A stretch of DNA of 64,000 bases from Methylohalobius crimeensis 10Ki (lineage in GTDB: Bacteria > Pseudomonadota > Gammaproteobacteria > Methylococcales > Methylothermaceae), in the NCBI RefSeq assembly GCF_000421465.1, contig NZ_ATXB01000001.1, positions 620,001 through 684,000 on the forward strand, read 5' to 3'. Made by a program: the position numbers and the translations under genes. The notes under the pieces were generated by a model, which was not told where the DNA came from, ran no database searches, and saw only the letters and a list, made by a program, of their open reading frames with translations. Shown here piece by piece: positions 1 through 64,000 of this stretch (positions are counted from its first letter, which is position 1; every line of letters starts with the position of its first letter).

Positions 1-1
1 G

Positions 2-247
2 GCGCTGGAAGAAGGCACCGGTCCCTTGGCGCGCTTCACGGGAGAAGTTTCTCCGTCCTCGCCATTCGCCAATGAACAAGCGCTGGAAGAAGCCGAAGAT
101 TTTTGGGAGGAGTTGCACGAGTTTCTCGCCAACTTTACTTTGGCCCTGGTGATCGTGCATATCGGTGGGGTGTTGCTGGCGAGCTTCGTCCACCGTGAAA
201 ATCTGGTGAAAGCCATGTTCACCGGTCGCAAGCGCCAAGACGAGTAA
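2..247 (+). CDS. cytochrome b561-type membrane protein, C-terminal fragment
   Basis: This is the 3' end of a gene whose start lies before the window; the frame is open from base 2 to a TAA at 245-247. The visible 81 residues include a hydrophobic segment with a histidine (LALVIVHIGGVLLASF), followed by HREN and a basic tail (GRKRQDE). This is how small bacterial cytochrome b561 proteins of the Ni,Fe-hydrogenase cytochrome b type end: a last transmembrane helix carrying a haem-ligand histidine, then a short cytoplasmic tail. Such proteins pass electrons between quinols and c-type cytochromes in the inner membrane. The family call rests only on this tail; the substrate cannot be told. Confidence 0.6.
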   Translation, partial: ALEEGTGPLARFTGEVSPSSPFANEQALEEAEDFWEELHEFLANFTLALVIVHIGGVLLASFVHRENLVKAMFTGRKRQDE

Positions 248-314
248 AGGTCGCACAGCCACGTCGGCAAGCGGCGTGAACAAGCCTGCCTGTCCCTTGC
301 AACAAAACCAAAAT

Positions 315-344
315 GTGACAAGATCCCGACACATCATGTATTCT
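315..344 (+). promoter_or_regulatory. weak candidate promoter ahead of tRNA-Ser
   Basis: In the 208-base gap before tRNA-Ser there is GTGACA at 315-320 and TATTCT at 339-344, with an 18-base spacer. The match to sigma-70 consensus is partial, and the leader to the tRNA would be about 105 bases. I see no other structure in this gap. Confidence 0.22.
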
Positions 345-455
345 ATGGTCGCTTCGGGCCGAGCAGGCGCGATATTGAATGCGATAATTTCTTGAAAACG
401 CTGATTTTTTAAGAAACACAAGGAGTCATAATTCCTGAATCCGCCGCATTTATTT

Positions 456-547
<92 letters not shown>

Positions 548-573
548 ACCCATCCCGATCCCGGGGGTTCCAT

Positions 574-993
574 ATGTGGATTCAAAAGAAAATCGTCTTG
601 TCGCCTAAATCCCGGGGGTTTCATCTTATTACCCGGGAACTGTTGGAGCATCTGCCGGAATTGCGTGACTTCCGGGTGGGTCAGGCGCAATTTTTCATCT
701 GCCATACCTCCGCCTCCCTGACCATCAACGAAAACGCCGACCCCAGCGTGCGCGCCGATATGGAGGCGCATTTTACCCATTTCGTTCCCGAGAACGCCCC
801 CTATTACGAGCACACCTTGGAAGGGCCGGACGATATGCCGGCGCATATCAAGGCTTCTTTATTGGGGCCGTCGGTGACCATTCCCATCGGCGAGGGACGC
901 CTGCGTTTGGGTACCTGGCAGGGAATCTATCTGGGCGAGCATCGTAACCGCGGTGGGCGCCGCACCGTGATCGCGACGTTGCAGGGAGAATGA
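574..993 (+). CDS. yjbQ: YjbQ family protein (UPF0047)
   Basis: This 139-residue single-domain protein belongs to the YjbQ/UPF0047 family, small trimeric proteins. In E. coli YjbQ has thiamin-phosphate synthase-like activity as a side function; its true role is unsettled. The family signatures are present: [16 protein letters not shown] near residues 45-60 and [12 protein letters not shown] near the end, which supply the conserved His and polar residues of the active pocket. The ATG at 574 is preferred because an in-frame start at 454 would run through the tRNA-Ser gene. The stop overlaps the start of glk by 4 bases, so the two are probably translationally coupled. Confidence 0.9.
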
Positions 994-1994
994 GCGAAGC
1001 GGTCGTGCTGGCCGCCGATGTGGGCGGCACTAAGACCCTGCTGCGGCTGGCATGCTTTTCCGAGGAAGGATTGCGCGTGCTGGGGGAAGCGCGGTTCGCC
1101 AGCGCCGATTACGACCGCTTCGAGGATCTTCTGTCCGAGTTCGTGCAGGGCGACGACCGGCCGGTTGCCGCCGCCTGTTTCGGGGTGGCCGGACCCGTCG
1201 AGGACGGGGTGTGTCGGACCACCAATCTGCCCTGGCGGTTGGATGCGAAGAGGCTGTCCGATTTGCTGGAGGGGACGCCGGTACAGCTTCTCAACGATCT
1301 GGAAGCGGCGGCCTTCGGCATTCTTCATCTTCCGGAAACCCAATTGGTCGAATTGAATCCGGCCGCCCGGCGGCGTGACCAGGCCAACCGGGCGGTGATC
1401 GCCGCCGGTACCGGCTTGGGGGAAGCGCTGATTTTGCACCCCGAAAAGGATCCGCTGGTGGTTGCCACCGAGGGCGGTCATTGCGATTTCGCGCCCTTGG
1501 ATGTGTCCGAGGACCGCTTACTGGAGTGGTTGCGCGACTGCTACCCCGAACACGTCAGCTACGAGCGGATTCTATCCGGTTCCGGTTTGGTGGCCATTTA
1601 TCATTTTCTGCGCGCTCAGGACCCCGCCAGCGAAAATCTCCAAGTGGCCGCTGCCATGCTGGAAGAGGATCCGGCGGCGGTCATCGGTCGCTGGGGCGTC
1701 GAAAGGCGCGATGTGCTGTGTTATCGGGCGCTTGCTTGGTTTGCCCGGATTTATGGGGCCGAAGCCGGCAATTTGGCTTTGAAAAGCCTGGCTTTGGGTG
1801 GTGTCTATGTGACCGGCGGGATCGCGCCGAAAAGTTTGCCGATCCTGCAGGAGGGCGGATTCATGGCTCGATTTGCCGCCAAGGGACGATTCAAGGAGAT
1901 GCTGCGAAAGGTTTCGGTGAAAGTGGTGTTGAATTCGGATACCGTATTGATCGGGGCTCAGGAATGGGCGCGAAGCCACATGCTTCGGGCCTGA
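990..1994 (+). CDS. glk: glucokinase
   Basis: ATP-dependent glucokinase (334 residues) phosphorylates glucose to glucose-6-phosphate in the cytoplasm. The N-terminal phosphate-binding motif [13 protein letters not shown] (about residues 9-21) and later motifs [11 protein letters not shown] and GTGLGEALI are those of the Glk family (PF02685) rather than the ROK family. The length is slightly above the E. coli enzyme (321). TNLPW, EGGH and VTGGIAPK are also typical. The ATG sits in the 4-base overlap ATGA with yjbQ. In a methane- or sulfur-oxidising bacterium such an enzyme usually serves glycogen or sucrose turnover, but nothing here proves that. Confidence 0.93.
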
Positions 1995-2057
1995 ACAGGG
2001 GCTGTGTACAATGGAAGCCCGGATGGAGCAACCACAACGCTGGATAGGAGAAAGGAC

Positions 2058-2495
2058 ATGAAGAAAACTTGGGTAGTGGCGGCGGAAAGCAGCCGCGCGC
2101 GTGTTTTCCTGGCCGAAAGCCGTGTCAAGCCGATGCGGGAATGGGAAGGCATGGCCAATCCGAAGGCCCGTTCCCGGGTGTTGGATATCAACGCCGATAA
2201 CGCCGGGCATGTCCATGATCGGATGGGGCAGGCGCGTCATTTGATGGAAAGCGAGGTCGATCCTAAAAAGCACGAGGCGGAAGTATTCGCCAAGGAAATC
2301 GCCGAGTATCTGGAGAAGATGCGCGCCACCGGCCGGTTCGAGGAATTGGTGCTGGTGGCCGCCCCCGAGTTTTTGGGAATGCTGCGCAAGCACATGACGC
2401 CGGCGAGCCTGAAGTTGGTGGCCCGCGCGGTGAGCAAGAATCTGGTCCGCGACGACGAGGCGGCCATTCGCAAGGCGGCATTGGAGTTGGAATGA
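2058..2495 (+). CDS. host attachment protein family (PF10116)
   Basis: This is a 145-residue soluble protein of the family named after an Agrobacterium host-attachment gene. It begins KTWVVAAESSRARVF and contains LVLVAAPEFLGMLRKHM and the terminal VSKNLVRDD segment, features shared with eukaryotic release factor-like folds (baeRF-type) that may act on ribosomes or tRNA. The family name should not be read as evidence for virulence: homologues are common in environmental bacteria. The start at 2058 has an AGGAGAAAGGAC Shine-Dalgarno region; an in-frame upstream TTG/ATG lacks one. It lies 63 bases after glk and its stop overlaps the ald start region. Confidence 0.8.
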   Translation: MKKTWVVAAESSRARVFLAESRVKPMREWEGMANPKARSRVLDINADNAGHVHDRMGQARHLMESEVDPKKHEAEVFAKEIAEYLEKMRATGRFEELVLVAAPEFLGMLRKHMTPASLKLVARAVSKNLVRDDEAAIRKAALELE

Positions 2496-3607
2496 TGCGA
2501 ATCGGGGTGCCGAAAGAGACCAAGACCGAAGAATACCGGGTGGCCTTGACGCCGGAGGGCGCCCAAGTGCTGGTGGAAGCGGGACATCCGGTGACGGTCG
2601 AGCGGGGCGCCGGCGAGGGTTCCGGCTTTTCCGACGAAGTCTACCGCTCCGCCGGCGCCCGTTTGGGGAGTGCCGCCGAGGCGTGGGACGGTCAATTGGT
2701 GCTCAAGGTCAAGGAGCCCCAGCCCGCCGAATACGGTTTTCTGCGGGGGCAGATAGTTTTCACCTATTTCCACCTGGCCGCCACGCCACGGGCGCTTTTG
2801 CACACCCTCCTGGAGACTCGAACCACGGCGGTGGCTTACGAGACCTTGGGAGATAAGGTGGGAGGCTTGCCGCTTTTGGCGCCCATGAGCGGCGTGGCGG
2901 GCAATATGGCGACCCTGATGGGGGCGTATTACCTGGCGTGCTTCAATGGCGGTCGGGGCACGCTTTTGGCCAATGTGCTCGATATCGGCTACGGCAAGGT
3001 GGTCATCATCGGCGACGGCGTGGTGGGCCAGCACGCCGCCCAGCGGGCGTGCGCCATGAAGACTGAAGTGGCGATGGCCGGTCTGAGCCGGGAGCGCGGC
3101 GAGCAGCTCAAGGAAAAATTCGGTCCCACTTTTCGCTATTTTCTCTCCACCCCGGAAGCGATCGCGGCGGAGATCGCCGATGCGGATCTGGTGGTGGGCG
3201 CGGTGCTGGTGCCCGGTGCCCGGGCCCCTTACGTGGTGAGCGAGGCGATGGTGCAGACCATGCCGCAAGGCTCGGTGATCGTGGATGTAAGCATCGATCA
3301 GGGCGGCTGCGTGGAGACGTCCCACCCCACCACCCACGGCGATCCGGTATTTGTCCGTCACGATGTAATTCACTACTGCGTCGCCAACATGCCCGGCGCC
3401 TATCCCCGCGCCGCCACCTTGGCCCTGACGCGCGAGACCTTGCCCTCCATCCGGAAATTGGCCGCCGAGGGATTGGCATCCTTCGTTGTCGATCCCGGGG
3501 CGGCGCGCGCGGTGAACACATATCAGGGATGGATCACTTATCCCGCCGTGGCCGAGGCTTGGGAGATGAAAGAACGTTATCGAGATCTGAAGGAGTTGCT
3601 GTCATGA
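2495..3607 (+). CDS. ald: alanine dehydrogenase
   Basis: NAD-dependent L-alanine dehydrogenase (EC 1.4.1.1) interconverts alanine with pyruvate and ammonium; in many methanotrophs and soil bacteria it assimilates or releases ammonium. The 370-residue length is standard. Visible hallmarks are MRIGVPKE at the N terminus, VKVKEP (pyruvate-binding Lys), YFHLAA (catalytic His), the Rossmann segment IIGDGVVGQHAA, and VSIDQGGCVETSHPTTH with the catalytic Asp. The start is ambiguous between ATG codons at 2492 and 2495; 2495 gives the better Shine-Dalgarno spacing (GGAG at 2483-2486) and the canonical N terminus. It overlaps the preceding stop and shares a 4-base overlap with fpr. Confidence 0.95.
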   Translation: MRIGVPKETKTEEYRVALTPEGAQVLVEAGHPVTVERGAGEGSGFSDEVYRSAGARLGSAAEAWDGQLVLKVKEPQPAEYGFLRGQIVFTYFHLAATPRALLHTLLETRTTAVAYETLGDKVGGLPLLAPMSGVAGNMATLMGAYYLACFNGGRGTLLANVLDIGYGKVVIIGDGVVGQHAAQRACAMKTEVAMAGLSRERGEQLKEKFGPTFRYFLSTPEAIAAEIADADLVVGAVLVPGARAPYVVSEAMVQTMPQGSVIVDVSIDQGGCVETSHPTTHGDPVFVRHDVIHYCVANMPGAYPRAATLALTRETLPSIRKLAAEGLASFVVDPGAARAVNTYQGWITYPAVAEAWEMKERYRDLKELLS

Positions 3608-4365
3608 CGGGGACGGTCGATCCGCGCAAGTGGTGCGAAGGGCGGGTAATCGAGTTGTATACCTGGGCCGACCGGCTTTACTCGTTGCGGGTGGAGGCGG
3701 AGATTGAACCTTTCGAGGCGGGCCAGTTCGGGCGGCTGGGGCTGGTGATCGATGGGGAATTCGTCGGCCGGCCCTATTCCTTCGTCAACGCGCCGGACGA
3801 GAAGCCTTTGGATTTCTATTTCATCGAGATTCCCGAGGGGCGCTTGACCCCCCGCCTGGCGGATCTGGCGCCGGGCGACAAGGTTTGGGTGGCGCGCAAG
3901 GGCGCGGGGCTTTTCACCCTCAGTCAGGTGCCGGAGGGACGCGATTTATGGCTTTTGGCGACCGGCACGGCGCTGGGGCCATTTATTTCCATGCTCAAAA
4001 CGTCTATGCCATGGGAGCGGTTCGAGCGGATCGTCCTGGTCCACGGGGTCCGGACCCGGGTGGAACTGGCCTACCGGGAGACCCTTCAGACCTTCCGGCG
4101 CCAATATCCCGACCGTTTCGTTTCCCTGGCCTGTGTCACTCGGGAGGCGTCGCCGGGCACCCTTCGCGCCCGGATCACCAGTGCCATCGAGAACGGGACG
4201 CTGGAATCGGAAGCCGGTCTTTCCCTGTGTCCCGAAGACAGCCAAGTGATGATCTGCGGCAATCCGTCCATGGTCAAGGAAACCGTCGAGCTGCTGACCT
4301 CCCGGGGGTTCGAGGAAAATCGGCGCAAACAACCGGGGCAGATTACCATCGAGCGTTATTGGTGA
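3604..4365 (+). CDS. fpr: ferredoxin--NADP+ reductase (Fpr type)
   Basis: This FAD flavoprotein of 253 residues moves electrons between NADPH and ferredoxin or flavodoxin. The FAD-binding motif RPYSFVNAP, the NADP-binding segment LLATGTALGPFISML, and the C-terminal aromatic end (ERYW) are those of the bacterial subclass I Fpr family (E. coli Fpr 248 residues, ending in YW). The ATG at 3604 overlaps the ald stop (ATGA). It is the last gene of the yjbQ-glk-ald run. Its stop codon lies inside the end of rtcA on the other strand, a 10-base tail-to-tail overlap. The partner could be the 7Fe ferredoxin at 46257-46586, which is an inference only. Confidence 0.92.
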   Translation: MTGTVDPRKWCEGRVIELYTWADRLYSLRVEAEIEPFEAGQFGRLGLVIDGEFVGRPYSFVNAPDEKPLDFYFIEIPEGRLTPRLADLAPGDKVWVARKGAGLFTLSQVPEGRDLWLLATGTALGPFISMLKTSMPWERFERIVLVHGVRTRVELAYRETLQTFRRQYPDRFVSLACVTREASPGTLRARITSAIENGTLESEAGLSLCPEDSQVMICGNPSMVKETVELLTSRGFEENRRKQPGQITIERYW

Positions 4366-5384
4366 GGAAGGCCCACCTGCCAATGGGTGGGGGATTGCTG
4401 TTCCAGAGAGAATTTCCAGGGTAGAAAAGCTTCGATCACTCGGATCGTAGTGGTGGTATGACGGGTCGGGGGTAGGGTGATGAATCGGCCGCCGCCCGCC
4501 AGCGCCAGGGGAACCAATAGCTGATCGGCGAGATGGGGGCCGACCGGGACTTGTGCGTCCAGGTAGTTTCGCACCTCGCCGGCCAAGGCCCCGGCGATTT
4601 TCTCCGCCCGCACGCCGCGCTCGCCGAAACCGCAAAACAGTTCGGTGACATGGCGGCAACGCACGGTCGCGGTGACGATATTGCCGATCCCGCATTCACT
4701 GAGTTCCACGATTTCCGATCGGGCCGGCGGCGGATCGAGGCGTTCGGCCAGGACTTTCAACTCTCTCTCCGCGATATGACGCGGCAGGCCGGCGACCACG
4801 GCTTGGGCCGCGATTTCTTGGATTTCTCCCCGTTCGGTCAGTTCCAGGGGATGGAGCCGGGAGACCGGTTCGATTTCCGCCGCCAAAATCCCCCCTCCCC
4901 GGGGATAAAAACCGGGACGCTGCAGGTGCAGCCGCACTCGGGCCCCCATCCGCTGAAGCTGGGGCAAAAGCACTTGGCCGAGGAAATCGAAGGGCGGGGC
5001 CTGGGGATTGTGGGTGCCGCCATGCAGGGTCAAATGGCTGGGGCCGGAGGCCAAAAGCAAGGGCGGCAGGATTGCCTGGAGCAGAAGGGTGGTGCTGCCG
5101 GCGGTGCCGATATCGAAGGTATAGCGCCCGGGGCGCAATGGGCCGGGGGTGAAGTGGATTTCCTGAGAGCCGATTTGGGCCCCCTCGAGGGTTGCCCCGC
5201 TCAGCTCCGCTGCCGCCAGAAGGCAAGTGAGGTGCTGACGGCGCAGGCCGGGAGGACGGCGCTGGGCGCGGATGTTGATCAGATGAATCGGACGCTGCAG
5301 ATGAAGGGACAAGGCCAGGGCGGAACGAAGGATTTGCCCGCCGCCTTCCCCCATCGAACCGTCGATCCGAAGCGGCGGTTTCAC
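4356..5384 (-). CDS. rtcA: RNA 3'-terminal phosphate cyclase
   Basis: RtcA (342 residues) converts RNA 3'-phosphate ends to 2',3'-cyclic phosphate using ATP through a covalent enzyme-AMP intermediate. The nucleophile His is seen at residue 309 (PTRHTTTTIRV), the same position as in E. coli. DGSMGEGGGQILR (N-terminal), FYPRGGG and LALAGGGRF are the other signatures. In E. coli rtcA lies beside rtcB and the sigma-54 regulator rtcR; neither is present here. Instead it is the last gene of the hemA-prfA-prmC transcript, with a 4-base overlap with the JAMM gene. Its end overlaps the convergent fpr gene by 10 bases. Confidence 0.94.
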   Translation of the reverse strand: MKPPLRIDGSMGEGGGQILRSALALSLHLQRPIHLINIRAQRRPPGLRRQHLTCLLAAAELSGATLEGAQIGSQEIHFTPGPLRPGRYTFDIGTAGSTTLLLQAILPPLLLASGPSHLTLHGGTHNPQAPPFDFLGQVLLPQLQRMGARVRLHLQRPGFYPRGGGILAAEIEPVSRLHPLELTERGEIQEIAAQAVVAGLPRHIAERELKVLAERLDPPPARSEIVELSECGIGNIVTATVRCRHVTELFCGFGERGVRAEKIAGALAGEVRNYLDAQVPVGPHLADQLLVPLALAGGGRFITLPPTRHTTTTIRVIEAFLPWKFSLEQQSPTHWQVGLPHQ

Positions 5385-5803
5385 ATCCTTTCTTCCATTG
5401 CCAGCGAGACCTCCTCAATCCTGCTGTCAACGAGACGGAAACCGCGCATTTCCAGCACCCCTTTGGTGTTGAGGGAGATGATCAGATAAAGGGCTTCCGG
5501 ATAGGCGGCCCATTCCAAATCCTCGTCGGAGGGAAAGGCATCGGCGTGGGGATGGGAATGATAGATGGCGAACAGGGTTTCGCTTCGTTCGCGCAGGGAT
5601 TTCATGGCCTCGATCTGACCTTGGGGGTCCATTCGGAAATGCCGCCGGGGGTCGGTGGCGGCATTGGTCACCGGATACACATGGGTCGGATGACCCTCGT
5701 GCGCGCCGACCAGGCCGCAAACCTCGAAATCGGGGCGGCTTTGGGCTTGGTGAAGCAGTTGGTTGACCAGGGACCGTGGAAGAAGAACGGGTTGGGGGGA
5801 CAT
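5381..5803 (-). CDS. JAMM/Mov34 (M67) family metalloprotease
   Basis: This 140-residue stand-alone JAB/MPN domain has a complete JAMM zinc site: Glu27, then HSH (His82, His84), seven residues, Ser92, two residues, Asp95. All catalytic residues are intact, so an active isopeptidase or C-terminal-processing hydrolase is expected. Bacterial relatives cleave the carboxyl end of ubiquitin-like sulfur carriers such as CysO or MoaD/ThiS proteins. In many proteobacteria a moeB/thiF-type gene follows prmC and precedes this gene; here the start abuts the prmC stop and no E1-like or sulfur-carrier gene is visible in the window. The substrate is therefore unknown. Confidence 0.88.
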   Translation of the reverse strand: MSPQPVLLPRSLVNQLLHQAQSRPDFEVCGLVGAHEGHPTHVYPVTNAATDPRRHFRMDPQGQIEAMKSLRERSETLFAIYHSHPHADAFPSDEDLEWAAYPEALYLIISLNTKGVLEMRGFRLVDSRIEEVSLAMEERM

Positions 5804-6643
5804 TCAAGGGCTCCATAGGGCTTGGGTGACGCGGGGATGACCTTGCAGGTCGCGATGACAGCGAATCCGGGAGAAACCGGCATCGGCCAACAAATCGGCC
5901 ACCTCGCGAGATTGATCGTAGCCGTGTTCCAACAGGATGAAACCGCCGGCCCTGAGGCGGCGGCGAGCTTGGGAAATGAGCCGGCGGTAGGCGTCCAGGC
6001 CGTCGTTGCCGCCGATCAAGGCGGCGGCGGGCTCGAAGCGGATATCCTGCTGCAGGTGAGGGTCGTCGGCGGGAATGTAGGGCGGATTGCTGACGATGCC
6101 GTCCAAGCTGTCCGGCGCCAGACCGGTCAACCAATCGGTTTGCAGGAAGGTCACATTGCATGCGCCGAGGCGGCGGGCGTTGATCCGGGCCAAGGCCAGG
6201 GCAGCAGGTGAGGTGTCGGTGGCGATCAGCTGGACCTGCGGTCGTTCCAGGGCCAGGGATAGGGCGATCGCCCCCGAACCGGTACCGAGATCGGCCACGG
6301 TGGCGGATTGGCCCATCGGCAGCAGGAGGAGCGCCTGTTCTAGCAAGAGTTCGGTATCCGGGCGGGGAACCAGTGTACCCGGCCCGACCAAGAATTCATG
6401 CGACCAAAACTCCCGCCGTCCCAGAATATAAGCCACCGGCTCGCCGTTTCGGCGGCGCTCCAGCAACTGACGAAAATAGGTTTGCTGCTCAGGATCGGGC
6501 GTTTTTTCCGGCCACGCCCGCAGGTGCGCGCGCGCGCTTCCCGTGGCGTGAGCCAGAAGCAGTTCCGCGTCCAGTTGGGGGGATGCGGAAGTCGCGCCTA
6601 AATGATCGCTGCCTTGGCGGAGTAGTTCGGAGATGGTGGTCAT
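5804..6643 (-). CDS. prmC: release factor glutamine N5-methyltransferase
   Basis: PrmC (HemK) methylates the glutamine of the GGQ motif in release factors RF1 and RF2 using S-adenosylmethionine. The 279-residue protein has the SAM motif VADLGTGSGAIALSLA and the signature NPPYIP, which binds the glutamine side chain. It lies 15 bases after prfA, the gene for its substrate, in the classical hemA-prfA-prmC order. Confidence 0.97.
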   Translation of the reverse strand: MTTISELLRQGSDHLGATSASPQLDAELLLAHATGSARAHLRAWPEKTPDPEQQTYFRQLLERRRNGEPVAYILGRREFWSHEFLVGPGTLVPRPDTELLLEQALLLLPMGQSATVADLGTGSGAIALSLALERPQVQLIATDTSPAALALARINARRLGACNVTFLQTDWLTGLAPDSLDGIVSNPPYIPADDPHLQQDIRFEPAAALIGGNDGLDAYRRLISQARRRLRAGGFILLEHGYDQSREVADLLADAGFSRIRCHRDLQGHPRVTQALWSP

Positions 6644-6658
6644 GGTCGGTCGGACGCT

Positions 6659-7753
6659 TCAAGCGTTGGTCATTTCCGTCAGCAGGTCGGTTTGATGCTG
6701 TTGGACGAGCGGGGTGACCAGTTCCTCCAGGTTACCCGCGAGAATTTCATCCAGTTTGTACAAGGTAAGATTGATGCGGTGATCGGTCACCCGGCCCTGG
6801 GGAAAGTTGTAGGTGCGAATGCGTTCGGAGCGATCGCCGGACCCCACCTGAAGCCGCCTGGAGGATGCCTGTTCGGCTTGGCGCTTGTTTTGTTCGGCGG
6901 CCAGGAGGCGGGCTCTGAGGAGGGTCATGGCGCGGGCTTTGTTTTTGTGCTGGGAACGTTCGTCCTGACATTCCACCACGATCCCGGTGGGCAAGTGGGT
7001 GATGCGCACCGCCGAGTCGGTGGTGTTGACGTGCTGACCGCCCGCGCCCGAGGAGCGATAGGTGTCGATCCGAAGTTCCGAGGGATTGATCTCCACCGCG
7101 TCCACCTCTTCGGCTTCGGGCAGTATCGCCACGGTGCAGGCGGAGGTATGGATGCGCCCCTGGGATTCGGTTTCCGGTACCCGCTGGACGCGGTGGGTGC
7201 CGGCCTCGAATTTGAGGCGCGCGTAGACGTCGGGCCCGGCGATTTTGGCGATCACTTCCTTGTAGCCGCCGTATTCCGCCGGGCTTTCGGCCAAGGTTTC
7301 CACCCGCCAGCCGCATTTTTCCGCGAAACGGGTGTACATCCGGAGGAGATCGCCGGCGAACAATGCGGCTTCCGCACCGCCGGTGCCGGCGCGGATTTCC
7401 AGGAAGATATTGCGGTTGTCGTGAGGGTCTTTGGGCAGCAAAAGAATTTGGATAGTTTGCTCCAGTTCGTCCAGGTGGCTCTGGTTTCGGCCCACTTCTT
7501 CCTGGGCCAAGGCTCTGAGCTCGGGGTCTTTTTCCTCCAGCAAAGCCTCCGCTTCCTCCAGTTCGGCGGCGGTTTTGCGATAATCGTGATGGGCCGCCAC
7601 GATCGGCTCCAATTGGGCGTATTCTTGACTTAGCGCGCGGAATCGATCGGCGTCCGATTGGGTTTCCGGCAAGCTGAGCAGGGCGGTAATTTCTTCGAAG
7701 CGGTCGCTGAGTTTGTCCAGTTTGATGCGGATGGAATTTTGCACGGCGGTCAA
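6659..7753 (-). CDS. prfA: peptide chain release factor 1
   Basis: RF1 reads stop codons UAA and UAG and triggers peptide release. Length 364 residues. The codon-recognition tripeptide is PET (Px[13 protein letters not shown]), which marks RF1 rather than RF2. The catalytic GGQ is in [15 protein letters not shown] near residue 237. The long reading frame starts at a TTG (7753) overlapping the hemA stop. A GTG at 7744 (then [11 protein letters not shown]) matches the start of other RF1 proteins better; neither has a strong Shine-Dalgarno sequence, so expression is probably coupled to hemA. Confidence 0.96.
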
Positions 7754-9000
7754 TTGAGTTTGAAGAGTTCCCGGGCGGCGGCGACCAAATCATGGCGCTC
7801 GTGGATGCCGGCTTGTCTGAGTTGGGCGCAGGAATTGTGGAGCAGCTTATTGGTCAAGGTGTGGGCGAGAAGCGCCAGGGCTTCTTCCGGAGAAGCGCCT
7901 TGGCGCAGGGCGCGTCTTGCCCTGGCCAGGGCTTCTTCGCGCAGCTGGTCGGCTTGGGACCGTAGGCTGCGAATGGTATCGGTCGCCCCTTGGGAGCGCA
8001 GCCAGGCGAGGAAGTGCTCCACTTCCATGGCGATGATTTCCTCGGCTTGCAAGGCCGCTTCGCGCCGGGCGCGGCGATTTTCCTCGACAATCCCCTTGAG
8101 ATCGTCCACGGTAAACAGATAGACGTCTTCCAGGCGGTCGAGTTCCGGTTCGATATCGCGCGGCACCGCCAGGTCCACCATGAACATGGGTTTGTGGCGG
8201 CGCTGTTTGATCGCCCGCTCGACCGCGCCTTTGCCCAGAATCGGCAGTTGGCTGGCGGTGGACGAGACCACGATGTCGGCCTCGTGCAGATGAGCGGAAA
8301 GCTCCCGCAAGGCGATGGCGTAGCCGCCGAATTGGGAAGCCAGGGTGTGGGCCTTGTCGAATGTCCGGTTGGCGACGATGATGCGCCCGATGCCCTGCTG
8401 GTGCAAGTGTTGCGCGGTCAATTCGACGGTTTCGCCGGCGCCGATCAGAAGGGCGGTTTGTTCGCCCAGATCGTCGAAGATTTGTTGGGCCAGGCGCACG
8501 GCGGCGAAAGCGACCGAAATGGGGCTGGTGCCGATGGCGGTGTCGGTGCGAACCTTCTTGGCGGCGCTGAAAGTGTGCTGAAACAGGCGGTTTAAGGTCT
8601 TGCCCAAGGTGCCGGCTTGGTGGGCGGTGCGATAAGCGGTTTTCATCTGGCCCAGGATTTGGGGTTCGCCCAGAACCATGGAATCCAGGCCGCACGCGAC
8701 CCGAAACAGATGGCGGATGAATTCCGCGTCCGTGTGAACGTAGAGATACGGTTCGAATACGTCGGAGGTCAGGTTTTGGGTCTGCGCCAGCCAGTTGACC
8801 AACAGATGGCGGTCGGCCTGTTCGGTGGCGCAATACAGCTCGGTCCGGTTGCAGGTGGAGAGGATGGCCGCTTCCCGGACGCCGGGCAAGGTCCGCAGCC
8901 CGTGCAGCCATTCGCCCAAACGGTCGGCGGGAAAAGCGAGCTGTTCGCGTATGGCGATGGGGGCGGTGGTGTGGTTAAGTCCAAGAGCGAGTAAAATCAT
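7750..9000 (-). CDS. hemA: glutamyl-tRNA reductase
   Basis: HemA reduces glutamyl-tRNA(Glu) to glutamate-1-semialdehyde, the first committed step of haem synthesis by the C5 route. Length 416 residues. The catalytic cysteine is at residue 50 in STCNRTELY. The Rossmann motif [17 protein letters not shown] (near residue 180) and VVSSTASQ follow, and the C-terminal helix forms the dimerisation domain. It is the first gene of the leftward operon and is divergent from the TPR lipoprotein gene with a 109-base AT-rich gap. Confidence 0.97.
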
Positions 9001-9048
9001 GCGGCATGCAAATCCTGTATCCGATTATTCTTAATTTTAAAAACAAAA

Positions 9049-9054
9049 TATAAT
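9049..9054 (+). promoter_or_regulatory. candidate -10 box for the TPR-lolB-ispE operon
   Basis: An exact TATAAT lies in the AT-rich divergent spacer between hemA and the TPR gene. Transcription would start near 9061 and give a leader of about 50 bases. No good -35 is seen 16-18 bases upstream, so this rests on the -10 box and context. Confidence 0.35.
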
Positions 9055-9109
9055 TAAACCAATATGCATGTTTAGCCGAAACGCCGGTCACCTGAAATAA
9101 GGAGTGAAA

Positions 9110-10861
9110 TTGTCTGTCCTTAGATTGTTGTTACGGAATTTTGTTGTGTTGGGGTTTTTGGGAGTAACCGTGGCCGGCTGTGCCCGATTCCACCAGGCCC
9201 GCGACGTTCCTCTTGGGCCTTCGGGAGCGCAGCAATTGCGCCAATTACCCGGGAACGGCCTCACCGACAAAGCCGAAGTTCTCTATTTGCTGATGACCGC
9301 CGAGATTGCCGGCCAGCAGCAGAATTATGCCTTGGCGCTCGAGAATTATATGAAAGCGGCGGAAAAAATTCCCGATCCTTGGGTGGCGGAAAGGGCCGCC
9401 CGAATCGCTTTCTATCTTAAGGATGCCGAAAGCGCCGACAAAGCGGTAACCTTATGGCTGGATCGCGCGCCGCACTCCTTGGACGCCCGCAAGGCGGCAT
9501 TGATGTTGGCTTTGCAGGAAGGAAAAAAAGCATCGGCCATCGAGCATTTTTCCCAATTGCTCGAATCGGCCGGGGACGATCGGCCCGAGGTGTTGCTGGA
9601 AATACTACGCTTCGTGGATCAGAGTATTCCTAAGGAGCTGGCGCTGGATGTGGTGGCGGCGGTCAGCGAACGTTACCCTCAGTCGCCCGAAATCCTTTAC
9701 GCCTATGCCATGCTGGCCCTCCGCCAGGGCCAGATCGAACTGGCTTTGGAACAAGTCTCGAAAGCCGCCGAGCTGCGACCCGATTGGCCCAAATTGCGCT
9801 TGATGCAGAGTCAGCTTTTGGTCCATTTGGGCGAGGAAAGCAAAGCTCAGCAAATTTTGAAAGATTTGGTGGAAAAGCATCCCCAAGACGTTCAGCTCCG
9901 TTTATTGTACGCGCGACTGTTGTTGAAGCAGCGTGCGTTCGATGAGGCCTTGGAAGCGCTCGATCGAATTCTACGCCAGGAACCGGATAACCCCGATGCC
10001 CTGTACGCCCACGCCTTGGTCAATCTTCAACAAGGTCGTGACCAAATGGCCGAACGTTCCTTGAAGCGTTTGACCCAACAGCCCAAATGGCGCGACGAGG
10101 CCTATTTTTATTTGGGGCGGATCGCGCTCCGCCGAGGCCGTTATGAAGAGGCGCTTTCCCGGTTCGACCGAATCGAGGAAGGAGAGTTGGTTTTCGATGC
10201 GCGAGTCAATGCGGTGGCTTTGCTGACCCAGTTGGGCCGGCCGGAAGAAGCGTTGCAGCAACTGGACGGGCTGCGCGATCGCTTTCCCGAGCGCAAGCTG
10301 CAATTGTATTTGTTGGAAGCGGAGATTCAGGCCAATCAAGCCAATTATCAAGCCGCGTTCACGACTTTGACCCACGGTTTGGGAGATTTCCCCGGTCATC
10401 CGGACCTGCTTTATGCCCGGGCGCTGCTAGCCGAGCGGATGGGGCAGGCGGATTCGGCGATCGCCGACCTTCGTGCGGCCATCGCCAAGCGTCCCGACGA
10501 TCCCAATTTGCTCAATGCCTTGGGTTATACCTTGCTGGAATACACCGGCCAAATCCAGCAGGCGCGGGCGTATTTGGAGCAGGCGATTCAGTTGGCGCCG
10601 GACAATCCTGCGATTCTGGATAGTTACGGCTGGCTTTGGTACAAACTTGAAGATTATTCCAAAGCAGTGGAATATCTGAAGCGCGCCTACGAGGAACATC
10701 CCGATCCGGAGATCGCCGCTCATCTGGGGGAAGCCTATTGGGCGCTGGGGCAAAAGGCGGAGGCGCGCCGTCTGTGGCGTGCAATCATCCGCCAGGCGCC
10801 CGAGGAGGACGAGCGAATTCAGTCCCTGATCGATCGTTTTCGGGACCGCCTGGAGCCGTGA
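9110..10861 (+). CDS. TPR-repeat outer-membrane lipoprotein upstream of lolB
   Basis: This 583-residue protein starts with a lipoprotein signal (hydrophobic helix ending VAGC) and then consists almost wholly of tetratricopeptide repeats, with alternating helix pairs such as NPDALYAHALVNLQQGRDQMA and NLLNALGYTLLEYTG. It is probably lipid-anchored on the periplasmic side of an envelope membrane and acts as a protein-binding scaffold. Homologues sit directly upstream of lolB in other gammaproteobacteria. The start is set at TTG 9110 because AAGGAG at 9099-9104 is 5 bases before it; the alternative GTG at 9104 overlaps that Shine-Dalgarno sequence. The stop overlaps the lolB GTG. The client protein is unknown. 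Confidence 0.85.
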   Translation: MSVLRLLLRNFVVLGFLGVTVAGCARFHQARDVPLGPSGAQQLRQLPGNGLTDKAEVLYLLMTAEIAGQQQNYALALENYMKAAEKIPDPWVAERAARIAFYLKDAESADKAVTLWLDRAPHSLDARKAALMLALQEGKKASAIEHFSQLLESAGDDRPEVLLEILRFVDQSIPKELALDVVAAVSERYPQSPEILYAYAMLALRQGQIELALEQVSKAAELRPDWPKLRLMQSQLLVHLGEESKAQQILKDLVEKHPQDVQLRLLYARLLLKQRAFDEALEALDRILRQEPDNPDALYAHALVNLQQGRDQMAERSLKRLTQQPKWRDEAYFYLGRIALRRGRYEEALSRFDRIEEGELVFDARVNAVALLTQLGRPEEALQQLDGLRDRFPERKLQLYLLEAEIQANQANYQAAFTTLTHGLGDFPGHPDLLYARALLAERMGQADSAIADLRAAIAKRPDDPNLLNALGYTLLEYTGQIQQARAYLEQAIQLAPDNPAILDSYGWLWYKLEDYSKAVEYLKRAYEEHPDPEIAAHLGEAYWALGQKAEARRLWRAIIRQAPEEDERIQSLIDRFRDRLEP

Positions 10862-11463
10862 GCTTTCGGGCAAGACTGGGCTTGTCGCTTCTGATCGGCT
10901 TGGCGGGCTGCTCGGCCTGGCAGCAGCCTCCTTTGCCGGTGGCGGATCAGGTCGAACTGGCATGGTTGCGCAGTCTCGATCATTGGCGTCTCCATGGTCG
11001 CATCGGTGTGCGTGGGGAGGAGGATAGCTGGCACGGGGGGGTGCGCTGGGATTATCGAAAAGGCCACGATCGCTTGGTGGTCTCCGGGCCCTTCGGTCAG
11101 GGCGGAGCGGTGATCGAAGTATGGCCCAACTGGATTCGGATTGAAGGAGCGGATGGTCGAATTCAGGTATCCAGTCGGCCGGAGCAGCTCCTGGAACAGG
11201 TGTTGGGGGTGGCGGTGCCGCTGCCGCTTTTGCACTGTTGGGTGCGCGGCTTGCCCGCTTCCGGGGCGGCTAAAGTTGAGTATGATGCCGGCGGCCGTCT
11301 GCGGCGTTTGAGGCAGAAAGGCTGGGAGATCGAATACCTCGAGTATCGTGCGGTCGGTGATGGGGTGCTGCCGGTCAAGTTGGTGTTGAGCGGCCCCTTG
11401 GATGTGCGTTTGAAATTAATTGTGGATCGTTGGGAGATCGAGGTTGACTCGGGACACGCTTAA
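10858..11463 (+). CDS. lolB: outer-membrane lipoprotein receptor LolB
   Basis: LolB accepts lipoproteins from periplasmic LolA and inserts them into the outer membrane; it is itself a lipoprotein. The 201-residue protein begins VSFRARLGLSLLIGLAGCSAW, with lipobox LAGC. The mature part has W-rich beta strands (HWRLHGRIGVRGEEDSWHG, WDYRKGHDRLVVSGPFGQG) typical of the LolA/LolB half-barrel. The GTG start at 10858 overlaps the TPR gene stop; longer in-frame starts would lose the signal sequence. Its 3' end overlaps ispE by 20 bases. Confidence 0.92.
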   Translation: MSFRARLGLSLLIGLAGCSAWQQPPLPVADQVELAWLRSLDHWRLHGRIGVRGEEDSWHGGVRWDYRKGHDRLVVSGPFGQGGAVIEVWPNWIRIEGADGRIQVSSRPEQLLEQVLGVAVPLPLLHCWVRGLPASGAAKVEYDAGGRLRRLRQKGWEIEYLEYRAVGDGVLPVKLVLSGPLDVRLKLIVDRWEIEVDSGHA

Positions 11464-12310
11464 GGATTGGCCGGCGCCGGCCAAATTGAATTTGATGCTG
11501 CGCATTATCGGCCGTCGGGAGGACGGTTACCATTTGCTGCAGACGGTATTTCAATTCATCGATTTGTGCGATTGGATTTCCTTTGAATGGCTGCCGGGTT
11601 CCGAGGTGATCTTGGTCAATCCTCTGCCAGGCGTGCCGCAGGAGAGCGATTTAACCGTGCGCGCGGCTCGCCTGCTTCAAGAGACGTGCGGTGTCCGGAG
11701 GGGGGTTCGGATTTCGGTGGATAAGCGCCTGCCCATGGGGGGTGGCCTGGGGGGAGGCAGTTCCGATGCGGCGACGGTTTTGGTGGCGCTGAATGTCTTG
11801 TGGGATCTGGGGCTGACGGAGCAGGAATTGATCGAGCTGGGGGTGGGTTTGGGCGCCGACGTGCCGGTGTTTATCAAGGGGATGGCGGCATGGGCCGAAG
11901 GCGTGGGGGAACAGTTGACCCCGGTGGAGTTGCCCCGTCCCTGGTATGTGATCGTCTTGCCGGCGTGTCAGGTGGCGACCGGAAAGATTTTTGCCGCACC
12001 TGATTTGACAAGAAATAATTCTTCTGTAACAATAACCGACTTTATTGCGGGAGAGCGGGCGAACGATTGCTTGCCGGTGGTGGCAAGGCTATATCCCGAG
12101 GTTGCCGCTGCGCTGCAGTATCTTTCCAGATACGCTGAGGCGCGCTTGACGGGTACCGGGGCATGTGTGTTTGCAGCGTTTTCCGGCCAAAAGGAGGCTC
12201 AAGCGGCACTGCAATCCTTGCAGTCTCGTTGGCAGGTGTATCTTGCGCGCGGATTGAATAGGTCGCCGTTGCTGGACAAGTTGAGCCAAGCGGCAGAATC
12301 GATTAAGTGA
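11444..12310 (+). CDS. ispE: 4-diphosphocytidyl-2-C-methyl-D-erythritol kinase
   Basis: IspE phosphorylates CDP-methylerythritol in the MEP route to isoprenoids. The 288-residue GHMP kinase has WPAPAKLNLMLRI at the N terminus, the ATP loop LPMGGGLGGGSSDAATVL near residue 95, and a C-terminal GTGACVFAAF. The start is taken as TTG 11444, with GGAG at 11433-11436 giving a 7-base spacer, inside the end of lolB. A further upstream TTG at 11420 lacks a matching ribosome site. tRNA-Gln follows 9 bases after the stop, so the tRNA may be processed from the same transcript. Confidence 0.93.
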   Translation: MTRDTLKDWPAPAKLNLMLRIIGRREDGYHLLQTVFQFIDLCDWISFEWLPGSEVILVNPLPGVPQESDLTVRAARLLQETCGVRRGVRISVDKRLPMGGGLGGGSSDAATVLVALNVLWDLGLTEQELIELGVGLGADVPVFIKGMAAWAEGVGEQLTPVELPRPWYVIVLPACQVATGKIFAAPDLTRNNSSVTITDFIAGERANDCLPVVARLYPEVAAALQYLSRYAEARLTGTGACVFAAFSGQKEAQAALQSLQSRWQVYLARGLNRSPLLDKLSQAAESIK

Positions 12311-12319
12311 AGGTTTAAA

Positions 12320-12394
12320 TGGGGCGTCGCCAAGTGGTAAGGCACGGGGTTTTGATCCCCGCATACCCAGGTTCGAATCCTGGCGCCCCAGCCA
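12320..12394 (+). tRNA. tRNA-Gln (anticodon TTG)
   Basis: Acceptor TGGGGCG (12320-12326) pairs with CGCCCCA, followed by discriminator G and an encoded CCA at 12392-12394. The anticodon stem GGGG/CCCC holds the loop TTTTGAT, giving anticodon TTG. The T arm is CCAGGTTCGAATCCTGG. It lies between ispE and prs, the usual gammaproteobacterial position. Confidence 0.97.
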
Positions 12395-12447
12395 TTTCCG
12401 ATTCCGAGTTTCATTTCTCTCCTGATCGACAGACCAAGGGTGACCGC

Positions 12448-13398
12448 GTGAACGATGCGGGTTTCATGATCTTCGCGGGCAATTCCAATTTGCCTCTGGC
12501 CCGGGATGTTGCGGAGAACCTCAATATGCGATTGGGGTTGGCTTCGGTCGATCGCTTTAGCGACGGCGAGATTGCGGTTGAGATCGAGGAGCATGTGAGG
12601 GGAAGGGAGATTTTCGTGCTCCAGTCCACTCAGATGCCCCACGAAAATCTCATGGAATTGCTGGTGATCATAGACGCGCTGAAGCGCTCGTCGGCCGGTA
12701 CCGTGACGGCGGTCATTCCGTATTTCGGCTATGCCCGCCAGGATCGTCGCCCCCGTTCCGCCCGGGTGCCGATTACCGCCAAATTGGTGGCGAAGATGAT
12801 TACTTCCGCGGGTGCCGATCGAGTGTTGACCGTGGATCTGCATGCCGATCAGGTGCAAGGTTTTTTCGATATTCCGGTGGATAACGTCTATGCATCGCCC
12901 CTGCTGTTGGGGGATATATGGCGCCGGAAGTACCCCGATCAGATCGTTGTCTCCCCCGACGTGGGCGGGGTGGTGCGGGCGCGAGCTCTCGCCAAGCGTC
13001 TCGGCGATGCGGATTTGGCGATCATCGATAAGCGCCGTCCGCGCGCCAATGAGACGCAGGTGATGAATCTGATTGGGGATGTGGCCGGGCGGACGTGTAT
13101 TTTGGTCGACGATTTGGTGGATACGGCGGGTACCTTGTGTCAAGCGGCGAACGCGCTCAAGGATCACGGCGCGGTTCGGGTCGTTTCCTATTGCACCCAT
13201 CCAGTTTTGTCGGGTCCGGCGGTGGAAAATATTTCCCGGTCGGCATTGGATGAGTTGGTGGTGACGAACACCATTCCTTTGCAGCCGAAGGCGTTGGCCT
13301 GCGGCAAGATCCGTCAGTTGAGCATCGCTGAAATGATGGCCGAAACCATCCGCCGCATCGCGGTCGGGGAATCGGTCAGTTCCCTGTATGTGGATTGA
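12448..13398 (+). CDS. prs: ribose-phosphate pyrophosphokinase
   Basis: PRPP synthetase makes 5-phosphoribosyl diphosphate from ribose 5-phosphate and ATP for purine, pyrimidine, His, Trp and NAD synthesis. The 316-residue length equals the class I enzymes. Visible motifs are [42 protein letters not shown], the flexible loop after [12 protein letters not shown], and the PRPP loop [11 protein letters not shown]. The GTG at 12448 is chosen because AAGGG at 12436-12440 is 7 bases before it; an upstream in-frame start would lie in tRNA-Gln. Confidence 0.97.
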
Positions 13399-13416
13399 TT
13401 TGTTGGAGTCGTTGAG

Positions 13417-14049
13417 ATGGAAGCAAGTTTCGAATTTGAAGCCGAGATAAGACCCAAAGCAGGCACGGGTGCCGCTCGGCGGCTACGGCGGGAGAAGAGA
13501 ATCCCGGCGGTTTTGTATGGCGCGGGAGAAACGCCCGTCATGCTGTCGTTGGCTCAAAGCCAAGTGGATAGGAACCTCAAGCAAGAGGCGGTGTTTTCCC
13601 ATATTCTCACCCTCAATCTCCCCGGTAGCGGCGGAGTGCAGGCGGTACTCAAGGAAGTTCATCGTCATCCCAGCAAGGAATTGGTGATTCATATGGACTT
13701 TCAGCGGATCAAGGCCGACGAGGAAGTGCGAGTTCACGTGCCCCTCCATTTCTTGGGAGAACAGACTTCCGTGGGGGTCAAGAAGGGCGGTGTCGTATTG
13801 CATAACCTGACCGAAGTGGAAGTGACCTGTCTTCCTCATCTGTTGCCTGAATATATCGAAGCCGATTTGACCAATTTGGATCTCGGCGAAACCCTGCATC
13901 TGGGGGATTTGGTGGTTGCCAAAGGGGTTCATATCGTGGAATTGGCCCATGAAGGAGGGGCCGCGGTTCCGGTGGTGACCATCCAACCTCCGACGACGGC
14001 GGCGCCCGAGGCCGCGGAAGCTGGAGAAGAGGGCGAAGAGGAAGACTGA
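13417..14049 (+). CDS. rplY: 50S ribosomal protein L25 (long Ctc type)
   Basis: L25 binds 5S rRNA. This is the two-domain 210-residue Ctc form rather than the 94-residue E. coli form. The N-terminal L25 domain (GAARRLRREKRIPAVLYG, then KEVHRHPSKELVIHMDFQRI) is followed by a TL5-like beta domain and an acidic Ala/Glu-rich tail ending EAGEEGEEED. It sits between prs and pth, as usual, and probably shares their transcript. Confidence 0.95.
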   Translation: MEASFEFEAEIRPKAGTGAARRLRREKRIPAVLYGAGETPVMLSLAQSQVDRNLKQEAVFSHILTLNLPGSGGVQAVLKEVHRHPSKELVIHMDFQRIKADEEVRVHVPLHFLGEQTSVGVKKGGVVLHNLTEVEVTCLPHLLPEYIEADLTNLDLGETLHLGDLVVAKGVHIVELAHEGGAAVPVVTIQPPTTAAPEAAEAGEEGEEED

Positions 14050-14066
14050 TTGTTCGTGCCGGGGCA

Positions 14067-14648
14067 ATGAGTCGTTTGTCGTTGCTGGCGGGGCTGGGCA
14101 ATCCCGGTTCTCGCTATCTCCAAACCCGGCACAATGCCGGGTTTTGGTTGCTGGACGAGGTGGCTCGCCGTTGCGAGGTTAGTTTTGTTTGGCAGCCCCG
14201 CTTCGGGGGGTGGGCGGCCAAACTCCATTGTCGGGGCGAGGTGGTGCACCTGCTCAAGCCGGGGCAATACATGAACCGAAGTGGCGGTCCGGTGGCGGCC
14301 TATTGCCGGTATTATCAAATTTCGCCGGAGCGGCTTTTGGTCGCCCACGACGAATTGGATTTCGCGCCTGGAAAAGTGCGATTGAAATGGGGGGGCGGTC
14401 ACGGTGGCCATAATGGTCTGCGGGATATCGTCGAGCACCTGAAATCGAAACAGTTTTACCGATTGCGGATCGGCATCGGGAGACCTACGCACGGATCGGT
14501 GGTCGATTATGTGCTGGGGCGCCCTGGGGAAGATGATGGCGCCGAAATACGAGCGGGGTTGGCGCGCGCGGCCGATTGCTTGCCCAGATTCATGGAGGAA
14601 GGGCCGGAGAAGGCCATGAACCTTCTTCACAGCGTTGAGGAAGAGTGA
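14067..14648 (+). CDS. pth: peptidyl-tRNA hydrolase
   Basis: Pth recycles tRNA from peptidyl-tRNA that has dropped off ribosomes. The 193-residue protein carries LAGLGNPGSRYLQTRHNAGFW with the catalytic His (HNAG), the substrate-binding YMNRSGGPV, the catalytic Asp in VAHDELD, and GGGHGGHNGLRDI. The usual next gene in gammaproteobacteria, ychF, is absent; the tRNA-tuf cluster follows instead. Confidence 0.97.
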   Translation: MSRLSLLAGLGNPGSRYLQTRHNAGFWLLDEVARRCEVSFVWQPRFGGWAAKLHCRGEVVHLLKPGQYMNRSGGPVAAYCRYYQISPERLLVAHDELDFAPGKVRLKWGGGHGGHNGLRDIVEHLKSKQFYRLRIGIGRPTHGSVVDYVLGRPGEDDGAEIRAGLARAADCLPRFMEEGPEKAMNLLHSVEEE

Positions 14649-14676
14649 TTCAGGTGGCGAAATATGGGGTGGGTGG

Positions 14677-14705
14677 TTGACACGAGCGATTAAATAGTCA
14701 ACAAT
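14677..14705 (+). promoter_or_regulatory. candidate sigma-70 promoter of the tRNA-Tyr/Gly/Thr-tuf operon
   Basis: A perfect -35 TTGACA (14677-14682) is followed after 17 bases by AACAAT (14700-14705, four of six consensus bases). The tRNA-Tyr gene starts 17 bases further on, which suits a short leader. No terminator lies between the tRNAs and tufA, so this would be a main promoter for EF-Tu. Confidence 0.5.
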
Positions 14706-14722
14706 TACCAACTCTTTGCATA

Positions 14723-14807
14723 GGAGGGGTTCCCGAGTGGTCAAAGGGACCAGACTGTAAATCTGGCGGCTCAGCCTTCGGAGGTTCGAATCCTCCCCCC
14801 TCCACCA
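14723..14807 (+). tRNA. tRNA-Tyr (anticodon GTA)
   Basis: Acceptor GGAGGGG pairs with CCCCTCC, with discriminator A and encoded CCA (14805-14807). The anticodon stem CAGA/TCTG holds loop CTGTAAA (anticodon GTA). A long variable arm (CGGCTCAGCCTTCG) marks a class II bacterial tyrosine tRNA. Confidence 0.97.
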
Positions 14808-14824
14808 AATTAAGTGAAGTTTCC

Positions 14825-14898
<74 letters not shown>

Positions 14899-14930
14899 GT
14901 TGGGGGTTAGGTGAGAAACGCGGTTTTATA

Positions 14931-15006
<76 letters not shown>

Positions 15007-15049
15007 TTTTTCCAATAATATTACGGCAGAGCGAAGGGGATTTGTTCTT

Positions 15050-16243
15050 ATGGCCAAGCAGAAGTTTGAGCGGACGAAGCCGCATGTGAATGTGGGGACG
15101 ATTGGTCATGTGGACCATGGTAAGACGACGTTGACGGCGGCGTTGACGAAGATGTCGGCGGAGACCTATCAGGGGGCGGAGTTTCGGGCATACGACCAGA
15201 TTGACAATGCGCCGGAAGAGCGGGAGCGAGGGATCACGATTGCCACGGCGCACGTGGAGTACGAGACCTCGAATCGCCACTACGCGCACGTGGACTGCCC
15301 GGGTCACGCGGACTACGTCAAGAACATGATCACCGGGGCGGCGCAGATGGACGGCGCGATTCTGGTGGTATCGGCGGCGGACGGACCGATGCCGCAGACG
15401 CGGGAACACATTCTCCTGGCGCGTCAGGTGGGCGTGCCGTGCATCGTGGTCTACCTGAACAAGGCGGACATGGTGGACGACGAAGAACTGTTGGAGCTGG
15501 TGGAAATGGAAGTTCGGGAGCTTTTAAGCCAATACGAATTTCCCGGCGACGACGTGCCGGTGACCATCGGCAGCGCCTTGAAAGCCCTGGAAGGGGATCA
15601 AAGCGACATCGGCGTGCCGTCGATCATCAAGCTGATGGAATCGATGGACGAATACATTCCCGAGCCCGAGCGGCCGGTGGACCAGCCCTTCCTGATGCCG
15701 ATCGAAGACGTGTTTTCCATCTCCGGCCGTGGCACCGTGGTGACCGGTCGTGTGGAACGCGGCAAAGTCCGAGTGGGCGACGAAATTGAAATCGTGGGGA
15801 TCAAGGACACCACCAAGACCACCGTGACCGGCGTGGAAATGTTCCGCAAGCTGCTGGACGAAGGGGTGGCCGGGGACAACGTGGGGGTGCTGCTCCGGGG
15901 CACCAAGCGTGACGAAGTGGAGCGCGGCCAAGTGCTGGCCAAGCCCGCCAGCATCACCCCGCACACCCATTTTGAAGCGGAAGTCTACGTGTTGTCGAAG
16001 GAAGAAGGCGGACGCCACACCCCGTTTTTCAACGGCTATCGGCCGCAATTCTACTTCCGGACCACGGACGTGACCGGCTCGGTGGATTTGCCGGAAGGGG
16101 TTGAAATGGTGATGCCCGGAGACAATGTGAAGATCACGGTGAGACTGATTGCCCCGATTGCGATGGAGGACGGGTTGCGGTTTGCGATCCGGGAAGGCGG
16201 TCGGACCGTCGGTGCCGGCGTCGTCTCCAAAATCATCGAGTAA
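15050..16243 (+). CDS. tuf: elongation factor Tu, copy 1
   Basis: EF-Tu delivers aminoacyl-tRNA to the ribosome as a GTP complex. All 397 residues equal those of the second copy at 31571-32764. GTPase motifs are [10 protein letters not shown] (P loop), DCPGHADY and NKAD; domains 2 and 3 follow, ending [11 protein letters not shown]. The ATG start has GAAGGGGAT upstream. At DNA level it differs from copy 2 at the start codon and about six silent positions. It is flanked by tRNA-Thr and tRNA-Trp, as for tufB in enterics. The first 60 or so codons favour ACG and GCG, whereas later codons favour ACC and GCC. Confidence 0.98.
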
Positions 16244-16316
16244 CCATTGATAAAGTACCAAGTAAGGCGCCGTTGCGATCGGCGGCGGCCGTACACGTTA
16301 AAGTTGAAGTAGTCAC

Positions 16317-16392
16317 AGGTCAGTAGCTCAATTGGTAGAGCAGCGGTCTCCAAAACCGCAGGTTGGGGGTTCGAGTCCCTCCTGGCCTGCCA
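16317..16392 (+). tRNA. tRNA-Trp (anticodon CCA)
   Basis: Acceptor AGGTCAG pairs with CTGGCCT (one G-T pair), discriminator G, encoded CCA (16390-16392). The anticodon stem GCGGT/ACCGC holds loop CTCCAAA, giving anticodon CCA. It sits between tufA and secE, the standard order. Confidence 0.96.
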
Positions 16393-16412
16393 TTTTTCGT
16401 TTATAGCCCTCC

Positions 16413-16426
16413 TACCTGAACAGGTA
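16413..16426 (+). promoter_or_regulatory. palindrome covering the secE ribosome-binding region
   Basis: TACCTG (16413-16418), two bases, CAGGTA (16421-16426) is a perfect dyad. Its right half contains AGGT, the only Shine-Dalgarno-like sequence ahead of the secE ATG at 16435. It could be chance, a DNA-binding site, or a small structure that limits secE translation. Confidence 0.25.
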
Positions 16427-16434
16427 AGCACTTC

Positions 16435-16824
16435 ATGACAGCACAGGCGCATTCTCCCCAGTCGTCACTTTCCGCATTCGATTGGATCAAGGTGATCTTG
16501 ACGGTTGCTTTACTGGTAACCGGTATTGCGGGATTTTATTACTACATCGAGTATTCCCTGTTGTATCGGACGCTGGCGATGGTTGGCGTGGCTTTGGTGT
16601 CCGCGGGCTTGTTTTTTACGACGGCGCCCGGCCAGGGTTTTCTGTCTTTTTTTCAGTCTTCCCGGGCGGAAGTTCACAAGGTGGTCTGGCCTCTGCGTCA
16701 AGAAACCATCCACACCACCATAATGGTGGCGGTCATGGTGCTTGTGGTGGGGTTGATCCTGTGGCTCTTGGATTCCCTGTTCTTGTGGTTGGTGCGCTTA
16801 CTCACTGGCCAAGGAGGTTGGTAA
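16435..16824 (+). CDS. secE: preprotein translocase subunit SecE
   Basis: SecE is the essential small subunit that clamps SecY in the inner-membrane translocon. The 129-residue protein has three predicted membrane helices (two in the first 60 residues, one near the end), as in E. coli (127 residues). The conserved cytoplasmic amphipathic region reads SSRAEVHKVVWPLRQETIHTT. nusG starts 3 bases after the stop. Confidence 0.94.
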   Translation: MTAQAHSPQSSLSAFDWIKVILTVALLVTGIAGFYYYIEYSLLYRTLAMVGVALVSAGLFFTTAPGQGFLSFFQSSRAEVHKVVWPLRQETIHTTIMVAVMVLVVGLILWLLDSLFLWLVRLLTGQGGW

Positions 16825-16827
16825 TAG

Positions 16828-17361
16828 ATGGCCATGCGTTGGTATGTGGTTCATGCCTATTCCAATTTTGAAAATCAGGTAAAGCGCTCCCTGGAGGAGC
16901 GTGTCAAACAGGCCGGGCTGGAACAGGATTTCGGCAAGATCCTGGTGCCTACCGAAGAAGTAATCGAAATTCGGATGGGGCAGCGGCGTAAGACCGACCG
17001 CAAATTCTTTCCCGGCTATGTGCTGGTGCAGATGGAAATGAACGATGAAACCTGGCATTTGGTGCGCAGTGTGCCAAACGTGTTGGGATTCATCGGCGGA
17101 ACGGCGGAGAAGCCGGCGCCGATTTCCGATAAGGAGGCGGAAGCCATTCTCGTGCGGGTTGAGGAGGGGCTGAGCAAGCCCAAGCCGAAGGTGCTGTTCG
17201 AAGTGGGCGAAGTGGTGCGAATCATCGAAGGTCCCTTCAAGGACTTCAACGGCGTGGTCGAGGAAGTGGATTACGAGAAGAACAAGCTGCGGGTGTCGGT
17301 TCTGATTTTCGGGCGTTCGACGCCGGTAGAATTCGATTTTAGTCAGGTGGAAAAAGTCTGA
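16828..17361 (+). CDS. nusG: transcription termination/antitermination protein NusG
   Basis: NusG binds the clamp helices of RNA polymerase, reduces pausing and links to Rho or ribosomal S10. The 177-residue protein starts [15 protein letters not shown] (NGN domain), contains [11 protein letters not shown], and ends with a KOW domain ([22 protein letters not shown]). An ATG two codons later at 16834 is also possible. It precedes rplK by 52 bases. Confidence 0.96.
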
Positions 17362-17413
17362 CTGAATATATCGGGGAGCTGCGAAGCGTTTGTACCCAAC
17401 AGGAGAGTGAAAC

Positions 17414-17845
17414 ATGGCAAAGAAAGTTCAGGCTTATATCAAATTGCAGGTAAAAGCGGGAGAAGCCAACCCCAGTCCTCCGGTGGGCCCGGCCTTGGGT
17501 CAGCACGGGGTGAATATTATGGAGTTCTGTAAGGCGTTTAACGCTCAGACCCAAAGCATGGAAAAAGGCCTCCCCCTGCCGGTTATTATCACCGTCTATA
17601 GTGACCGGAGCTTCACGTTCATCATTAAAACCCCGCCGGCATCCTATTTGTTGAAGAAGGCGATCAACGCGGGCAAGGGCAGTTCCACGCCGAATACGGA
17701 CAAAATCGGCAAGGTGACCCGGCAACAATTGGAAGAGATCGTCGAGATCAAACAACCCGATTTGACTGCGGCCGATATGGACGCGGCGGTGCGGACCATT
17801 GCGGGCACGGCGCGCAGCATGGGAATCGATGTGGAGGGGGCATAA
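17414..17845 (+). CDS. rplK: 50S ribosomal protein L11
   Basis: L11 (143 residues) forms the GTPase-associated stalk base with 23S rRNA and is needed for RelA activation. The proline-rich N-terminal segment [21 protein letters not shown] and the rRNA-binding C-terminal segment [14 protein letters not shown] are canonical. The 52-base gap after nusG is where L1 binds in E. coli mRNA to repress rplKA; I could not draw a convincing L1 site. The stop overlaps the rplA ATG by one base. Confidence 0.97.
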
Positions 17846-18540
17846 TGGCGAAGTTATCCAAGCGGATGAAAATGATCCGCGAAAAAGTGGATCCCACCCA
17901 GGCCTACAGCGTCGAAGAGGCGCTGAAGTTGCTCAAAGAACTTTCTACGGTGAAGTTTGCCGAATCGGTGGATGTGAGCGTCAATTTGGGCGTGGACCCG
18001 CGTAAATCCGATCAAGTGGTCCGAGGTGCGACGGTGTTGCCTCACGGGACGGGTAAGACGGTCCGGGTGGCCGTTTTCGCTCAAGGCGCCAACGCCGATG
18101 CGGCCAAGGAGGCGGGCGCCGATATCGTGGGCCTGGAGGACTTGGCCGATTCGGTCAAACAGGGCAATATGGATTTCGACGTGGTGATCGCCACGCCCGA
18201 TGCCATGCGTGTCGTCGGTCAGTTGGGGCCGGTATTGGGGCCGCGGGGATTGATGCCCAACCCCAAGGTGGGAACCGTGACTCCCGATGTGGCCTCTGCG
18301 GTCGAAAACGCCAAGGCGGGGCAGGTGCGCTATCGTACCGATAAAGCCGGGATTATTCACTGCACCCTGGGCAAAGTGAATTTCGACGACAATGCCTTGC
18401 GTGAAAATTTGGAAGCCTTGTTGGCGGATCTGAAGAAAGCTAAACCGGGTTCCAGCAAAGGGGTGTATATGCAGAAAATCGCCCTGTCCACGACGATGGG
18501 CCCTGGTGTTCCGGTAGATCTATCCAGCTTGAAGATTTGA
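17845..18540 (+). CDS. rplA: 50S ribosomal protein L1
   Basis: L1 (231 residues) forms the mobile stalk at the E site and is the translational repressor of rplKA in enterics. Signature stretches include [47 protein letters not shown] and [15 protein letters not shown]. Its ATG overlaps the rplK stop (TAATG). Confidence 0.97.
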
Positions 18541-18749
18541 ACCGTTTAAACCAATTATAACCAGCTTTGGATTGCCGGTAAGGTCCGGTAATCGTCAAAG
18601 ACCGCAGGTGTGCTTCGGCGCTTAATGGCCTGCGCAGACGGTGAACCGGAATACAAAGTACGGGGAGCCGTTAACGGGGCATCCGATTTTGTCGGATGCG
18701 AACATCGATCCCCTGGCGAATGTCGGGGGTGGAACGTCGGAGGTAATAC
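18541..18749 (+). promoter_or_regulatory. rplJ leader (probable L10-L7/L12 control region)
   Basis: These 209 bases between rplA and rplJ hold no gene. In E. coli the same interval contains the mRNA site bound by L10-(L7/L12)4 for autogenous repression. A clear hairpin is visible: GCATCCGA at 18679-18686 with TCGGATGC at 18692-18699, loop of five bases. GGAGGTAAT lies just before the rplJ GTG. I infer the L10 leader from position and structure, not from a sequence match. Confidence 0.5.
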
Positions 18750-19280
18750 GTGGCACTGAGACTGGAAGAGAAAAAAGCCGTCGTGGCCGAGGTCTCGGAA
18801 GTCGCCGCTCAAGCCCATTCTGCCATTGCATCGGAATATTGTGGTCTGACGGTGGCGGATATGACCGAGCTGCGTAAAAGAGCCCGGGACTCTCAAGTGT
18901 ACCTTCGCGTGGTGAAAAATACGCTGGCGCGTCGAGCGCTGGAAGGGACGGATTACGCCTGTATGAGCGAAGGCTTGGTCGGTCCCTTGCTGCTGGCGTT
19001 TTCACTGGAAGAGCCGGGTTCGGCTGCCCGTGTGATCAGGGATTTTTCCAAAGAGCACGAACAGTTGAAACCCAAGCTGGTCGCCGTGGAAGGCAATCTG
19101 TATGGTTCGGAGGAATTGGAACGTCTGGCCAGCCTGCCTACCAAGGAACAAGCGATCAGCATGCTGATGTCGGTGATGAAGGCGCCGGTGGAAAAATTGG
19201 CCAGGACTCTGGCAGAACCCCACGCGAAATTGGTACGGACATTCGCCGCGGTGCGCGATCAAAAGCAACAAGCGGCGTGA
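18750..19280 (+). CDS. rplJ: 50S ribosomal protein L10
   Basis: L10 (176 residues) anchors the L7/L12 dimers of the stalk. The conserved globular part reads VSEVAAQAHSAIASEYCGLTVADMTELR and RVVKNTLARRAL; the C-terminal helix MKAPVEKLARTL and following segment bind L7/L12. The start is GTG 18750 with the strong site GGAGG 5 bases upstream. Confidence 0.96.
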   Translation: MALRLEEKKAVVAEVSEVAAQAHSAIASEYCGLTVADMTELRKRARDSQVYLRVVKNTLARRALEGTDYACMSEGLVGPLLLAFSLEEPGSAARVIRDFSKEHEQLKPKLVAVEGNLYGSEELERLASLPTKEQAISMLMSVMKAPVEKLARTLAEPHAKLVRTFAAVRDQKQQAA

Positions 19281-19366
19281 GAACCCAACGGCTGAATGCG
19301 TCGGGCGAATGTTGCCTGGCGTTGGGTTGAATCCTAGCAACTGTTGAATTGTTTTTGGAGAGAATA

Positions 19367-19747
19367 ATGGCTTTGTCTACAGAAGAAATCTTGGATGCGG
19401 TTTCCAACATGACCGTCATGGAAGTGGTGGATCTGATTTCCGCCATGGAAGAGAAATTCGGCGTGTCCGCTGCCGCTGCGGTGGCTGCGATGCCGATGGC
19501 CGGAGCCGCCGAAGCGGGCGCTGAGGTCGAAGAGCAAACCGAATTCGACGTCATTTTGGCCGGTGCCGGCTCCAATAAGGTCAGCGCAATTAAAGCGGTG
19601 CGCGCGATCACCTCCTTGGGTCTCAAGGAAGCCAAGGCCTTGGTGGAAAGCGCTCCGGCCGCGGTTAAGGAAGCCGTGAGCAAGGAAGAAGCTGAAGAGA
19701 TTAAAAAGCAATTGGAAGAGGCAGGCGCTTCTGTCGAAATCAAATAA
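19367..19747 (+). CDS. rplL: 50S ribosomal protein L7/L12
   Basis: L7/L12 (126 residues) is the multicopy stalk protein that recruits translation GTPases. The N-terminal dimer helix ([20 protein letters not shown]), the Ala-rich hinge ([20 protein letters not shown]) and the C-terminal domain ([24 protein letters not shown]) are all visible. The ATG at 19367 follows GGAG; a longer in-frame start at 19349 is not needed. A hairpin with a T run follows before rpoB. Confidence 0.96.
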
Positions 19748-19777
19748 TCGCCGATCCGCACTGCTTTTTCTAGAAAT

Positions 19778-19805
19778 GGCTGGCAGTTACGGCTGCCGGC
19801 CTTTT
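19778..19805 (+). terminator. intrinsic attenuator between rplL and rpoB
   Basis: GGCTGGCAG (19778-19786) pairs with CTGCCGGCC (19793-19801) over nine positions (one G-T), loop TTACGG, followed by TTTT. In E. coli a partial terminator here sets the ratio of ribosomal protein to RNA polymerase transcripts. The short T run suggests partial termination. The remaining 198 bases to rpoB are AT-rich with no gene that I can support. Confidence 0.65.
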
Positions 19806-20003
19806 CCCGCTTGAATACCCGTAAACATTACCGATTCTGTAGATTATATGAGGCAGCTTATATGAAGCAAGCGTCTTGAATAATTTAAGCAGGGCTATTG
19901 GTCAACTGAAATATCCATCCCACAAGTTTTTGTCACTTAATTTAGCAGGTGGGTTGTTCAAAATCCACCAGGCTTTCAACTTTGCAGGATCTAAGGAACC
20001 GCT

Positions 20004-23000
20004 ATGGCCTATTCTTTCACCGAGAAAAAGCGCATTCGCAAGAGCTTTGCAAAACGTCCCGGAGTTCTCGATGTCCCCTATCTGCTAAGCATCCAAATCG
20101 ACTCGTATAGGCATTTCCTACAAGCCGAGAAGCGCCCTCAGGAGCGCGCCAATCGAGGATTGCACGCGGCCTTCCAGTCGGTGTTTCCGATCGAAAGCCA
20201 CAACGGTTATGCGATTTTGGAGTACGTGACTTATCGGCTGGGGGAGCCCACCTTCGATGTGAAGGAATGTCAGCTCAGGGGCGCGACTTTTGCGGCGCCG
20301 TTGCGGGTGAAAGTGCGTCTGGTTCTGTACGACAAGGATTCGCCGGCTTCCGCCAAAGTGGTCAAGGATATCAAGGAGCAGGAAGTCTACATGGGCGAAC
20401 TGCCTTTGATGACCGAGAACGGCACTTTTGTGATCAACGGAACCGAGCGCGTGGTGGTTTCACAGCTGCATCGCTCGCCCGGGGTGTTCTTCGATCATGA
20501 CCGAGGCAAGACCCATTCCTCCGGCAAATTGTTGTTCAACGCCCGGGTCATTCCCTACCGGGGATCGTGGTTGGATTTCGAATTCGATCACAAGGACATC
20601 GTCTATGTTCGCATCGATCGGCGGCGTAAGCTGCCGGCTACGATTTTGCTGCGTGCGATCGGTTACGACAACGAGCAAATGATCCGAAGGTTTTTCGACA
20701 CCGATGCGTTCCAATTGAGTCGGGACGAAATCGTGTTGAGCCTGGTGCCGCAGCGTCTGCGGGGCGAAATCGCGCCCTTCGACATCAAGTTGGACGACGG
20801 CACGGTGGTGGTCGAAGAAGGACGTCGGATCACTCCCAAGCATATCCGGCAAATGCAGAAATCCGATCTAACCCGCTTGGTAGTGCCTCGCGAATATGTT
20901 TACGGAAGGATACTCGCCCACAACGTGGTGGACGAGAAGACGGGTGAACTGGTGGCGGCGGCGAATACGGAGATTACCGGTGAACTGCTCGATCAGTTGC
21001 TCGATTGCGGCATCTCTGAGATTCAGACCCTGTACGTCAACGAGTTGGATCGCGGGCCTTATATCTCCAATACTTTGAAGATCGACCATACCACCACCCA
21101 ATTGGAAGCGCTGGTCGAGATTTACCGGATGATGCGTCCGGGCGAGCCGCCCACCAAGGAAGCGGCGGAACTGCTGTTCCACAATTTGTTCTTCTCCGAA
21201 GAACGCTACGATCTGTCGGAAGTGGGCCGGATGAAGCTCAATCTGCGCCTGGGGCGCGAAGACGAAACCGGTCCTCGCGTGCTGACCAAGGACGACATCA
21301 TCGACGTGCTCAAGGAGCTGATCGGTATCCGCAACGGCAAGGGCCAAGTGGACGATATCGACCACTTGGGCAACCGCCGTGTCCGAAGTGTGGGCGAGAT
21401 GATCGAGAACCAGTTCCGGATCGGTCTGGTGCGGGTGGAGCGCGCGGTGAAGGAACGCCTGACTTTGGCGAGCAGCGAAGGCTTTACTCCGCAAGAGGTC
21501 ATCAACGCCAAACCGGTGGTGGCGGCGATCAAGGAATTCTTCGGTTCGAGCCAGTTGTCCCAGTTCATGGACCAGAACAATCCTCTGTCCGAGGTGACGC
21601 ACAAGCGTCGGGTTTCGGCTTTGGGTCCGGGCGGTCTGTCACGCGAGCGCGCGGGCTTCGAGGTGCGCGATGTGCATCCCACCCACTATGGCCGGCTGTG
21701 TCCGATCGAGACCCCGGAAGGTCCCAATATCGGTCTCATCAATTCCTTGGCGGTCTATGCCCGGGCCAACCATTACGGATTTCTGGAAACCCCCTATCGT
21801 AAAGTGGAAAACGGTCGCTTGACCGATGAGATTCATTTCCTCTCGGCCATCGAGGAGAGCAATTACATGATCGCTCGAGCAGGCGCCAAGCTGGACCAGG
21901 ACGGCCGCTTGATCGACGAGATGGTTTCGTGCCGGCATAAGAACGAGTTCACCTTGGCCTCGCCGGAAATGATTCAGTACATGGACATCTCGTCCAAGCA
22001 AATCGTATCTGTGGCGGCCGCGTTGGTGCCTTTCTTGGAGCACGACGACGCCAACCGCGCGTTGATGGGCTCCAACATGCAGCGTCAGGCGGTGCCCATG
22101 TTGCGCTCCCAAAAGCCTCTGGTGGGAACCGGAATGGAGCGCATCGTGGCGCGGGACTCGGGGACCGCGGTCGTGGCCCGTCGGGGCGGGGAGATCGTTT
22201 CGGTGGACGCGGCCAGAATCGTGGTGCGGGTCAACGACGAGGAAACCGAGGCCGGGGAACCCGGGGTCGATATCTACAATCTGATTAAATATACCCGCTC
22301 CAATCAGAACACCTGCATCAATCAAAAGCCGCTGGTCAATCCGGGGGACCAGGTCGCCCGCGGCGACATTCTGGCCGACGGGGCGTCCACCGATATGGGG
22401 GAATTGGCGCTGGGTCAGAACCTGTTGGTTGCCTTCATGCCTTGGCAGGGGTATAACTTCGAGGACTCGATCCTGATTTCCGAGCGGGTGGTTCAGGAGG
22501 ATCGTTACACCACCATCCATATCGAGGAAAAAACCTGTGTCGCCCGGGATACCAAGTTGGGGCCGGAGGAAATCACCGCCGACATACCCAACGTGGGAGA
22601 AGCGGCGCTGGCCAAGCTGGATGAATCCGGGATCGTCTACATCGGGGCCGAAGTCAAGGAAGGCGACATTCTGGTGGGGAAGGTGACTCCGAAAGGGGAA
22701 ACCCAGTTGACACCGGAGGAAAAACTGTTGCGCGCGATTTTCGGCGAAAAGGCATCGGACGTGAAGGACACCTCCCTGCGCGTGCCTTCCGGCATGGCGG
22801 GAACGGTGATCGATGTCCAAGTCTTTACCCGCGACGGGGTGCAAAAGGATGCGCGCGCCAAGTCCATCGAAGAGGCCCAGCTGGAGAAGGTGCGCAAGGA
22901 TTTGCACGACCAGTTCAAGATTCTCGAGCAGGATACCTATCAGCGGGTGCGTCAGCTGCTGCTGGGGAAAACGGCCGAATCGGGGCCCGGCGGGCTGAAA

Positions 23001-24083
23001 AACGGCGATTCGGTAGACGACGCCTATCTGGACGGATTGAAGTCGCAGGAATGGCTTTCCATCCGACTCCAGGACGAAGACGTGAACGTCCAGCTCGAGA
23101 CGATTGCCGAGCAATTGGCCCAGCAGCGCAAAGACATGGATCTGCGCTTCGAGGAGAAAAAGGCCAAGATCACCATGGGGGACGATTTGCCGCCTGGGGT
23201 GCTGAAGATGGTCAAGGTCTATTTGGCGGTCAAGCGCCGGATTCAACCGGGCGACAAGATGGCCGGACGCCACGGCAATAAAGGGGTGATCTCCCAAATC
23301 GTCCCGGTAGAGGACATGCCCCATCTGGATGATGGAACGCCGGTGGATATCGTGCTCAGTCCCCTGGGGGTGCCTTCGCGGATGAACGTCGGTCAGGTGC
23401 TGGAAACCCATTTGGGTTGGGCGGCCCGGGGCTTGGGTATCAAAATCGGCAAGATGCTGGAAGCGAAAGCCCGGGTTCAAGAACTGCGAGAATTCCTCGA
23501 CCAGGTTTACAATCAAAGCGGCCATAAAGAGGACCTGGGTTCCCTCTCCGATGAGGAGATTCTGGAGCTGGCCCGCCACCTTAAAGGCGGGGTTCCCATG
23601 GCGACGCCGGTATTCGACGGTGCGGCCGAGGACGAAATCAAAGCGATGCTGAAACTGGCCGACTTGCCCGAAAGCGGTCAGGCCCGGCTCTACGACGGTC
23701 GGACTGGCGAGCTTTTCGATCGTGAGGTGACGGTGGGCTACATGTATATCCTCAAGCTCAACCATCTGGTGGACGACAAGATGCACGCCCGCTCCACCGG
23801 CCCTTACAGCCTGGTCACGCAGCAGCCCCTGGGCGGCAAGGCCCAGTTCGGCGGCCAGCGCTTCGGGGAAATGGAAGTATGGGCGCTGGAAGCCTACGGT
23901 GCGGCGTATACCTTGCAGGAAATGCTGACGGTCAAGTCGGACGACGTGGCCGGCCGGACCAAGATGTACAAGAACATCGTGGATAGCGATTACCGAATGG
24001 AGGCCGGCATGCCCGAATCGTTCAAGGTGTTGGTGAAGGAAATTCGCGCCCTGGCGATCAACATCGAGCTGGAGCAGGATTAA
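20004..24083 (+). CDS. rpoB: DNA-directed RNA polymerase subunit beta
   Basis: The beta subunit (1359 residues; E. coli 1342) forms with beta-prime the catalytic core of RNA polymerase. The rifampicin region near residues 515-540 reads [21 protein letters not shown] then VSALGPGG, with the Asp, His, Arg and Ser residues of drug-sensitive enzymes. [15 protein letters not shown] (near residue 1090) and the C-terminal [22 protein letters not shown] are intact. The ATG follows AAGGAACC. It belongs to the rplKAJL-rpoBC operon behind a partial attenuator. Confidence 0.98.
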
Positions 24084-24126
24084 ATCCGACGGTTCCAAGT
24101 TCACAATCCAAGCGGGAGTTGAAGCT

Positions 24127-27100
24127 TTGAAAGATCTGATCAAATTTTTGAAAAGGCAGAGTCAGGTGGAGGAATTCGATGCCATTCGTATCGCCCTGGC
24201 TTCTCCTGACATGATCCGTTCCTGGTCCTACGGCGAGGTCAAGAAACCGGAAACCATCAACTACCGGACGTTCAAGCCGGAGCGTGACGGGCTGTTCTGC
24301 GCCAAGATCTTTGGCCCGATCAACGACTACGAATGCTTGTGCGGCAAATACAAGCGCCTCAAGCATCGGGGGGTAATCTGCGAAAAATGCGGGGTCGAAG
24401 TGACCCTGGCCAAAGTCCGCCGCGAGCGCATGGGGCATATCGAACTGGCCAGCCCGGTGGCGCATATTTGGTTCCTGAAATCCCTGCCGTCGCGGATCGC
24501 CCTCATGCTCGACATGACCTTGCGGGAGATCGAGCGGGTGCTGTATTTCGAGTCGTTCCTGGTGGTCGATCCCGGCATGACGCCCTTGGAGCGCGGTCAG
24601 CTTCTCACCGATGACGAATATCTGGAAGCGGTCGAGCAGCACGGCGACGACTTCGAGGCCAAAATGGGCGCCGAAGCGGTGCAAGATCTGCTCAAATCCA
24701 TGGACCTCAAGGTCGAAGTGGCCAAATTGCGCGAGGAGATCGAGAGCACCAGCTCGGAAACCAAGATCCGCAAGTTGTCCAAACGGCTCAAACTGATCGA
24801 GGCGTTTCTCAATTCCAACAACCGTCCGGAATGGATGGTTCTCAACGTGCTGCCGGTGCTGCCGCCGGATCTCAGGCCCTTGGTGCCTTTGGACGGGGGG
24901 CGTTTCGCCACTTCCGACCTCAACGATCTGTATCGGCGGGTGATCAATCGCAATAATCGCCTGCGCCGACTGTTGGAGCTGAACGCGCCCGATATCATCG
25001 TGCGCAACGAACGCCGCATGTTGCAAGAAGCGGTGGACGCCCTGTTGGATAACGGCCGCCGCGGCCGCGCCATTACCGGCACCAATAAACGGCCGCTCAA
25101 GTCCCTGGCCGACATGATCAAAGGCAAACAGGGCCGCTTCCGCCAGAACCTTCTAGGCAAGCGGGTGGACTATTCTGGTCGTTCGGTGATCGTGGTGGGG
25201 CCGACTTTGCGCTTGTATCAATGCGGTTTGCCCAAAAAAATGGCCTTGGAGCTGTTCAAGCCGTTCATCTTCGGCAAGCTCCAGGCGCGCGGGGTTGCGA
25301 CCACCATCAAAGCGGCCAAGCGAATGGTCGAACGCGAAGAGCCCGAGGTCTGGGACGTCTTGGATGACGTGATCCGCGAGCATCCGGTTATGTTGAACCG
25401 GGCGCCGACCCTGCACCGCTTGGGGATTCAGGCGTTCGAGCCGGTCTTGATCGAGGGTAAGGCAATCCAGTTGCATCCGTTGGTCTGCACCGCCTTCAAC
25501 GCGGACTTCGACGGCGACCAGATGGCCGTGCATGTGCCTCTCTCCCTGGAAGCTCAGATCGAGGCGCGGGCTTTGATGATGTCTTCCAATAACATCCTTT
25601 CGCCCGCCAACGGGGAACCCATCATTCATCCGACCCAGGACGTGGTGCTCGGGCTTTATTACATCAGTTGCGAACGGGTCAACGTACTTGGCGAAGGCAT
25701 GGTGTTCGCCAACGTGGATGAAGTGCGACGGGCGTTGGACCACAAAGTGGTCAGCCTGCACGCGAAAGTTAAACTGCGCATAGACGAAAAGATCCAGCAG
25801 GAAGACGGCGGTTGGACCGAGCAGCGTCGGATCGTAGAGACTACCGCCGGCCGCGCCTTGATTTGGGACATCGTTCCGGAAGGCTTGCCCTTTGATTTGA
25901 TCAATCGCGATATGACCAAAAAGGCCATTTCCAATGTGATCAATATCAGTTATCGCAACCTGGGCTTGAAGGCCACGGTGGTATTCGCCGACCAACTCAT
26001 GTACCTGGGCTTTTACTATGCCACCCGTGCGGGGGTGTCCTTCGGGGTCGAGGATATGGTGATCCCGCCCCAGAAGGAGCAAATCATCCAGGCCGCGGAA
26101 CAGGAGGTCATGGAGATCCAGCGTCAATACGAGCAGGGTCTGGTGACCGACGGCGAACGCTACAACAAAGTGGTGGATATTTGGTCGCATGCCAACGAGC
26201 AGGTGGCCAAGGCCATGATGAGTGCGCTGGGACAGGAAGAAGTCGCGGATGCGGAAGGCAATAAGGTCACCCAGAAATCGTTCAATTCGATATTCATGAT
26301 GGCCGACTCGGGCGCCCGCGGCTCGGCGGCCCAGATTCGCCAACTGGCCGGCATGCGCGGTTTGATGGCCAAGCCCGACGGCTCCATCATCGAAACTCCG
26401 ATTACCGCCAATTTCCGCGAAGGCTTGAACGTACTTCAGTACTTCATCTCCACTCACGGCGCACGGAAGGGACTGGCGGATACCGCGCTCAAGACCGCCA
26501 ACTCCGGTTACCTGACCCGGCGTCTGGTGGATGTGGGGCAGGATTTGGTGATCGTCGAGACCGATTGCGGCACCACCCACGGCATCACCTTGGTGCCGAT
26601 CATCGAAGGCGGCGACGTGGTGGAGCCCCTGTCCGAACGGGTGCTGGGTCGTGTGGCGGCCAAGGATGTGACCAAGCCCGGCAGCGACGAAGTGGTGGTG
26701 CCCGCGGGCACCCTGTTGAACGAGCGTTACGTGCAAGTACTGGAAGCGCACAGCATCGAACAGATCGAAGTGCGTTCGGTGATCAGTTGTGAGACCCGCT
26801 ACGGGGTCTGCGCCAAATGTTATGGCCGGGATCTGGGGCGCGGGCATTTGGTCAGCGTGGGCGAGTCGGTGGGCGTCATCGCCGCCCAGTCCATCGGCGA
26901 ACCGGGCACCCAGTTGACCATGCGGACCTTCCATATCGGCGGGGCGGCATCGAGATCTGCCGCGATCAGCAGCGTGGAGGTCAAATCCTCGGGTACCATC
27001 CGACTCACCAACCTGAAGACGGTACGCAACAAGGAAGGCAAGTTGGTCGCGGTGTCGCGCTCCGGCGAGGTCAGCGTCATCGACGAGTACGGACGCGAGC

Positions 27101-28332
27101 GGGAACGCTACAAGACCCCTTACGGCGCGATCCTCAACGTGGACGACGGCTCCGAAGTCAAGATGGGAGATGTGGTGGCCACCTGGGATCCCCATACCCA
27201 CCCCGTGCTCACCGAGATGAATGGGATCGTCAAACTGGAGGATTTCATCGAGGGAGTTACCGTGCGCGAACAGTCGGACGAGATTACCGGCTTGACTTCG
27301 AGAGTGGTGATCGATCCCAAACTGCGTCCCGCCTCCGGTCGCGATTTGCGCCCGATGATCAAATTGGTGGATGAAAACGGAGACGATGTCCATATTCCGG
27401 GAACGGATATTTCGGCCCAATATTTCCTGCCGGGCGGCGCCATCATCAACAGCCGGGACGGCGATCGGGTGGAAGTGGGGGACATTCTGGCGCGGATTCC
27501 CCAGGAGTCTTCCAAAACGCGCGATATCACCGGCGGTCTCCCGCGAGTGGCGGACCTGTTCGAAGCGCGCAAGACCAAGGATCCGGCGATTCTGGCGGAA
27601 GCGACCGGCACAGTAAGCTTCGGCAAGGAAACCAAGGGCAAGCGTCGATTGGTCATCACCGACGACGAAGGCAATCCGCACGAAACGCTGATTCCCAAGT
27701 GGCGCCACATCACCGTTTTCGAAGGGGAGCGGGTGGAGCAGGGCGAGACCATCGCCGAAGGGGAGCTCACCCCGCATGACATTCTGCGTTTGCGCGGAGT
27801 CGAAGAGCTTGCCGCCTACTTGGTCAAGGAAATCCAGGATGTGTATCGCCTGCAAGGGGTGAAGATCAACGACAAGCACATCGAGGTGATCATTCGTCAG
27901 ATGCTGCGCAAAGTGGAGGTCACCGATCCGGGCGATACCCAATACCTGCTGGGAGAGCAGGTGGAGCGCTCGCGGATACTGGAAGACAACGAAGCGATGG
28001 AAAAGTCGGATAAGCGGCCGGCCATATTCCAGCCGGTGCTGCTGGGGATCACCAAGGCGTCCCTGGCGACCGAATCCTTTATTTCCGCGGCCTCCTTCCA
28101 GGAAACCACGCGCGTGCTGACGGATGCCGCGGTGCGAGGATTGCGCGACGACCTGCACGGTCTGAAAGAAAACGTGATCGTGGGACGCTTGATCCCCGCC
28201 GGTACCGGCTTGGCGTATCACCGCGAGCGGAAGCGCAAGCGTGTCTTGGCTCAAGCGCCGGAAGCCCGGGAAGCCGAGGTGCTCGATACGGAGAAGGTGG
28301 AAGAGGCCCTGAAAAAAGCCCTGAATCCTTGA
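24127..28332 (+). CDS. rpoC: DNA-directed RNA polymerase subunit beta-prime
   Basis: Beta-prime (1401 residues) carries the catalytic Mg site, NADFDGDQM near residue 460. The N-terminal zinc ribbon [23 protein letters not shown], the second zinc site [16 protein letters not shown], and the trigger-loop region [16 protein letters not shown] are intact. The start is a TTG ([10 protein letters not shown] follows) at the position where E. coli uses GTG. It lies 43 bases after rpoB. Confidence 0.98.
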
Positions 28333-28360
28333 TGTCAGAGGCGGTATAGCCGCCAATTTG

Positions 28361-28396
28361 ATAAGGCTGGCTGACTTAGTTGACAGCCGGCCTTAT
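28361..28396 (+). terminator. strong hairpin between rpoC and rpsL (weak terminator or processing site)
   Basis: A 13-base-pair stem runs from ATAAGGCTGGCTG (28361-28373) to CAGCCGGCCTTAT (28384-28396) with a 10-base loop. Only TTAT follows rather than a T run, so it may be a partial terminator or an RNase III-type processing and stability element. Its core arms closely resemble those of the rplL-rpoB attenuator. The rest of the 213-base gap to rpsL shows no gene. Confidence 0.5.
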
Positions 28397-28545
28397 ACAA
28401 TCTACAATACCCGGCTTTCAGCTAGAAGCTAGCGGCGCGCTTAAGTTTTTGATCTGCTTGAGTGAAGCAACTTAAGGGCGATAGTGCTTCTGTGCATTGT
28501 ATTCCACTGAGTGCCGTTCGAAGGTTGTAGGGAGTAATTTAAGGT

Positions 28546-28920
28546 ATGGCCACGATTAATCAGCTGGTTAGAAAACCTCGGGTGAGCAAGCGGGAAAAAA
28601 GCAATGTTCCCGCATTGGAGAGTTGCCCGCAAAAACGCGGAGTCTGCACCCGAGTTTATACGACGACGCCCAAGAAGCCCAACTCCGCGTTGCGGAAAGT
28701 GGCGCGTGTGCGTTTGACCAATAGCGCCGAAGTAACCAGTTATATCGGCGGGGAAGGCCATAATCTTCAGGAGCACTCGGTCGTTTTGATTCGGGGCGGA
28801 CGGGTTAAGGACTTGCCCGGGGTGCGTTATCACGTGGTTCGGGGTTCGTTGGATTGCGCGGGTGTGAATAACCGCAAGCAGTCCCGGTCCAAGTACGGTG
28901 CCAAAAAACCCAAAAGTTAA
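28546..28920 (+). CDS. rpsL: 30S ribosomal protein S12
   Basis: S12 (124 residues) sits at the decoding centre. [17 protein letters not shown] and [18 protein letters not shown] show the wild-type lysines whose change gives streptomycin resistance in other bacteria. It is the first gene of the str operon (rpsL-rpsG-fusA-tuf), and its ATG follows GGAGTAATTTAAGGT. Confidence 0.97.
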
Positions 28921-28940
28921 TCTTCACAAAGTAGGCAGCA

Positions 28941-29408
28941 ATGAGAAGAAGGTCAGCAGAAAAGCGGCAGGTATTGCCGGATCCTCGTTTCGGCAGCGAG
29001 ACCGTGGCCAAATTCATCAACATGGTGATGGTTAGCGGCAAGAAGTCATTGGCGGAACGAGTTGTCTACGGTGCCTTGGATATCGTCGAGAGCAAAGGTC
29101 ACGAGGATTCGCTCGGCGTTCTGGTGCAGGCGCTCGAGAATATTCAGCCCTTGGTGGAGGTCAAATCCCGTCGGGTGGGTGGCGCTACCTATCAGGTGCC
29201 TGTCGAGGTGCGTCCGGATCGGCGCCGCTCCTTGGGGATGCGTTGGTTGATCGACGCGGCGCGCAAGCGCAGCGAGAAAACCATGCCCCAGCGTTTGGCC
29301 GGCGAATTGCTGGAGGCGATCGAGAACCGGGGGGCTGCCGCCAAAAAACGTGAAGATACGCATCGCATGGCGGAAGCCAACAAGGCCTTCTCGCATTATC
29401 GCTGGTAA
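28941..29408 (+). CDS. rpsG: 30S ribosomal protein S7
   Basis: S7 (155 residues) nucleates assembly of the 30S head and contacts the E-site t[39 protein letters not shown] and [13 protein letters not shown] at the C terminus are typical. It starts 20 bases after rpsL. In E. coli S7 represses this operon through the rpsL-rpsG gap; here that gap is too short to hold a similar structure. Confidence 0.97.
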
Positions 29409-29436
29409 TTTTGTAATTAATTAAAGGTTTCAAGCT

Positions 29437-31533
29437 GTGGCACGTAAGACTCCAATCGATAGATATCGCAATATCGGCATCATGGCGCACATCGATGCCG
29501 GTAAGACGACCACCACCGAGCGCATCCTTTTTTATACCGGAGTGTCGCATAAAATCGGTGAAGTGCACGACGGCGCGGCGGTTATGGACTGGATGGAACA
29601 GGAGCAGGAGCGCGGCATTACCATTACCTCGGCGGCGACCACCTGCTTCTGGAACGGCATGGATCAACAGTTCCCTCAGCATCGTATCAACATCATCGAT
29701 ACCCCCGGGCACGTGGATTTCACCATCGAAGTCGAGCGTTCGCTGCGGGTTCTGGATGGCGCCTGCGCCGTATTTTGCGCGGTGGGCGGGGTCGAGCCCC
29801 AGTCTGAAACCGTTTGGCGGCAAGCGAATAAGTACGAAGTGCCGCGTCTGGCCTTTGTCAACAAGATGGATCGCCAGGGAGCCGACTATCTGCGCGTGAT
29901 CGATCAGATTCGCACGCGGCTGGGTGCATTTCCGGTTCCCATCCAATTGCCGATCGGGTCCGAAGATCATTTCCAGGGCGTGGTCGACCTGGTCAAAATG
30001 AAAGCCGTTTATTGGGACGAAGAAACCCTGGGTAACCGGTTCGAGGAAAAGGAGATTCCCGAAGAAATGGCGGCTCAGTGTGAGGAATGGCGCGAGAAGA
30101 TGGTCGAGGCGGCCGCCGAGGCCGACGAAGAATTGATGGAAAAGTATCTCGAGAACGGCGAGCTTTCGACTGAAGAGGTCAAGCGCGGTCTGCGTGCGCG
30201 CACTCTCGCCGGGGAGATCGTCCTGACCTTGTGCGGAACCGCCTTTAAGAATAAGGGCGTGCAGGCGCTGCTGGATGCGGTGATTGAATATCTCCCCTCG
30301 CCGGTGGAAGTTCGTTCGGTGGAAGGGGTGGATGAATCGGGTGAGACGGTGGTTCGTCGCGCCGACGACGAAGAGCCCTTCTCTGCGCTGGCTTTTAAGA
30401 TCGCTACCGACCCCTTCGTCGGCGCCTTGACCTTTTTCCGAGTCTATTCCGGTGTGGTCAATTCCGGGGATACGGTTTTCAATCCGCTCAAGCAGAAGCG
30501 CGAGCGGATCGGGCGCCTGGTACAGATGCACTCCAAGAACCGGGAAGAGGTCAAGGAAGTGCGCGCCGGCGACATCGCCGCCGCCATCGGCCTCAAAAGC
30601 GTGACCACGGGGGATACCTTGTGCGATCAGAAGAGCGTGGTGACGCTCGAGAAAATGGAGTTCCCCGAGCCGGTGATTTCGGTGGCGGTAGAGCCCAAAA
30701 CCAAGGCCGACCAGGAAAAAATGGGCGTAGCGCTGCAAAAGCTGGCGCAAGAGGATCCCTCCTTCCGCGTTCATACCGACGAGGAATCGGGTCAAACCAT
30801 CATCTCGGGCATGGGTGAGCTGCATCTGGAGATCATCGTCGACCGGATGAAGCGCGAGTTCAAGGTGGAAGCCAATGTGGGTGCGCCGCAGGTGGCCTAT
30901 CGGGAAACTATTCGCAGTACGGTCGAGCAGGAAGGCAAATTCGTTCGTCAGACCGGCGGCCGCGGTCAGTACGGTCATGTCTGGTTGCGCCTCGAGCCCC
31001 AAGAGCGTGGCGGCGGGTACGAGTTCGCCAATTCCATTGTCGGCGGCGTGGTGCCCAAAGATTATATCCCCGCGGTGGACAAAGGCATTCAGGAAGCCAT
31101 GGAGAGCGGCGTGCTGGCGGGATATCCGATGGTGGATATCAAAGCCACCCTGTATGACGGCTCCTACCATGATGTGGACTCCAATGAAATGGCGTTCAAG
31201 ATCGCCGGTTCCATGGCGTTCAAGGACGGCACCAAAAAAGCCAATCCGGTGTTGCTGGAACCGATCATGAAGGTCGAGGTGGTGACGCCCGAGGAATACA
31301 TGGGCGACGTGGTGGGCGACATCAACCGTCGGCGGGGTATGGTGCAAGGCATGGATGATACGCCTTCGGGCAAGGTGATTCGTTGTGAGGTTCCTTTGGC
31401 GGAGATGTTCGGATACGCCACCGATCTGCGTTCGCAGACCCAGGGGCGGGCGACTTACTCCATGCATTTCGAAAACTATCAGGAAGCCCCGGCGAACGTC
31501 GCCGAAGCGATTATCAAGAAAGCATCTGCGTAG
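29437..31533 (+). CDS. fusA: elongation factor G
   Basis: EF-G (698 residues) drives translocation and ribosome recycling. GTPase motifs are [27 protein letters not shown] and NKMD. The domain IV tip ([14 protein letters not shown]) and C-terminal [18 protein letters not shown] are canonical, indicating the classical fusA type. The start is a GTG ([14 protein letters not shown] follows), 28 bases after rpsG. Confidence 0.98.
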
Positions 31534-31570
31534 ACTCTGGGCAAATCAGAATTTTAAGTGAGGTGAAGTA

Positions 31571-32764
31571 GTGGCCAAGCAGAAGTTTGAGCGGACGAAG
31601 CCGCATGTGAATGTGGGGACGATTGGTCATGTGGACCATGGTAAGACGACGTTGACGGCGGCGTTGACGAAGATGTCGGCGGAGACCTATCAGGGGGCGG
31701 AGTTTCGGGCATACGACCAGATTGACAACGCGCCGGAAGAGCGGGAGCGAGGGATCACGATTGCCACGGCGCACGTGGAGTACGAGACCTCGAATCGCCA
31801 CTACGCGCACGTGGACTGCCCGGGTCACGCGGACTACGTGAAGAACATGATCACCGGGGCGGCGCAGATGGACGGCGCGATTCTGGTGGTATCGGCGGCG
31901 GACGGACCGATGCCGCAGACGCGGGAACACATTCTCCTGGCGCGTCAGGTGGGCGTGCCGTGCATCGTGGTCTACCTGAACAAGGCGGACATGGTGGACG
32001 ACGAAGAACTGCTGGAGCTGGTGGAAATGGAAGTTCGGGAGCTTTTGAGCCAATACGAATTTCCCGGCGACGACGTGCCGGTGACCATCGGCAGCGCCTT
32101 GAAAGCCCTGGAAGGGGATCAAAGCGACATCGGCGTGCCGTCGATCATCAAGCTGATGGAGTCGATGGACGAATACATTCCCGAGCCCGAGCGGCCGGTG
32201 GACCAGCCCTTCCTGATGCCGATCGAAGACGTGTTTTCCATCTCCGGCCGTGGCACCGTGGTGACCGGTCGCGTGGAACGCGGCAAAGTCCGAGTGGGCG
32301 ACGAAATTGAAATCGTGGGGATCAAGGACACCACCAAGACCACCGTGACCGGCGTGGAAATGTTCCGCAAGCTGCTGGACGAAGGGGTGGCCGGGGACAA
32401 CGTGGGGGTGCTGCTCCGGGGCACCAAGCGTGACGAAGTGGAGCGCGGCCAAGTGCTGGCCAAGCCCGCCAGCATCACCCCGCACACCCATTTTGAAGCG
32501 GAAGTCTACGTGTTGTCGAAGGAAGAAGGCGGACGCCACACCCCGTTTTTCAACGGCTATCGGCCGCAATTCTACTTCCGGACCACGGACGTGACCGGCT
32601 CGGTGGATTTGCCGGAAGGGGTTGAAATGGTGATGCCCGGAGACAATGTGAAGATCACGGTGAGACTGATTGCCCCGATTGCGATGGAGGACGGGTTGCG
32701 GTTTGCGATCCGGGAAGGCGGTCGGACCGTCGGTGCCGGCGTCGTCTCCAAAATCATCGAGTAA
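31571..32764 (+). CDS. tuf: elongation factor Tu, copy 2
   Basis: This second EF-Tu gene encodes the same 397 residues as the copy at 15050-16243. It starts with GTG instead of ATG and differs at about six silent sites. Similarity stops right at the stop codon and just before the start, so only the coding region is shared. It is the last gene of the str operon and lies 5 bases before rpsJ, so str and S10 genes are probably co-transcribed. Confidence 0.98.
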
Positions 32765-32769
32765 AGCTC

Positions 32770-33084
32770 ATGGATAAGCGACAACGTATTCGAATTCGGT
32801 TGAAAGGGTTCGACCATCGCCTGGTCGAGCAATCCACCTATGAGATTGTCGAGACTGCGAAGCGGACCGGGGCCCAGGTGTTGGGCCCCATCCCTCTGCC
32901 GACCAGAAAAGAACGATATACGCTCCTGATTTCGCCGCACGTCAATAAGGATGCGCGGGACCAATACGAAATCAGAACTCATAAGCGGTTGATCGATATC
33001 GTCGAGCCGACCGACAAAACGGTCGATGCGCTGATGAAGCTGGACTTGGCGGCCGGTGTCGACGTGCAAATTAAGTTGAATTGA
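32770..33084 (+). CDS. rpsJ: 30S ribosomal protein S10 (NusE)
   Basis: S10 (104 residues) is a 30S head protein and also the transcription factor NusE, which pairs with NusB and Nus[32 protein letters not shown] and the loop [19 protein letters not shown] are diagnostic. With only 5 bases after tuf there is no room for the long L4-responsive leader found in E. coli. Confidence 0.97.
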
Positions 33085-33095
33085 GGAAGCTTGCC

Positions 33096-33734
33096 ATGGC
33101 GATTGGATTAGTCGGGCGCAAATACGGAATGACCCGCGTGTTTACCGAGGATGGAAAGTCCGTGCCGGTAACCGTGGTTCAAGTGGAGGAAAATCGTGTT
33201 ACCCAGTTGCGGACCTTGGAGCGCGACGGTTATCGGGCGGTACAGGTCACCACGGGCAATCGGAAGCCTTCACGTCTCCCCAAGCCGGAAGCCGGTCACT
33301 TCGCCAAGGTCGGCGTCGAACCGGGGCGCAACTGTTGGGAATTCCGCATGGAAGACGGCGAAGGGGAAGGGTTGGAAGTCGGTTCCGCCTTCGGCGTGGA
33401 TGTCTTCGAGGAAGGTCAGTACGTGGATGTTTCCGGCCTGACGCTGGGGAAAGGATTTGCCGGAACCATTAAGCGCCACAATTTTAGAAGCCAGGATGCG
33501 ACCCACGGGAACTCCGTGTCCCACAGGGTGCCGGGTTCGATCGGTCAAAACCAAACCCCGGGTAAAGTCTTTAAAGGCAAGAAAATGGCCGGACGCATGG
33601 GTAATGTCCGTCGGACGGTGCAGAATCTGCAGGTGGTGTCCGTGGACAAGGAGCGGAGCCTGCTCTTGATTAAAGGCGCAATCCCCGGCCATAAAGGCGC
33701 CGATGTTTTTGTCCGGCCCGCGGTAAAGAAGTAA
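33096..33734 (+). CDS. rplC: 50S ribosomal protein L3
   Basis: L3 (212 residues) reaches the peptidyl-transferase centre. [30 protein letters not shown]-like segment ([20 protein letters not shown]) and the [15 protein letters not shown] tail are typical; the Gln after TPGKVFKGK region is the type methylated by PrmB. The ATG at 33096 follows GAGGAAG; an in-frame TTG at 33081 overlaps the rpsJ stop and is less likely. Confidence 0.96.
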
Positions 33735-33746
33735 GCAGGAAAAGCC

Positions 33747-34379
33747 ATGAGTGTTGAAATTCCAGTCATCAGCGAGAAGGATTCCGCGCAACCGGTACCG
33801 GTATCGGGGGACGTGTTCGGGTACGAGTATAACGAGGCCCTGGTCTACCAATTGGTGACCACCTATCTGAATAATGGCCGTACCGGAACGAAGGCCCAGA
33901 AAAACCGTTCCGCCGTTAGCGGAGGGGGTAAAAAGCCTTGGCGCCAAAAAGGCACCGGTCGGGCTCGTGCGGGGACTATTCGCAGTCCGTTGTGGCGCGG
34001 GGGTGGAGCCACCTTTGCCGCATCGCCCCGTGAGTACCACATGAAGTTGAATAAAAAAATGTACCGGACGGGAATGCGGACCATCGTGTCGGAATTGCTG
34101 CGTCAAAGCCGGCTGCAGGTGAGTGCAGACTTGATTCCGGCGGAACCCAAAACGAAGCTGGTTGCAGAGAAGCTGAAGGATTACGGTCTGCTTGCGGAGC
34201 GGCAACGTGTTCTGATCCTGGTGGATCGGAAGGATCCCATGCTCACCTTGGCAGTGAGGAATATTCCGGATATCCAGGTAAGCGAAGCCGGCCGGGTCGA
34301 TCCGGTGTCCTTGGTGGCGGCGGACAAGGTGGTGGTGACATCGGCTGCGGCGAAGGTATTAGAGGAGCGCTTGGGATGA
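33747..34379 (+). CDS. rplD: 50S ribosomal protein L4
   Basis: L4 (210 residues) lines the exit tunnel; in E. coli it also represses the S10 operon. The tunnel loop [25 protein letters not shown] is split here as [20 protein letters not shown] and [14 protein letters not shown], and lacks obvious macrolide-resistance changes. Its stop overlaps the rplW ATG by 4 bases. Confidence 0.97.
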
Positions 34380-34669
34380 ATCAGTTGGCATTGATGAAAG
34401 TCTTGCTGGCGCCCGTCATTTCGGAAAAGAGCACGGGGCTGGCGGACAACGAGAACAGATTTGTATTCAAAGTACGTAAGGACGCCACCAAGCTTCAGGT
34501 GAGAAAAGCGGTTGAGCTGATGTTCGAAGTGGAAGTCGATTCGGTTCAGTTGTTGAACATGAAGGGCAAGGCCAAGCGATTCGGGCGACTGGCGGGCAAG
34601 CGGTCCGACTGGAAAAAAGCATACGTGCGATTGAAGCCGGGCCACGAAATCGATCTCTCGATTTCTTGA
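34376..34669 (+). CDS. rplW: 50S ribosomal protein L23
   Basis: L23 (97 residues) lies at the tunnel exit and docks trigger factor and [35 protein letters not shown] and the basic loop [20 protein letters not shown] are typical. Confidence 0.96.
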
Positions 34670-34706
34670 TGGTCTGACGATAAGTATTGAGTTAAGGGAA
34701 CAGATC

Positions 34707-35534
34707 ATGGCAATTGTCAAAAGCAAGCCGACTTCTCCGGGGCGTCGTTATTCCGTCCGCGTCAAAACCGGAGAATTGCACAAGGGCGATCCGTACGAGC
34801 CCCTGGTGGAAAAGCTGTCCAAGTCGGGCGGTCGCAACAATGCGGGTCGAATCTCCACCCGTCATCAGGGAGGCGGGCATAAACGGCGTTATCGCGTCAT
34901 CGATTTCAAACGCGATAAAACCGGGGTGCCGGGGAAAGTGGAGCGGCTGGAATACGATCCCAATCGAACCGCCCATTTGGCACTCATTTTGTATCGCGAC
35001 GGCGAACGGCGCTACATTGTTGCGCCCAAGGGCTTGCAGGTCGGCGACGAGATCCTTTCCGATCGGGAAACCCCGGTCAAGGCGGGCAACTCGATGCCGC
35101 TGCGCAATGTTCCGGTGGGTACCCACATTCATTGCGTTGAAATGAAGCCGGGGAAAGGTGCCCAGTTGGCGCGCAGCGCCGGTGCGTCGGTTCAGCTGCT
35201 GGCAAAGGAAGGGGTGTACGCCACTTTACGGCTACGTTCCGGTGAAATGCGCAAAGTTCACATCGACTGCCGGGCGGTGATCGGCGAAGTCGGCAATTCA
35301 GAGCACAGCCTGATTGCTTTGGGGAAAGCGGGAGCAAGCCGCTGGCGTGGCCGGCGTCCCACCGTGCGCGGTGTGGCCATGAACCCGGTGGACCATCCCC
35401 ACGGCGGCGGTGAAGGTCGGAATAAAGGCAAGCACCCCACTTCCCCTTGGGGGCAGCCGACCAAGGGTGCCAAGACTCGTCGCAACAAACGCACCGACGC
35501 GATGATTGTACGGCGGCGGAAGACGAAGAAGTAA
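34707..35534 (+). CDS. rplB: 50S ribosomal protein L2
   Basis: L2 (275 residues) supports subunit association and peptidyl transfer. [20 protein letters not shown] near the N terminus and [20 protein letters not shown] near the C terminus, with the essential histidine, are intact. Confidence 0.97.
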
Positions 35535-35557
35535 GTTTACGTTGAGAGGATAAGCCA

Positions 35558-35830
35558 GTGCCACGTTCGGTAAAGAAAGGTCCGTTCATCGATCATCATC
35601 TGATGAAAAAGGTCGAGCAATCGATCGAAAGCAAAAGTAAGAAACCGATTAAAACTTGGTCTCGGCGTTCCATGATCATGCCCGAAATGATCGGTCTGAC
35701 GATCGCCGTCCATAATGGTCGCCAACATGTTCCGGTATTGATTTCCGAAAACATGGTAGGGCATAAATTGGGAGAGTTTGCTCCGACCCGCAGCTATCGC
35801 GGTCATGCGGCAGACAAGAAATCAAGATAA
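35558..35830 (+). CDS. rpsS: 30S ribosomal protein S19
   Basis: S19 (90 residues) binds 16S rRNA in the 30S head. [39 protein letters not shown] and [16 protein letters not shown] are diagnostic. It starts with GTG after AGAGGATAAG. Confidence 0.97.
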
Positions 35831-35844
35831 AGGGTGATGTCGCA

Positions 35845-36180
35845 ATGGAAGTAGCAGCAAAATTGCGTTACGCGCGGGTTTCTGCCCAGAAATGTCGTTT
35901 AACGGCCGATCAGATCCGCGGACTGTCGGTGGATCAGGCATTGGATGCCTTGCGGTTCAGCAACAAGAAGGCGGCGGCATTGGTCAGAAAGGTACTGGAA
36001 TCGGCTATCGCCAACGCCGAGCACAACGAAGGCCTGGATGTGGACGAGCTGAAAGTTTCCACGATTCAAGTGGACGAAGGGCCGACCATGAAGCGTTTTA
36101 AGGCGCGGGCGAAAGGGCGCGCCAGCCAGATTCTGAAACGTACCTGTCATATCACCGTCAAAGTAGCTGAAAGCGAGTAA
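35845..36180 (+). CDS. rplV: 50S ribosomal protein L22
   Basis: L22 (111 residues) lines the exit tunnel. [19 protein letters not shown] and the beta-hairpin region [18 protein letters not shown] are typical, without the deletions known from macrolide-resistant mutants. Confidence 0.97.
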
Positions 36181-36182
36181 TT

Positions 36183-36836
36183 ATGGGACATAAAGTTCAT
36201 CCAATTGGGATACGGCTGGGAAATATCAAGGATTGGAATTCGCGCTGGTACGCCAATTCCAAGAACTATCCCGTGCTTCTGCACCAGGATCTGGAAGTGC
36301 GTGGTTTCATCAAACAACGGCTGGCTCACGCATCGGTAAGCCGTATCCAAATCAACCGCGCCGCGAATAACGCCCAGATCACCATTCACACTGCCCGGCC
36401 CGGTCTGGTCATCGGCAAGAAAGGAGCGGATATCGATCAATTGCGTCGGGAAGTCGCTTCCAAATTGCGGATTCCTCTCCAGATCAATGTGGAAGAGATT
36501 CGCAAGCCGGAGCTCGATGCGCAATTGGTGGCTGAAGGCGTAGCGCAGCAATTGGAGAAACGGATTATGTTCCGTCGGGCGATGAAACGCGCCGTGCAAA
36601 ATACCATGCGCCTGGGAGCCGAAGGCATCAAAATCAACGTGGGCGGCCGGTTGAATGGGGCGGAAATCGCCCGAAGCGAATGGTACCGAGAAGGACGAGT
36701 GCCCTTGCATACTTTGCGGGCGGATATCGATTACGGCTTCGCCGAGGCGCAAACCACCTACGGGGTGATCGGCGTCAAGGTTTGGATCTTCAAGGGCGAA
36801 GTGTTCGAGCAGACCGCTCGGTCCGAAGGAAAATAG
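36183..36836 (+). CDS. rpsC: 30S ribosomal protein S3
   Basis: S3 (217 residues) is part of the mRNA entry channel. [20 protein letters not shown], the KH-domain [18 protein letters not shown], and [20 protein letters not shown] are canonical. It starts 2 bases after rplV. It lacks the longer basic tail of the E. coli protein (233 residues). Confidence 0.97.
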
Positions 36837-36851
36837 TTTAAGGAGTGCGGC

Positions 36852-37265
36852 ATGCTTCAGCCTAAACGAACCAAATATCGGAAACAGCAGAAAGGCCGGA
36901 ACACGGGTCTGGCGCTACGCGGCAACAAGGTGAGCTTCGGCGAATACGGTCTCAAAGCGACTGGCCGGGGCCGCATTACCTCGCGTCAAATCGAGGCGGC
37001 ACGGCGGGCGATTACCCGACATGTGCGCCGGGGCGGAAAGCTGTGGATTCGGGTATTTCCGGATAAGCCGATCAGCAAAAAACCCTTGGAAGTCCGAATG
37101 GGGAAAGGTAAAGGCAGCGTGGAGTACTGGGTGGCCGAGGTGAAGCCCGGGATGATGCTGTATGAAATCGAGGGTATTCCCGAAGACGTTGCCCGGGAGG
37201 CGTTCCGGTTGGCGTCGGCCAAATTGCCGGTGAAAACCATATTTTCTGTGCGGACGGTGATGTGA
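36852..37265 (+). CDS. rplP: 50S ribosomal protein L16
   Basis: L16 (137 residues) organises the A-site tRNA region of 23S r[38 protein letters not shown] and [20 protein letters not shown] are diagnostic. The Arg hydroxylated by YcfD in E. coli (in the VRMGKGKG region) is conserved. The stop overlaps the rpmC start. Confidence 0.97.
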
Positions 37266-37456
37266 TGAAGGCGAGCGAGTTGCGAGAAAAGAATCAAGAG
37301 GAGCTGCAAGGTCTGTTAACGGATCTGCATAAAGAATATTTCAATCTGACCATGCAGAAGGGCACCGGTGCTTTGAGCCAGCCGGATCAATTGAAGACAG
37401 TCCGCCGCGATATGGCGCGGGTTAAGACGATATTGGGCGAAATGGCGAGAGCATAA
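37265..37456 (+). CDS. rpmC: 50S ribosomal protein L29
   Basis: L29 is a 63-residue two-helix protein at the tunnel exit next to L23. [18 protein letters not shown] and [17 protein letters not shown] are typical. The ATG at 37265 shares one base with the rplP stop (TGATG). Confidence 0.96.
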
Positions 37457-37460
37457 AGAT

Positions 37461-37721
37461 ATGAGCGAGAATCAGGAAAAATTGCGGACACTGGTCGGCC
37501 GAGTGGTCAGCGACAGAATGGACAAGACCGTCACGGTCCACGTGGAGCGCATGGTCAAGCACCCCTTGTACGGAAAATATATCAAGCGCTCCACTAAATT
37601 GCTCGCCCACGACGAAGACAATCAGTGCCGGGCAGGCGATCGGGTCGCCATTACTTCTTGCCGCCCATTGTCGAAGCGTAAGGCATGGACGCTGGTCAAG
37701 GTTTTGGAAAAAGCGAAATGA
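37461..37721 (+). CDS. rpsQ: 30S ribosomal protein S17
   Basis: S17 (86 residues) is an OB-fold 16S rRNA-binding protein. [20 protein letters not shown] and [20 protein letters not shown] are diagnostic. Confidence 0.97.
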
Positions 37722-37755
37722 AGCCTGATATCGAGGCGGGAGAAGGGGAGCAATC

Positions 37756-38124
37756 ATGATCCAGATGCAGACAAAGCTCGAAGTGGCGGATAACAGCGGT
37801 GCCAAGAAAGTACAATGCATTAAAGTATTGGGCGGGTCGCATCGACGTTACGCCAATATCGGCGACATCATTAAGATCAGTGTGAAAGACGCAATACCGC
37901 GCGGCCGGGTAAAGAAAGGCGATGTTTACCACGCGGTGGTGGTGCGGACCAAAAAGGGGGTTCGTCGCCCCGACGGTTCGCTGATTCGATTCGATACGAA
38001 TGCGGCGGTGTTGCTTAATACTCAAATGCAGCCCATCGGTACTCGTATTTTTGGACCGGTGACTCGTGAACTCCGGACTGAGCGGTTCATGAAGATCATA
38101 TCACTGGCTCCGGAAGTACTGTAA
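37756..38124 (+). CDS. rplN: 50S ribosomal protein L14
   Basis: L14 (122 residues) lies at the subunit interface. [39 protein letters not shown] and [20 protein letters not shown] match the family closely. It opens the spc group of genes. Confidence 0.98.
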
Positions 38125-38142
38125 GCAGGTAGGTTCAAGGAA

Positions 38143-38460
38143 ATGCGTAAAATCAAGAAAGGCGACGAAATCATCGTAGTGGCCGGTAAGGACAAGGGTA
38201 AACGCGGAACGGTTCGGCGGGTTCTGGAGAATAATCGCCTGGTCGTGGAAGGCGTGAACGTGGCGAAAAAGCATCAGAAGCCAATGCCGTCGCGTGGGAT
38301 TACCGGTGGAATTGTCGAAAAGGAAATGCCCATTCACGTTTCCAATGTGGCCATTTTCAATGCCCAGACTGAAAAGGCCGACCGGGTTGGTTTTCGTTTC
38401 TTAGAAGATGGCCGCAAGGTGCGTTTTTTCAAATCCACCAACGAAGTGATTGACGTCTAA
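38143..38460 (+). CDS. rplX: 50S ribosomal protein L24
   Basis: L24 (105 residues) initiates 50S assembly. The KOW segment [20 protein letters not shown] and [13 protein letters not shown] are diagnostic. Confidence 0.97.
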
Positions 38461-38470
38461 GGGCAGTGGT

Positions 38471-39016
38471 ATGGCTAAATCGAGATTAGAAACGGAATAC
38501 AAAGAACGAATCGTGCCGGAGCTGGTCAAGCGATTCGGCTACAAGTCTGTGATGCAGGCGCCGCAGATCACTAAAATCACCCTCAACATGGGCTTGGGCG
38601 CTGCGGTCACCGACAAGAAAATCATCGATAACGCACTTCAAGATTTGGCCTTGATTGCCGGTCAGAAAGGTGTGGTCACACGCGCGCGCAAATCGATCGC
38701 GGGTTTCAAGATTCGCGAAGGCATGCCGATCGGCTGCAAAGTGACGTTGCGTCGTGAACGGATGTATGAATTTCTAGATCGTTTGATCAATGTGTCGATT
38801 CCCCGAATCAGGGATTTTCGTGGTCTGAGTCCGAAGTCCTTCGACGCGCGCGGCAACTATACAATGGGGGTCAAGGAGCAGATCATTTTCCCGGAAATCG
38901 ATTACGATAAGATCGACGCGCTGCGGGGAATGGATATTACGATTACTACTAGTGCGCAAACCGATGAAGAAGGGCGCGCACTACTTGAGATGTTTAATTT
39001 CCCATTTAGGAGCTGA
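38471..39016 (+). CDS. rplE: 50S ribosomal protein L5
   Basis: L5 (181 residues) binds 5S rRNA and contacts P-site t[41 protein letters not shown] and [20 protein letters not shown] are typical. The ATG at 38471 is chosen over an in-frame codon at 38450 that lies inside rplX. In E. coli the S8 repressor site of the spc operon lies at this junction; I cannot verify it by eye. Confidence 0.97.
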
Positions 39017-39021
39017 GTTTA

Positions 39022-39327
39022 ATGGCTAAGAAATCCATGGTTGCGCGGGAACAGCGGCGTCGGAAATTGGCGGCCAAATACGCTGCCAAGCGAGCCGAAT
39101 TGAGAGCAATCCTGAAGGATCCCGAGGCTTCGTTTGAGGCCAAAATGGAAGCCCAAACGAAGTTGCAGCAACTGCCACGCGATTCCAGTCCGGTGCGGGT
39201 GCATAACCGCTGCGTGCTGACCGGTCGTCCCCATGGGTTTTACCGCAAGTTCGGCCTGGGACGGAATAAACTCCGGGAATTGGCGATGCGTGGAGATGTG
39301 CCGGGCGTCACCAAAGCAAGCTGGTAA
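39022..39327 (+). CDS. rpsN: 30S ribosomal protein S14 (zinc-free type)
   Basis: S14 (101 residues) is the longer form without the CxxC zinc motifs. [19 protein letters not shown] and [20 protein letters not shown] are diagnostic. The single Cys confirms the C-minus class. Confidence 0.97.
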
Positions 39328-39339
39328 GAGGGCGGAAGT

Positions 39340-39735
39340 ATGAGTATGAGCGATCCGATCGCGGATATGTTGACGCGCATCCGGAATGCGCAAATGGTCG
39401 GTAAAGCGACCGTGGCAATGCAGTCGTCGAAGCTGAAAGAGGCGATTTGCCGGGTGCTTGCGGATGAAGGATACATTGAGGATTTTGGCGTCGAGCGCGA
39501 CGGCGGAAAAGCGACCTTAACCGTGAAGTTGAAATATTTCGAGGGCCAGCCGGTGATCGAAAGCATTCAACGGTACAGCAAGCTTGGACGTAGGATTTAC
39601 CGGGGTAAGGGTGAACTGCCCAAGGTGCAAGGTGGACTAGGCGTTGCCGTGGTTTCCACCTCGCAAGGCGTGATGACCGATAAGACTGCGCGTAAGCAGG
39701 GAATCGGCGGCGAAGTGATTTGTATCGTTTCCTGA
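39340..39735 (+). CDS. rpsH: 30S ribosomal protein S8
   Basis: S8 (131 residues) binds 16S helix 21 and, in E. coli, represses the spc operon. [18 protein letters not shown] and [20 protein letters not shown] are typical. The first of two possible ATG codons (39340, 39346) is chosen because the E. coli protein also begins MSM. Confidence 0.97.
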
Positions 39736-39759
39736 TCTGGGGCAAGGATTGAGAGCACT

Positions 39760-40293
39760 ATGTCCAGAATAGCAAATAAACCAATTACCATTCCCCAAGG
39801 GGTGGAAGTAAAACTTCAGGGCCAGGATCTCTCGGTCAAGGGCGCGAAGGGCAATTTATCATGGCGGGTCCACGATTCGGTGGAGGTGCAGATCGAAGAT
39901 CAGGTGATCCAGCTGCAAGCACGCCTGAATGCCCAGCAGGCCGTGGCGATGGCCGGCACCATGCGGGCGTTGATCAACAATATGGTGACCGGGGTCAGCC
40001 AGGGTTTCGAAAGAAAACTGTTACTGCAAGGCGTGGGCTATCGCGCCCAAGTGCAAGGCAAGAAATTGAACTTGACCGTGGGCTTTTCCCACCCGGTGGT
40101 TTACGAAGCACCCGACGGAATCACCCTTGAAGCCCCCAGCCAAACGGAAATCGCCGTCAAAGGCGCTGATAAGCAAAAAGTGGGGCAGGTGGCAGCGGAG
40201 ATTCGCGCCTATCGACCCCCCGAGCCTTACAAGGGCAAAGGGATTCGATATGCTGACGAACATGTAGTCAGGAAAGAAGCGAAGAAGAAATAG
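39760..40293 (+). CDS. rplF: 50S ribosomal protein L6
   Basis: L6 (177 residues) is near the factor-binding site. [38 protein letters not shown] and [16 protein letters not shown] are diagnostic. Confidence 0.97.
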
Positions 40294-40309
40294 TAGAGGT
40301 ATATAACCC

Positions 40310-40663
40310 ATGGATAAGAAAGCATCGCGTATGCGGCGTGCGGCGAAGTCCAGAGGACGTATTCACCGCTTGGGCGTTCACCGTTTGACGGTGCATCGGA
40401 CGCCTAAACATATTTACGCGCAGATTACGACGGCGGATGGTGCCAAAGTATTGGCGAGTGCCGCGACGGTGCAAGCTGAAATTCGGGGTAAGGTTAAAAA
40501 TACCGGGAATGTCGAGGCTGCCCAGGCGGTGGGTGCGGCGATCGCGGAACAAGCGGTATCCGCCGGTATCGAGAAAGTTGCTTTCGATCGCTCCGGATTT
40601 TTGTTTCACGGTCGAGTCAAGGCTTTGGCGGAGGCTGCTCGTGAGGGCGGTTTGAGGTTTTAG
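40310..40663 (+). CDS. rplR: 50S ribosomal protein L18
   Basis: L18 (117 residues) binds 5S rRNA with L5 and L25. The Arg/Lys-rich N terminus [32 protein letters not shown], and [20 protein letters not shown] are typical. Confidence 0.97.
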
Positions 40664-40678
40664 GAGCAGAGATAAGTT

Positions 40679-41182
40679 ATGGCAAACGGAACGACGCAGA
40701 CGGGCGGCGAGCTACAGGAAAAACTGGTTGCGGTACGCCGGGTGGCCAAAGTGGTCAAAGGTGGTCGCCAGTTCGGATTCACCGCGCTGACGGTGGTCGG
40801 GGACGGCAATGGGCGAGTCGGGTACGGTTTGAGCAAAGCCCGGGAGGTCCCTGTAGCGATTCAAAAATCGATGGAGCAGGCGCGCAAGAACATGGTCCAG
40901 GTGAAACTGCGCGGAGATACGTTGCAGTATCCGGTCACCGCGAACGAAGGTGCGGCCAAGGTTTATATCCAACCCGCCGCCGAGGGGACCGGAATTATTG
41001 CCGGTGGCGCCATGCGGGCTGTTTTCGAGGCAGTGGGCGTGCATAACGTATTGGCCAAGTGTATCGGTACGACCAACTCCATCAATGTGGTTCGGGCGAC
41101 GATCAAGTGTCTTGCGGAAATGCAGGACCCCCAATATGTGGCCGCCAAGCGTGGAAAAACCGTTAAAGAAATCCTGGGCTGA
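40679..41182 (+). CDS. rpsE: 30S ribosomal protein S5
   Basis: S5 (167 residues) affects decoding accuracy and mRNA unwinding. [40 protein letters not shown] and the C-terminal [16 protein letters not shown] are diagnostic. The loop altered in spectinomycin-resistant mutants (KVVKGGR) is wild type. Confidence 0.97.
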
Positions 41183-41186
41183 GACA

Positions 41187-41375
41187 ATGGCGGAAAAAAA
41201 GCTAAAAATTACCTTGTTACGCAGTAAAATAGGTCGTTTGAAATCGCATCGGGATTGTCTGCGTGGATTGGGGCTCAAGCGCATCCACCAGACCGTCGAA
41301 CGGGAAGATACTCCCGAGATCCGAGGCATGATCAATAAAGTGGCCTATATGTTGAACGTTGAGGAAGTTGGCTAA
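41187..41375 (+). CDS. rpmD: 50S ribosomal protein L30
   Basis: L30 (62 residues) follows rpsE by 4 bases. [20 protein letters not shown] and [20 protein letters not shown] are typical of the family. The ATG at 41187 gives the standard length. The stop shares one base with the rplO ATG (TAATG). Confidence 0.96.
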
Positions 41376-41812
41376 TGTATCTGAATACGCTCAAACCTGC
41401 GCCGGGAAGCAAGAAATCACGCAAGCGGGTAGGCCGAGGAATTGGCTGCACTTTGGGTAAAACTTGCGGGCGCGGTCACAAGGGGCAAAAAGCTCGTTCC
41501 GGTGGCTATCATAAAGTGGGCTTCGAAGGCGGCCAAATGCCTTTGCATCGCCGCTTGCCGAAAGTTGGTTTTCGTTCACGCTCTCAACGGCTTACGGATG
41601 AAGTGCGCCTTCACGAGCTGAACAAACTGCCCGGTGACGTGGTGGATCTGGAAGCCCTGCGTAAAGCGAACATAATCACTTCCATCGTCAAAAATGTAAA
41701 AGTGATTGCTTCGGGGAAAGTGGATCGGCCGTTGACAGTAAAAGGCCTGGCGGTGACGAAGGGCGCCCGCCAAGCGATTGAGGCGGCAGGTGGCAAAGTG
41801 GAGGATTCGTGA
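41375..41812 (+). CDS. rplO: 50S ribosomal protein L15
   Basis: L15 (145 residues) is a late 50S assembly protein. [32 protein letters not shown] and [17 protein letters not shown] are diagnostic. Its stop overlaps the secY GTG by 4 bases. Confidence 0.97.
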
Positions 41813-43161
41813 GTACTCCAAGTTCGGCGATGCTGGGACGATTCGGCCAGTTGACGGAACTCCGCCAGCGGCTGCTCTTCTTATTGGGCGCCTTGGTGGT
41901 TTATCGTCTCGGGGCGCACATTCCGGTGCCGGGGATTGATCCTAAAGCACTGGCGATGATGTTCGAGCAGCAAGGCGGTTCGATTCTGGACATGTTTAAC
42001 ATGTTCTCCGGCGGTGCCTTGAAGCGCTTGAGTATCTTCGCTTTAGGGATTATGCCGTATATCTCGGCGTCGATCATTATTCAGCTGATGACCGTGGTGG
42101 TCCCTAAGTTGGAACAGCTGAAGAAGGAAGGCGAATCGGGCCGGCGCAAGATCACCCAATATACCCGTTATGCCACGGTATTCCTGGCAACCTTTCAATC
42201 CGTCGGGGTTGCCATCGCGCTGCAAAACCAAACTGCGGGCGGTTTGCCCGTAGTGATCAATCCGGGCCCTCAGTTTGTATTTATTACGGCGGTCACCTTG
42301 GTGACCGGTACGGTATTTCTGATGTGGCTGGGTGAACAAGTCACCGAGCGGGGCATCGGCAACGGCATCTCCATGATTATCTTTGCAGGGATCGTGGCCG
42401 GATTGCCGTCGGCGGTGGGCGGCACCTTGGAGCTGGCCAGAACGGGTGAAATGACGCCCCTCACGGTCGTGATTTTATTTGCCCTGGCATTGGCGGTGAC
42501 CGCCTTCGTGGTGTTTGTGGAAAAAGGCCAACGGCGGATTCCCATTCACTACGCCAAGCGACAGGTGGGCCGTCAGGTGTACGGTGGGCAGCGGAGCTTT
42601 TTGCCGCTTAAGCTCAATATGGCCGGGGTGATTCCACCGATTTTCGCATCGAGCATCATTCTGTTTCCCGCCACGGTGGCCAGTTGGTTCGCCAACGCGA
42701 AGGGCATGGGGTGGCTTCAGGACGTGGCCACGGCGTTGTCGCCGGGACAACCGTTGTATATTCTTTGCTATTCGGCGGCGATCATATTTTTCTGTTTTTT
42801 CTATACTGCGGTGGTTTTTAATTCGAAGGAAACGGCCGAGAATCTGAAAAAATCCGGTGCCTTTGTTCCCGGAATCAGACCGGGCATCCATACCGCACGC
42901 TACATCGATTCGGTCATGACCCGATTGACCATGATTGGTGCGATTTACATCACCTTGGTATGTTTGCTGCCCAATTTTTTGATTTTGTATTGGAATGTCC
43001 CTTTTTATTTTGGTGGGACTTCGCTTTTGATTATCGTGGTGGTGGTCATGGACTTTATGGCGCAACTGCAAACCCACCTGATGTCGGGGCAGTATGAAAG
43101 CCTGATGCGCAAAGCGAACCTGAAGGGCAAAGGGGCCCCTTCCACCGGATTCACCCGCTAA
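41809..43161 (+). CDS. secY: preprotein translocase subunit SecY
   Basis: SecY (450 residues) is the protein-conducting channel, with ten predicted membrane helices. [11 protein letters not shown], the plug region [36 protein letters not shown] and [15 protein letters not shown] are canonical. It starts with GTG ([13 protein letters not shown] follows) inside the end of rplO. Confidence 0.97.
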
Positions 43162-43180
43162 AAGAATTTAGGAGCGCAAG

Positions 43181-43294
43181 ATGAAAGTTCAAGCTTCTGT
43201 GAAAAAAATTTGTCGTCACTGTAAAGTGATTCGTCGCAACGGCGTCGTTCGGGTTATATGTAAAGAACCCCGGCACAAGCAACGCCAAGGTTAA
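43181..43294 (+). CDS. rpmJ: 50S ribosomal protein L36 (zinc-binding type)
   Basis: This 37-residue gene is easily missed. The product [17 protein letters not shown] then [20 protein letters not shown] has the zinc ligands Cys11, Cys14, Cys27 and His32, so it is the C-plus (zinc) form. GGAG lies 7 bases before the ATG. It sits between secY and rpsM, its usual place. Confidence 0.96.
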
Positions 43295-43330
43295 TTGGTT
43301 AGAGAATATCGGCAGTAGGAGACTAAGTGC

Positions 43331-43687
43331 ATGGCGCGTATCGCTGGAGTCAATATCCCGGTTCATAAGCATGTCGTCATTTCGTTCACGTCCATTTATG
43401 GTATCGGCCGTTCTCGGGCAAAAGAAATTTGCGAGACGGTCCAAATCGACCCGGCCACCAAGGTAAAGGATTTGACGGAAGAACAAGTCGATCGGATCCG
43501 GTCCGAGGTGGGCAAATACATTGTTGAAGGGGATTTGCGACGCGAAGTCTCCATGAATATTAAACGTTTGATGGATCTCGGTTGTTACCGCGGCTTTCGC
43601 CATCGGCGTGGGTTGCCGGTAAGAGGCCAGAGAACCCGCACCAATGCGAGGACTCGTAAGGGTCCGCGGCGGCCCGTGCGCAAATAA
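43331..43687 (+). CDS. rpsM: 30S ribosomal protein S13
   Basis: S13 (118 residues) bridges the subunits and contacts P-site t[35 protein letters not shown] and the basic tail [18 protein letters not shown] are diagnostic. It opens the alpha operon; in E. coli S4 represses from a pseudoknot at this start. Confidence 0.97.
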
Positions 43688-43724
43688 TTCATTTATCCAA
43701 CGAGTTTACTAGAGGTAATTGTTA

Positions 43725-44111
43725 ATGGCGGCCCCGAGTCGTAGTCGAAAGAAGATTCGCAAGGAAATTTCCGACGGGATTGCGCATATCCACGCATCCT
43801 TTAACAACACGATTATCACCATCACCGACCGCAAAGGAAATGCATTGGCCTGGGCTTCCGCGGGAGGCAGCGGATTTCGAGGTTCCCGCAAGAGCACCCC
43901 TTTTGCCGCGCAGGTGGCGGCGGAGCGGGCCGGCAACGTGGTGAAGGAATACGGCATGCGGAATTTGGATGTCCAGGTGAAGGGGCCGGGTCCGGGCCGC
44001 GAATCGGCGGTACGTGCACTGCACAATCTGGGGTTTCGGGTCGTGCAGCTTTCCGACGTCACCCCGATCCCCCATAACGGATGCCGTCCGCCTAAAAAAC
44101 GCCGCGTGTAA
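43725..44111 (+). CDS. rpsK: 30S ribosomal protein S11
   Basis: S11 (128 residues) lies on the platform near the E site. [40 protein letters not shown] and [18 protein letters not shown] are diagnostic. The ATG at 43725 follows AGAGGTAATT. Confidence 0.97.
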
Positions 44112-44123
44112 GGAGGAAAACCG

Positions 44124-44747
44124 ATGGCAAGATATACAGGTCCACGATGCAAATTGGCACGCCGGGAAGGCACCGATCTGTTTCTGAAGAGCCGCGGAAA
44201 ATCGCTGGAAGGCAAGTGCAAACTGGATCAGCCCCCCGGTCAGCACGGTCAACGGCGCAGAGCGCGTTTGTCCAACTATGCGATGCAGCTCCGGGAAAAG
44301 CAAAAAATCAAGCGTATCTATCAAGTGCTTGAACGCCAATTCCGGAATTATTACAAGAAAGCCGCGCGGCAGAAGGGCTCCACTGGCGAGAATCTATTGT
44401 TTTTGCTGGAAGGCCGTCTGGATAACGTGGTTTATCGGATGGGCTTTGCTTCCACCCGTGTCGAGGCGCGCCAATTGGTGGGGCATAAAGGAATCCTGGT
44501 CAATGACGCGGTGGTGAATATCCCGTCCTATCAGGTGAAACCCGGGGACGTGGTTTCCGTCCGGGAAAAAGCCAAAAAGCAGCAGCGCGTGCAAGATGCT
44601 TTGACCGTTGCCGAACAATACGGTTTTCCCGAATGGGTGGAAGTGGATACAAAAAACATGTCGGGCGCATTCAAATCACTGCCTGACCGTGCGGATCTGG
44701 GTTCCGACATTCAGGAACAGTTGGTGGTCGAGCTCTATTCCAAGTAA
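44124..44747 (+). CDS. rpsD: 30S ribosomal protein S4
   Basis: S4 (207 residues) is a primary 16S-binding protein affecting accuracy. [40 protein letters not shown] and the S4 RNA-binding domain [20 protein letters not shown] are typical. It lacks the N-terminal zinc Cys cluster found in some bacteria. Confidence 0.97.
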
Positions 44748-44770
44748 CTTAAGCGGTTGATTCAAAAATT

Positions 44771-45790
44771 ATGCTTGATGTTTTATTAAATTCCCATAAA
44801 CCTCGTATCGTTAGCATTGAAACGGAAGCGGATCAACATCGCTCCAAGATTGCGATTGAGCCGCTTGAGCGTGGATACGGGCATACTCTCGGGAATGCTC
44901 TGCGTCGGGTGCTTCTGTCCTCGATTTCAGGTTGTGCGGTCACCGATGTCCGAATCGAGGGGGTTTTGCACGAATACATGTCGATTGAAGGCGTACAGGA
45001 GGATGTGGTCGACATTCTGCTGAACCTCAAACAATTGGCGGTCGTGCTGTACGAAGGTGAGTCGGCGGAATTGAAACTGACCAAAAAAGGTCCCGGACCG
45101 GTATTGGCCAGTGATATCAGCGTCAGTCACGATGTGGATGTCATCAACAAGGATTTGGTGATCGCTCATCTGACCGATGTGGGCGAACTGAATATGACCC
45201 TCAGGGTGGCGCGGGGTCGCGGATATCAGCCGGCTGCGGAAATGCGTACCGAGCAGGATCAGTCGATTGGCGTATTGCGCTTGGATGCTTCCTTTAGTCC
45301 GATTCGCAAAGTGGCCTACCGAGTCGAGAACACCCGTGTAGACCAGCGCACCGACTTGGATCGCTTGGTGCTTGAGCTGGAAACCAATGGTACGGTGGAT
45401 CCGGAGGATTGCATCAAGCGTGCGGCCAAGATCCTACGCGATCATCTGACCATCTTTGTGGATTTGCAGGAAGAACAACGGGAAGAACCGGAAGAAAAAG
45501 GCCCGAAATTCGCGCCGATTTTGTTGCGTCCGGTGGATGATCTTGAATTGACTGTGCGTTCAGCCAATTGTTTGAAAGCAGAAAATATCTTTTACATTGG
45601 CGATCTGGTACAGCGGACTGAAGTTGAGCTGCTTAAAACCCCCAACCTGGGTAAAAAGTCTTTGACTGAAATCAAGGATGTATTGGCTTCCAAAGGTCTG
45701 TCCTTGGGGATGCGGTTGGAAGGCTGGCCGCCGGAAGATCTGAAGCGGCCGGAGGAAAGCAGGAAAGAAGACAAAGTGAAGGCATCTTAA
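44771..45790 (+). CDS. rpoA: DNA-directed RNA polymerase subunit alpha
   Basis: Alpha (339 residues) dimerises to start RNA polymerase assembly and contacts activators and UP elements by its C-terminal domain. [20 protein letters not shown] (assembly domain) and [20 protein letters not shown], then [20 protein letters not shown] (alpha-CTD) are intact. It lies in the alpha operon between rpsD and rplQ. Confidence 0.98.
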
Positions 45791-45812
45791 GGATTTTGTA
45801 GGGGTAGTGGTA

Positions 45813-46199
45813 ATGCGTCATCGTAAAGCGGGAAAACATTTAAATCGTACTAGCAGTCACCGGCGTTCTATGTTTCGTAATATGGCTGCTTCCTTGTTTC
45901 GGCATGAACTGATTAAGACTACTTTGCCGAAAGCCAAGGAATTGCGCAGGGTCGCCGAACCTTTGATTACCTTGGCCAAGGAGGATAGCACCGCCCGGCG
46001 CCGATTGGCGTTTTCCAGATTGCGGGATAAAGAATGCGTAACCAAGTTGTTCGGCGAGTTGGGGCCGCGTTATCAAACGCGCCCCGGGGGCTATATTCGC
46101 ATCTTGAAATGCGGCCATCGGCCCGGAGACGCGGCACCCATGGCTTATGTCGAATTGGTGGATCGGCCTGTTGGCGGGGATCTGCAAGAGCAAGAATAA
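45813..46199 (+). CDS. rplQ: 50S ribosomal protein L17
   Basis: L17 (128 residues) sits near the tunnel exit. [20 protein letters not shown] and [19 protein letters not shown] are diagnostic. The ATG at 45813 is preceded two codons earlier by an in-frame GTG that would add nothing conserved. It is the last gene of the ribosomal block. Confidence 0.97.
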
Positions 46200-46222
46200 C
46201 CGCAGGGAATTACAAATAAGCA

Positions 46223-46258
46223 ATCAAAAAAGCCGGGGTCACCCCGGCTTTTTTGATC
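46223..46258. terminator. bidirectional intrinsic terminator at the end of the ribosomal block
   Basis: AGCCGGGG (46231-46238) pairs with CCCCGGCT (46242-46249) over a three-base loop. The stem is flanked by six A residues on the left and six T residues on the right, so it can stop rplQ transcripts (+) and ferredoxin transcripts (-). Its right edge touches the stop codon of the convergent ferredoxin gene. Confidence 0.93.
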
Positions 46259-46586
46259 ACCATTCTTTTTTCAACAACGTGAGCTTATCCGGTTTGTCAT
46301 TCCATTCCTCCGCGTCGGGAAGCGGACTTTTCACCTCGGTAATGACAGGCCATTGATTGGCCAATTCGGCATTCAACTGAATAAACGTTTGTTGTTCTTC
46401 CGGCACTTCGTCTTCCGAATAAATCGCATTGACCGGGCATTCGGGTTCGCATAGGGTGCAATCGATGCACTCGTCCGGATCGATCACGAGCATGTTCGGG
46501 CCTTCGTGGAAGCAATCGACAGGGCAGACATCGACGCAATCGGTATATTTACAGTTGATGCAGTTTTCGGTAATCACAAACGTCAT
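46257..46586 (-). CDS. fdxA: 7Fe ferredoxin ([3Fe-4S][4Fe-4S])
   Basis: This 109-residue ferredoxin of the Azotobacter FdI/FdxA class is a small cytoplasmic electron carrier. The N-terminal half has Cys9, Cys12, Cys17, Cys21 and Cys25, a spacing that yields one 3Fe-4S cluster and shares a ligand with the second cluster; [12 protein letters not shown] supplies the 4Fe-4S site. The remaining residues form the C-terminal extension of this class. It could be a partner of Fpr (3604-4365), as in Azotobacter and Pseudomonas; that is inference. It is convergent with rplQ over a shared terminator. Confidence 0.93.
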
Positions 46587-46626
46587 GATCTCGATCCTAA
46601 ATTTAATTCGTTAAGATGGCGTGAAA

Positions 46627-47424
46627 TTATACCACTCTCAAGCTAAAGTGTAGTCCCAGCCCAAGGAGGATGAAGGCAAGCACGGGACGTAGGATTCTGT
46701 CAGGCAGTTTTCTACCCACCAGGCTTCCCAAGTATATGGCTGGCAATCCTCCCATTATTAGTCCGCTTAATAGCTCAAGGTCGACGCTCCCGATCTGCCA
46801 ATGCCCTATCCCGGCAATCGCTGTGAGCGGCACGGCATGGGCGAGGTCGGTTCCCACAATCATGACGGTTCTTGTGTTGGGGTAAAGCAAAAATAGAATA
46901 GCGGTGCCCACTGCCCCCGCCCCCACCGAGGAAAGGGTGACAAAAAAACCTAACGCCACTCCCGTCAGGATCGTAATCGTCCCACGATGGCGTTTAAGCT
47001 GAGTAATCAATGGGTTTTGTCGATGTAAGCCTTTTTGCAATAATTGCAGCAATTTTTGGCGGGCAAAGACCACTAAGGCAGTTAATATTAGCATGATGCC
47101 CAAGGTAAGCGTCATCCAATGTTCGAAATCGTATCCCAGTCGTTTTAATTTGCCGAGCATGAGGAGCGTGAGTAATGCGGCGGGCAGACTTCCGCAGCTT
47201 AATCTAAGAACGACTTTCCAATCGATCGTGCGCTGACGGTGGTGGAAAAATACGCCATTGACTTTAGCGAGAGCGGCATAAAGCAAATCGGTACCTACTG
47301 CCACCGCGGGGTTGATTTGAAATCCCAGGATCAGGATCGGAGTCATGAGAGAACCGCCCCCCACGCCGGTTAACCCAATGATAAACCCCACGATGGCACC
47401 CGTTAGAATATGCAGAATATCCAT
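46627..47424 (-). CDS. TSUP (TauE/SafE) family membrane transporter
   Basis: This 265-residue protein has about eight hydrophobic helices in two repeats, with the family motif GLTGVGGGSLMTPIL in the first and LSSVGAGAVGTAILFLLYP in the second. TSUP proteins move sulfite, sulfate, thiosulfate or organosulfonates across the inner membrane. The start is taken at ATG 47424 (DILHILTGAIVGF follows), which places helix 1 at the N terminus; in-frame ATGs at 47460 and 47508 are possible, and none has a clear Shine-Dalgarno sequence. It is divergent from cysB, with a shared palindrome, which suggests a sulfur substrate and CysB control. Confidence 0.85.
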   Translation of the reverse strand: MDILHILTGAIVGFIIGLTGVGGGSLMTPILILGFQINPAVAVGTDLLYAALAKVNGVFFHHRQRTIDWKVVLRLSCGSLPAALLTLLMLGKLKRLGYDFEHWMTLTLGIMLILTALVVFARQKLLQLLQKGLHRQNPLITQLKRHRGTITILTGVALGFFVTLSSVGAGAVGTAILFLLYPNTRTVMIVGTDLAHAVPLTAIAGIGHWQIGSVDLELLSGLIMGGLPAIYLGSLVGRKLPDRILRPVLAFILLGLGLHFSLRVV

Positions 47425-47528
47425 GCAAAATCGGTTCAAGTGTTGTTGACGCTTTTCCATTAGCTGAAAGCCGTATGGCGTCCGTGCCGATACGGCTAGG
47501 TAAGTCATTGCATTATGAAGCCACAGCT

Positions 47529-47547
47529 TTATACTTATAAAGTATAA
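47529..47547. promoter_or_regulatory. LysR-type operator between cysB and the TSUP gene
   Basis: TTATACTT (47529-47536), three bases, AAGTATAA (47540-47547) is a perfect dyad and contains ATAC-N7-GTAT, the T-N11-A form bound by LysR-family regulators. It lies 29 bases before the cysB ATG, beside TATATT (47553-47558), a candidate -10. A role in autoregulation of cysB and control of the TSUP gene is inferred. Confidence 0.55.
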
Positions 47548-47576
47548 GTATCTATATTATTAGACTGATTAAGAAT

Positions 47577-48551
47577 ATGAAACTACAGCAGCTCCGTTAT
47601 ATATGGGAGATCGCTCATCACGGGCTCAATGTCTCTGCGACAGCGGAGAGCCTGTTTACTTCTCAACCTGGAATCAGCAAGCAGATCCGTTTGTTCGAAG
47701 ACGAGCTGGGTATTCCCATTTTTGTGCGTAACGGGAAGCAGTTGACCGAGATTACGCCGGCGGGCCAGTTGATCGTGGCGTTGGCCGGAGAGATTCTGAA
47801 TAAAACCGAGAATATTAAACAAATTGCCCAGGAATATCGGGACGAACGCTCCGGTTCTCTCACCATCGCCACCACGCATACTCAGGCCCGCTATGCATTG
47901 CCCCGGGTGGTCGATCGTTTCATGGCGCGCTATCCAAAAGTCACTTTGACGATGCACCAGGGCACGCCCATGCTGATTTCCGACTTGGTTTCTCGAGGGG
48001 TGGTGGATCTCGCCATTGCTACCGAGGCCTTGGAGTTGTTCGATAATTTGATCATGTTGCCCTGCTATCAATGGAACCGCTGCATTTTGGTTCCAAAAGA
48101 CCATCCTTTGACTGAAAAAGAGCCGCTTACTTTACAGGATGTGGCCGAATGGCCGCTGATCACTTATGTATTCGGCTTCACCGGCCGTTCCAGGCTGGAC
48201 GAAGCCTTTACCCAGCAGGGGTTGCAGCCCCGCTTGGCGTTGACCGCCGTGGACGCCGATGTGATCAAAACCTATGTGCGTTTGGGCTTGGGGGTGGGGA
48301 TCGTTGCCCGGATGGCATACGATCCCGCGACCGATTCGGACCTGGTGGCGCTGGAAGCCGGCCATTTATTCGGACCCAGCGTGACCAAAATCGGTTTACG
48401 AAAAGATAAGTTCCTACGCGGCTATATCTATGACTTTATCGAGCTGTTCGCTCCCCATTTGACTCGAGACAGGGTGGAACAGGCGATGAAAATCAAGGAC
48501 AAGCGCGATATCGACGCTTTGTTCGAAGGGATCGGTCTGCCCTGCCATTAA
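47577..48551 (+). CDS. cysB: LysR-family sulfur regulator CysB
   Basis: CysB is the master activator of sulfate assimilation in gammaproteobacteria and responds to acetylserine and sulfur compounds. The length of 324 residues equals E. coli CysB. The N-terminal helix-turn-helix (NVSATAESLFTSQPGISKQI, residues 18-37) is nearly identical, and the effector domain has TTHTQARYALP, TYVFGFTGRS and TAVDADVIKTYVRLGLGVGI. It is convergent with cysH and divergent from the TSUP gene, so the regulator sits in the middle of its likely targets. Confidence 0.95.
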   Translation: MKLQQLRYIWEIAHHGLNVSATAESLFTSQPGISKQIRLFEDELGIPIFVRNGKQLTEITPAGQLIVALAGEILNKTENIKQIAQEYRDERSGSLTIATTHTQARYALPRVVDRFMARYPKVTLTMHQGTPMLISDLVSRGVVDLAIATEALELFDNLIMLPCYQWNRCILVPKDHPLTEKEPLTLQDVAEWPLITYVFGFTGRSRLDEAFTQQGLQPRLALTAVDADVIKTYVRLGLGVGIVARMAYDPATDSDLVALEAGHLFGPSVTKIGLRKDKFLRGYIYDFIELFAPHLTRDRVEQAMKIKDKRDIDALFEGIGLPCH

Positions 48552-48581
48552 GCGCTTATTTTATTTAAGTCAAAACAAAAG

Positions 48582-49304
48582 CTATTCCGGTTTGCGGTGA
48601 ATACCGCATTCTTTTTTAGCGCCTTCTTCCCACCACCAACGGCCCTCGCGTTCGTGTTGATGCGGGAGGGTGGGGCGGGTGCATGGTTCGCAGCCGATAC
48701 TGCGGAAGCCTCGGCGATGGAGTTCGTTGAAGGGAACATCGAATGCTTCGAGATAATCCCAAACCTGCTCCGAAGTCCAATTGGCGAGGGGGTTGAATTT
48801 GATCAAACTTCCGCTTTTGCCCTGGAAACTCGGATCCAACGCCACCTCCGGAATACGTTGCCGGGTGTCGGGGTTTTGATCGCGGCGCTGACCGCTGATC
48901 CACGCATCCAACGTGGCGAGTTTCCGTTGCAGAGGGGCCACCTTGCGGATATGACAGCATTCTTGGTGACCGTCGCGATAAAAGCTGAACAAGCCCTTGT
49001 TTTGAACCAGTTCCCGAAGGGCCTCCGCGTCGGGGGATAAAATATCCAGCCGAATGGGATAGCGCTCTCTTACCTGCTCTATGAAGCGGTAGGTTTCCGG
49101 GTGCAGGCGGCCGGTATCCAAGGTAAATACCGAGATGTCATCCCGTATGCGGCAGGCCATGTCGATCAAGGCCACGTCTTCGGCGCCGCTGAAGGCCAGG
49201 GCGATATGGTCGAAATGGGTCAGTGCGGTGCGCAGGATAGGGCGCGGTCCCTTGCCGGACAGCGCCTGCTGCCAGTGCTTTAGATCGAATTCTGAATGAG
49301 TCAT
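48582..49304 (-). CDS. cysH: assimilatory adenylyl-sulfate (APS) reductase
   Basis: This 240-residue CysH family enzyme reduces adenylyl sulfate to sulfite with thioredoxin. It has the paired cysteines CCHIRKV and CEPC that bind a 4Fe-4S cluster, which points to the APS-using form (EC 1.8.4.10) rather than the PAPS form of E. coli. The redox-active Cys is in ECGIH near the end. SGAEDVALIDMA is the nucleotide loop. The ATG at 49304 overlaps the gshA stop (ATGA); a TTG at 49319 is an alternative. It follows gshA, linking cysteine and glutathione synthesis. Confidence 0.93.
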   Translation of the reverse strand: MTHSEFDLKHWQQALSGKGPRPILRTALTHFDHIALAFSGAEDVALIDMACRIRDDISVFTLDTGRLHPETYRFIEQVRERYPIRLDILSPDAEALRELVQNKGLFSFYRDGHQECCHIRKVAPLQRKLATLDAWISGQRRDQNPDTRQRIPEVALDPSFQGKSGSLIKFNPLANWTSEQVWDYLEAFDVPFNELHRRGFRSIGCEPCTRPTLPHQHEREGRWWWEEGAKKECGIHRKPE

Positions 49305-50899
49305 GTAGTATCTTGACAAGTTTGGCTGAAATAGTGTTCCAAAAAATCATCGAAATTCATTCGATCCTCGGCTTCCACGCGGTATTGTTCCTGCATGGAT
49401 TGCCGGGAAAGGTGTTCGAACTGAAGCAAGCGCTCGCCTTGGAGGGGGCTGTCACGGAAATGAGCGGCGTGTTGCGTGGAGCGACGTAGAGCGAAGGCGG
49501 CGAAAGATTCTTCGTTGGCACGTAATTCCGACAAAATTCTCGCCGAAGGGGTTAGGTTGGCGTCCTCGATCCGGGCCTGCTGCTGCGCCAGGGCGGTTTG
49601 GTAGCGATTGGTCGGCAAGGAGGCGTCCAATAATTGGCATAGAGGTTCCATCTCCTTGCTTATGGATTCGGCCCATTGGCGCAGGGCGATGGTATCGCCG
49701 TTTCGGCTGAGAGTTAGTGCCGGATCCCGGCCGCGTTGGGCGGTGGCGAGCAGATTGGCCTGGATCGTCTGATTTTCCTCGCGGCTTAGGGGAGGGCTGT
49801 CTTGGAGCAGGCAATACAATAAGAAGGCTTCCAGAAAATGAATCTGCTCGAGGTCGATCCCCAGCGGTTCATAGGGATTCAGATCGAGGGCCCGCACTTC
49901 CACATACCGGACGCCTCTTCGTTTCAAAGCGATTGTGGGTTTTTCCCCCCGCTCGGCGATTTGTTTGGGCCGAACCGAGCTGTAATATTCGTTTTCTATT
50001 TGAAGGATATTGGCGTTGAGCTGGCGGTATTCATTGCCGACCTTGACGCCAATGGCCTGATAAGGGGGGTGGGGGGTCTCGACCGCGTGACAGAGGCTTG
50101 CAACGTATTCCTCGAGGTTATTGCAAGATATGTAAAGGTTGGATTGGGTTTGGTTTTTGTAACCGATGTCGCTCATTCGGAGCGACGTAGCGTAAGGGAG
50201 GCAATAGGTGTTCGGGCTCAATTCGACGAATTCCGGCGGCACTTCCCCTCGACAAGCCAAAAAAGCTTTGCATACCGCGGGAGAGGCACCGAACAAATAG
50301 AGTAGCAACCAGCCGTAGCGTTGCAAGTTGCGGATCAAGGAAAAGTAGGTGTCGGACTGAAAGCTTCGCAAGGGGCGGGTATCTTCCCATGCTTCCTGCA
50401 AAATGGGCCATAAGCCTTCAGGCAGGGAGTAGTTGAAGTGGAGGCCCGCAATCGCTTGCATGGCGCGGCCGTAACGATAAGCCAGCCCCATCCGGTAGAC
50501 GTATTTCATGCGGCCGATGTTGGACGTGCCATAGCGGGCGATGGGGATATCGTCATCGTGCTCGAAGCCGCAGGGCATGCTCGTGGCAAGGGCGATTTCA
50601 TTCGAGGCCAATCGCTGATGGACGAAACGATGGATGGCGTCCAAAAAATCCAAGGTCGACCGGCTTTCGGCTTCGGGCGGGGTAATGAGTTCCAGTAACG
50701 CTTCGGAATAGTCGGTGGTGATGTGGGGGTGCGTCAGGGCAGAGCCCAGAGACTTGGGGTGCGGGCTCTGAGCGATGCGACCGTCGGTGGTAATCCGTAG
50801 GCTCTCTTTCTCCAGACCTTTAAGACCCCGAGAGAGCGATGAAGCGTTTGCCGAGCGTGCGATCTGCTCAAGGCGTTCGATGAAATGGCCGGCATTCAA
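49301..50899 (-). CDS. gshA: glutamate--cysteine ligase
   Basis: GshA (532 residues; E. coli 518) joins glutamate and cysteine in the first step of glutathione synthesis. It is the class I proteobacterial type: GLEKESLRIT, LGSALTHPHITTDYSEALLE, AGLHFNYSLPEGLW, YLFGASPAVCKAF and IQIENEYYSSVRPK-like segments (LQIENEYYSSVRPKQ) align with E. coli. It is coupled to cysH by a 4-base overlap. gshB is not in the window. Confidence 0.96.
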   Translation of the reverse strand: MNAGHFIERLEQIARSANASSLSRGLKGLEKESLRITTDGRIAQSPHPKSLGSALTHPHITTDYSEALLELITPPEAESRSTLDFLDAIHRFVHQRLASNEIALATSMPCGFEHDDDIPIARYGTSNIGRMKYVYRMGLAYRYGRAMQAIAGLHFNYSLPEGLWPILQEAWEDTRPLRSFQSDTYFSLIRNLQRYGWLLLYLFGASPAVCKAFLACRGEVPPEFVELSPNTYCLPYATSLRMSDIGYKNQTQSNLYISCNNLEEYVASLCHAVETPHPPYQAIGVKVGNEYRQLNANILQIENEYYSSVRPKQIAERGEKPTIALKRRGVRYVEVRALDLNPYEPLGIDLEQIHFLEAFLLYCLLQDSPPLSREENQTIQANLLATAQRGRDPALTLSRNGDTIALRQWAESISKEMEPLCQLLDASLPTNRYQTALAQQQARIEDANLTPSARILSELRANEESFAAFALRRSTQHAAHFRDSPLQGERLLQFEHLSRQSMQEQYRVEAEDRMNFDDFLEHYFSQTCQDTT

Positions 50900-50977
50900 T
50901 GATGGAGATCCCTCGTCTTTGATACGAAAACGGCACCATTATAAAGGGACCGGGGCGGGTTGTGTCTGATGGACATG

Positions 50978-51002
50978 AAAAAACCCGGGCAGAACCCGGG
51001 TT
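50978..51002 (-). terminator. intrinsic terminator of the 42-residue lipoprotein gene
   Basis: On the minus strand AACCCGGG and CCCGGGTT (plus 50982-50989 and 50995-51002) form an eight-pair stem with a five-base loop, followed by six T residues (plus 50978-50983). It separates the lipoprotein transcript from gshA, which lies about 80 bases further on. The remaining spacer shows nothing else that I can support. Confidence 0.85.
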
Positions 51003-51056
51003 GGGAAGGAATCGAAAAGCCTAATTTTTATTATATTTGGGCGTTCAGATCCGGTG

Positions 51057-51185
51057 TTAACCCAAAATCTTAGGGGCAACGGTGGTGCTGGAGAGCCGCT
51101 GCCTGTCACCGTCGGGAGAGTTGCCGCAACCGACCATGCTCAAGGTAGCGATAAGGACCGCCATGATTCCGAGTGTCTTTTTCAT
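51057..51185 (-). CDS. small 42-residue lipoprotein
   Basis: A short gene with a very strong ribosome site (GAGGAGG, 7 bases before ATG 51185) encodes MKKTLGIMAVLIATLSMVGC, then GNSPDGDRQRLSSTTVAPKI and LG. The first 20 residues are a lipoprotein signal with Cys20 as lipid anchor; the mature part has only 23 polar residues and the residue after Cys is Gly, not Asp, so outer-membrane sorting is expected. A promoter with a 17-base spacer and an intrinsic terminator flank it, so it is a single-gene transcript. It resembles entericidin-type and other tiny lipoproteins only in general form. Function unknown. Confidence 0.75.
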   Translation of the reverse strand: MKKTLGIMAVLIATLSMVGCGNSPDGDRQRLSSTTVAPKILG

Positions 51186-51243
51186 GTTTTCCTCCTCGTT
51201 ACATATATGTTTCGATACTTATTAGTGCTTAGCGCACAAGCTT

Positions 51244-51272
51244 TTTATAACCAAGCTGGATAAAAAATTCAA
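51244..51272 (-). promoter_or_regulatory. sigma-70 promoter of the small lipoprotein gene
   Basis: Reading the minus strand, TTGAAT (plus 51267-51272) and TATAAA (plus 51244-51249) are separated by 17 bases. The start would be near 51237, giving a 5' leader of about 50 bases that ends in GAGGAGG. The surrounding 51186-51317 stretch is AT-rich and holds no other feature. Confidence 0.6.
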
Positions 51273-51317
51273 TACCTATCGTCGAATGAGATTCGGTTTT
51301 TTTTGTAGTTATATGAT

Positions 51318-52316
51318 TTATAAGTATATTTTATAGGGGGCGCCCGCTTGTTCGAAGACTAGGCGCGGGACAAGGTAACCGGGCAGGCGGCGTCGCAGCT
51401 GTTCGTGGAGGGATTTGGCCGTTGTTTCGGGGACTTCAAAATGCGCCGTGCCGCGAGCGCGGTCGAGCAAATGTAAATAATAAGGTAGGATGCCGGCTTC
51501 GAACAGGGCCTCTTGCAGGGCAACCAAAGATTCTATGTCATCGTTGATTCCCCGCAGCAAGGTGCTTTGGTTGAACACGGGGATGAGACGGCGGCGGAGC
51601 TGGTGAATGTGTTGCGCCACCCGGTCGTCGATTTCGTTGGGATGATTGGCGTGGACGACCATTACGCAATCCAGACGAGATCCGGTTAAAACTTCCAACA
51701 ATTGCGGCTCTATCCTGCTGGGCAGGACGATCGGCAAGCGGCTGTGAAGGCGAATTCGACGCAGGTGGGGAATAGCGGCCAAAGCTTCGATCAATTGGGC
51801 CAAACGGGCATTGCTCAGCATCAAAGGATCGCCCCCGCTCAGGATAATCTCGGTGACCGCAGGTTGGTTGCGGATGTATTGCAGCGCCGGTTGCCAGCGG
51901 CTGGGCGTGAGTTGATCGTTCTGGTAAGGGAATTCGCGCCGGAAACAATAGCGGCAGTGAATGGCACAGGCGCCCGTGGTAACGAGAAGCAGCCGGCCAT
52001 GATATTTGTGCAGGACACCCGGTGCCGACTTGGCTTGGTTGTCGCCGACCGGATCGCTGACGAATCCGGGCGTGTGATGGGTTTCTTCGGCGCAAGGCAG
52101 GACTTGGCGCAATAAAGGGTCGTCGGGATCGCCGGGATGCATGCGCGCCGCGAACTCTCGCGGGACGCGGAAAGGGAAAGCGGCCGCCGCCTCCGCGTCG
52201 AACGCGTGCCGGGGCAGTTCGAGGAAGTCGAGCAATTCGGCGGGTGAACGGAACCCTTCCGCCAATTCCCGTTGCCAAGCGGAGAGGGGGGGGGCTTGCG
52301 GTATAATGGGATTCAC
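51318..52316 (-). CDS. epmB: EF-P beta-lysylation protein EpmB (lysine 2,3-aminomutase type)
   Basis: EpmB (YjeK) is a radical SAM enzyme that turns alpha-lysine into (R)-beta-lysine for attachment to elongation factor P. The 332-residue protein has the cluster motif CAIHCRYC (CxxxCxxC) in TGACAIHCRYCFRREFPY, the SAM segment LSGGDPLM and the PLP-binding lysine near the C terminus. It is shorter than catabolic lysine aminomutases. It is divergent from efp with only 35 bases between starts, so all three EF-P modification genes sit together. Confidence 0.95.
   Translation of the reverse strand: MNPIIPQAPPLSAWQRELAEGFRSPAELLDFLELPRHAFDAEAAAAFPFRVPREFAARMHPGDPDDPLLRQVLPCAEETHHTPGFVSDPVGDNQAKSAPGVLHKYHGRLLLVTTGACAIHCRYCFRREFPYQNDQLTPSRWQPALQYIRNQPAVTEIILSGGDPLMLSNARLAQLIEALAAIPHLRRIRLHSRLPIVLPSRIEPQLLEVLTGSRLDCVMVVHANHPNEIDDRVAQHIHQLRRRLIPVFNQSTLLRGINDDIESLVALQEALFEAGILPYYLHLLDRARGTAHFEVPETTAKSLHEQLRRRLPGYLVPRLVFEQAGAPYKIYL
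52302..52307 (+). promoter_or_regulatory. candidate -10 box of the efp operon
   Basis: An exact TATAAT lies within the first codons of the divergent epmB gene, 44 bases before the efp ATG. No clear -35 is found at normal spacing (TTGCCA at 52272-52277 is too far), so confidence is modest. Confidence 0.4.
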
Positions 52317-52351
52317 TGTCTTTCTAAACTTCGAAAAAGGATGTGTTCCAC

Positions 52352-52921
52352 ATGGCGACGTATAGTACCAATGAATTCAAAGCAGGGTTAAAAGTGCTAC
52401 TGGATGGCGATCCCTGTTCGATCATCGAAAACGAATTCGTCAAACCCGGGAAGGGCCAAGCATTCAACCGCGTCAAGCTGCGCAATCTAATCACCGGTAG
52501 AGTGCTGGAGAAAACCTTTAAATCCGGCGAGAGCCTCGAGGCGGCGGATGTCGTTGAAACCGAAATGCAATATCTCTACAACGACGGCGAATTTTGGTAT
52601 TTCATGGATCCCAATTCGTTCGAACAAGTCGCCGCAGACGGCAAAGCGGTGGCGGACGCCAAGCAATGGCTCAAGGAGCAGGCCCTTTGTACCGTCACCC
52701 TCTGGAACGGCGCCCCGATTTCGGTCACGCCGCCCAACTTCGTAGAGCTGCAAGTGGTGGAAACCGATCCCGGTCTGCGGGGGGATACCTCCGGCGGAGG
52801 CAATAAGCCGGCAACCCTGGAAACCGGCGCCGTGGTCCGGGTGCCGTTGTTCATCCAGACGGATGAAATCCTCAAAATCGACACGCGCACCGGTGACTAC
52901 GTCTCCCGCGTTGGAAAATAA
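52352..52921 (+). CDS. efp: elongation factor P
   Basis: EF-P (189 residues) rescues ribosomes stalled at polyproline. Lys34 in [11 protein letters not shown] is the residue that EpmA and EpmB modify with beta-lysine. [31 protein letters not shown] and [10 protein letters not shown] are canonical. The ATG at 52352 matches E. coli; an ATG at 52343 is in frame but not conserved. The following epmA starts inside its last codons. Confidence 0.97.
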
Positions 52922-53864
52922 GGCCGCTTGGCGTCCCGGCTGCGACTGGCGGGCACTCCATCGGCGGGCCGCCATGTTGGATGAGATTCGTGCGTTCTTC
53001 CGGCGGGCCGGCGTGCTGGAGGTGGAAACCCCTCAGCTTTGGTTTACCACGGCGCTGGACCCGCATTTGGCGAGCATTGCGACGGACACTGGCGGTTTGT
53101 ATCTGCAGACCTCGCCCGAATTCGCCATGAAGCGCCTAGTGGCGGCGGGATCCGGTTCCATCTATCAGATCTGCAAAGCATTTCGTCGCGGCGAAGCGGG
53201 ACGTTGGCACAATCCCGAATTTACCCTGCTGGAGTGGTATCGGGTCGGCTTCGATTTGCCTCGCCTGATGGAGGAAGTCGCTGGTTTGCTGGATGAGTTG
53301 CTGGGCGATGCGATCGGGGGGCGGCAGTATCATGCCTATGGAGCGTTATTTGAAGCGCATATCGGCGTCTCCTGGGAAGCCCCGTTGGTTCGATTTGAGC
53401 GCCGCGCGGAAGCCTTGGGTTTTCCGGAAGCGGCTTCGTTATGCGGGGAGGATCGCACTCTGTGGCTCGATTTTCTCTTTTCCCATGTGATCCAGCCGCG
53501 CTTGCCTCGGAGAACATTGGTGTTCGTCCACGACTATCCGGCGCCTTTGGCGGCGCTGGCCCGATTGAAATCCGAAAATCCTCGAGTGGCGGAGCGGTTC
53601 GAGGTGTTCGTGGATGGCATCGAGCTTGCCAACGGGTACCGAGAGTTGACCGATCCGGTGGAGCAGCGTAGCCGTTTCGAGGCGGATCTGTCCCGCCGTC
53701 GCCGCACCGGTTTGTCTTTGCCGCCGCTGGACGATGATTTGCTCGCCGCACTGGAGTCGGGCTTGCCGGACTGTTCGGGGGTGGCTATGGGGGTCGACCG
53801 GGTTTTGATGTTGGCGCTCGGTCTGACGGCCCTCACCGATGTCCTGGCATTTCCGTTGTCGTGA
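52911..53864 (+). CDS. epmA: EF-P--lysine ligase EpmA (GenX/PoxA)
   Basis: EpmA is a truncated class II lysyl-tRNA synthetase without an anticodon domain; it joins beta-lysine to Lys34 of EF-P. The 317-residue protein has [47 protein letters not shown] and motif 3 [15 protein letters not shown]. The start is TTG 52911, inside the efp 3' end: it gives an N terminus equal to E. coli EpmA, whereas the first internal ATG (52974) would remove conserved residues. Its stop overlaps the kinase GTG by 4 bases. Confidence 0.93.
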
Positions 53865-55306
53865 AGCGTTACCGATTTCCTTCCCTATTCACCCTGCTCC
53901 TGGTGAGTTTTGTCCTGGTCCTGCTACCCTTGCTGTTGGCGCTGGGGTCGGCTCTATACTCTTTGGAAAAACTCACCGGTTACAGCCAAGCAGCGGTGTA
54001 TCGATCGGTTCGCTCGACCCATGGCAGTCGGGTGTTGCTGGAGCATTTGGTGGCGATGGAGCGCAGCGCCAAACAATACCTGGTGCTATCCGATGAAGCT
54101 TTGTTCGACCGTTATCGTGCTTCCCGAGAAAACTTCGTAGCCGAGCTTCGGGGGCTTCGGGAAATGGTGCAGGAAAATGATTTGAACCGTCTATTGGCCA
54201 AATTGGAAGGCTATGAATTCGACTTGTACACCACCTTATTGGATCCGCGCCTCGAGATGCCGATAAAAATGGCCGCCGCGGATCAGTTTCCCTATCTCCG
54301 GCAGTTGGCCAATCAAATCTGGCAGCTGAGCATTCAAGCGGTGGGGATGAATTTGGAGGCCCTGGAAAAACAGTCTCAACAATCCCGCCAACAGACGATT
54401 CGGCATTTGCGGATCTTGCTGCCCGTGGCCGTATTGTTGCTGGTATTTTTCAGCTTCCTCATCATTCGTCCCATTCGCCAATTGGATGGCGCCATCCGCA
54501 ATCTGGGGGACCGGGACTTCGAGCAGCCGATCAGCGTGCAGGGACCGCGCGACCTGGAAGCGCTCGGGAGGCGGTTGGATTGGCTGCGGACTCGCCTGCG
54601 GATGTTGGAGGCGGAAAAGCAGCGTTTTATGCGCAATATCTCCCACGAATTAAAGACCCCCTTGGCCAATATCCATGAAGGAATCGAATTGCTGGACGAT
54701 CAAGTAGTCGGGGAATTGACCTCGGAGCAGGCGGAGATCGTCCAAATTCTCTCCGATAACGCCGGCAAACTCTATCGCATGATCGAGGATTTGATCCGCT
54801 ATAGCCAGCTTCAGCGCTTGGAGGAAATAATTCGTCCTCAGAAAATCGATATGAAGTCCTTGGTGGAAGAGGTCATCGATGATTATCGCGTCCGCTTACG
54901 AGCCAACGAGATTCGCCTGGAAAGCCGCCTGGCGTCGGTGAAGTTGAACGGGTTTGCCGATTTGTTGCGCTCCATGGTTGATAATTTGTTATCCAATGCG
55001 GTCAAATATTCACCTCGCGGAAGCAAGATTAAAGTTGCCTTATTCCAAAAAGAGGGAATGATGTATTTCGAGGTTGGCGATGAGGGCCCCGGGATTCCCT
55101 CGGAAGAGCGTAAGCGGGTTTTCGATGCCTTGTATCAAGGGGCCACCGGACGCAAATTGGGCATCGAAGGAACCGGCTTGGGGTTGACGATCGTGAACGA
55201 GTGTGCGGTCATGCACCACGGTCAAGTGGAGATTTTGGATCCTCCCACGGGCACCGGGACCTGTTTTCGGGTGGTCATTCCATTGAATGGAGATCGGCTT
55301 GGATAA
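53861..55306 (+). CDS. glrK: envelope-sensing histidine kinase (GlrK/QseE-like)
   Basis: This 481-residue membrane kinase has a short N terminus, helix 1 (about 9-33), a helical periplasmic part (about 34-183), helix 2 (about 185-203), a HAMP segment, the HisKA box ISHELKTPLANI with His262 as phosphorylation site, and the ATPase motifs DNLLSNAVKYSP, VGDEGPGIP and GTGLGLTIV. Domain plan and the gene order kinase-lipoprotein-sigma-54 activator match GlrK-QseG-GlrR of enterics, where the system controls the sRNA GlmY and rpoE. The GTG start overlaps epmA. The signal sensed here is unknown. Confidence 0.87.
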   Translation: MKRYRFPSLFTLLLVSFVLVLLPLLLALGSALYSLEKLTGYSQAAVYRSVRSTHGSRVLLEHLVAMERSAKQYLVLSDEALFDRYRASRENFVAELRGLREMVQENDLNRLLAKLEGYEFDLYTTLLDPRLEMPIKMAAADQFPYLRQLANQIWQLSIQAVGMNLEALEKQSQQSRQQTIRHLRILLPVAVLLLVFFSFLIIRPIRQLDGAIRNLGDRDFEQPISVQGPRDLEALGRRLDWLRTRLRMLEAEKQRFMRNISHELKTPLANIHEGIELLDDQVVGELTSEQAEIVQILSDNAGKLYRMIEDLIRYSQLQRLEEIIRPQKIDMKSLVEEVIDDYRVRLRANEIRLESRLASVKLNGFADLLRSMVDNLLSNAVKYSPRGSKIKVALFQKEGMMYFEVGDEGPGIPSEERKRVFDALYQGATGRKLGIEGTGLGLTIVNECAVMHHGQVEILDPPTGTGTCFRVVIPLNGDRLG

Positions 55307-55907
55307 GTACCCCTTGTTGCGGGTGGGATTATTGTGTATCGCCTTGAGTCTTTTGCCGGGATGTGCCGCCCAGCATCCCGTTCGACCCAACACAGGCACC
55401 GGCCCGCATTCATTGACGGAATCGATGCTTAACGAGCCCAATTATGAGCTTCAGACCTTGCCCGAATTAGTGGGATATGCGGCCTATCTCGCCGAACTTC
55501 CCTCTTTTCAACGTCGGGCTGAATGTGAATGGTTGCAGCGTTTCAATGAAATCAGCCCGAATGCGGCGGTTCAGCTTCATTTAGCCCTGGCTTTGTTGGT
55601 GGTTTCCGATTGCGGAGGGAATGAGTTGCAGCAGGCGGTCGGTTTGTTCAAAACGGGGATAGCCCAAGTGCAGGACCTTCAGACCCGGCGTTTTCTTAGC
55701 TACCACGCAATCATCTCGGAACGTCTGTATAGCGCGGACCGATATAATGCAGAGCTGGCCCATAAGCTGAATCAGAAATGGAAGCAAATCAACGAAAATC
55801 TCACGCGACGCCTCCGCGAATGTAATGAATCGCTTCAAGATGCCCAATCGAAGCTGGAAGCATTGAAAGCGATCGAACAAAGTTTGAACCCAACGGAGAT
55901 ACCCTAA
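55299..55907 (+). CDS. QseG/YfhG-like lipoprotein of the glr operon
   Basis: This protein of about 202 residues has a lipobox LLPGCAAQ and a mature part that is mostly helical, ending in a likely coiled coil (NQKWKQINENLTRRLREC and following). Its place between the kinase and response regulator genes equals that of qseG, whose product interacts with the kinase in the periplasm. The start is taken as TTG 55299, with GGAG at 55289-55292 six bases before it; ATG 55287 adds four residues but has no ribosome site. Both overlap the kinase stop. Sequence similarity to E. coli QseG cannot be measured here. Confidence 0.7.
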   Translation: MDKYPLLRVGLLCIALSLLPGCAAQHPVRPNTGTGPHSLTESMLNEPNYELQTLPELVGYAAYLAELPSFQRRAECEWLQRFNEISPNAAVQLHLALALLVVSDCGGNELQQAVGLFKTGIAQVQDLQTRRFLSYHAIISERLYSADRYNAELAHKLNQKWKQINENLTRRLRECNESLQDAQSKLEALKAIEQSLNPTEIP

Positions 55908-55911
55908 ACGA

Positions 55912-57273
55912 ATGCAGGATTCACGTAACCGAGTCTTGGTGGTTGACGACGATCAAAGCTTTTTGCGTCTGTTGACCATGCGTCTCAGTGCGGCCGGTCT
56001 CGCCGTCAAGCCGGTGACCAGCGGGGAGAACGCATTGGCCCAATTACAATTGTTTCGGCCCCATGTGGTGGTAACCGATTTGATGATGGACGACATGGAC
56101 GGCATGGCCCTGTTCGAAGCCGTTCATGCGCGCCGTCCGACCTTGCCGATCATCATTCTCACCGCCCACGGGACCATCAACGATGCGGTCGATGCCACCC
56201 AGCGAGGGGTGTTCGGTTTTCTAACCAAGCCGGTGGATAACAAGGAATTGGTGCGTCAAGTCACCCAGGCGATGGAGATTTGCCTGGGCTCGGAAACCTC
56301 CCGGAATGAAGAGTCGGAGCAGACCTGGCGCGGCAAAATTTATACCCAGAGCCCTTCGATGGAGGATTTGCTCAACCAGGTAGCGCGGGTGGCTCAAGGT
56401 CGCGCGAGCGTTTATATTCACGGCGAGAGTGGTACCGGCAAGGAGCTTTTGGCGAGAGCCATTCATCAAGCGGGTCCCCGTTTTGATCAGCCGTTTATCG
56501 CGGTCAATTGCAGCGCGCTTCCCGAACATTTATTCGAGTCGGAATTGTTCGGCCACAAAAAGGGCGCCTTCACCGGAGCGGTCAGGGATCATCAAGGTTT
56601 GTTCCGCGCCGCCAACGGCGGCACGCTGTTTTTGGACGAGATCGGCGATATGCCCAAGTCCTTCCAAGTCAAGCTGCTCCGGGCGATCCAGGAAATGTCG
56701 GTGCGGCCGGTGGGGAGTACCGAGACTTTTCCGGTGGATGTTCGGATTATTTCGGCCAGCCACGTGGATTTGGACCAGGCGGTTGCTTCCGGCGATTTCC
56801 GCGAAGATCTGTATTACCGCCTCAATGTAGTGACCTTGAGGGTTCCTCCGCTGCGTGAGCGACCGGAGGATATCCCCCTGCTGGCCGCGCATTTCATCAA
56901 ACAGTTGGCGATTCCATACGGCAATCTGGTCAAGGGGTTCTCGCCCGAGGCTCTCGAGTATTTGGTGCGTTACGATTGGCCGGGCAATGTGCGTCAATTG
57001 CACAATGTGGTGGAACAATGCATCGCCTTGACCAATACGCCGTTGATTTCATTAAATTTGGTCCAGAAGGCGCTCAGCGGCGATGCCGGCGGCGATACCC
57101 TGCCCCCCTTGCGGGAAGCCAAACGGCGCTTCGAACGCGAGTATCTGATTCGGCTGATGCAAATCACCCACGGCAACGTGACCCATGCGGCGCAGCTGGC
57201 CAAGCGCAACCGGACCGAATTTTATCGCTTGTTGAATCGGCATCAGTTGGATCCCGGTTCGTTCAAATCCTAG
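55912..57273 (+). CDS. glrR: sigma-54-dependent response regulator (GlrR/QseF-like)
   Basis: This 453-residue NtrC-type activator has a receiver domain (phospho-acceptor Asp56 in VVVTDLMMDD), an AAA+ domain with Walker A GESGTGKE, the sigma-54 contact loop GAFTGA, and Walker B GTLFLDEIGD, and a C-terminal Fis-type helix-turn-helix (GNVTHAAQLAKRNRTEFYRL). It requires RpoN, which is not in the window. Together with the upstream kinase and lipoprotein it forms a complete signalling unit. It is convergent with the APH-kinase gene; the 73-base gap has a weak hairpin without a T run. Confidence 0.92.
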   Translation: MQDSRNRVLVVDDDQSFLRLLTMRLSAAGLAVKPVTSGENALAQLQLFRPHVVVTDLMMDDMDGMALFEAVHARRPTLPIIILTAHGTINDAVDATQRGVFGFLTKPVDNKELVRQVTQAMEICLGSETSRNEESEQTWRGKIYTQSPSMEDLLNQVARVAQGRASVYIHGESGTGKELLARAIHQAGPRFDQPFIAVNCSALPEHLFESELFGHKKGAFTGAVRDHQGLFRAANGGTLFLDEIGDMPKSFQVKLLRAIQEMSVRPVGSTETFPVDVRIISASHVDLDQAVASGDFREDLYYRLNVVTLRVPPLRERPEDIPLLAAHFIKQLAIPYGNLVKGFSPEALEYLVRYDWPGNVRQLHNVVEQCIALTNTPLISLNLVQKALSGDAGGDTLPPLREAKRRFEREYLIRLMQITHGNVTHAAQLAKRNRTEFYRLLNRHQLDPGSFKS

Positions 57274-57346
57274 GGTGGGTTGCGCCCATTGGGAGCGCAC
57301 GCCTTTGGTAAAACCTGGGAGGGGAGCTCAGGAGACGAAAGGGCGG

Positions 57347-58894
57347 CTAGGAATTGGCGGAGGCGATAGCCGCCAAGGCGGTTGTCAAGCTATTTTCCTG
57401 GCCGGTATCGAGAGCGACGGAGACGGCTCGTTCGGCTTCGTCCAGGGGGTCGTGGTGGTGCAGCTGATGCGCCAAGACCTTCAGATCGGCATCGGAAGGA
57501 TCCCGGCTGGTTTCGATGCGTTTTCGGATGCGTTGGTGCAGGGTCGCTTCCGGCGCCGTACAATCCAAAATCAGGAACGGGACCTCCAATGTCCGGGCCA
57601 ATGCCCTGAATTTCCGGCGGTAGGTGCGGTTCAAAAAAGTGGCATCCACGATGACCGGAAAGCCGGCGGTCAAAAGGGTGCGGGCAAGTTCCCCTAATTT
57701 TCGGTAGGTGAGATCGGTAAAATCCGCTCGGTAAATCTCTCCGCCAATGTCCGCTTGGGCCCTGGCGTCGAGTTCCAATCCCGCCAGCCGCTTGCGTTCC
57801 ACATCCGAACGCAAGTGCAACGCCCCCGCCTCAGCCGCCAATTGCTGGCCGAGGTAAGATTTGCCGCTGCCGGAAAAACCATGGGTGATGCATAGAATGG
57901 GCGATTCCCGCCGGCAGAGCATCCGGGCCAGCCTCAAATAGTGGTTGAAATCGTCTTGGTGCACCGCCTCTTCCGGATGCTGCCGGACGTTCAAATAGGC
58001 GATTTTGGTTCGCACCATGGCTCGATAGACCAGGTAATAGGGGAGCAGCCGAAGACCTGCGTAATCCCCGGTCAGGCTGAGATAGTCGTTCAGGAAACGG
58101 AATCCCAAGCATTTGAATCCGCGGGCGCAAAGGTCCATGACGGTAAAGGCGATTTCGCTGATGGGATCGATCCAACGGAGGGCCGGATTGAATTCGATGC
58201 AATCGAACGGCAAGGGCCGGTCTTCCCACAGCACGATATTGCCCAGGTGAAGATCGCCATGGCATTCTCGGATTCGGCCCGCTTGTTGGCGGGTCGTCAT
58301 GAACGGGCGTACCCGCTCGAATTCGGTTTCGGTCCAGTCGGCCAATTCCGTCAGAATCATGTGGTTTTCCGGATCGGTCCGGTCGATCTGGGAAAAATTC
58401 TCCCGGACGGCTTCGTGGATGGTTTCCGGATCGCCGTAAGGGGAGTCTGATTTTGCCGGGAGTGCGGTTTGATGGAAACGGGCGATCCTCTGGGCCAAAG
58501 CGGCGATCTGATCTTCTTGCAGTTCCCCCCGCTGGGCGCGTTCGACCAACAAGTCCTGTTGCGGAAATTGACGCATTTTGACGGCGTATTCCAAGGGTTC
58601 GCCATCGTTGCCGAAGCGAGGTGAATCGGGGCTGCCGGTAACGGGGAGGACTTCCAGGTAGAGTTGAGGGGCCAAGCGCCGGTTGAGGCGCAGCTCTTCT
58701 TGACAGTAGAAGCGCCGCTTGGCTAAATTTGAGAAATCGAGGAAGCCGAAATCCACCGGTTTTTTGATTTTATAAGCGTAGGGGCCGGTGAGGATGATCC
58801 AAGAGATATGGGTTTCGAGGCACTGGAGGGATTCGGTGGGGTAATCGTAAACCGAAGGTTTGAGGAGGGATTGAATCAAAAGGGGAAAGGTCAC
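57347..58894 (-). CDS. aminoglycoside-phosphotransferase-like/P-loop kinase fusion protein
   Basis: This 515-residue two-domain protein has an N-terminal APH-like kinase domain with catalytic loop HGDLHLGNIVLW and FDCIEFN, and a C-terminal AAA_33-type nucleotide kinase with Walker A GFSGSGKSYL. Genes of this build are often annotated as bifunctional aminoglycoside phosphotransferase/ATP-binding protein; there is no evidence for drug resistance and the substrates are unknown. The start is GTG 58894, preceded by GGAGGAAG, and overlaps the rnd stop by 4 bases; an upstream extension inside rnd is not credible. Confidence 0.85.
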   Translation of the reverse strand: MTFPLLIQSLLKPSVYDYPTESLQCLETHISWIILTGPYAYKIKKPVDFGFLDFSNLAKRRFYCQEELRLNRRLAPQLYLEVLPVTGSPDSPRFGNDGEPLEYAVKMRQFPQQDLLVERAQRGELQEDQIAALAQRIARFHQTALPAKSDSPYGDPETIHEAVRENFSQIDRTDPENHMILTELADWTETEFERVRPFMTTRQQAGRIRECHGDLHLGNIVLWEDRPLPFDCIEFNPALRWIDPISEIAFTVMDLCARGFKCLGFRFLNDYLSLTGDYAGLRLLPYYLVYRAMVRTKIAYLNVRQHPEEAVHQDDFNHYLRLARMLCRRESPILCITHGFSGSGKSYLGQQLAAEAGALHLRSDVERKRLAGLELDARAQADIGGEIYRADFTDLTYRKLGELARTLLTAGFPVIVDATFLNRTYRRKFRALARTLEVPFLILDCTAPEATLHQRIRKRIETSRDPSDADLKVLAHQLHHHDPLDEAERAVSVALDTGQENSLTTALAAIASANS

Positions 58895-60054
58895 GGCGGT
58901 ACTTCCTCCAAAGCAGGTTGCCCCTTTTGCACTTGAAAGCATTTTTTCCCCGCCAGGAAATCCTGCAACGCCTCACCGATCAGCTGTCGGCGCCAACCGC
59001 GGCAAAGCTTGGAATCTTCGGGGCTGGTCAGGAAGCGTTCCAAGTCTTTACGCGAGGCCAGGGCGGCGGGATTGATCGCCTGTTCGGCCGCTTGCAAGCG
59101 GACCACGGCGCTGCACAGATCCAGCAGAACTTCCTGTTCGACAGTTCGCGCCAGCGGACGCGCCAGAGCTTCATCCTGGCTGGCGGCACGGGTTTCGGCC
59201 ACTAAGCGGCAGAGGGTTTCGCCGTGGCGTTTGACAAACTTGGCGTCGATCCCCCGAAGTTGAGCCAATTCTTGGGGCGTCTCCGGACGCAGCCGGGCGA
59301 TGTGAATGAGAGATTCATCCTTCACGATCCACCCGCGGGGGCGGTTGGCCGCCACTGCGGTCTTTTCGCGCCAGGCCGCCAGGCGCTTGAGGATCGCCAA
59401 GGGCCGGCCTTTCAGTTTGCGTGCGCCTTTGATCCGGCGCCAGGCTTCTTCGGGCGGGTTGGCGTAGGTGGTCGGATCGGTGAGGGTCTGAAAATCCTCT
59501 GTCAACCATGCCAAGCGTCCCAATTGGGTGAGGCGCTTGCGCAGCTTGAGAAACAAGGGGCCGAGATAAGCGACGTCATCGGCGGCATAGCGGATCTGCC
59601 GGGAGCTCAGGGGGCGCTTGCTCCAGTCGGTGCGGCTGTGTCCCTTCTCCAGCTGGACGCCCAGGATTTCGGTCACCAGTTGGGCGTAGCCGATCTGATC
59701 GGGATAACCCAGCAAGGGGGCGGCCAATTGGGTGTCGAATACGGGTTCGGGCAAGCGGCCGTGCAAATGGTAGAAAATCTCCAAGTCCTGACGGCCGGCA
59801 TGGAAGACTTTTAGCTTATCGGGGCGGTAAATCAGATCCCAAAGCGGGGTCAGATCGTCGAGTTTCAGGGGGTCGACGCAAGCCAAGGCGGTTTCGCCGG
59901 CGATCTGGAGAAGGCAGAATCGGGGGTAATAGGTGGATTCGCGCAAAAATTCGGTGTCGATGGCCAGCCAAGGACTCGATGCCAAAGTGTCGCACAAGCG
60001 TTCGAGCGCCTCGGGCGTGTCCACGTAGCCAGGGTTCGATGCAGGATGTGTCAT
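58891..60054 (-). CDS. rnd: ribonuclease D
   Basis: RNase D (387 residues) trims tRNA 3' ends as a DEDD 3'-5' exonuclease. The acidic motifs are visible: AIDTEFLRE (Exo I), FHAGRQDLEIFYHL (Exo II) and QIRYAADDVAYL (Exo III with Tyr). An HRDC domain follows (LAAWREKTAVAANRPRGWIV). The gene is divergent from polA, with an 82-base gap, and coupled to the downstream kinase fusion. Confidence 0.95.
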   Translation of the reverse strand: MTHPASNPGYVDTPEALERLCDTLASSPWLAIDTEFLRESTYYPRFCLLQIAGETALACVDPLKLDDLTPLWDLIYRPDKLKVFHAGRQDLEIFYHLHGRLPEPVFDTQLAAPLLGYPDQIGYAQLVTEILGVQLEKGHSRTDWSKRPLSSRQIRYAADDVAYLGPLFLKLRKRLTQLGRLAWLTEDFQTLTDPTTYANPPEEAWRRIKGARKLKGRPLAILKRLAAWREKTAVAANRPRGWIVKDESLIHIARLRPETPQELAQLRGIDAKFVKRHGETLCRLVAETRAASQDEALARPLARTVEQEVLLDLCSAVVRLQAAEQAINPAALASRKDLERFLTSPEDSKLCRGWRRQLIGEALQDFLAGKKCFQVQKGQPALEEVPP

Positions 60055-60136
60055 TGGGCAAATATAGCAGAACGCGGTAAAGGGATGCGAGTATCATCTT
60101 TTAAGATAGGCTTTTTCGATCGGACTTAATAAATTC

Positions 60137-62836
60137 ATGAACGAAAACCATAAAACGCTCGTTTTGGTGGATGGTTCCTCCTTTCTTTACCGGGCTTATC
60201 ACGCCCTACCGCCCTTGAGCAATTCCCGGGGCGAGCCCACCGGGGCGGTCTACGGCGTCGCCAATATGCTGCGCAAGCTACTGGAAACCTATCCCACGCC
60301 TTATTTCGCGGTGATCTTCGATGCGCCGGGCAAAACTTTTCGCAATGACTTATTTGAGGCCTATAAGGCCCACCGTCCTCCCATGCCCGAGGATTTGAAA
60401 GCTCAGGTAGGGCCTTTGCAAGAATTGATCGAAGTGATGGGCATCCCGGTGATCGTCGAGGGCGGGGTGGAGGCCGACGACGTCATCGCCACTCTGGTCA
60501 AACAAGCCACGGCAGAGGATTACCACGTGGTGGTGGCGACCAGCGACAAGGATCTGGCTCAGCTGGTGGGGGATCGGGTCATGCTCGACAACACCATGTC
60601 CGAAACCCGGCTGGATGCGGCGGGCGTACGGGAGAAATTCGGCGTTCCGCCGGAAAGGATTGTCGATTACCTGGCGTTGGTGGGGGATACTTCCGACAAT
60701 ATTCCAGGCGTGCCCGGCGTGGGCCCCAAAACCGCCGCCAAATGGCTGAATCAATACGGCTCTCTGGACGAGGTCGTCGCCCACGCCGGTCAAATCAAAG
60801 GCAAGGTGGGGGAACGTTTGCGCGAGCATCTGGACAATCTCGCCTTGGGAAAACGATTGGCGACCGTCCACAGCGAGGTGACTTTGGATAGGCGACCGGC
60901 GGATTTGCGGCGCCGATCTCCCGACAATGTCAAGCTGATGGAATGCCTCAAGCGCTTCGAGTTCATGACCTGGCTGCGCCAACTGGATTTGCCATCCACT
61001 CGGGATGGCGATTTTGCCGAAGCGGCTGCGGCCGATTACCAGGAAGTGCGCACCGCCGATTCGCTGGATGCTTGGCTGGCCGATTTGAAGGGGGCACCCC
61101 TATTTGCCTTCGACACCGAGACCACCGATCTCAACTATCTGGACGCGCGGGTGGTGGGGGTGTCGTTCGCGGTCCGGCCGGGCCGGGCCGCCTACGTGCC
61201 GCTAGGGCACGACTATCCCGACGCCCCCCGGCAGCTGGATCGGGAAGTAGTGTTGGAAAAGCTGCGTCCGCTGCTCACGGCCGACGATGTGGCCAAGCTG
61301 GGGCAGAATCTCAAATACGACGCCCACGTGCTCGCCAATCACGGCATCGAGCTCAAGGGGATCGCCCACGATACCATGCTGCAATCCTATGTCTTCAATA
61401 GCACCGCCACTCGCCACGATATGGACTCTCTGGCCATGACTTATCTGGGGATCAAAACCACCCTGTACGAAGAGGTGGCCGGCAAGGGGGCCAAGCAGAT
61501 CCCCTTTCCCCGGGTGAGACTGGAACAAGCGGTGCCCTATGCGGCCGAGGACGCCGACATCACCCTGCGCCTGCATCAGGCGCTATGGCCCAAGCTCGCC
61601 GCCGATACCCGGCTCAAGCGCGTGTACGAAGAAATCGAGATGCCTTTGGTGCCGGTATTGGTGCGGATGGAGCGCATCGGCGTGCATGTGGACCGGGACG
61701 AACTCGCCCGCTTGAGCGAGGAACTGAAGCGTCGCTGCGACGAGATCGAAGAACAGGTCTGTTGCATCGCCGGAGAGGCCTTCAATCTGGCTTCTCCCAA
61801 GCAGATCCAGCAGATTCTTTTCGAGAAGCTGAATTTGCCGGTGTTGAAGAAAACGCCCAAGGGGCAGCCTTCCACTTCCGAGGAAGTATTGCAGCAACTG
61901 GCGGAAACGTACGAATTGCCGCGCCTGATTTTGCAGCACCGTTCCTTGAGCAAGCTCCGGTCCACCTATAGCGACCGCCTGCCCGCCCAGATTCATCCCG
62001 CCACCGGCCGGGTTCACACCTCCTATCATCAAGCGGTGACCGCCACCGGTCGCTTGTCCTCCTCCGATCCCAATTTGCAGAATATTCCCATTCGGAGCGA
62101 GGAAGGACGTCGTATCCGGCGGGCTTTCGTGGCCCCCCGTGGATGCAAGCTGGTGGCGGCCGACTACTCTCAGATCGAGCTCCGCATTATGGCCCATTTG
62201 TCCGGGGATGCGAGCCTTCTGAATGCTTTCGCCGAAGGCGCCGATATTCATCGCGCCACGGCCGCCGAAGTCTTCGGGGTGGAATTGGAGGCGGTGAGTT
62301 CCCAGCAGCGTCGCAGCGCCAAGGCGATCAATTTCGGTCTCATCTACGGCATGTCCGCTTTCGGTTTGGCGCGCCAGTTGGGTGTGCCCCGCGACGAGGC
62401 CCAGGCCTATATCGATCGCTACTTCGAGCGCTATCCGGGCGTGCGCGAGTATATGGAGCGGACCAAAAGCTCGGCTTATGAGCGGGGTTACGTGGAGACG
62501 ATTTTCGGACGTCGTCTGCATCTGCCGGAGCTTAAATCGAGAAACCCCCAACGCCGCCAGTACGCCGAACGCACCGCCATCAACGCGCCCATGCAGGGAA
62601 GCGCCGCCGACATCATCAAGCGGGCCATGATCGATGTGGACGGCTGGATTCGGGCATCCGGAAGGGGTGTCAAGATGATCATGCAGGTTCACGACGAATT
62701 GGTGTTCGAAGTGGCCGAGGACCGGGTAGAGCAAGCGGTTGCCGAGATCGGGGGGCGGATGCGAGAGGCCGCCGAGCTTCAAGTGCCCTTGGAGGTGGAA
62801 GTGGGAATGGGTGACAATTGGGACGAAGCACATTGA
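60137..62836 (+). CDS. polA: DNA polymerase I
   Basis: Pol I (899 residues) fills gaps and removes RNA primers. Three domains are intact: the 5'-3' nuclease (VLVDGSSFLYRAYHALPP to GVPGVGPKTAAKWL), the proofreading 3'-5' exonuclease (AFDTETTDLNYLD and YAAEDADITLRLH, with catalytic acids present) and the polymerase (DYSQIELRIMAHLSGD, RRSAKAINFGLIYGM, VHDELVFEV). It is followed by a structured noncoding region and engB, an order shared with enterics and pseudomonads. Confidence 0.98.
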   Translation: MNENHKTLVLVDGSSFLYRAYHALPPLSNSRGEPTGAVYGVANMLRKLLETYPTPYFAVIFDAPGKTFRNDLFEAYKAHRPPMPEDLKAQVGPLQELIEVMGIPVIVEGGVEADDVIATLVKQATAEDYHVVVATSDKDLAQLVGDRVMLDNTMSETRLDAAGVREKFGVPPERIVDYLALVGDTSDNIPGVPGVGPKTAAKWLNQYGSLDEVVAHAGQIKGKVGERLREHLDNLALGKRLATVHSEVTLDRRPADLRRRSPDNVKLMECLKRFEFMTWLRQLDLPSTRDGDFAEAAAADYQEVRTADSLDAWLADLKGAPLFAFDTETTDLNYLDARVVGVSFAVRPGRAAYVPLGHDYPDAPRQLDREVVLEKLRPLLTADDVAKLGQNLKYDAHVLANHGIELKGIAHDTMLQSYVFNSTATRHDMDSLAMTYLGIKTTLYEEVAGKGAKQIPFPRVRLEQAVPYAAEDADITLRLHQALWPKLAADTRLKRVYEEIEMPLVPVLVRMERIGVHVDRDELARLSEELKRRCDEIEEQVCCIAGEAFNLASPKQIQQILFEKLNLPVLKKTPKGQPSTSEEVLQQLAETYELPRLILQHRSLSKLRSTYSDRLPAQIHPATGRVHTSYHQAVTATGRLSSSDPNLQNIPIRSEEGRRIRRAFVAPRGCKLVAADYSQIELRIMAHLSGDASLLNAFAEGADIHRATAAEVFGVELEAVSSQQRRSAKAINFGLIYGMSAFGLARQLGVPRDEAQAYIDRYFERYPGVREYMERTKSSAYERGYVETIFGRRLHLPELKSRNPQRRQYAERTAINAPMQGSAADIIKRAMIDVDGWIRASGRGVKMIMQVHDELVFEVAEDRVEQAVAEIGGRMREAAELQVPLEVEVGMGDNWDEAH

Positions 62837-62841
62837 ACGAG

Positions 62842-62868
62842 GAACTTTTATCCTGTTCGTTTCTCTAA
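62842..62868 (+). promoter_or_regulatory. candidate sigma-E (RpoE/AlgU) promoter
   Basis: GAACTT (62842-62847, preceded by G) and TCTAA (62864-62868) are 16 bases apart, followed by TAAAAC. This agrees with the RpoE consensus, and the arrangement is the same as in the well-known rpoH P3 promoter (GAACTT, 16 bases, TCTGA, TAAAAC). It lies just after the polA stop and points into the hairpin-rich stretch. The start would be near 62875. Confidence 0.7.
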
Positions 62869-62874
62869 TAAAAC

Positions 62875-62999
62875 AAGTGTCGGGAACGACGCCTAACCTA
62901 CTCATTTCCTCCCTTGTGAGTAGCGAGCGGCTCCGGCCCCCCCAAGCCGGAGCATCATTGACCCCGAAGCCCTTCCCCCTTGGCTTCGGGGTTTTTTTT
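62875..62999 (+). ncRNA. candidate sigma-E-driven small RNA at the Spot 42/ErsA locus
   Basis: Between polA and engB a stretch of about 125 bases follows the sigma-E-type promoter and ends in a strong intrinsic terminator. It folds into three hairpins: CTACTCA/TGAGTAG (62898-62904, 62917-62923), GCTCCGGC/GCCGGAGC (62930-62937, 62946-62953) and the terminator stem. All three loops are C-rich (TTTCCTCCCTTG, CCCCCCAA, CTTCCCCCTT) and could pair with Shine-Dalgarno sequences. Spot 42 in enterics and ErsA in Pseudomonas aeruginosa occupy this same position, and ErsA depends on AlgU. I see no reading frame. Homology in sequence is not claimed; the 5' end is estimated. Confidence 0.65.
62961..62999 (+). 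terminator. strong intrinsic terminator after polA and the candidate sRNA
   Basis: CCCCGAAGCC (62962-62971) pairs perfectly with GGCTTCGGGG (62982-62991), loop CTTCCCCCTT, followed by eight T residues (62992-62999). It ends any polA read-through and the predicted small RNA; a long U tail of this kind suits Hfq binding. Confidence 0.93.
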
Positions 63000-63012
63000 A
63001 AAACCGTTGCTA

Positions 63013-63119
63013 TGGACGTTGAGGGATGGCTTTCGAGGATGTTGGCGACCCGGATGGTCGCCATCAAGCCCCCACAAGGGGGGTGACGGCGTTCCTCGAA
63101 AGCCATCCCTCAATGTCTA
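63013..63119. repeat. nested inverted repeat between polA and engB
   Basis: Outer arms 63019-63039 and 63093-63113 are perfect 21-base inverted copies; with wobble pairs the stem extends to 63013 and 63119 (27 pairs, two G-T). Inside lie two further hairpins: GGCGACC/GGTCGCC (63044-63050, 63056-63062) and CCCCC/GGGGG (63069-63073, 63078-63082). The whole 107 bases can fold as a three-way junction. It could be a REP/MITE-like non-autonomous element or a structured 3' end for the leftward engB transcript; it has no T run on either side. Confidence 0.85.
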
Positions 63120-63129
63120 CAAAGACGCC

Positions 63130-63741
63130 TTATTGAATGGGATTCCCGGGAGTCTGGAGCCAGCGATCGAGTACGGCGTGGGCTTCGTCGATGCCGGTTT
63201 TTTTGCTTGCCGAAAATAACTGGATGCTGGGAGGATGAAGGGATTCCGCCAATGTCTTTTGAACCTTAAGCAGGGTGTTCTTGGCCGGGCCGTATTTGAG
63301 CTTGTCGGCCTTGGTCAGCAAAATATGCAGCGGCAGCTCGTAGTGCGCGCACCACTCGATCATCCGCCAGTCGAACTCGCTCAAGGGGTGGCGGATATCC
63401 ATGATCAGGAAGATCCCCCGGAGCGACCGACGCTGTCTGAAGTAATCCTCCAGGGACCGGCTCCAGCGGGCTTGAATCCGGGCGGATACCTTGGCGTACC
63501 CGTAACCGGGAAGGTCCACCAGACGACGGCTGTCATCCACTTCGAAAAACACCAACTGCTGCGTGCGCCCCGGGGTCTTGCTGGTGCGGGCGAGGGCTTT
63601 TTGTCGGGTGAGGGCGTTAAGCGCGCTGGATTTGCCGGCATTGGAGCGCCCGGCGAAGGCGACCTCGAAACCCGTGTCGGGGACGGCGGCGAAATCCAAG
63701 GTACTGAGCAGGAAACGAGTGCGATGATACAAAGGGTTCAT
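63130..63741 (-). CDS. engB: ribosome biogenesis GTPase EngB (YsxC/YihA)
   Basis: EngB (203 residues) is an essential GTPase in 50S assembly. The G motifs are GRSNAGKSSALNAL (G1), TPGRTQ (G2), DLPGYGYAKV (G3), TKADKL (G4) and FSASKKTG (G5). It is convergent with polA across the structured noncoding region and divergent from the cytochrome c gene. Confidence 0.96.
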   Translation of the reverse strand: MNPLYHRTRFLLSTLDFAAVPDTGFEVAFAGRSNAGKSSALNALTRQKALARTSKTPGRTQQLVFFEVDDSRRLVDLPGYGYAKVSARIQARWSRSLEDYFRQRRSLRGIFLIMDIRHPLSEFDWRMIEWCAHYELPLHILLTKADKLKYGPAKNTLLKVQKTLAESLHPPSIQLFSASKKTGIDEAHAVLDRWLQTPGNPIQ

Positions 63742-63788
63742 GGGCTTTGGAAAAATAAACGATAACGGTACCGAAGCGGCAAAATGGG

Positions 63789-63794
63789 TACAAT
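63789..63794 (+). promoter_or_regulatory. candidate -10 box for the cytochrome c gene
   Basis: TACAAT (five of six consensus bases) lies in the 96-base divergent spacer between engB and the cytochrome gene. No clear -35 is seen. Confidence 0.3.
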
Positions 63795-63837
63795 GTTCGC
63801 CATCCAGCTACCGACTATCCATGTCTAGGAAGGAACT

Positions 63838-64000
63838 ATGAAAACTATACTAACATTGATCTGTGCGATGGGGCTGATTGCCACTTTTCCTATTCAAGCC
63901 GCCGAGGACAAAGCCGCCGTTTGCGCCGGTTGTCACGGGGAGGCCGGGAAAGGGGCGACGCCCTTGTTCCCCAAATTGGCGGGACAAAACGCCAAGTATT
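63838..64000 (+). CDS. periplasmic class I cytochrome c, N-terminal part (cytochrome c4-like)
   Basis: The gene runs off the window after 54 codons. The product has a signal peptide (MKTILTLICAMGLIATFPIQ, cleaved near AA-E) and a haem c site CAGCH at residues 29-33, followed by GEAGKGATPLFPKLAGQ, typical of cytochrome c4/c553 proteins. In pseudomonads the gene after engB encodes dihaem cytochrome c4, an electron donor to terminal oxidases; whether a second haem domain follows cannot be seen. AGGAAGGAAC precedes the ATG. Confidence 0.85.
   Translation, partial: MKTILTLICAMGLIATFPIQAAEDKAAVCAGCHGEAGKGATPLFPKLAGQNAKY

Follow-up and report, generated by a model that had tools for sequence, protein, structure and literature searches.

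The analysed window, a 64,000-nucleotide stretch of the Methylohalobius crimeensis 10Ki genome, very probably encodes a small regulatory RNA (sRNA) between polA and engB, preceded by a promoter of the sigma-E (ECF) type. The explanation that best accounts for the evidence as a whole, to which we assign a probability of roughly three in four, is that of an RpoE-driven, trans-acting sRNA that would block ribosome-binding sites through C-rich loops and would belong to an old, polA-linked family. The gene, its structure, loops, promoter boxes, terminator, locus and distribution are established by comparative sequence analysis; its transcription, RpoE as the responsible factor, its base-pairing targets and its role in the envelope are what we infer. 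An sRNA gene with a sigma-E-type promoter at this locus had been proposed in the initial annotation, and the proposal is now strongly supported by stem covariation, by conserved C-rich loops and by promoter boxes kept at a fixed distance. Homologues were identified with two promoter-free covariance models, R1 (built from 12 sequences) and R2 (36 sequences), which contain no upstream sequence and whose training sets include no Pseudomonas and no named Xanthomonadaceae sequence. The features of the locus are as follows.

60137..62836, + strand: polA, the upstream neighbour (NCBIfam NF004397 and TIGR00593 over cut-off)
62841..62847, + strand: -35 box GGAACTT of a predicted sigma-E (ECF) type promoter (sequence; conservation in genus and class)
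62863..62868, + strand: -10 box CTCTAA (sequence; TC conserved at the same offset in class loci)
62877..62998, + strand: predicted sRNA gene, ~122 nt by model span (R1 match of 137 bits, fold z-score, covariation)
62877..62892, + strand: 5' hairpin, the least certain element (minimum-free-energy fold)
62898..62923, + strand: hairpin 1, with loop UUUCCUCCCUUG at 62905-62916 carrying the anti-Shine-Dalgarno-like CCUCC (fold; class-wide loop conservation)
62930..62953, + strand: hairpin 2, with loop CCCCCCAA at 62938-62945 (fold; class-wide loop conservation)
62962..62999, + strand: hairpin 3, with loop CUUCCCCCUU at 62972-62981, and intrinsic terminator with eight T (sequence, fold, loop conservation)
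63130..63741, - strand: engB (yihA/ysxC), the downstream neighbour, convergent with polA (NCBIfam TIGR03598 over cut-off)

The two converging genes leave a gap of 293 bases, in which GAACTT starts 5 nt past the polA stop codon (62834-62836). The arrangement GAACTT-N16-TCTAA read there in the initial annotation is exact, with GAACTT at 62842-62847 and TCTAA at 62864-62868 lying 16 nt apart (15 nt between the full boxes GGAACTT and CTCTAA); GAACTT-N16-TC is the sigma-E/AlgU promoter type. Scored with a weight matrix built from 102 class promoters, none of them from the genus of the window, this site reached 18.9 and was the top site on both strands of the 64 kb (runner-up 13.6), and the maxima in 20 mononucleotide-shuffled windows, one strand each, spanned 9.3-18.2. 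By these scores, the promoter exceeds chance expectation. A simple scan detected no sigma-70-like promoter, and a simple terminator scan yielded a single terminator-like site, where shuffles average 1.2; we treat such simple scans as no evidence. Counts of promoter patterns in the organism's own genome were likewise rejected as proof, since the strict pattern occurred at 2 sites against 12 in the reversed control, i.e., more rarely than in the control, and the other pattern at 3 sites against 8. One other strict-pattern site of the genome (L145:1501-1528) lies within a reading frame, just upstream of a gene that by eye resembles the one for cytochrome oxidase subunit II.

The stretch 62875-62999 folds with -56.9 kcal/mol (z = -6.28), a stability equalled by 0 of 200 shuffles. 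Three hairpins and a perfect eight-T terminator had been noted at the outset, and the minimum-free-energy structure recovers four hairpins, namely those three plus the terminator, whose T run (62992-62999) follows a perfect 10-bp G+C-rich stem. The C-rich loops in the last three hairpins had been overlooked. Moreover, the description of this stretch as having no reading frame needed correction: mechanical frames at 62739-63086 (+ strand) and 61583-63106 (- strand) cross it. The + strand frame is broken inside the RNA in three of the seven copies that were read (L003, L004 and L006) and is therefore not conserved, and on this ground a coding function for the stretch was rejected.

Comparison among homologues argues that the stems are maintained. 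On the MAFFT alignment underlying R1, 85.8% of the cells pair and 15 of the 31 pairs display changes on both sides; cells with such changes number 28, whereas shuffles give 8.2 and slid controls 7-13. Judged by the count of further pair types alone, this alignment does not exceed its shuffles (104 of 500 reach the same count). The model-fitted alignment of R2, which leans toward the structure, contains both-side changes in 29 of the 31 pairs. Additionally, unconstrained RNAalifold on alignment A2 returned 20 pairs, which make up hairpins 2 and 3 and, in shortened form, hairpin 1, with the 5' hairpin absent. Since the RNA of the window is itself a training sequence of the models, its 137-bit R1 score holds by construction, and the independent support for its membership of the family comes from the covariation and from the locus in other genomes rather than from its own score.

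Among named sequences, the engB closest to that of the window (74%) comes from a Methylothermaceae MAG whose polA-engB gap reads identically to that of L008, another locus of the genus, and on this basis the genus is placed in Methylothermaceae. Within the genus, the sRNA is present in nine of ten genomes, the organism's own included; the tenth, an assembly of ~530 contigs (G005), gave no R1 match. All nine copies carry an exact GAACTT, 34 or 35 nt before the start of the RNA model, while the spacer sequence differs and the -10 box varies around (G/C)TC. No polA was found near the RNA in L003, L006 and L007, three of the nine loci, with promoter and RNA still present; in L007 the end of engB lies ~0.9 kb away from the RNA. 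Between the sRNA terminator and engB of the window lies an inverted repeat (63015-63117) with 25-nt arms, 96% complementary and spaced by 53 nt; no further copy of the arm occurs in the 64-kb window. Two loci of the same genus, L004 and L005, feature a comparable long hairpin element, placed between polA and the sRNA, and together these elements suggest a mobile or repeated element landing in the polA-engB gap. In the same two loci the engB frame stays open for 235 aa, aligned to residue 198, with its stop only inside the sRNA (L004:1375-1496 and L005:2102-2223), so that engB, on the opposite strand, may extend over the sRNA's 3' half.

A covariance search with homologues from related genomes, which the initial annotation had put forward as a check, extended this picture considerably. 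R1 matched 54 of 151 genomes of the order, and R2, at E <= 0.01, had matches in 174 of the 369 class genomes, in 98 families as counted by the labels of the search tool and transcribed by hand from the match table; under stricter filters, 195 of the 369 genomes had no R2 match. We examined 129 class loci from the 174 matched genomes, each the best match of a listed genome down to E 2.5e-9, retrieved in two fetches (29 + 100) and checked for uniqueness; the set leaves aside the organism's own genome, 5 more of the listed genomes and those of the 174 that were not listed. Judged in fetched flanks of up to 1.5 kb, polA and/or engB accompany the RNA in 110 of the 129 loci, or 108 of 127 when L148 and L175, which repeat R2 training rows, are set aside. 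Among the 110 linked loci, 60 have both genes, 29 engB only and 17 polA only, all in the orientation of the window, and in 4 the RNA is reversed. The remaining 19, some on short contigs, have neither gene in the fetched flanks. For 13 of these 19, flanking frames were sampled; the 18 proteins obtained, 8 of which had no Pfam family, reveal varied neighbours: a BCCT transporter, radical SAM/TRAM, an M48 peptidase, an amino acid permease, a ribose-5-phosphate isomerase and a nuclease-like protein. In L238 and L254, from one family, the sRNA sits downstream of an M48-family peptidase gene, away from polA and engB. As a control, R2 was run across the phylum, where 41 of 299 genomes had a match and 18 of these belong to other classes; at the 11 out-of-class loci fetched from these 18 genomes (best 41 bits, two on short contigs) neither polA nor engB was found. 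Of 15 in-class loci newly fetched from this search, 11 were linked and 4, all below 34 bits, had neither gene. Weak R2 matches are thus partly false, and the figure of 174 class genomes is likely somewhat high.

The promoter, which the models do not see, is conserved alongside the RNA. An exact GAACTT lies at -55 to -30 in 76 of the 129 loci (74 of 127 without L148 and L175), against a mean of 0.8 and a maximum of 4 in 200 mononucleotide shuffles and 0 in the stretch from -115 to -90. When at least five of the six letters are required, the count rises to 107 of 129 (mononucleotide shuffles: mean 15.0, maximum 26; control stretch: 9). The exact sites cluster at -37 to -33 (69 of them), and TC occupies one fixed -10 offset in 92 of the 108 loci with a -35 box (counted here as at least five of six letters within a somewhat enlarged stretch), where ~7 would be expected by chance. 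A -35 box occurs in at least one genome of 68 of the 74 families, and an exact one in 47 of 74. Across class and genus loci, the two boxes hold their distance as the sequence of the spacer changes, and the sigma-E-type promoter is conserved both in all nine genus copies and class-wide. The searched stretch holds no -35 box in 21 of the 129 loci, including the sX13-type L273, L156/L220/L229 (one family) and several with other upstream sequences. In L187, L190 and L205 (family f17), also without GAACTT, the upstream stretches look more sigma-70-like by eye. The initial annotation had stated that it would fall if related genomes conserved neither the boxes nor the hairpins, which is not what the related genomes display. 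Its further suggestion, that sigma-E control of the polA-engB sRNA reaches beyond the pseudomonads, is supported by the boxes of the class loci: given the class-wide conservation of locus and promoter, sigma-E-type control at this site looks much wider than that group.

A sigma-E system is encoded in the genome of the organism. Its RpoE matches TIGR02939 at 306 bits (cut-off 236), and the genes that follow carry RseA_N and then MucB/RseB domains over the Pfam cut-offs; neither RseA nor RseB reached its NCBIfam equivalog cut-off in this genome. A gene for Hfq is also present. In the ~1.5 kb that precede rpoE in this genome, the weight matrix uncovered no sigma-E-like site (best score 2.6), and autoregulation of rpoE was rejected for that reason. 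The same result leaves some room for a real sRNA that a second ECF factor or a housekeeping sigma factor would transcribe, and which would not be an envelope-stress RNA. The existence of another TIGR02939 match, which at 43.4 bits stays under the cut-off, and the different upstream sequences of sX13-type and some other loci point the same way. We nevertheless consider this unlikely, given that the promoter is of the sigma-E/AlgU type with its position conserved in most class loci, and that ErsA, at the same locus, is described as induced by AlgU in the available passages of PMC5819304.

On the preferred reading, RpoE transcription would work as follows. Under envelope stress, an anti-sigma factor would release RpoE, and this RpoE/AlgU-type ECF factor would transcribe the ~122-nt trans-acting sRNA from its own promoter in the polA-engB gap. 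The C-rich loops (CCUCCC, CCCC and UCCCCC) would then base-pair with ribosome-binding sites rich in G, or with enhancers close to them, and thereby repress translation, as reported for Xanthomonas sX13. By analogy with other sigma-E sRNAs, the payload may be a reduced synthesis of envelope and outer-membrane proteins—the weakest step of the scheme, and one on which we would place about even odds.

The loops themselves carry much of the argument for pairing. CCUCC is the anti-Shine-Dalgarno core, and in the class loci examined (129 of 174) loop 1 contains CCTCC in 104, loop 2 CCCC in 116 and loop 3 CCC in 103, with CCC in all three together in 91; CCC occurs in the 5' loop of only 12 of the 129, and GGG in any loop of 3. 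Loops that stay constant while their stems covary form the pattern expected if they contact targets. An RNA acting instead as a protein sponge or as a dual-function mRNA, rather than as an antisense regulator through its loops, would fit the several similar loops, the tandem copies in 9 of the 129 loci and the annotation of E. coli Spot 42 with the small protein SpfP. CsrA/RsmA sponges, however, carry GGA motifs and not C-rich loops, no small frame is conserved in the seven copies read, and sX13 is reported to act by C-to-G complementarity (PMC3771888, in part), which makes this alternative very improbable. Hardly credible is the notion that the gap holds no regulatory RNA, just a strong terminator for two convergent genes and promoter boxes that arose by chance. 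The convergence of polA and engB and the terminator formed by the 3' hairpin would fit it; against it stand the covariation of three further hairpins, the conservation of loops and promoter boxes, and the persistence of both the RNA and its -35 box in 17 of the 19 loci with neither polA nor engB in the fetched flanks.

With respect to described RNAs, the initial annotation had seen little obvious similarity to either Spot 42 or ErsA, a view that has to be corrected: a single model matches the window RNA, sX13 and, more weakly, ErsA over the full length. On the window, none of the Rfam models compared here reached its gathering threshold; ar14 (RF02344) gave the best sub-threshold score, 37.1 bits (gathering 58.8), followed by sX13 (RF02232; 34.9, gathering 50), anti-hemB (RF02837; 32.7, gathering 49.5) and ErsA (Pseudomon-1, RF01719; 25.4, gathering 50). 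Spot 42 (RF00021, gathering 80) had no match in the window at gathering, and none near the gap even with E values up to 5 allowed. Across the 369 class genomes, the Rfam models passed their cut-offs three times for sX13, once for ErsA and never for Spot 42, and an all-Rfam scan of 20 class loci produced two hits over cut-off, both to anti-hemB (L147, engB-linked, and L165, polA-linked). R2 recovered the three sX13 loci at full length (47.0, 43.1 and 39.5 bits) and the one ErsA locus found by the Rfam model at the same place (29.9 bits); R1, in a locus search that covered 91 of 111 loci, matched 13 of the 14 Pseudomonadaceae loci searched, at 25.4-39.7 bits. On the E. coli spf gene R2 scored only 12.7 bits (E 0.02), and homology to Spot 42 was rejected as a claim; a megablast search against E. 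coli genomes gave no match.

Spot 42, a CRP-regulated metabolic RNA, also sits between polA and yihA/engB, but the window has no Rfam match to RF00021. As described in the accessible parts of PMC3771888, sX13 lies downstream of polA, measures about 115 nt, has three C-rich loops and a terminator, and represses mRNAs with G-rich motifs by loop complementarity without requiring Hfq; its authors pointed out that Spot 42 and alpha-r7 are also found at polA loci and raised the question of others. The window RNA shares with it the site downstream of polA and three stem-loops with apical C-rich motifs, whereas the four sX13-type loci that we looked at lack GAACTT at the expected place. In its stead, the sX13-type loci L276, L277, L278 and L299 have a common TTCACGAACC ~30-45 nt upstream, perhaps another promoter or an operator. 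ErsA is seated in the polA-engB gap and has three stem-loops (PMC8575079, in part), and the window resembles it in this position and, by sequence, in the sigma-E/AlgU-type promoter; it differs in that ErsA pairs with the anr mRNA through a U-rich unstructured region, with Hfq needed there (same passages). Anti-hemB (Burkholderia RNA 7), a table entry in the portions seen of PMC5688073 and PMC3521395, resembles the family through the polA- or engB-linked class loci over its Rfam cut-off. The alphaproteobacterial ar14 has three hairpins with CCUCCUCCC loops in its Rfam consensus, but the 11 out-of-class R2 loci fetched (of 18 such genomes) lack polA and engB. Burkholderia ncS35 was set aside as a relative, being flanked by other genes, and the Acinetobacter ECF-sigma sRNA SabS led nowhere, as the passages available do not place it at polA. 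In a literature search with most subscription papers outside its scope, only the sX13 paper (PMC3771888) combined "small RNA" with "downstream of polA", and we found neither a study treating both sX13 and ErsA nor a description of the polA-linked C-loop family.

The window RNA, which matches the promoter-free model (with the window in its training set) and lies beside polA and engB, would thus represent one branch of an old polA-linked sRNA family that includes sX13 and probably ErsA: matches of sX13 and, more weakly, ErsA loci to a promoter-free model indicate that they are probably branches of one family. Among the promoters observed in this family the sigma-E type is the most frequent, and it is absent from the sX13-type loci examined. 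Going one step further, we find it reasonably likely that the window RNA, sX13, ErsA and probably anti-hemB descend as lineage branches from one ancestral gammaproteobacterial module—a sigma-E promoter joined to a C-loop, ribosome-site-blocking sRNA—that took its seat next to polA at an early stage of the class; this would make it a widespread, unnamed sigma-E sRNA, present in four tandem copies in some lineages, of which Xanthomonadaceae would have swapped the promoter while enterics perhaps rebuilt the locus as Spot 42. Such a class-wide family, combining one commonly conserved switch with conserved pairing loops, would connect Rfam families that are currently separate. For many lineages missed by the Rfam cut-offs of sX13, ErsA and Spot 42, it predicts an envelope-stress RNA. 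It also suggests that sigma-E repression through a small RNA at the polA locus predates the single pseudomonad example.

Finally, the tandem arrangements (at E <= 1e-5 in the 9 of 129 loci, themselves 129 of 174) extend to four copies each in L159:867-1617 and L199:683-1612, from two genomes of one family. Most copies have their own GAAC-type -35 box and a (G)TC -10 box, the exceptions being one copy each in L193 and L216 that lacks such a pair of boxes and one L159 copy with a poorer -35 box. Two sRNA copies also occupy the polA-engB gap of a named gammaproteobacterial MAG (L056:3586-3855), the second of them without a clear -35 box.
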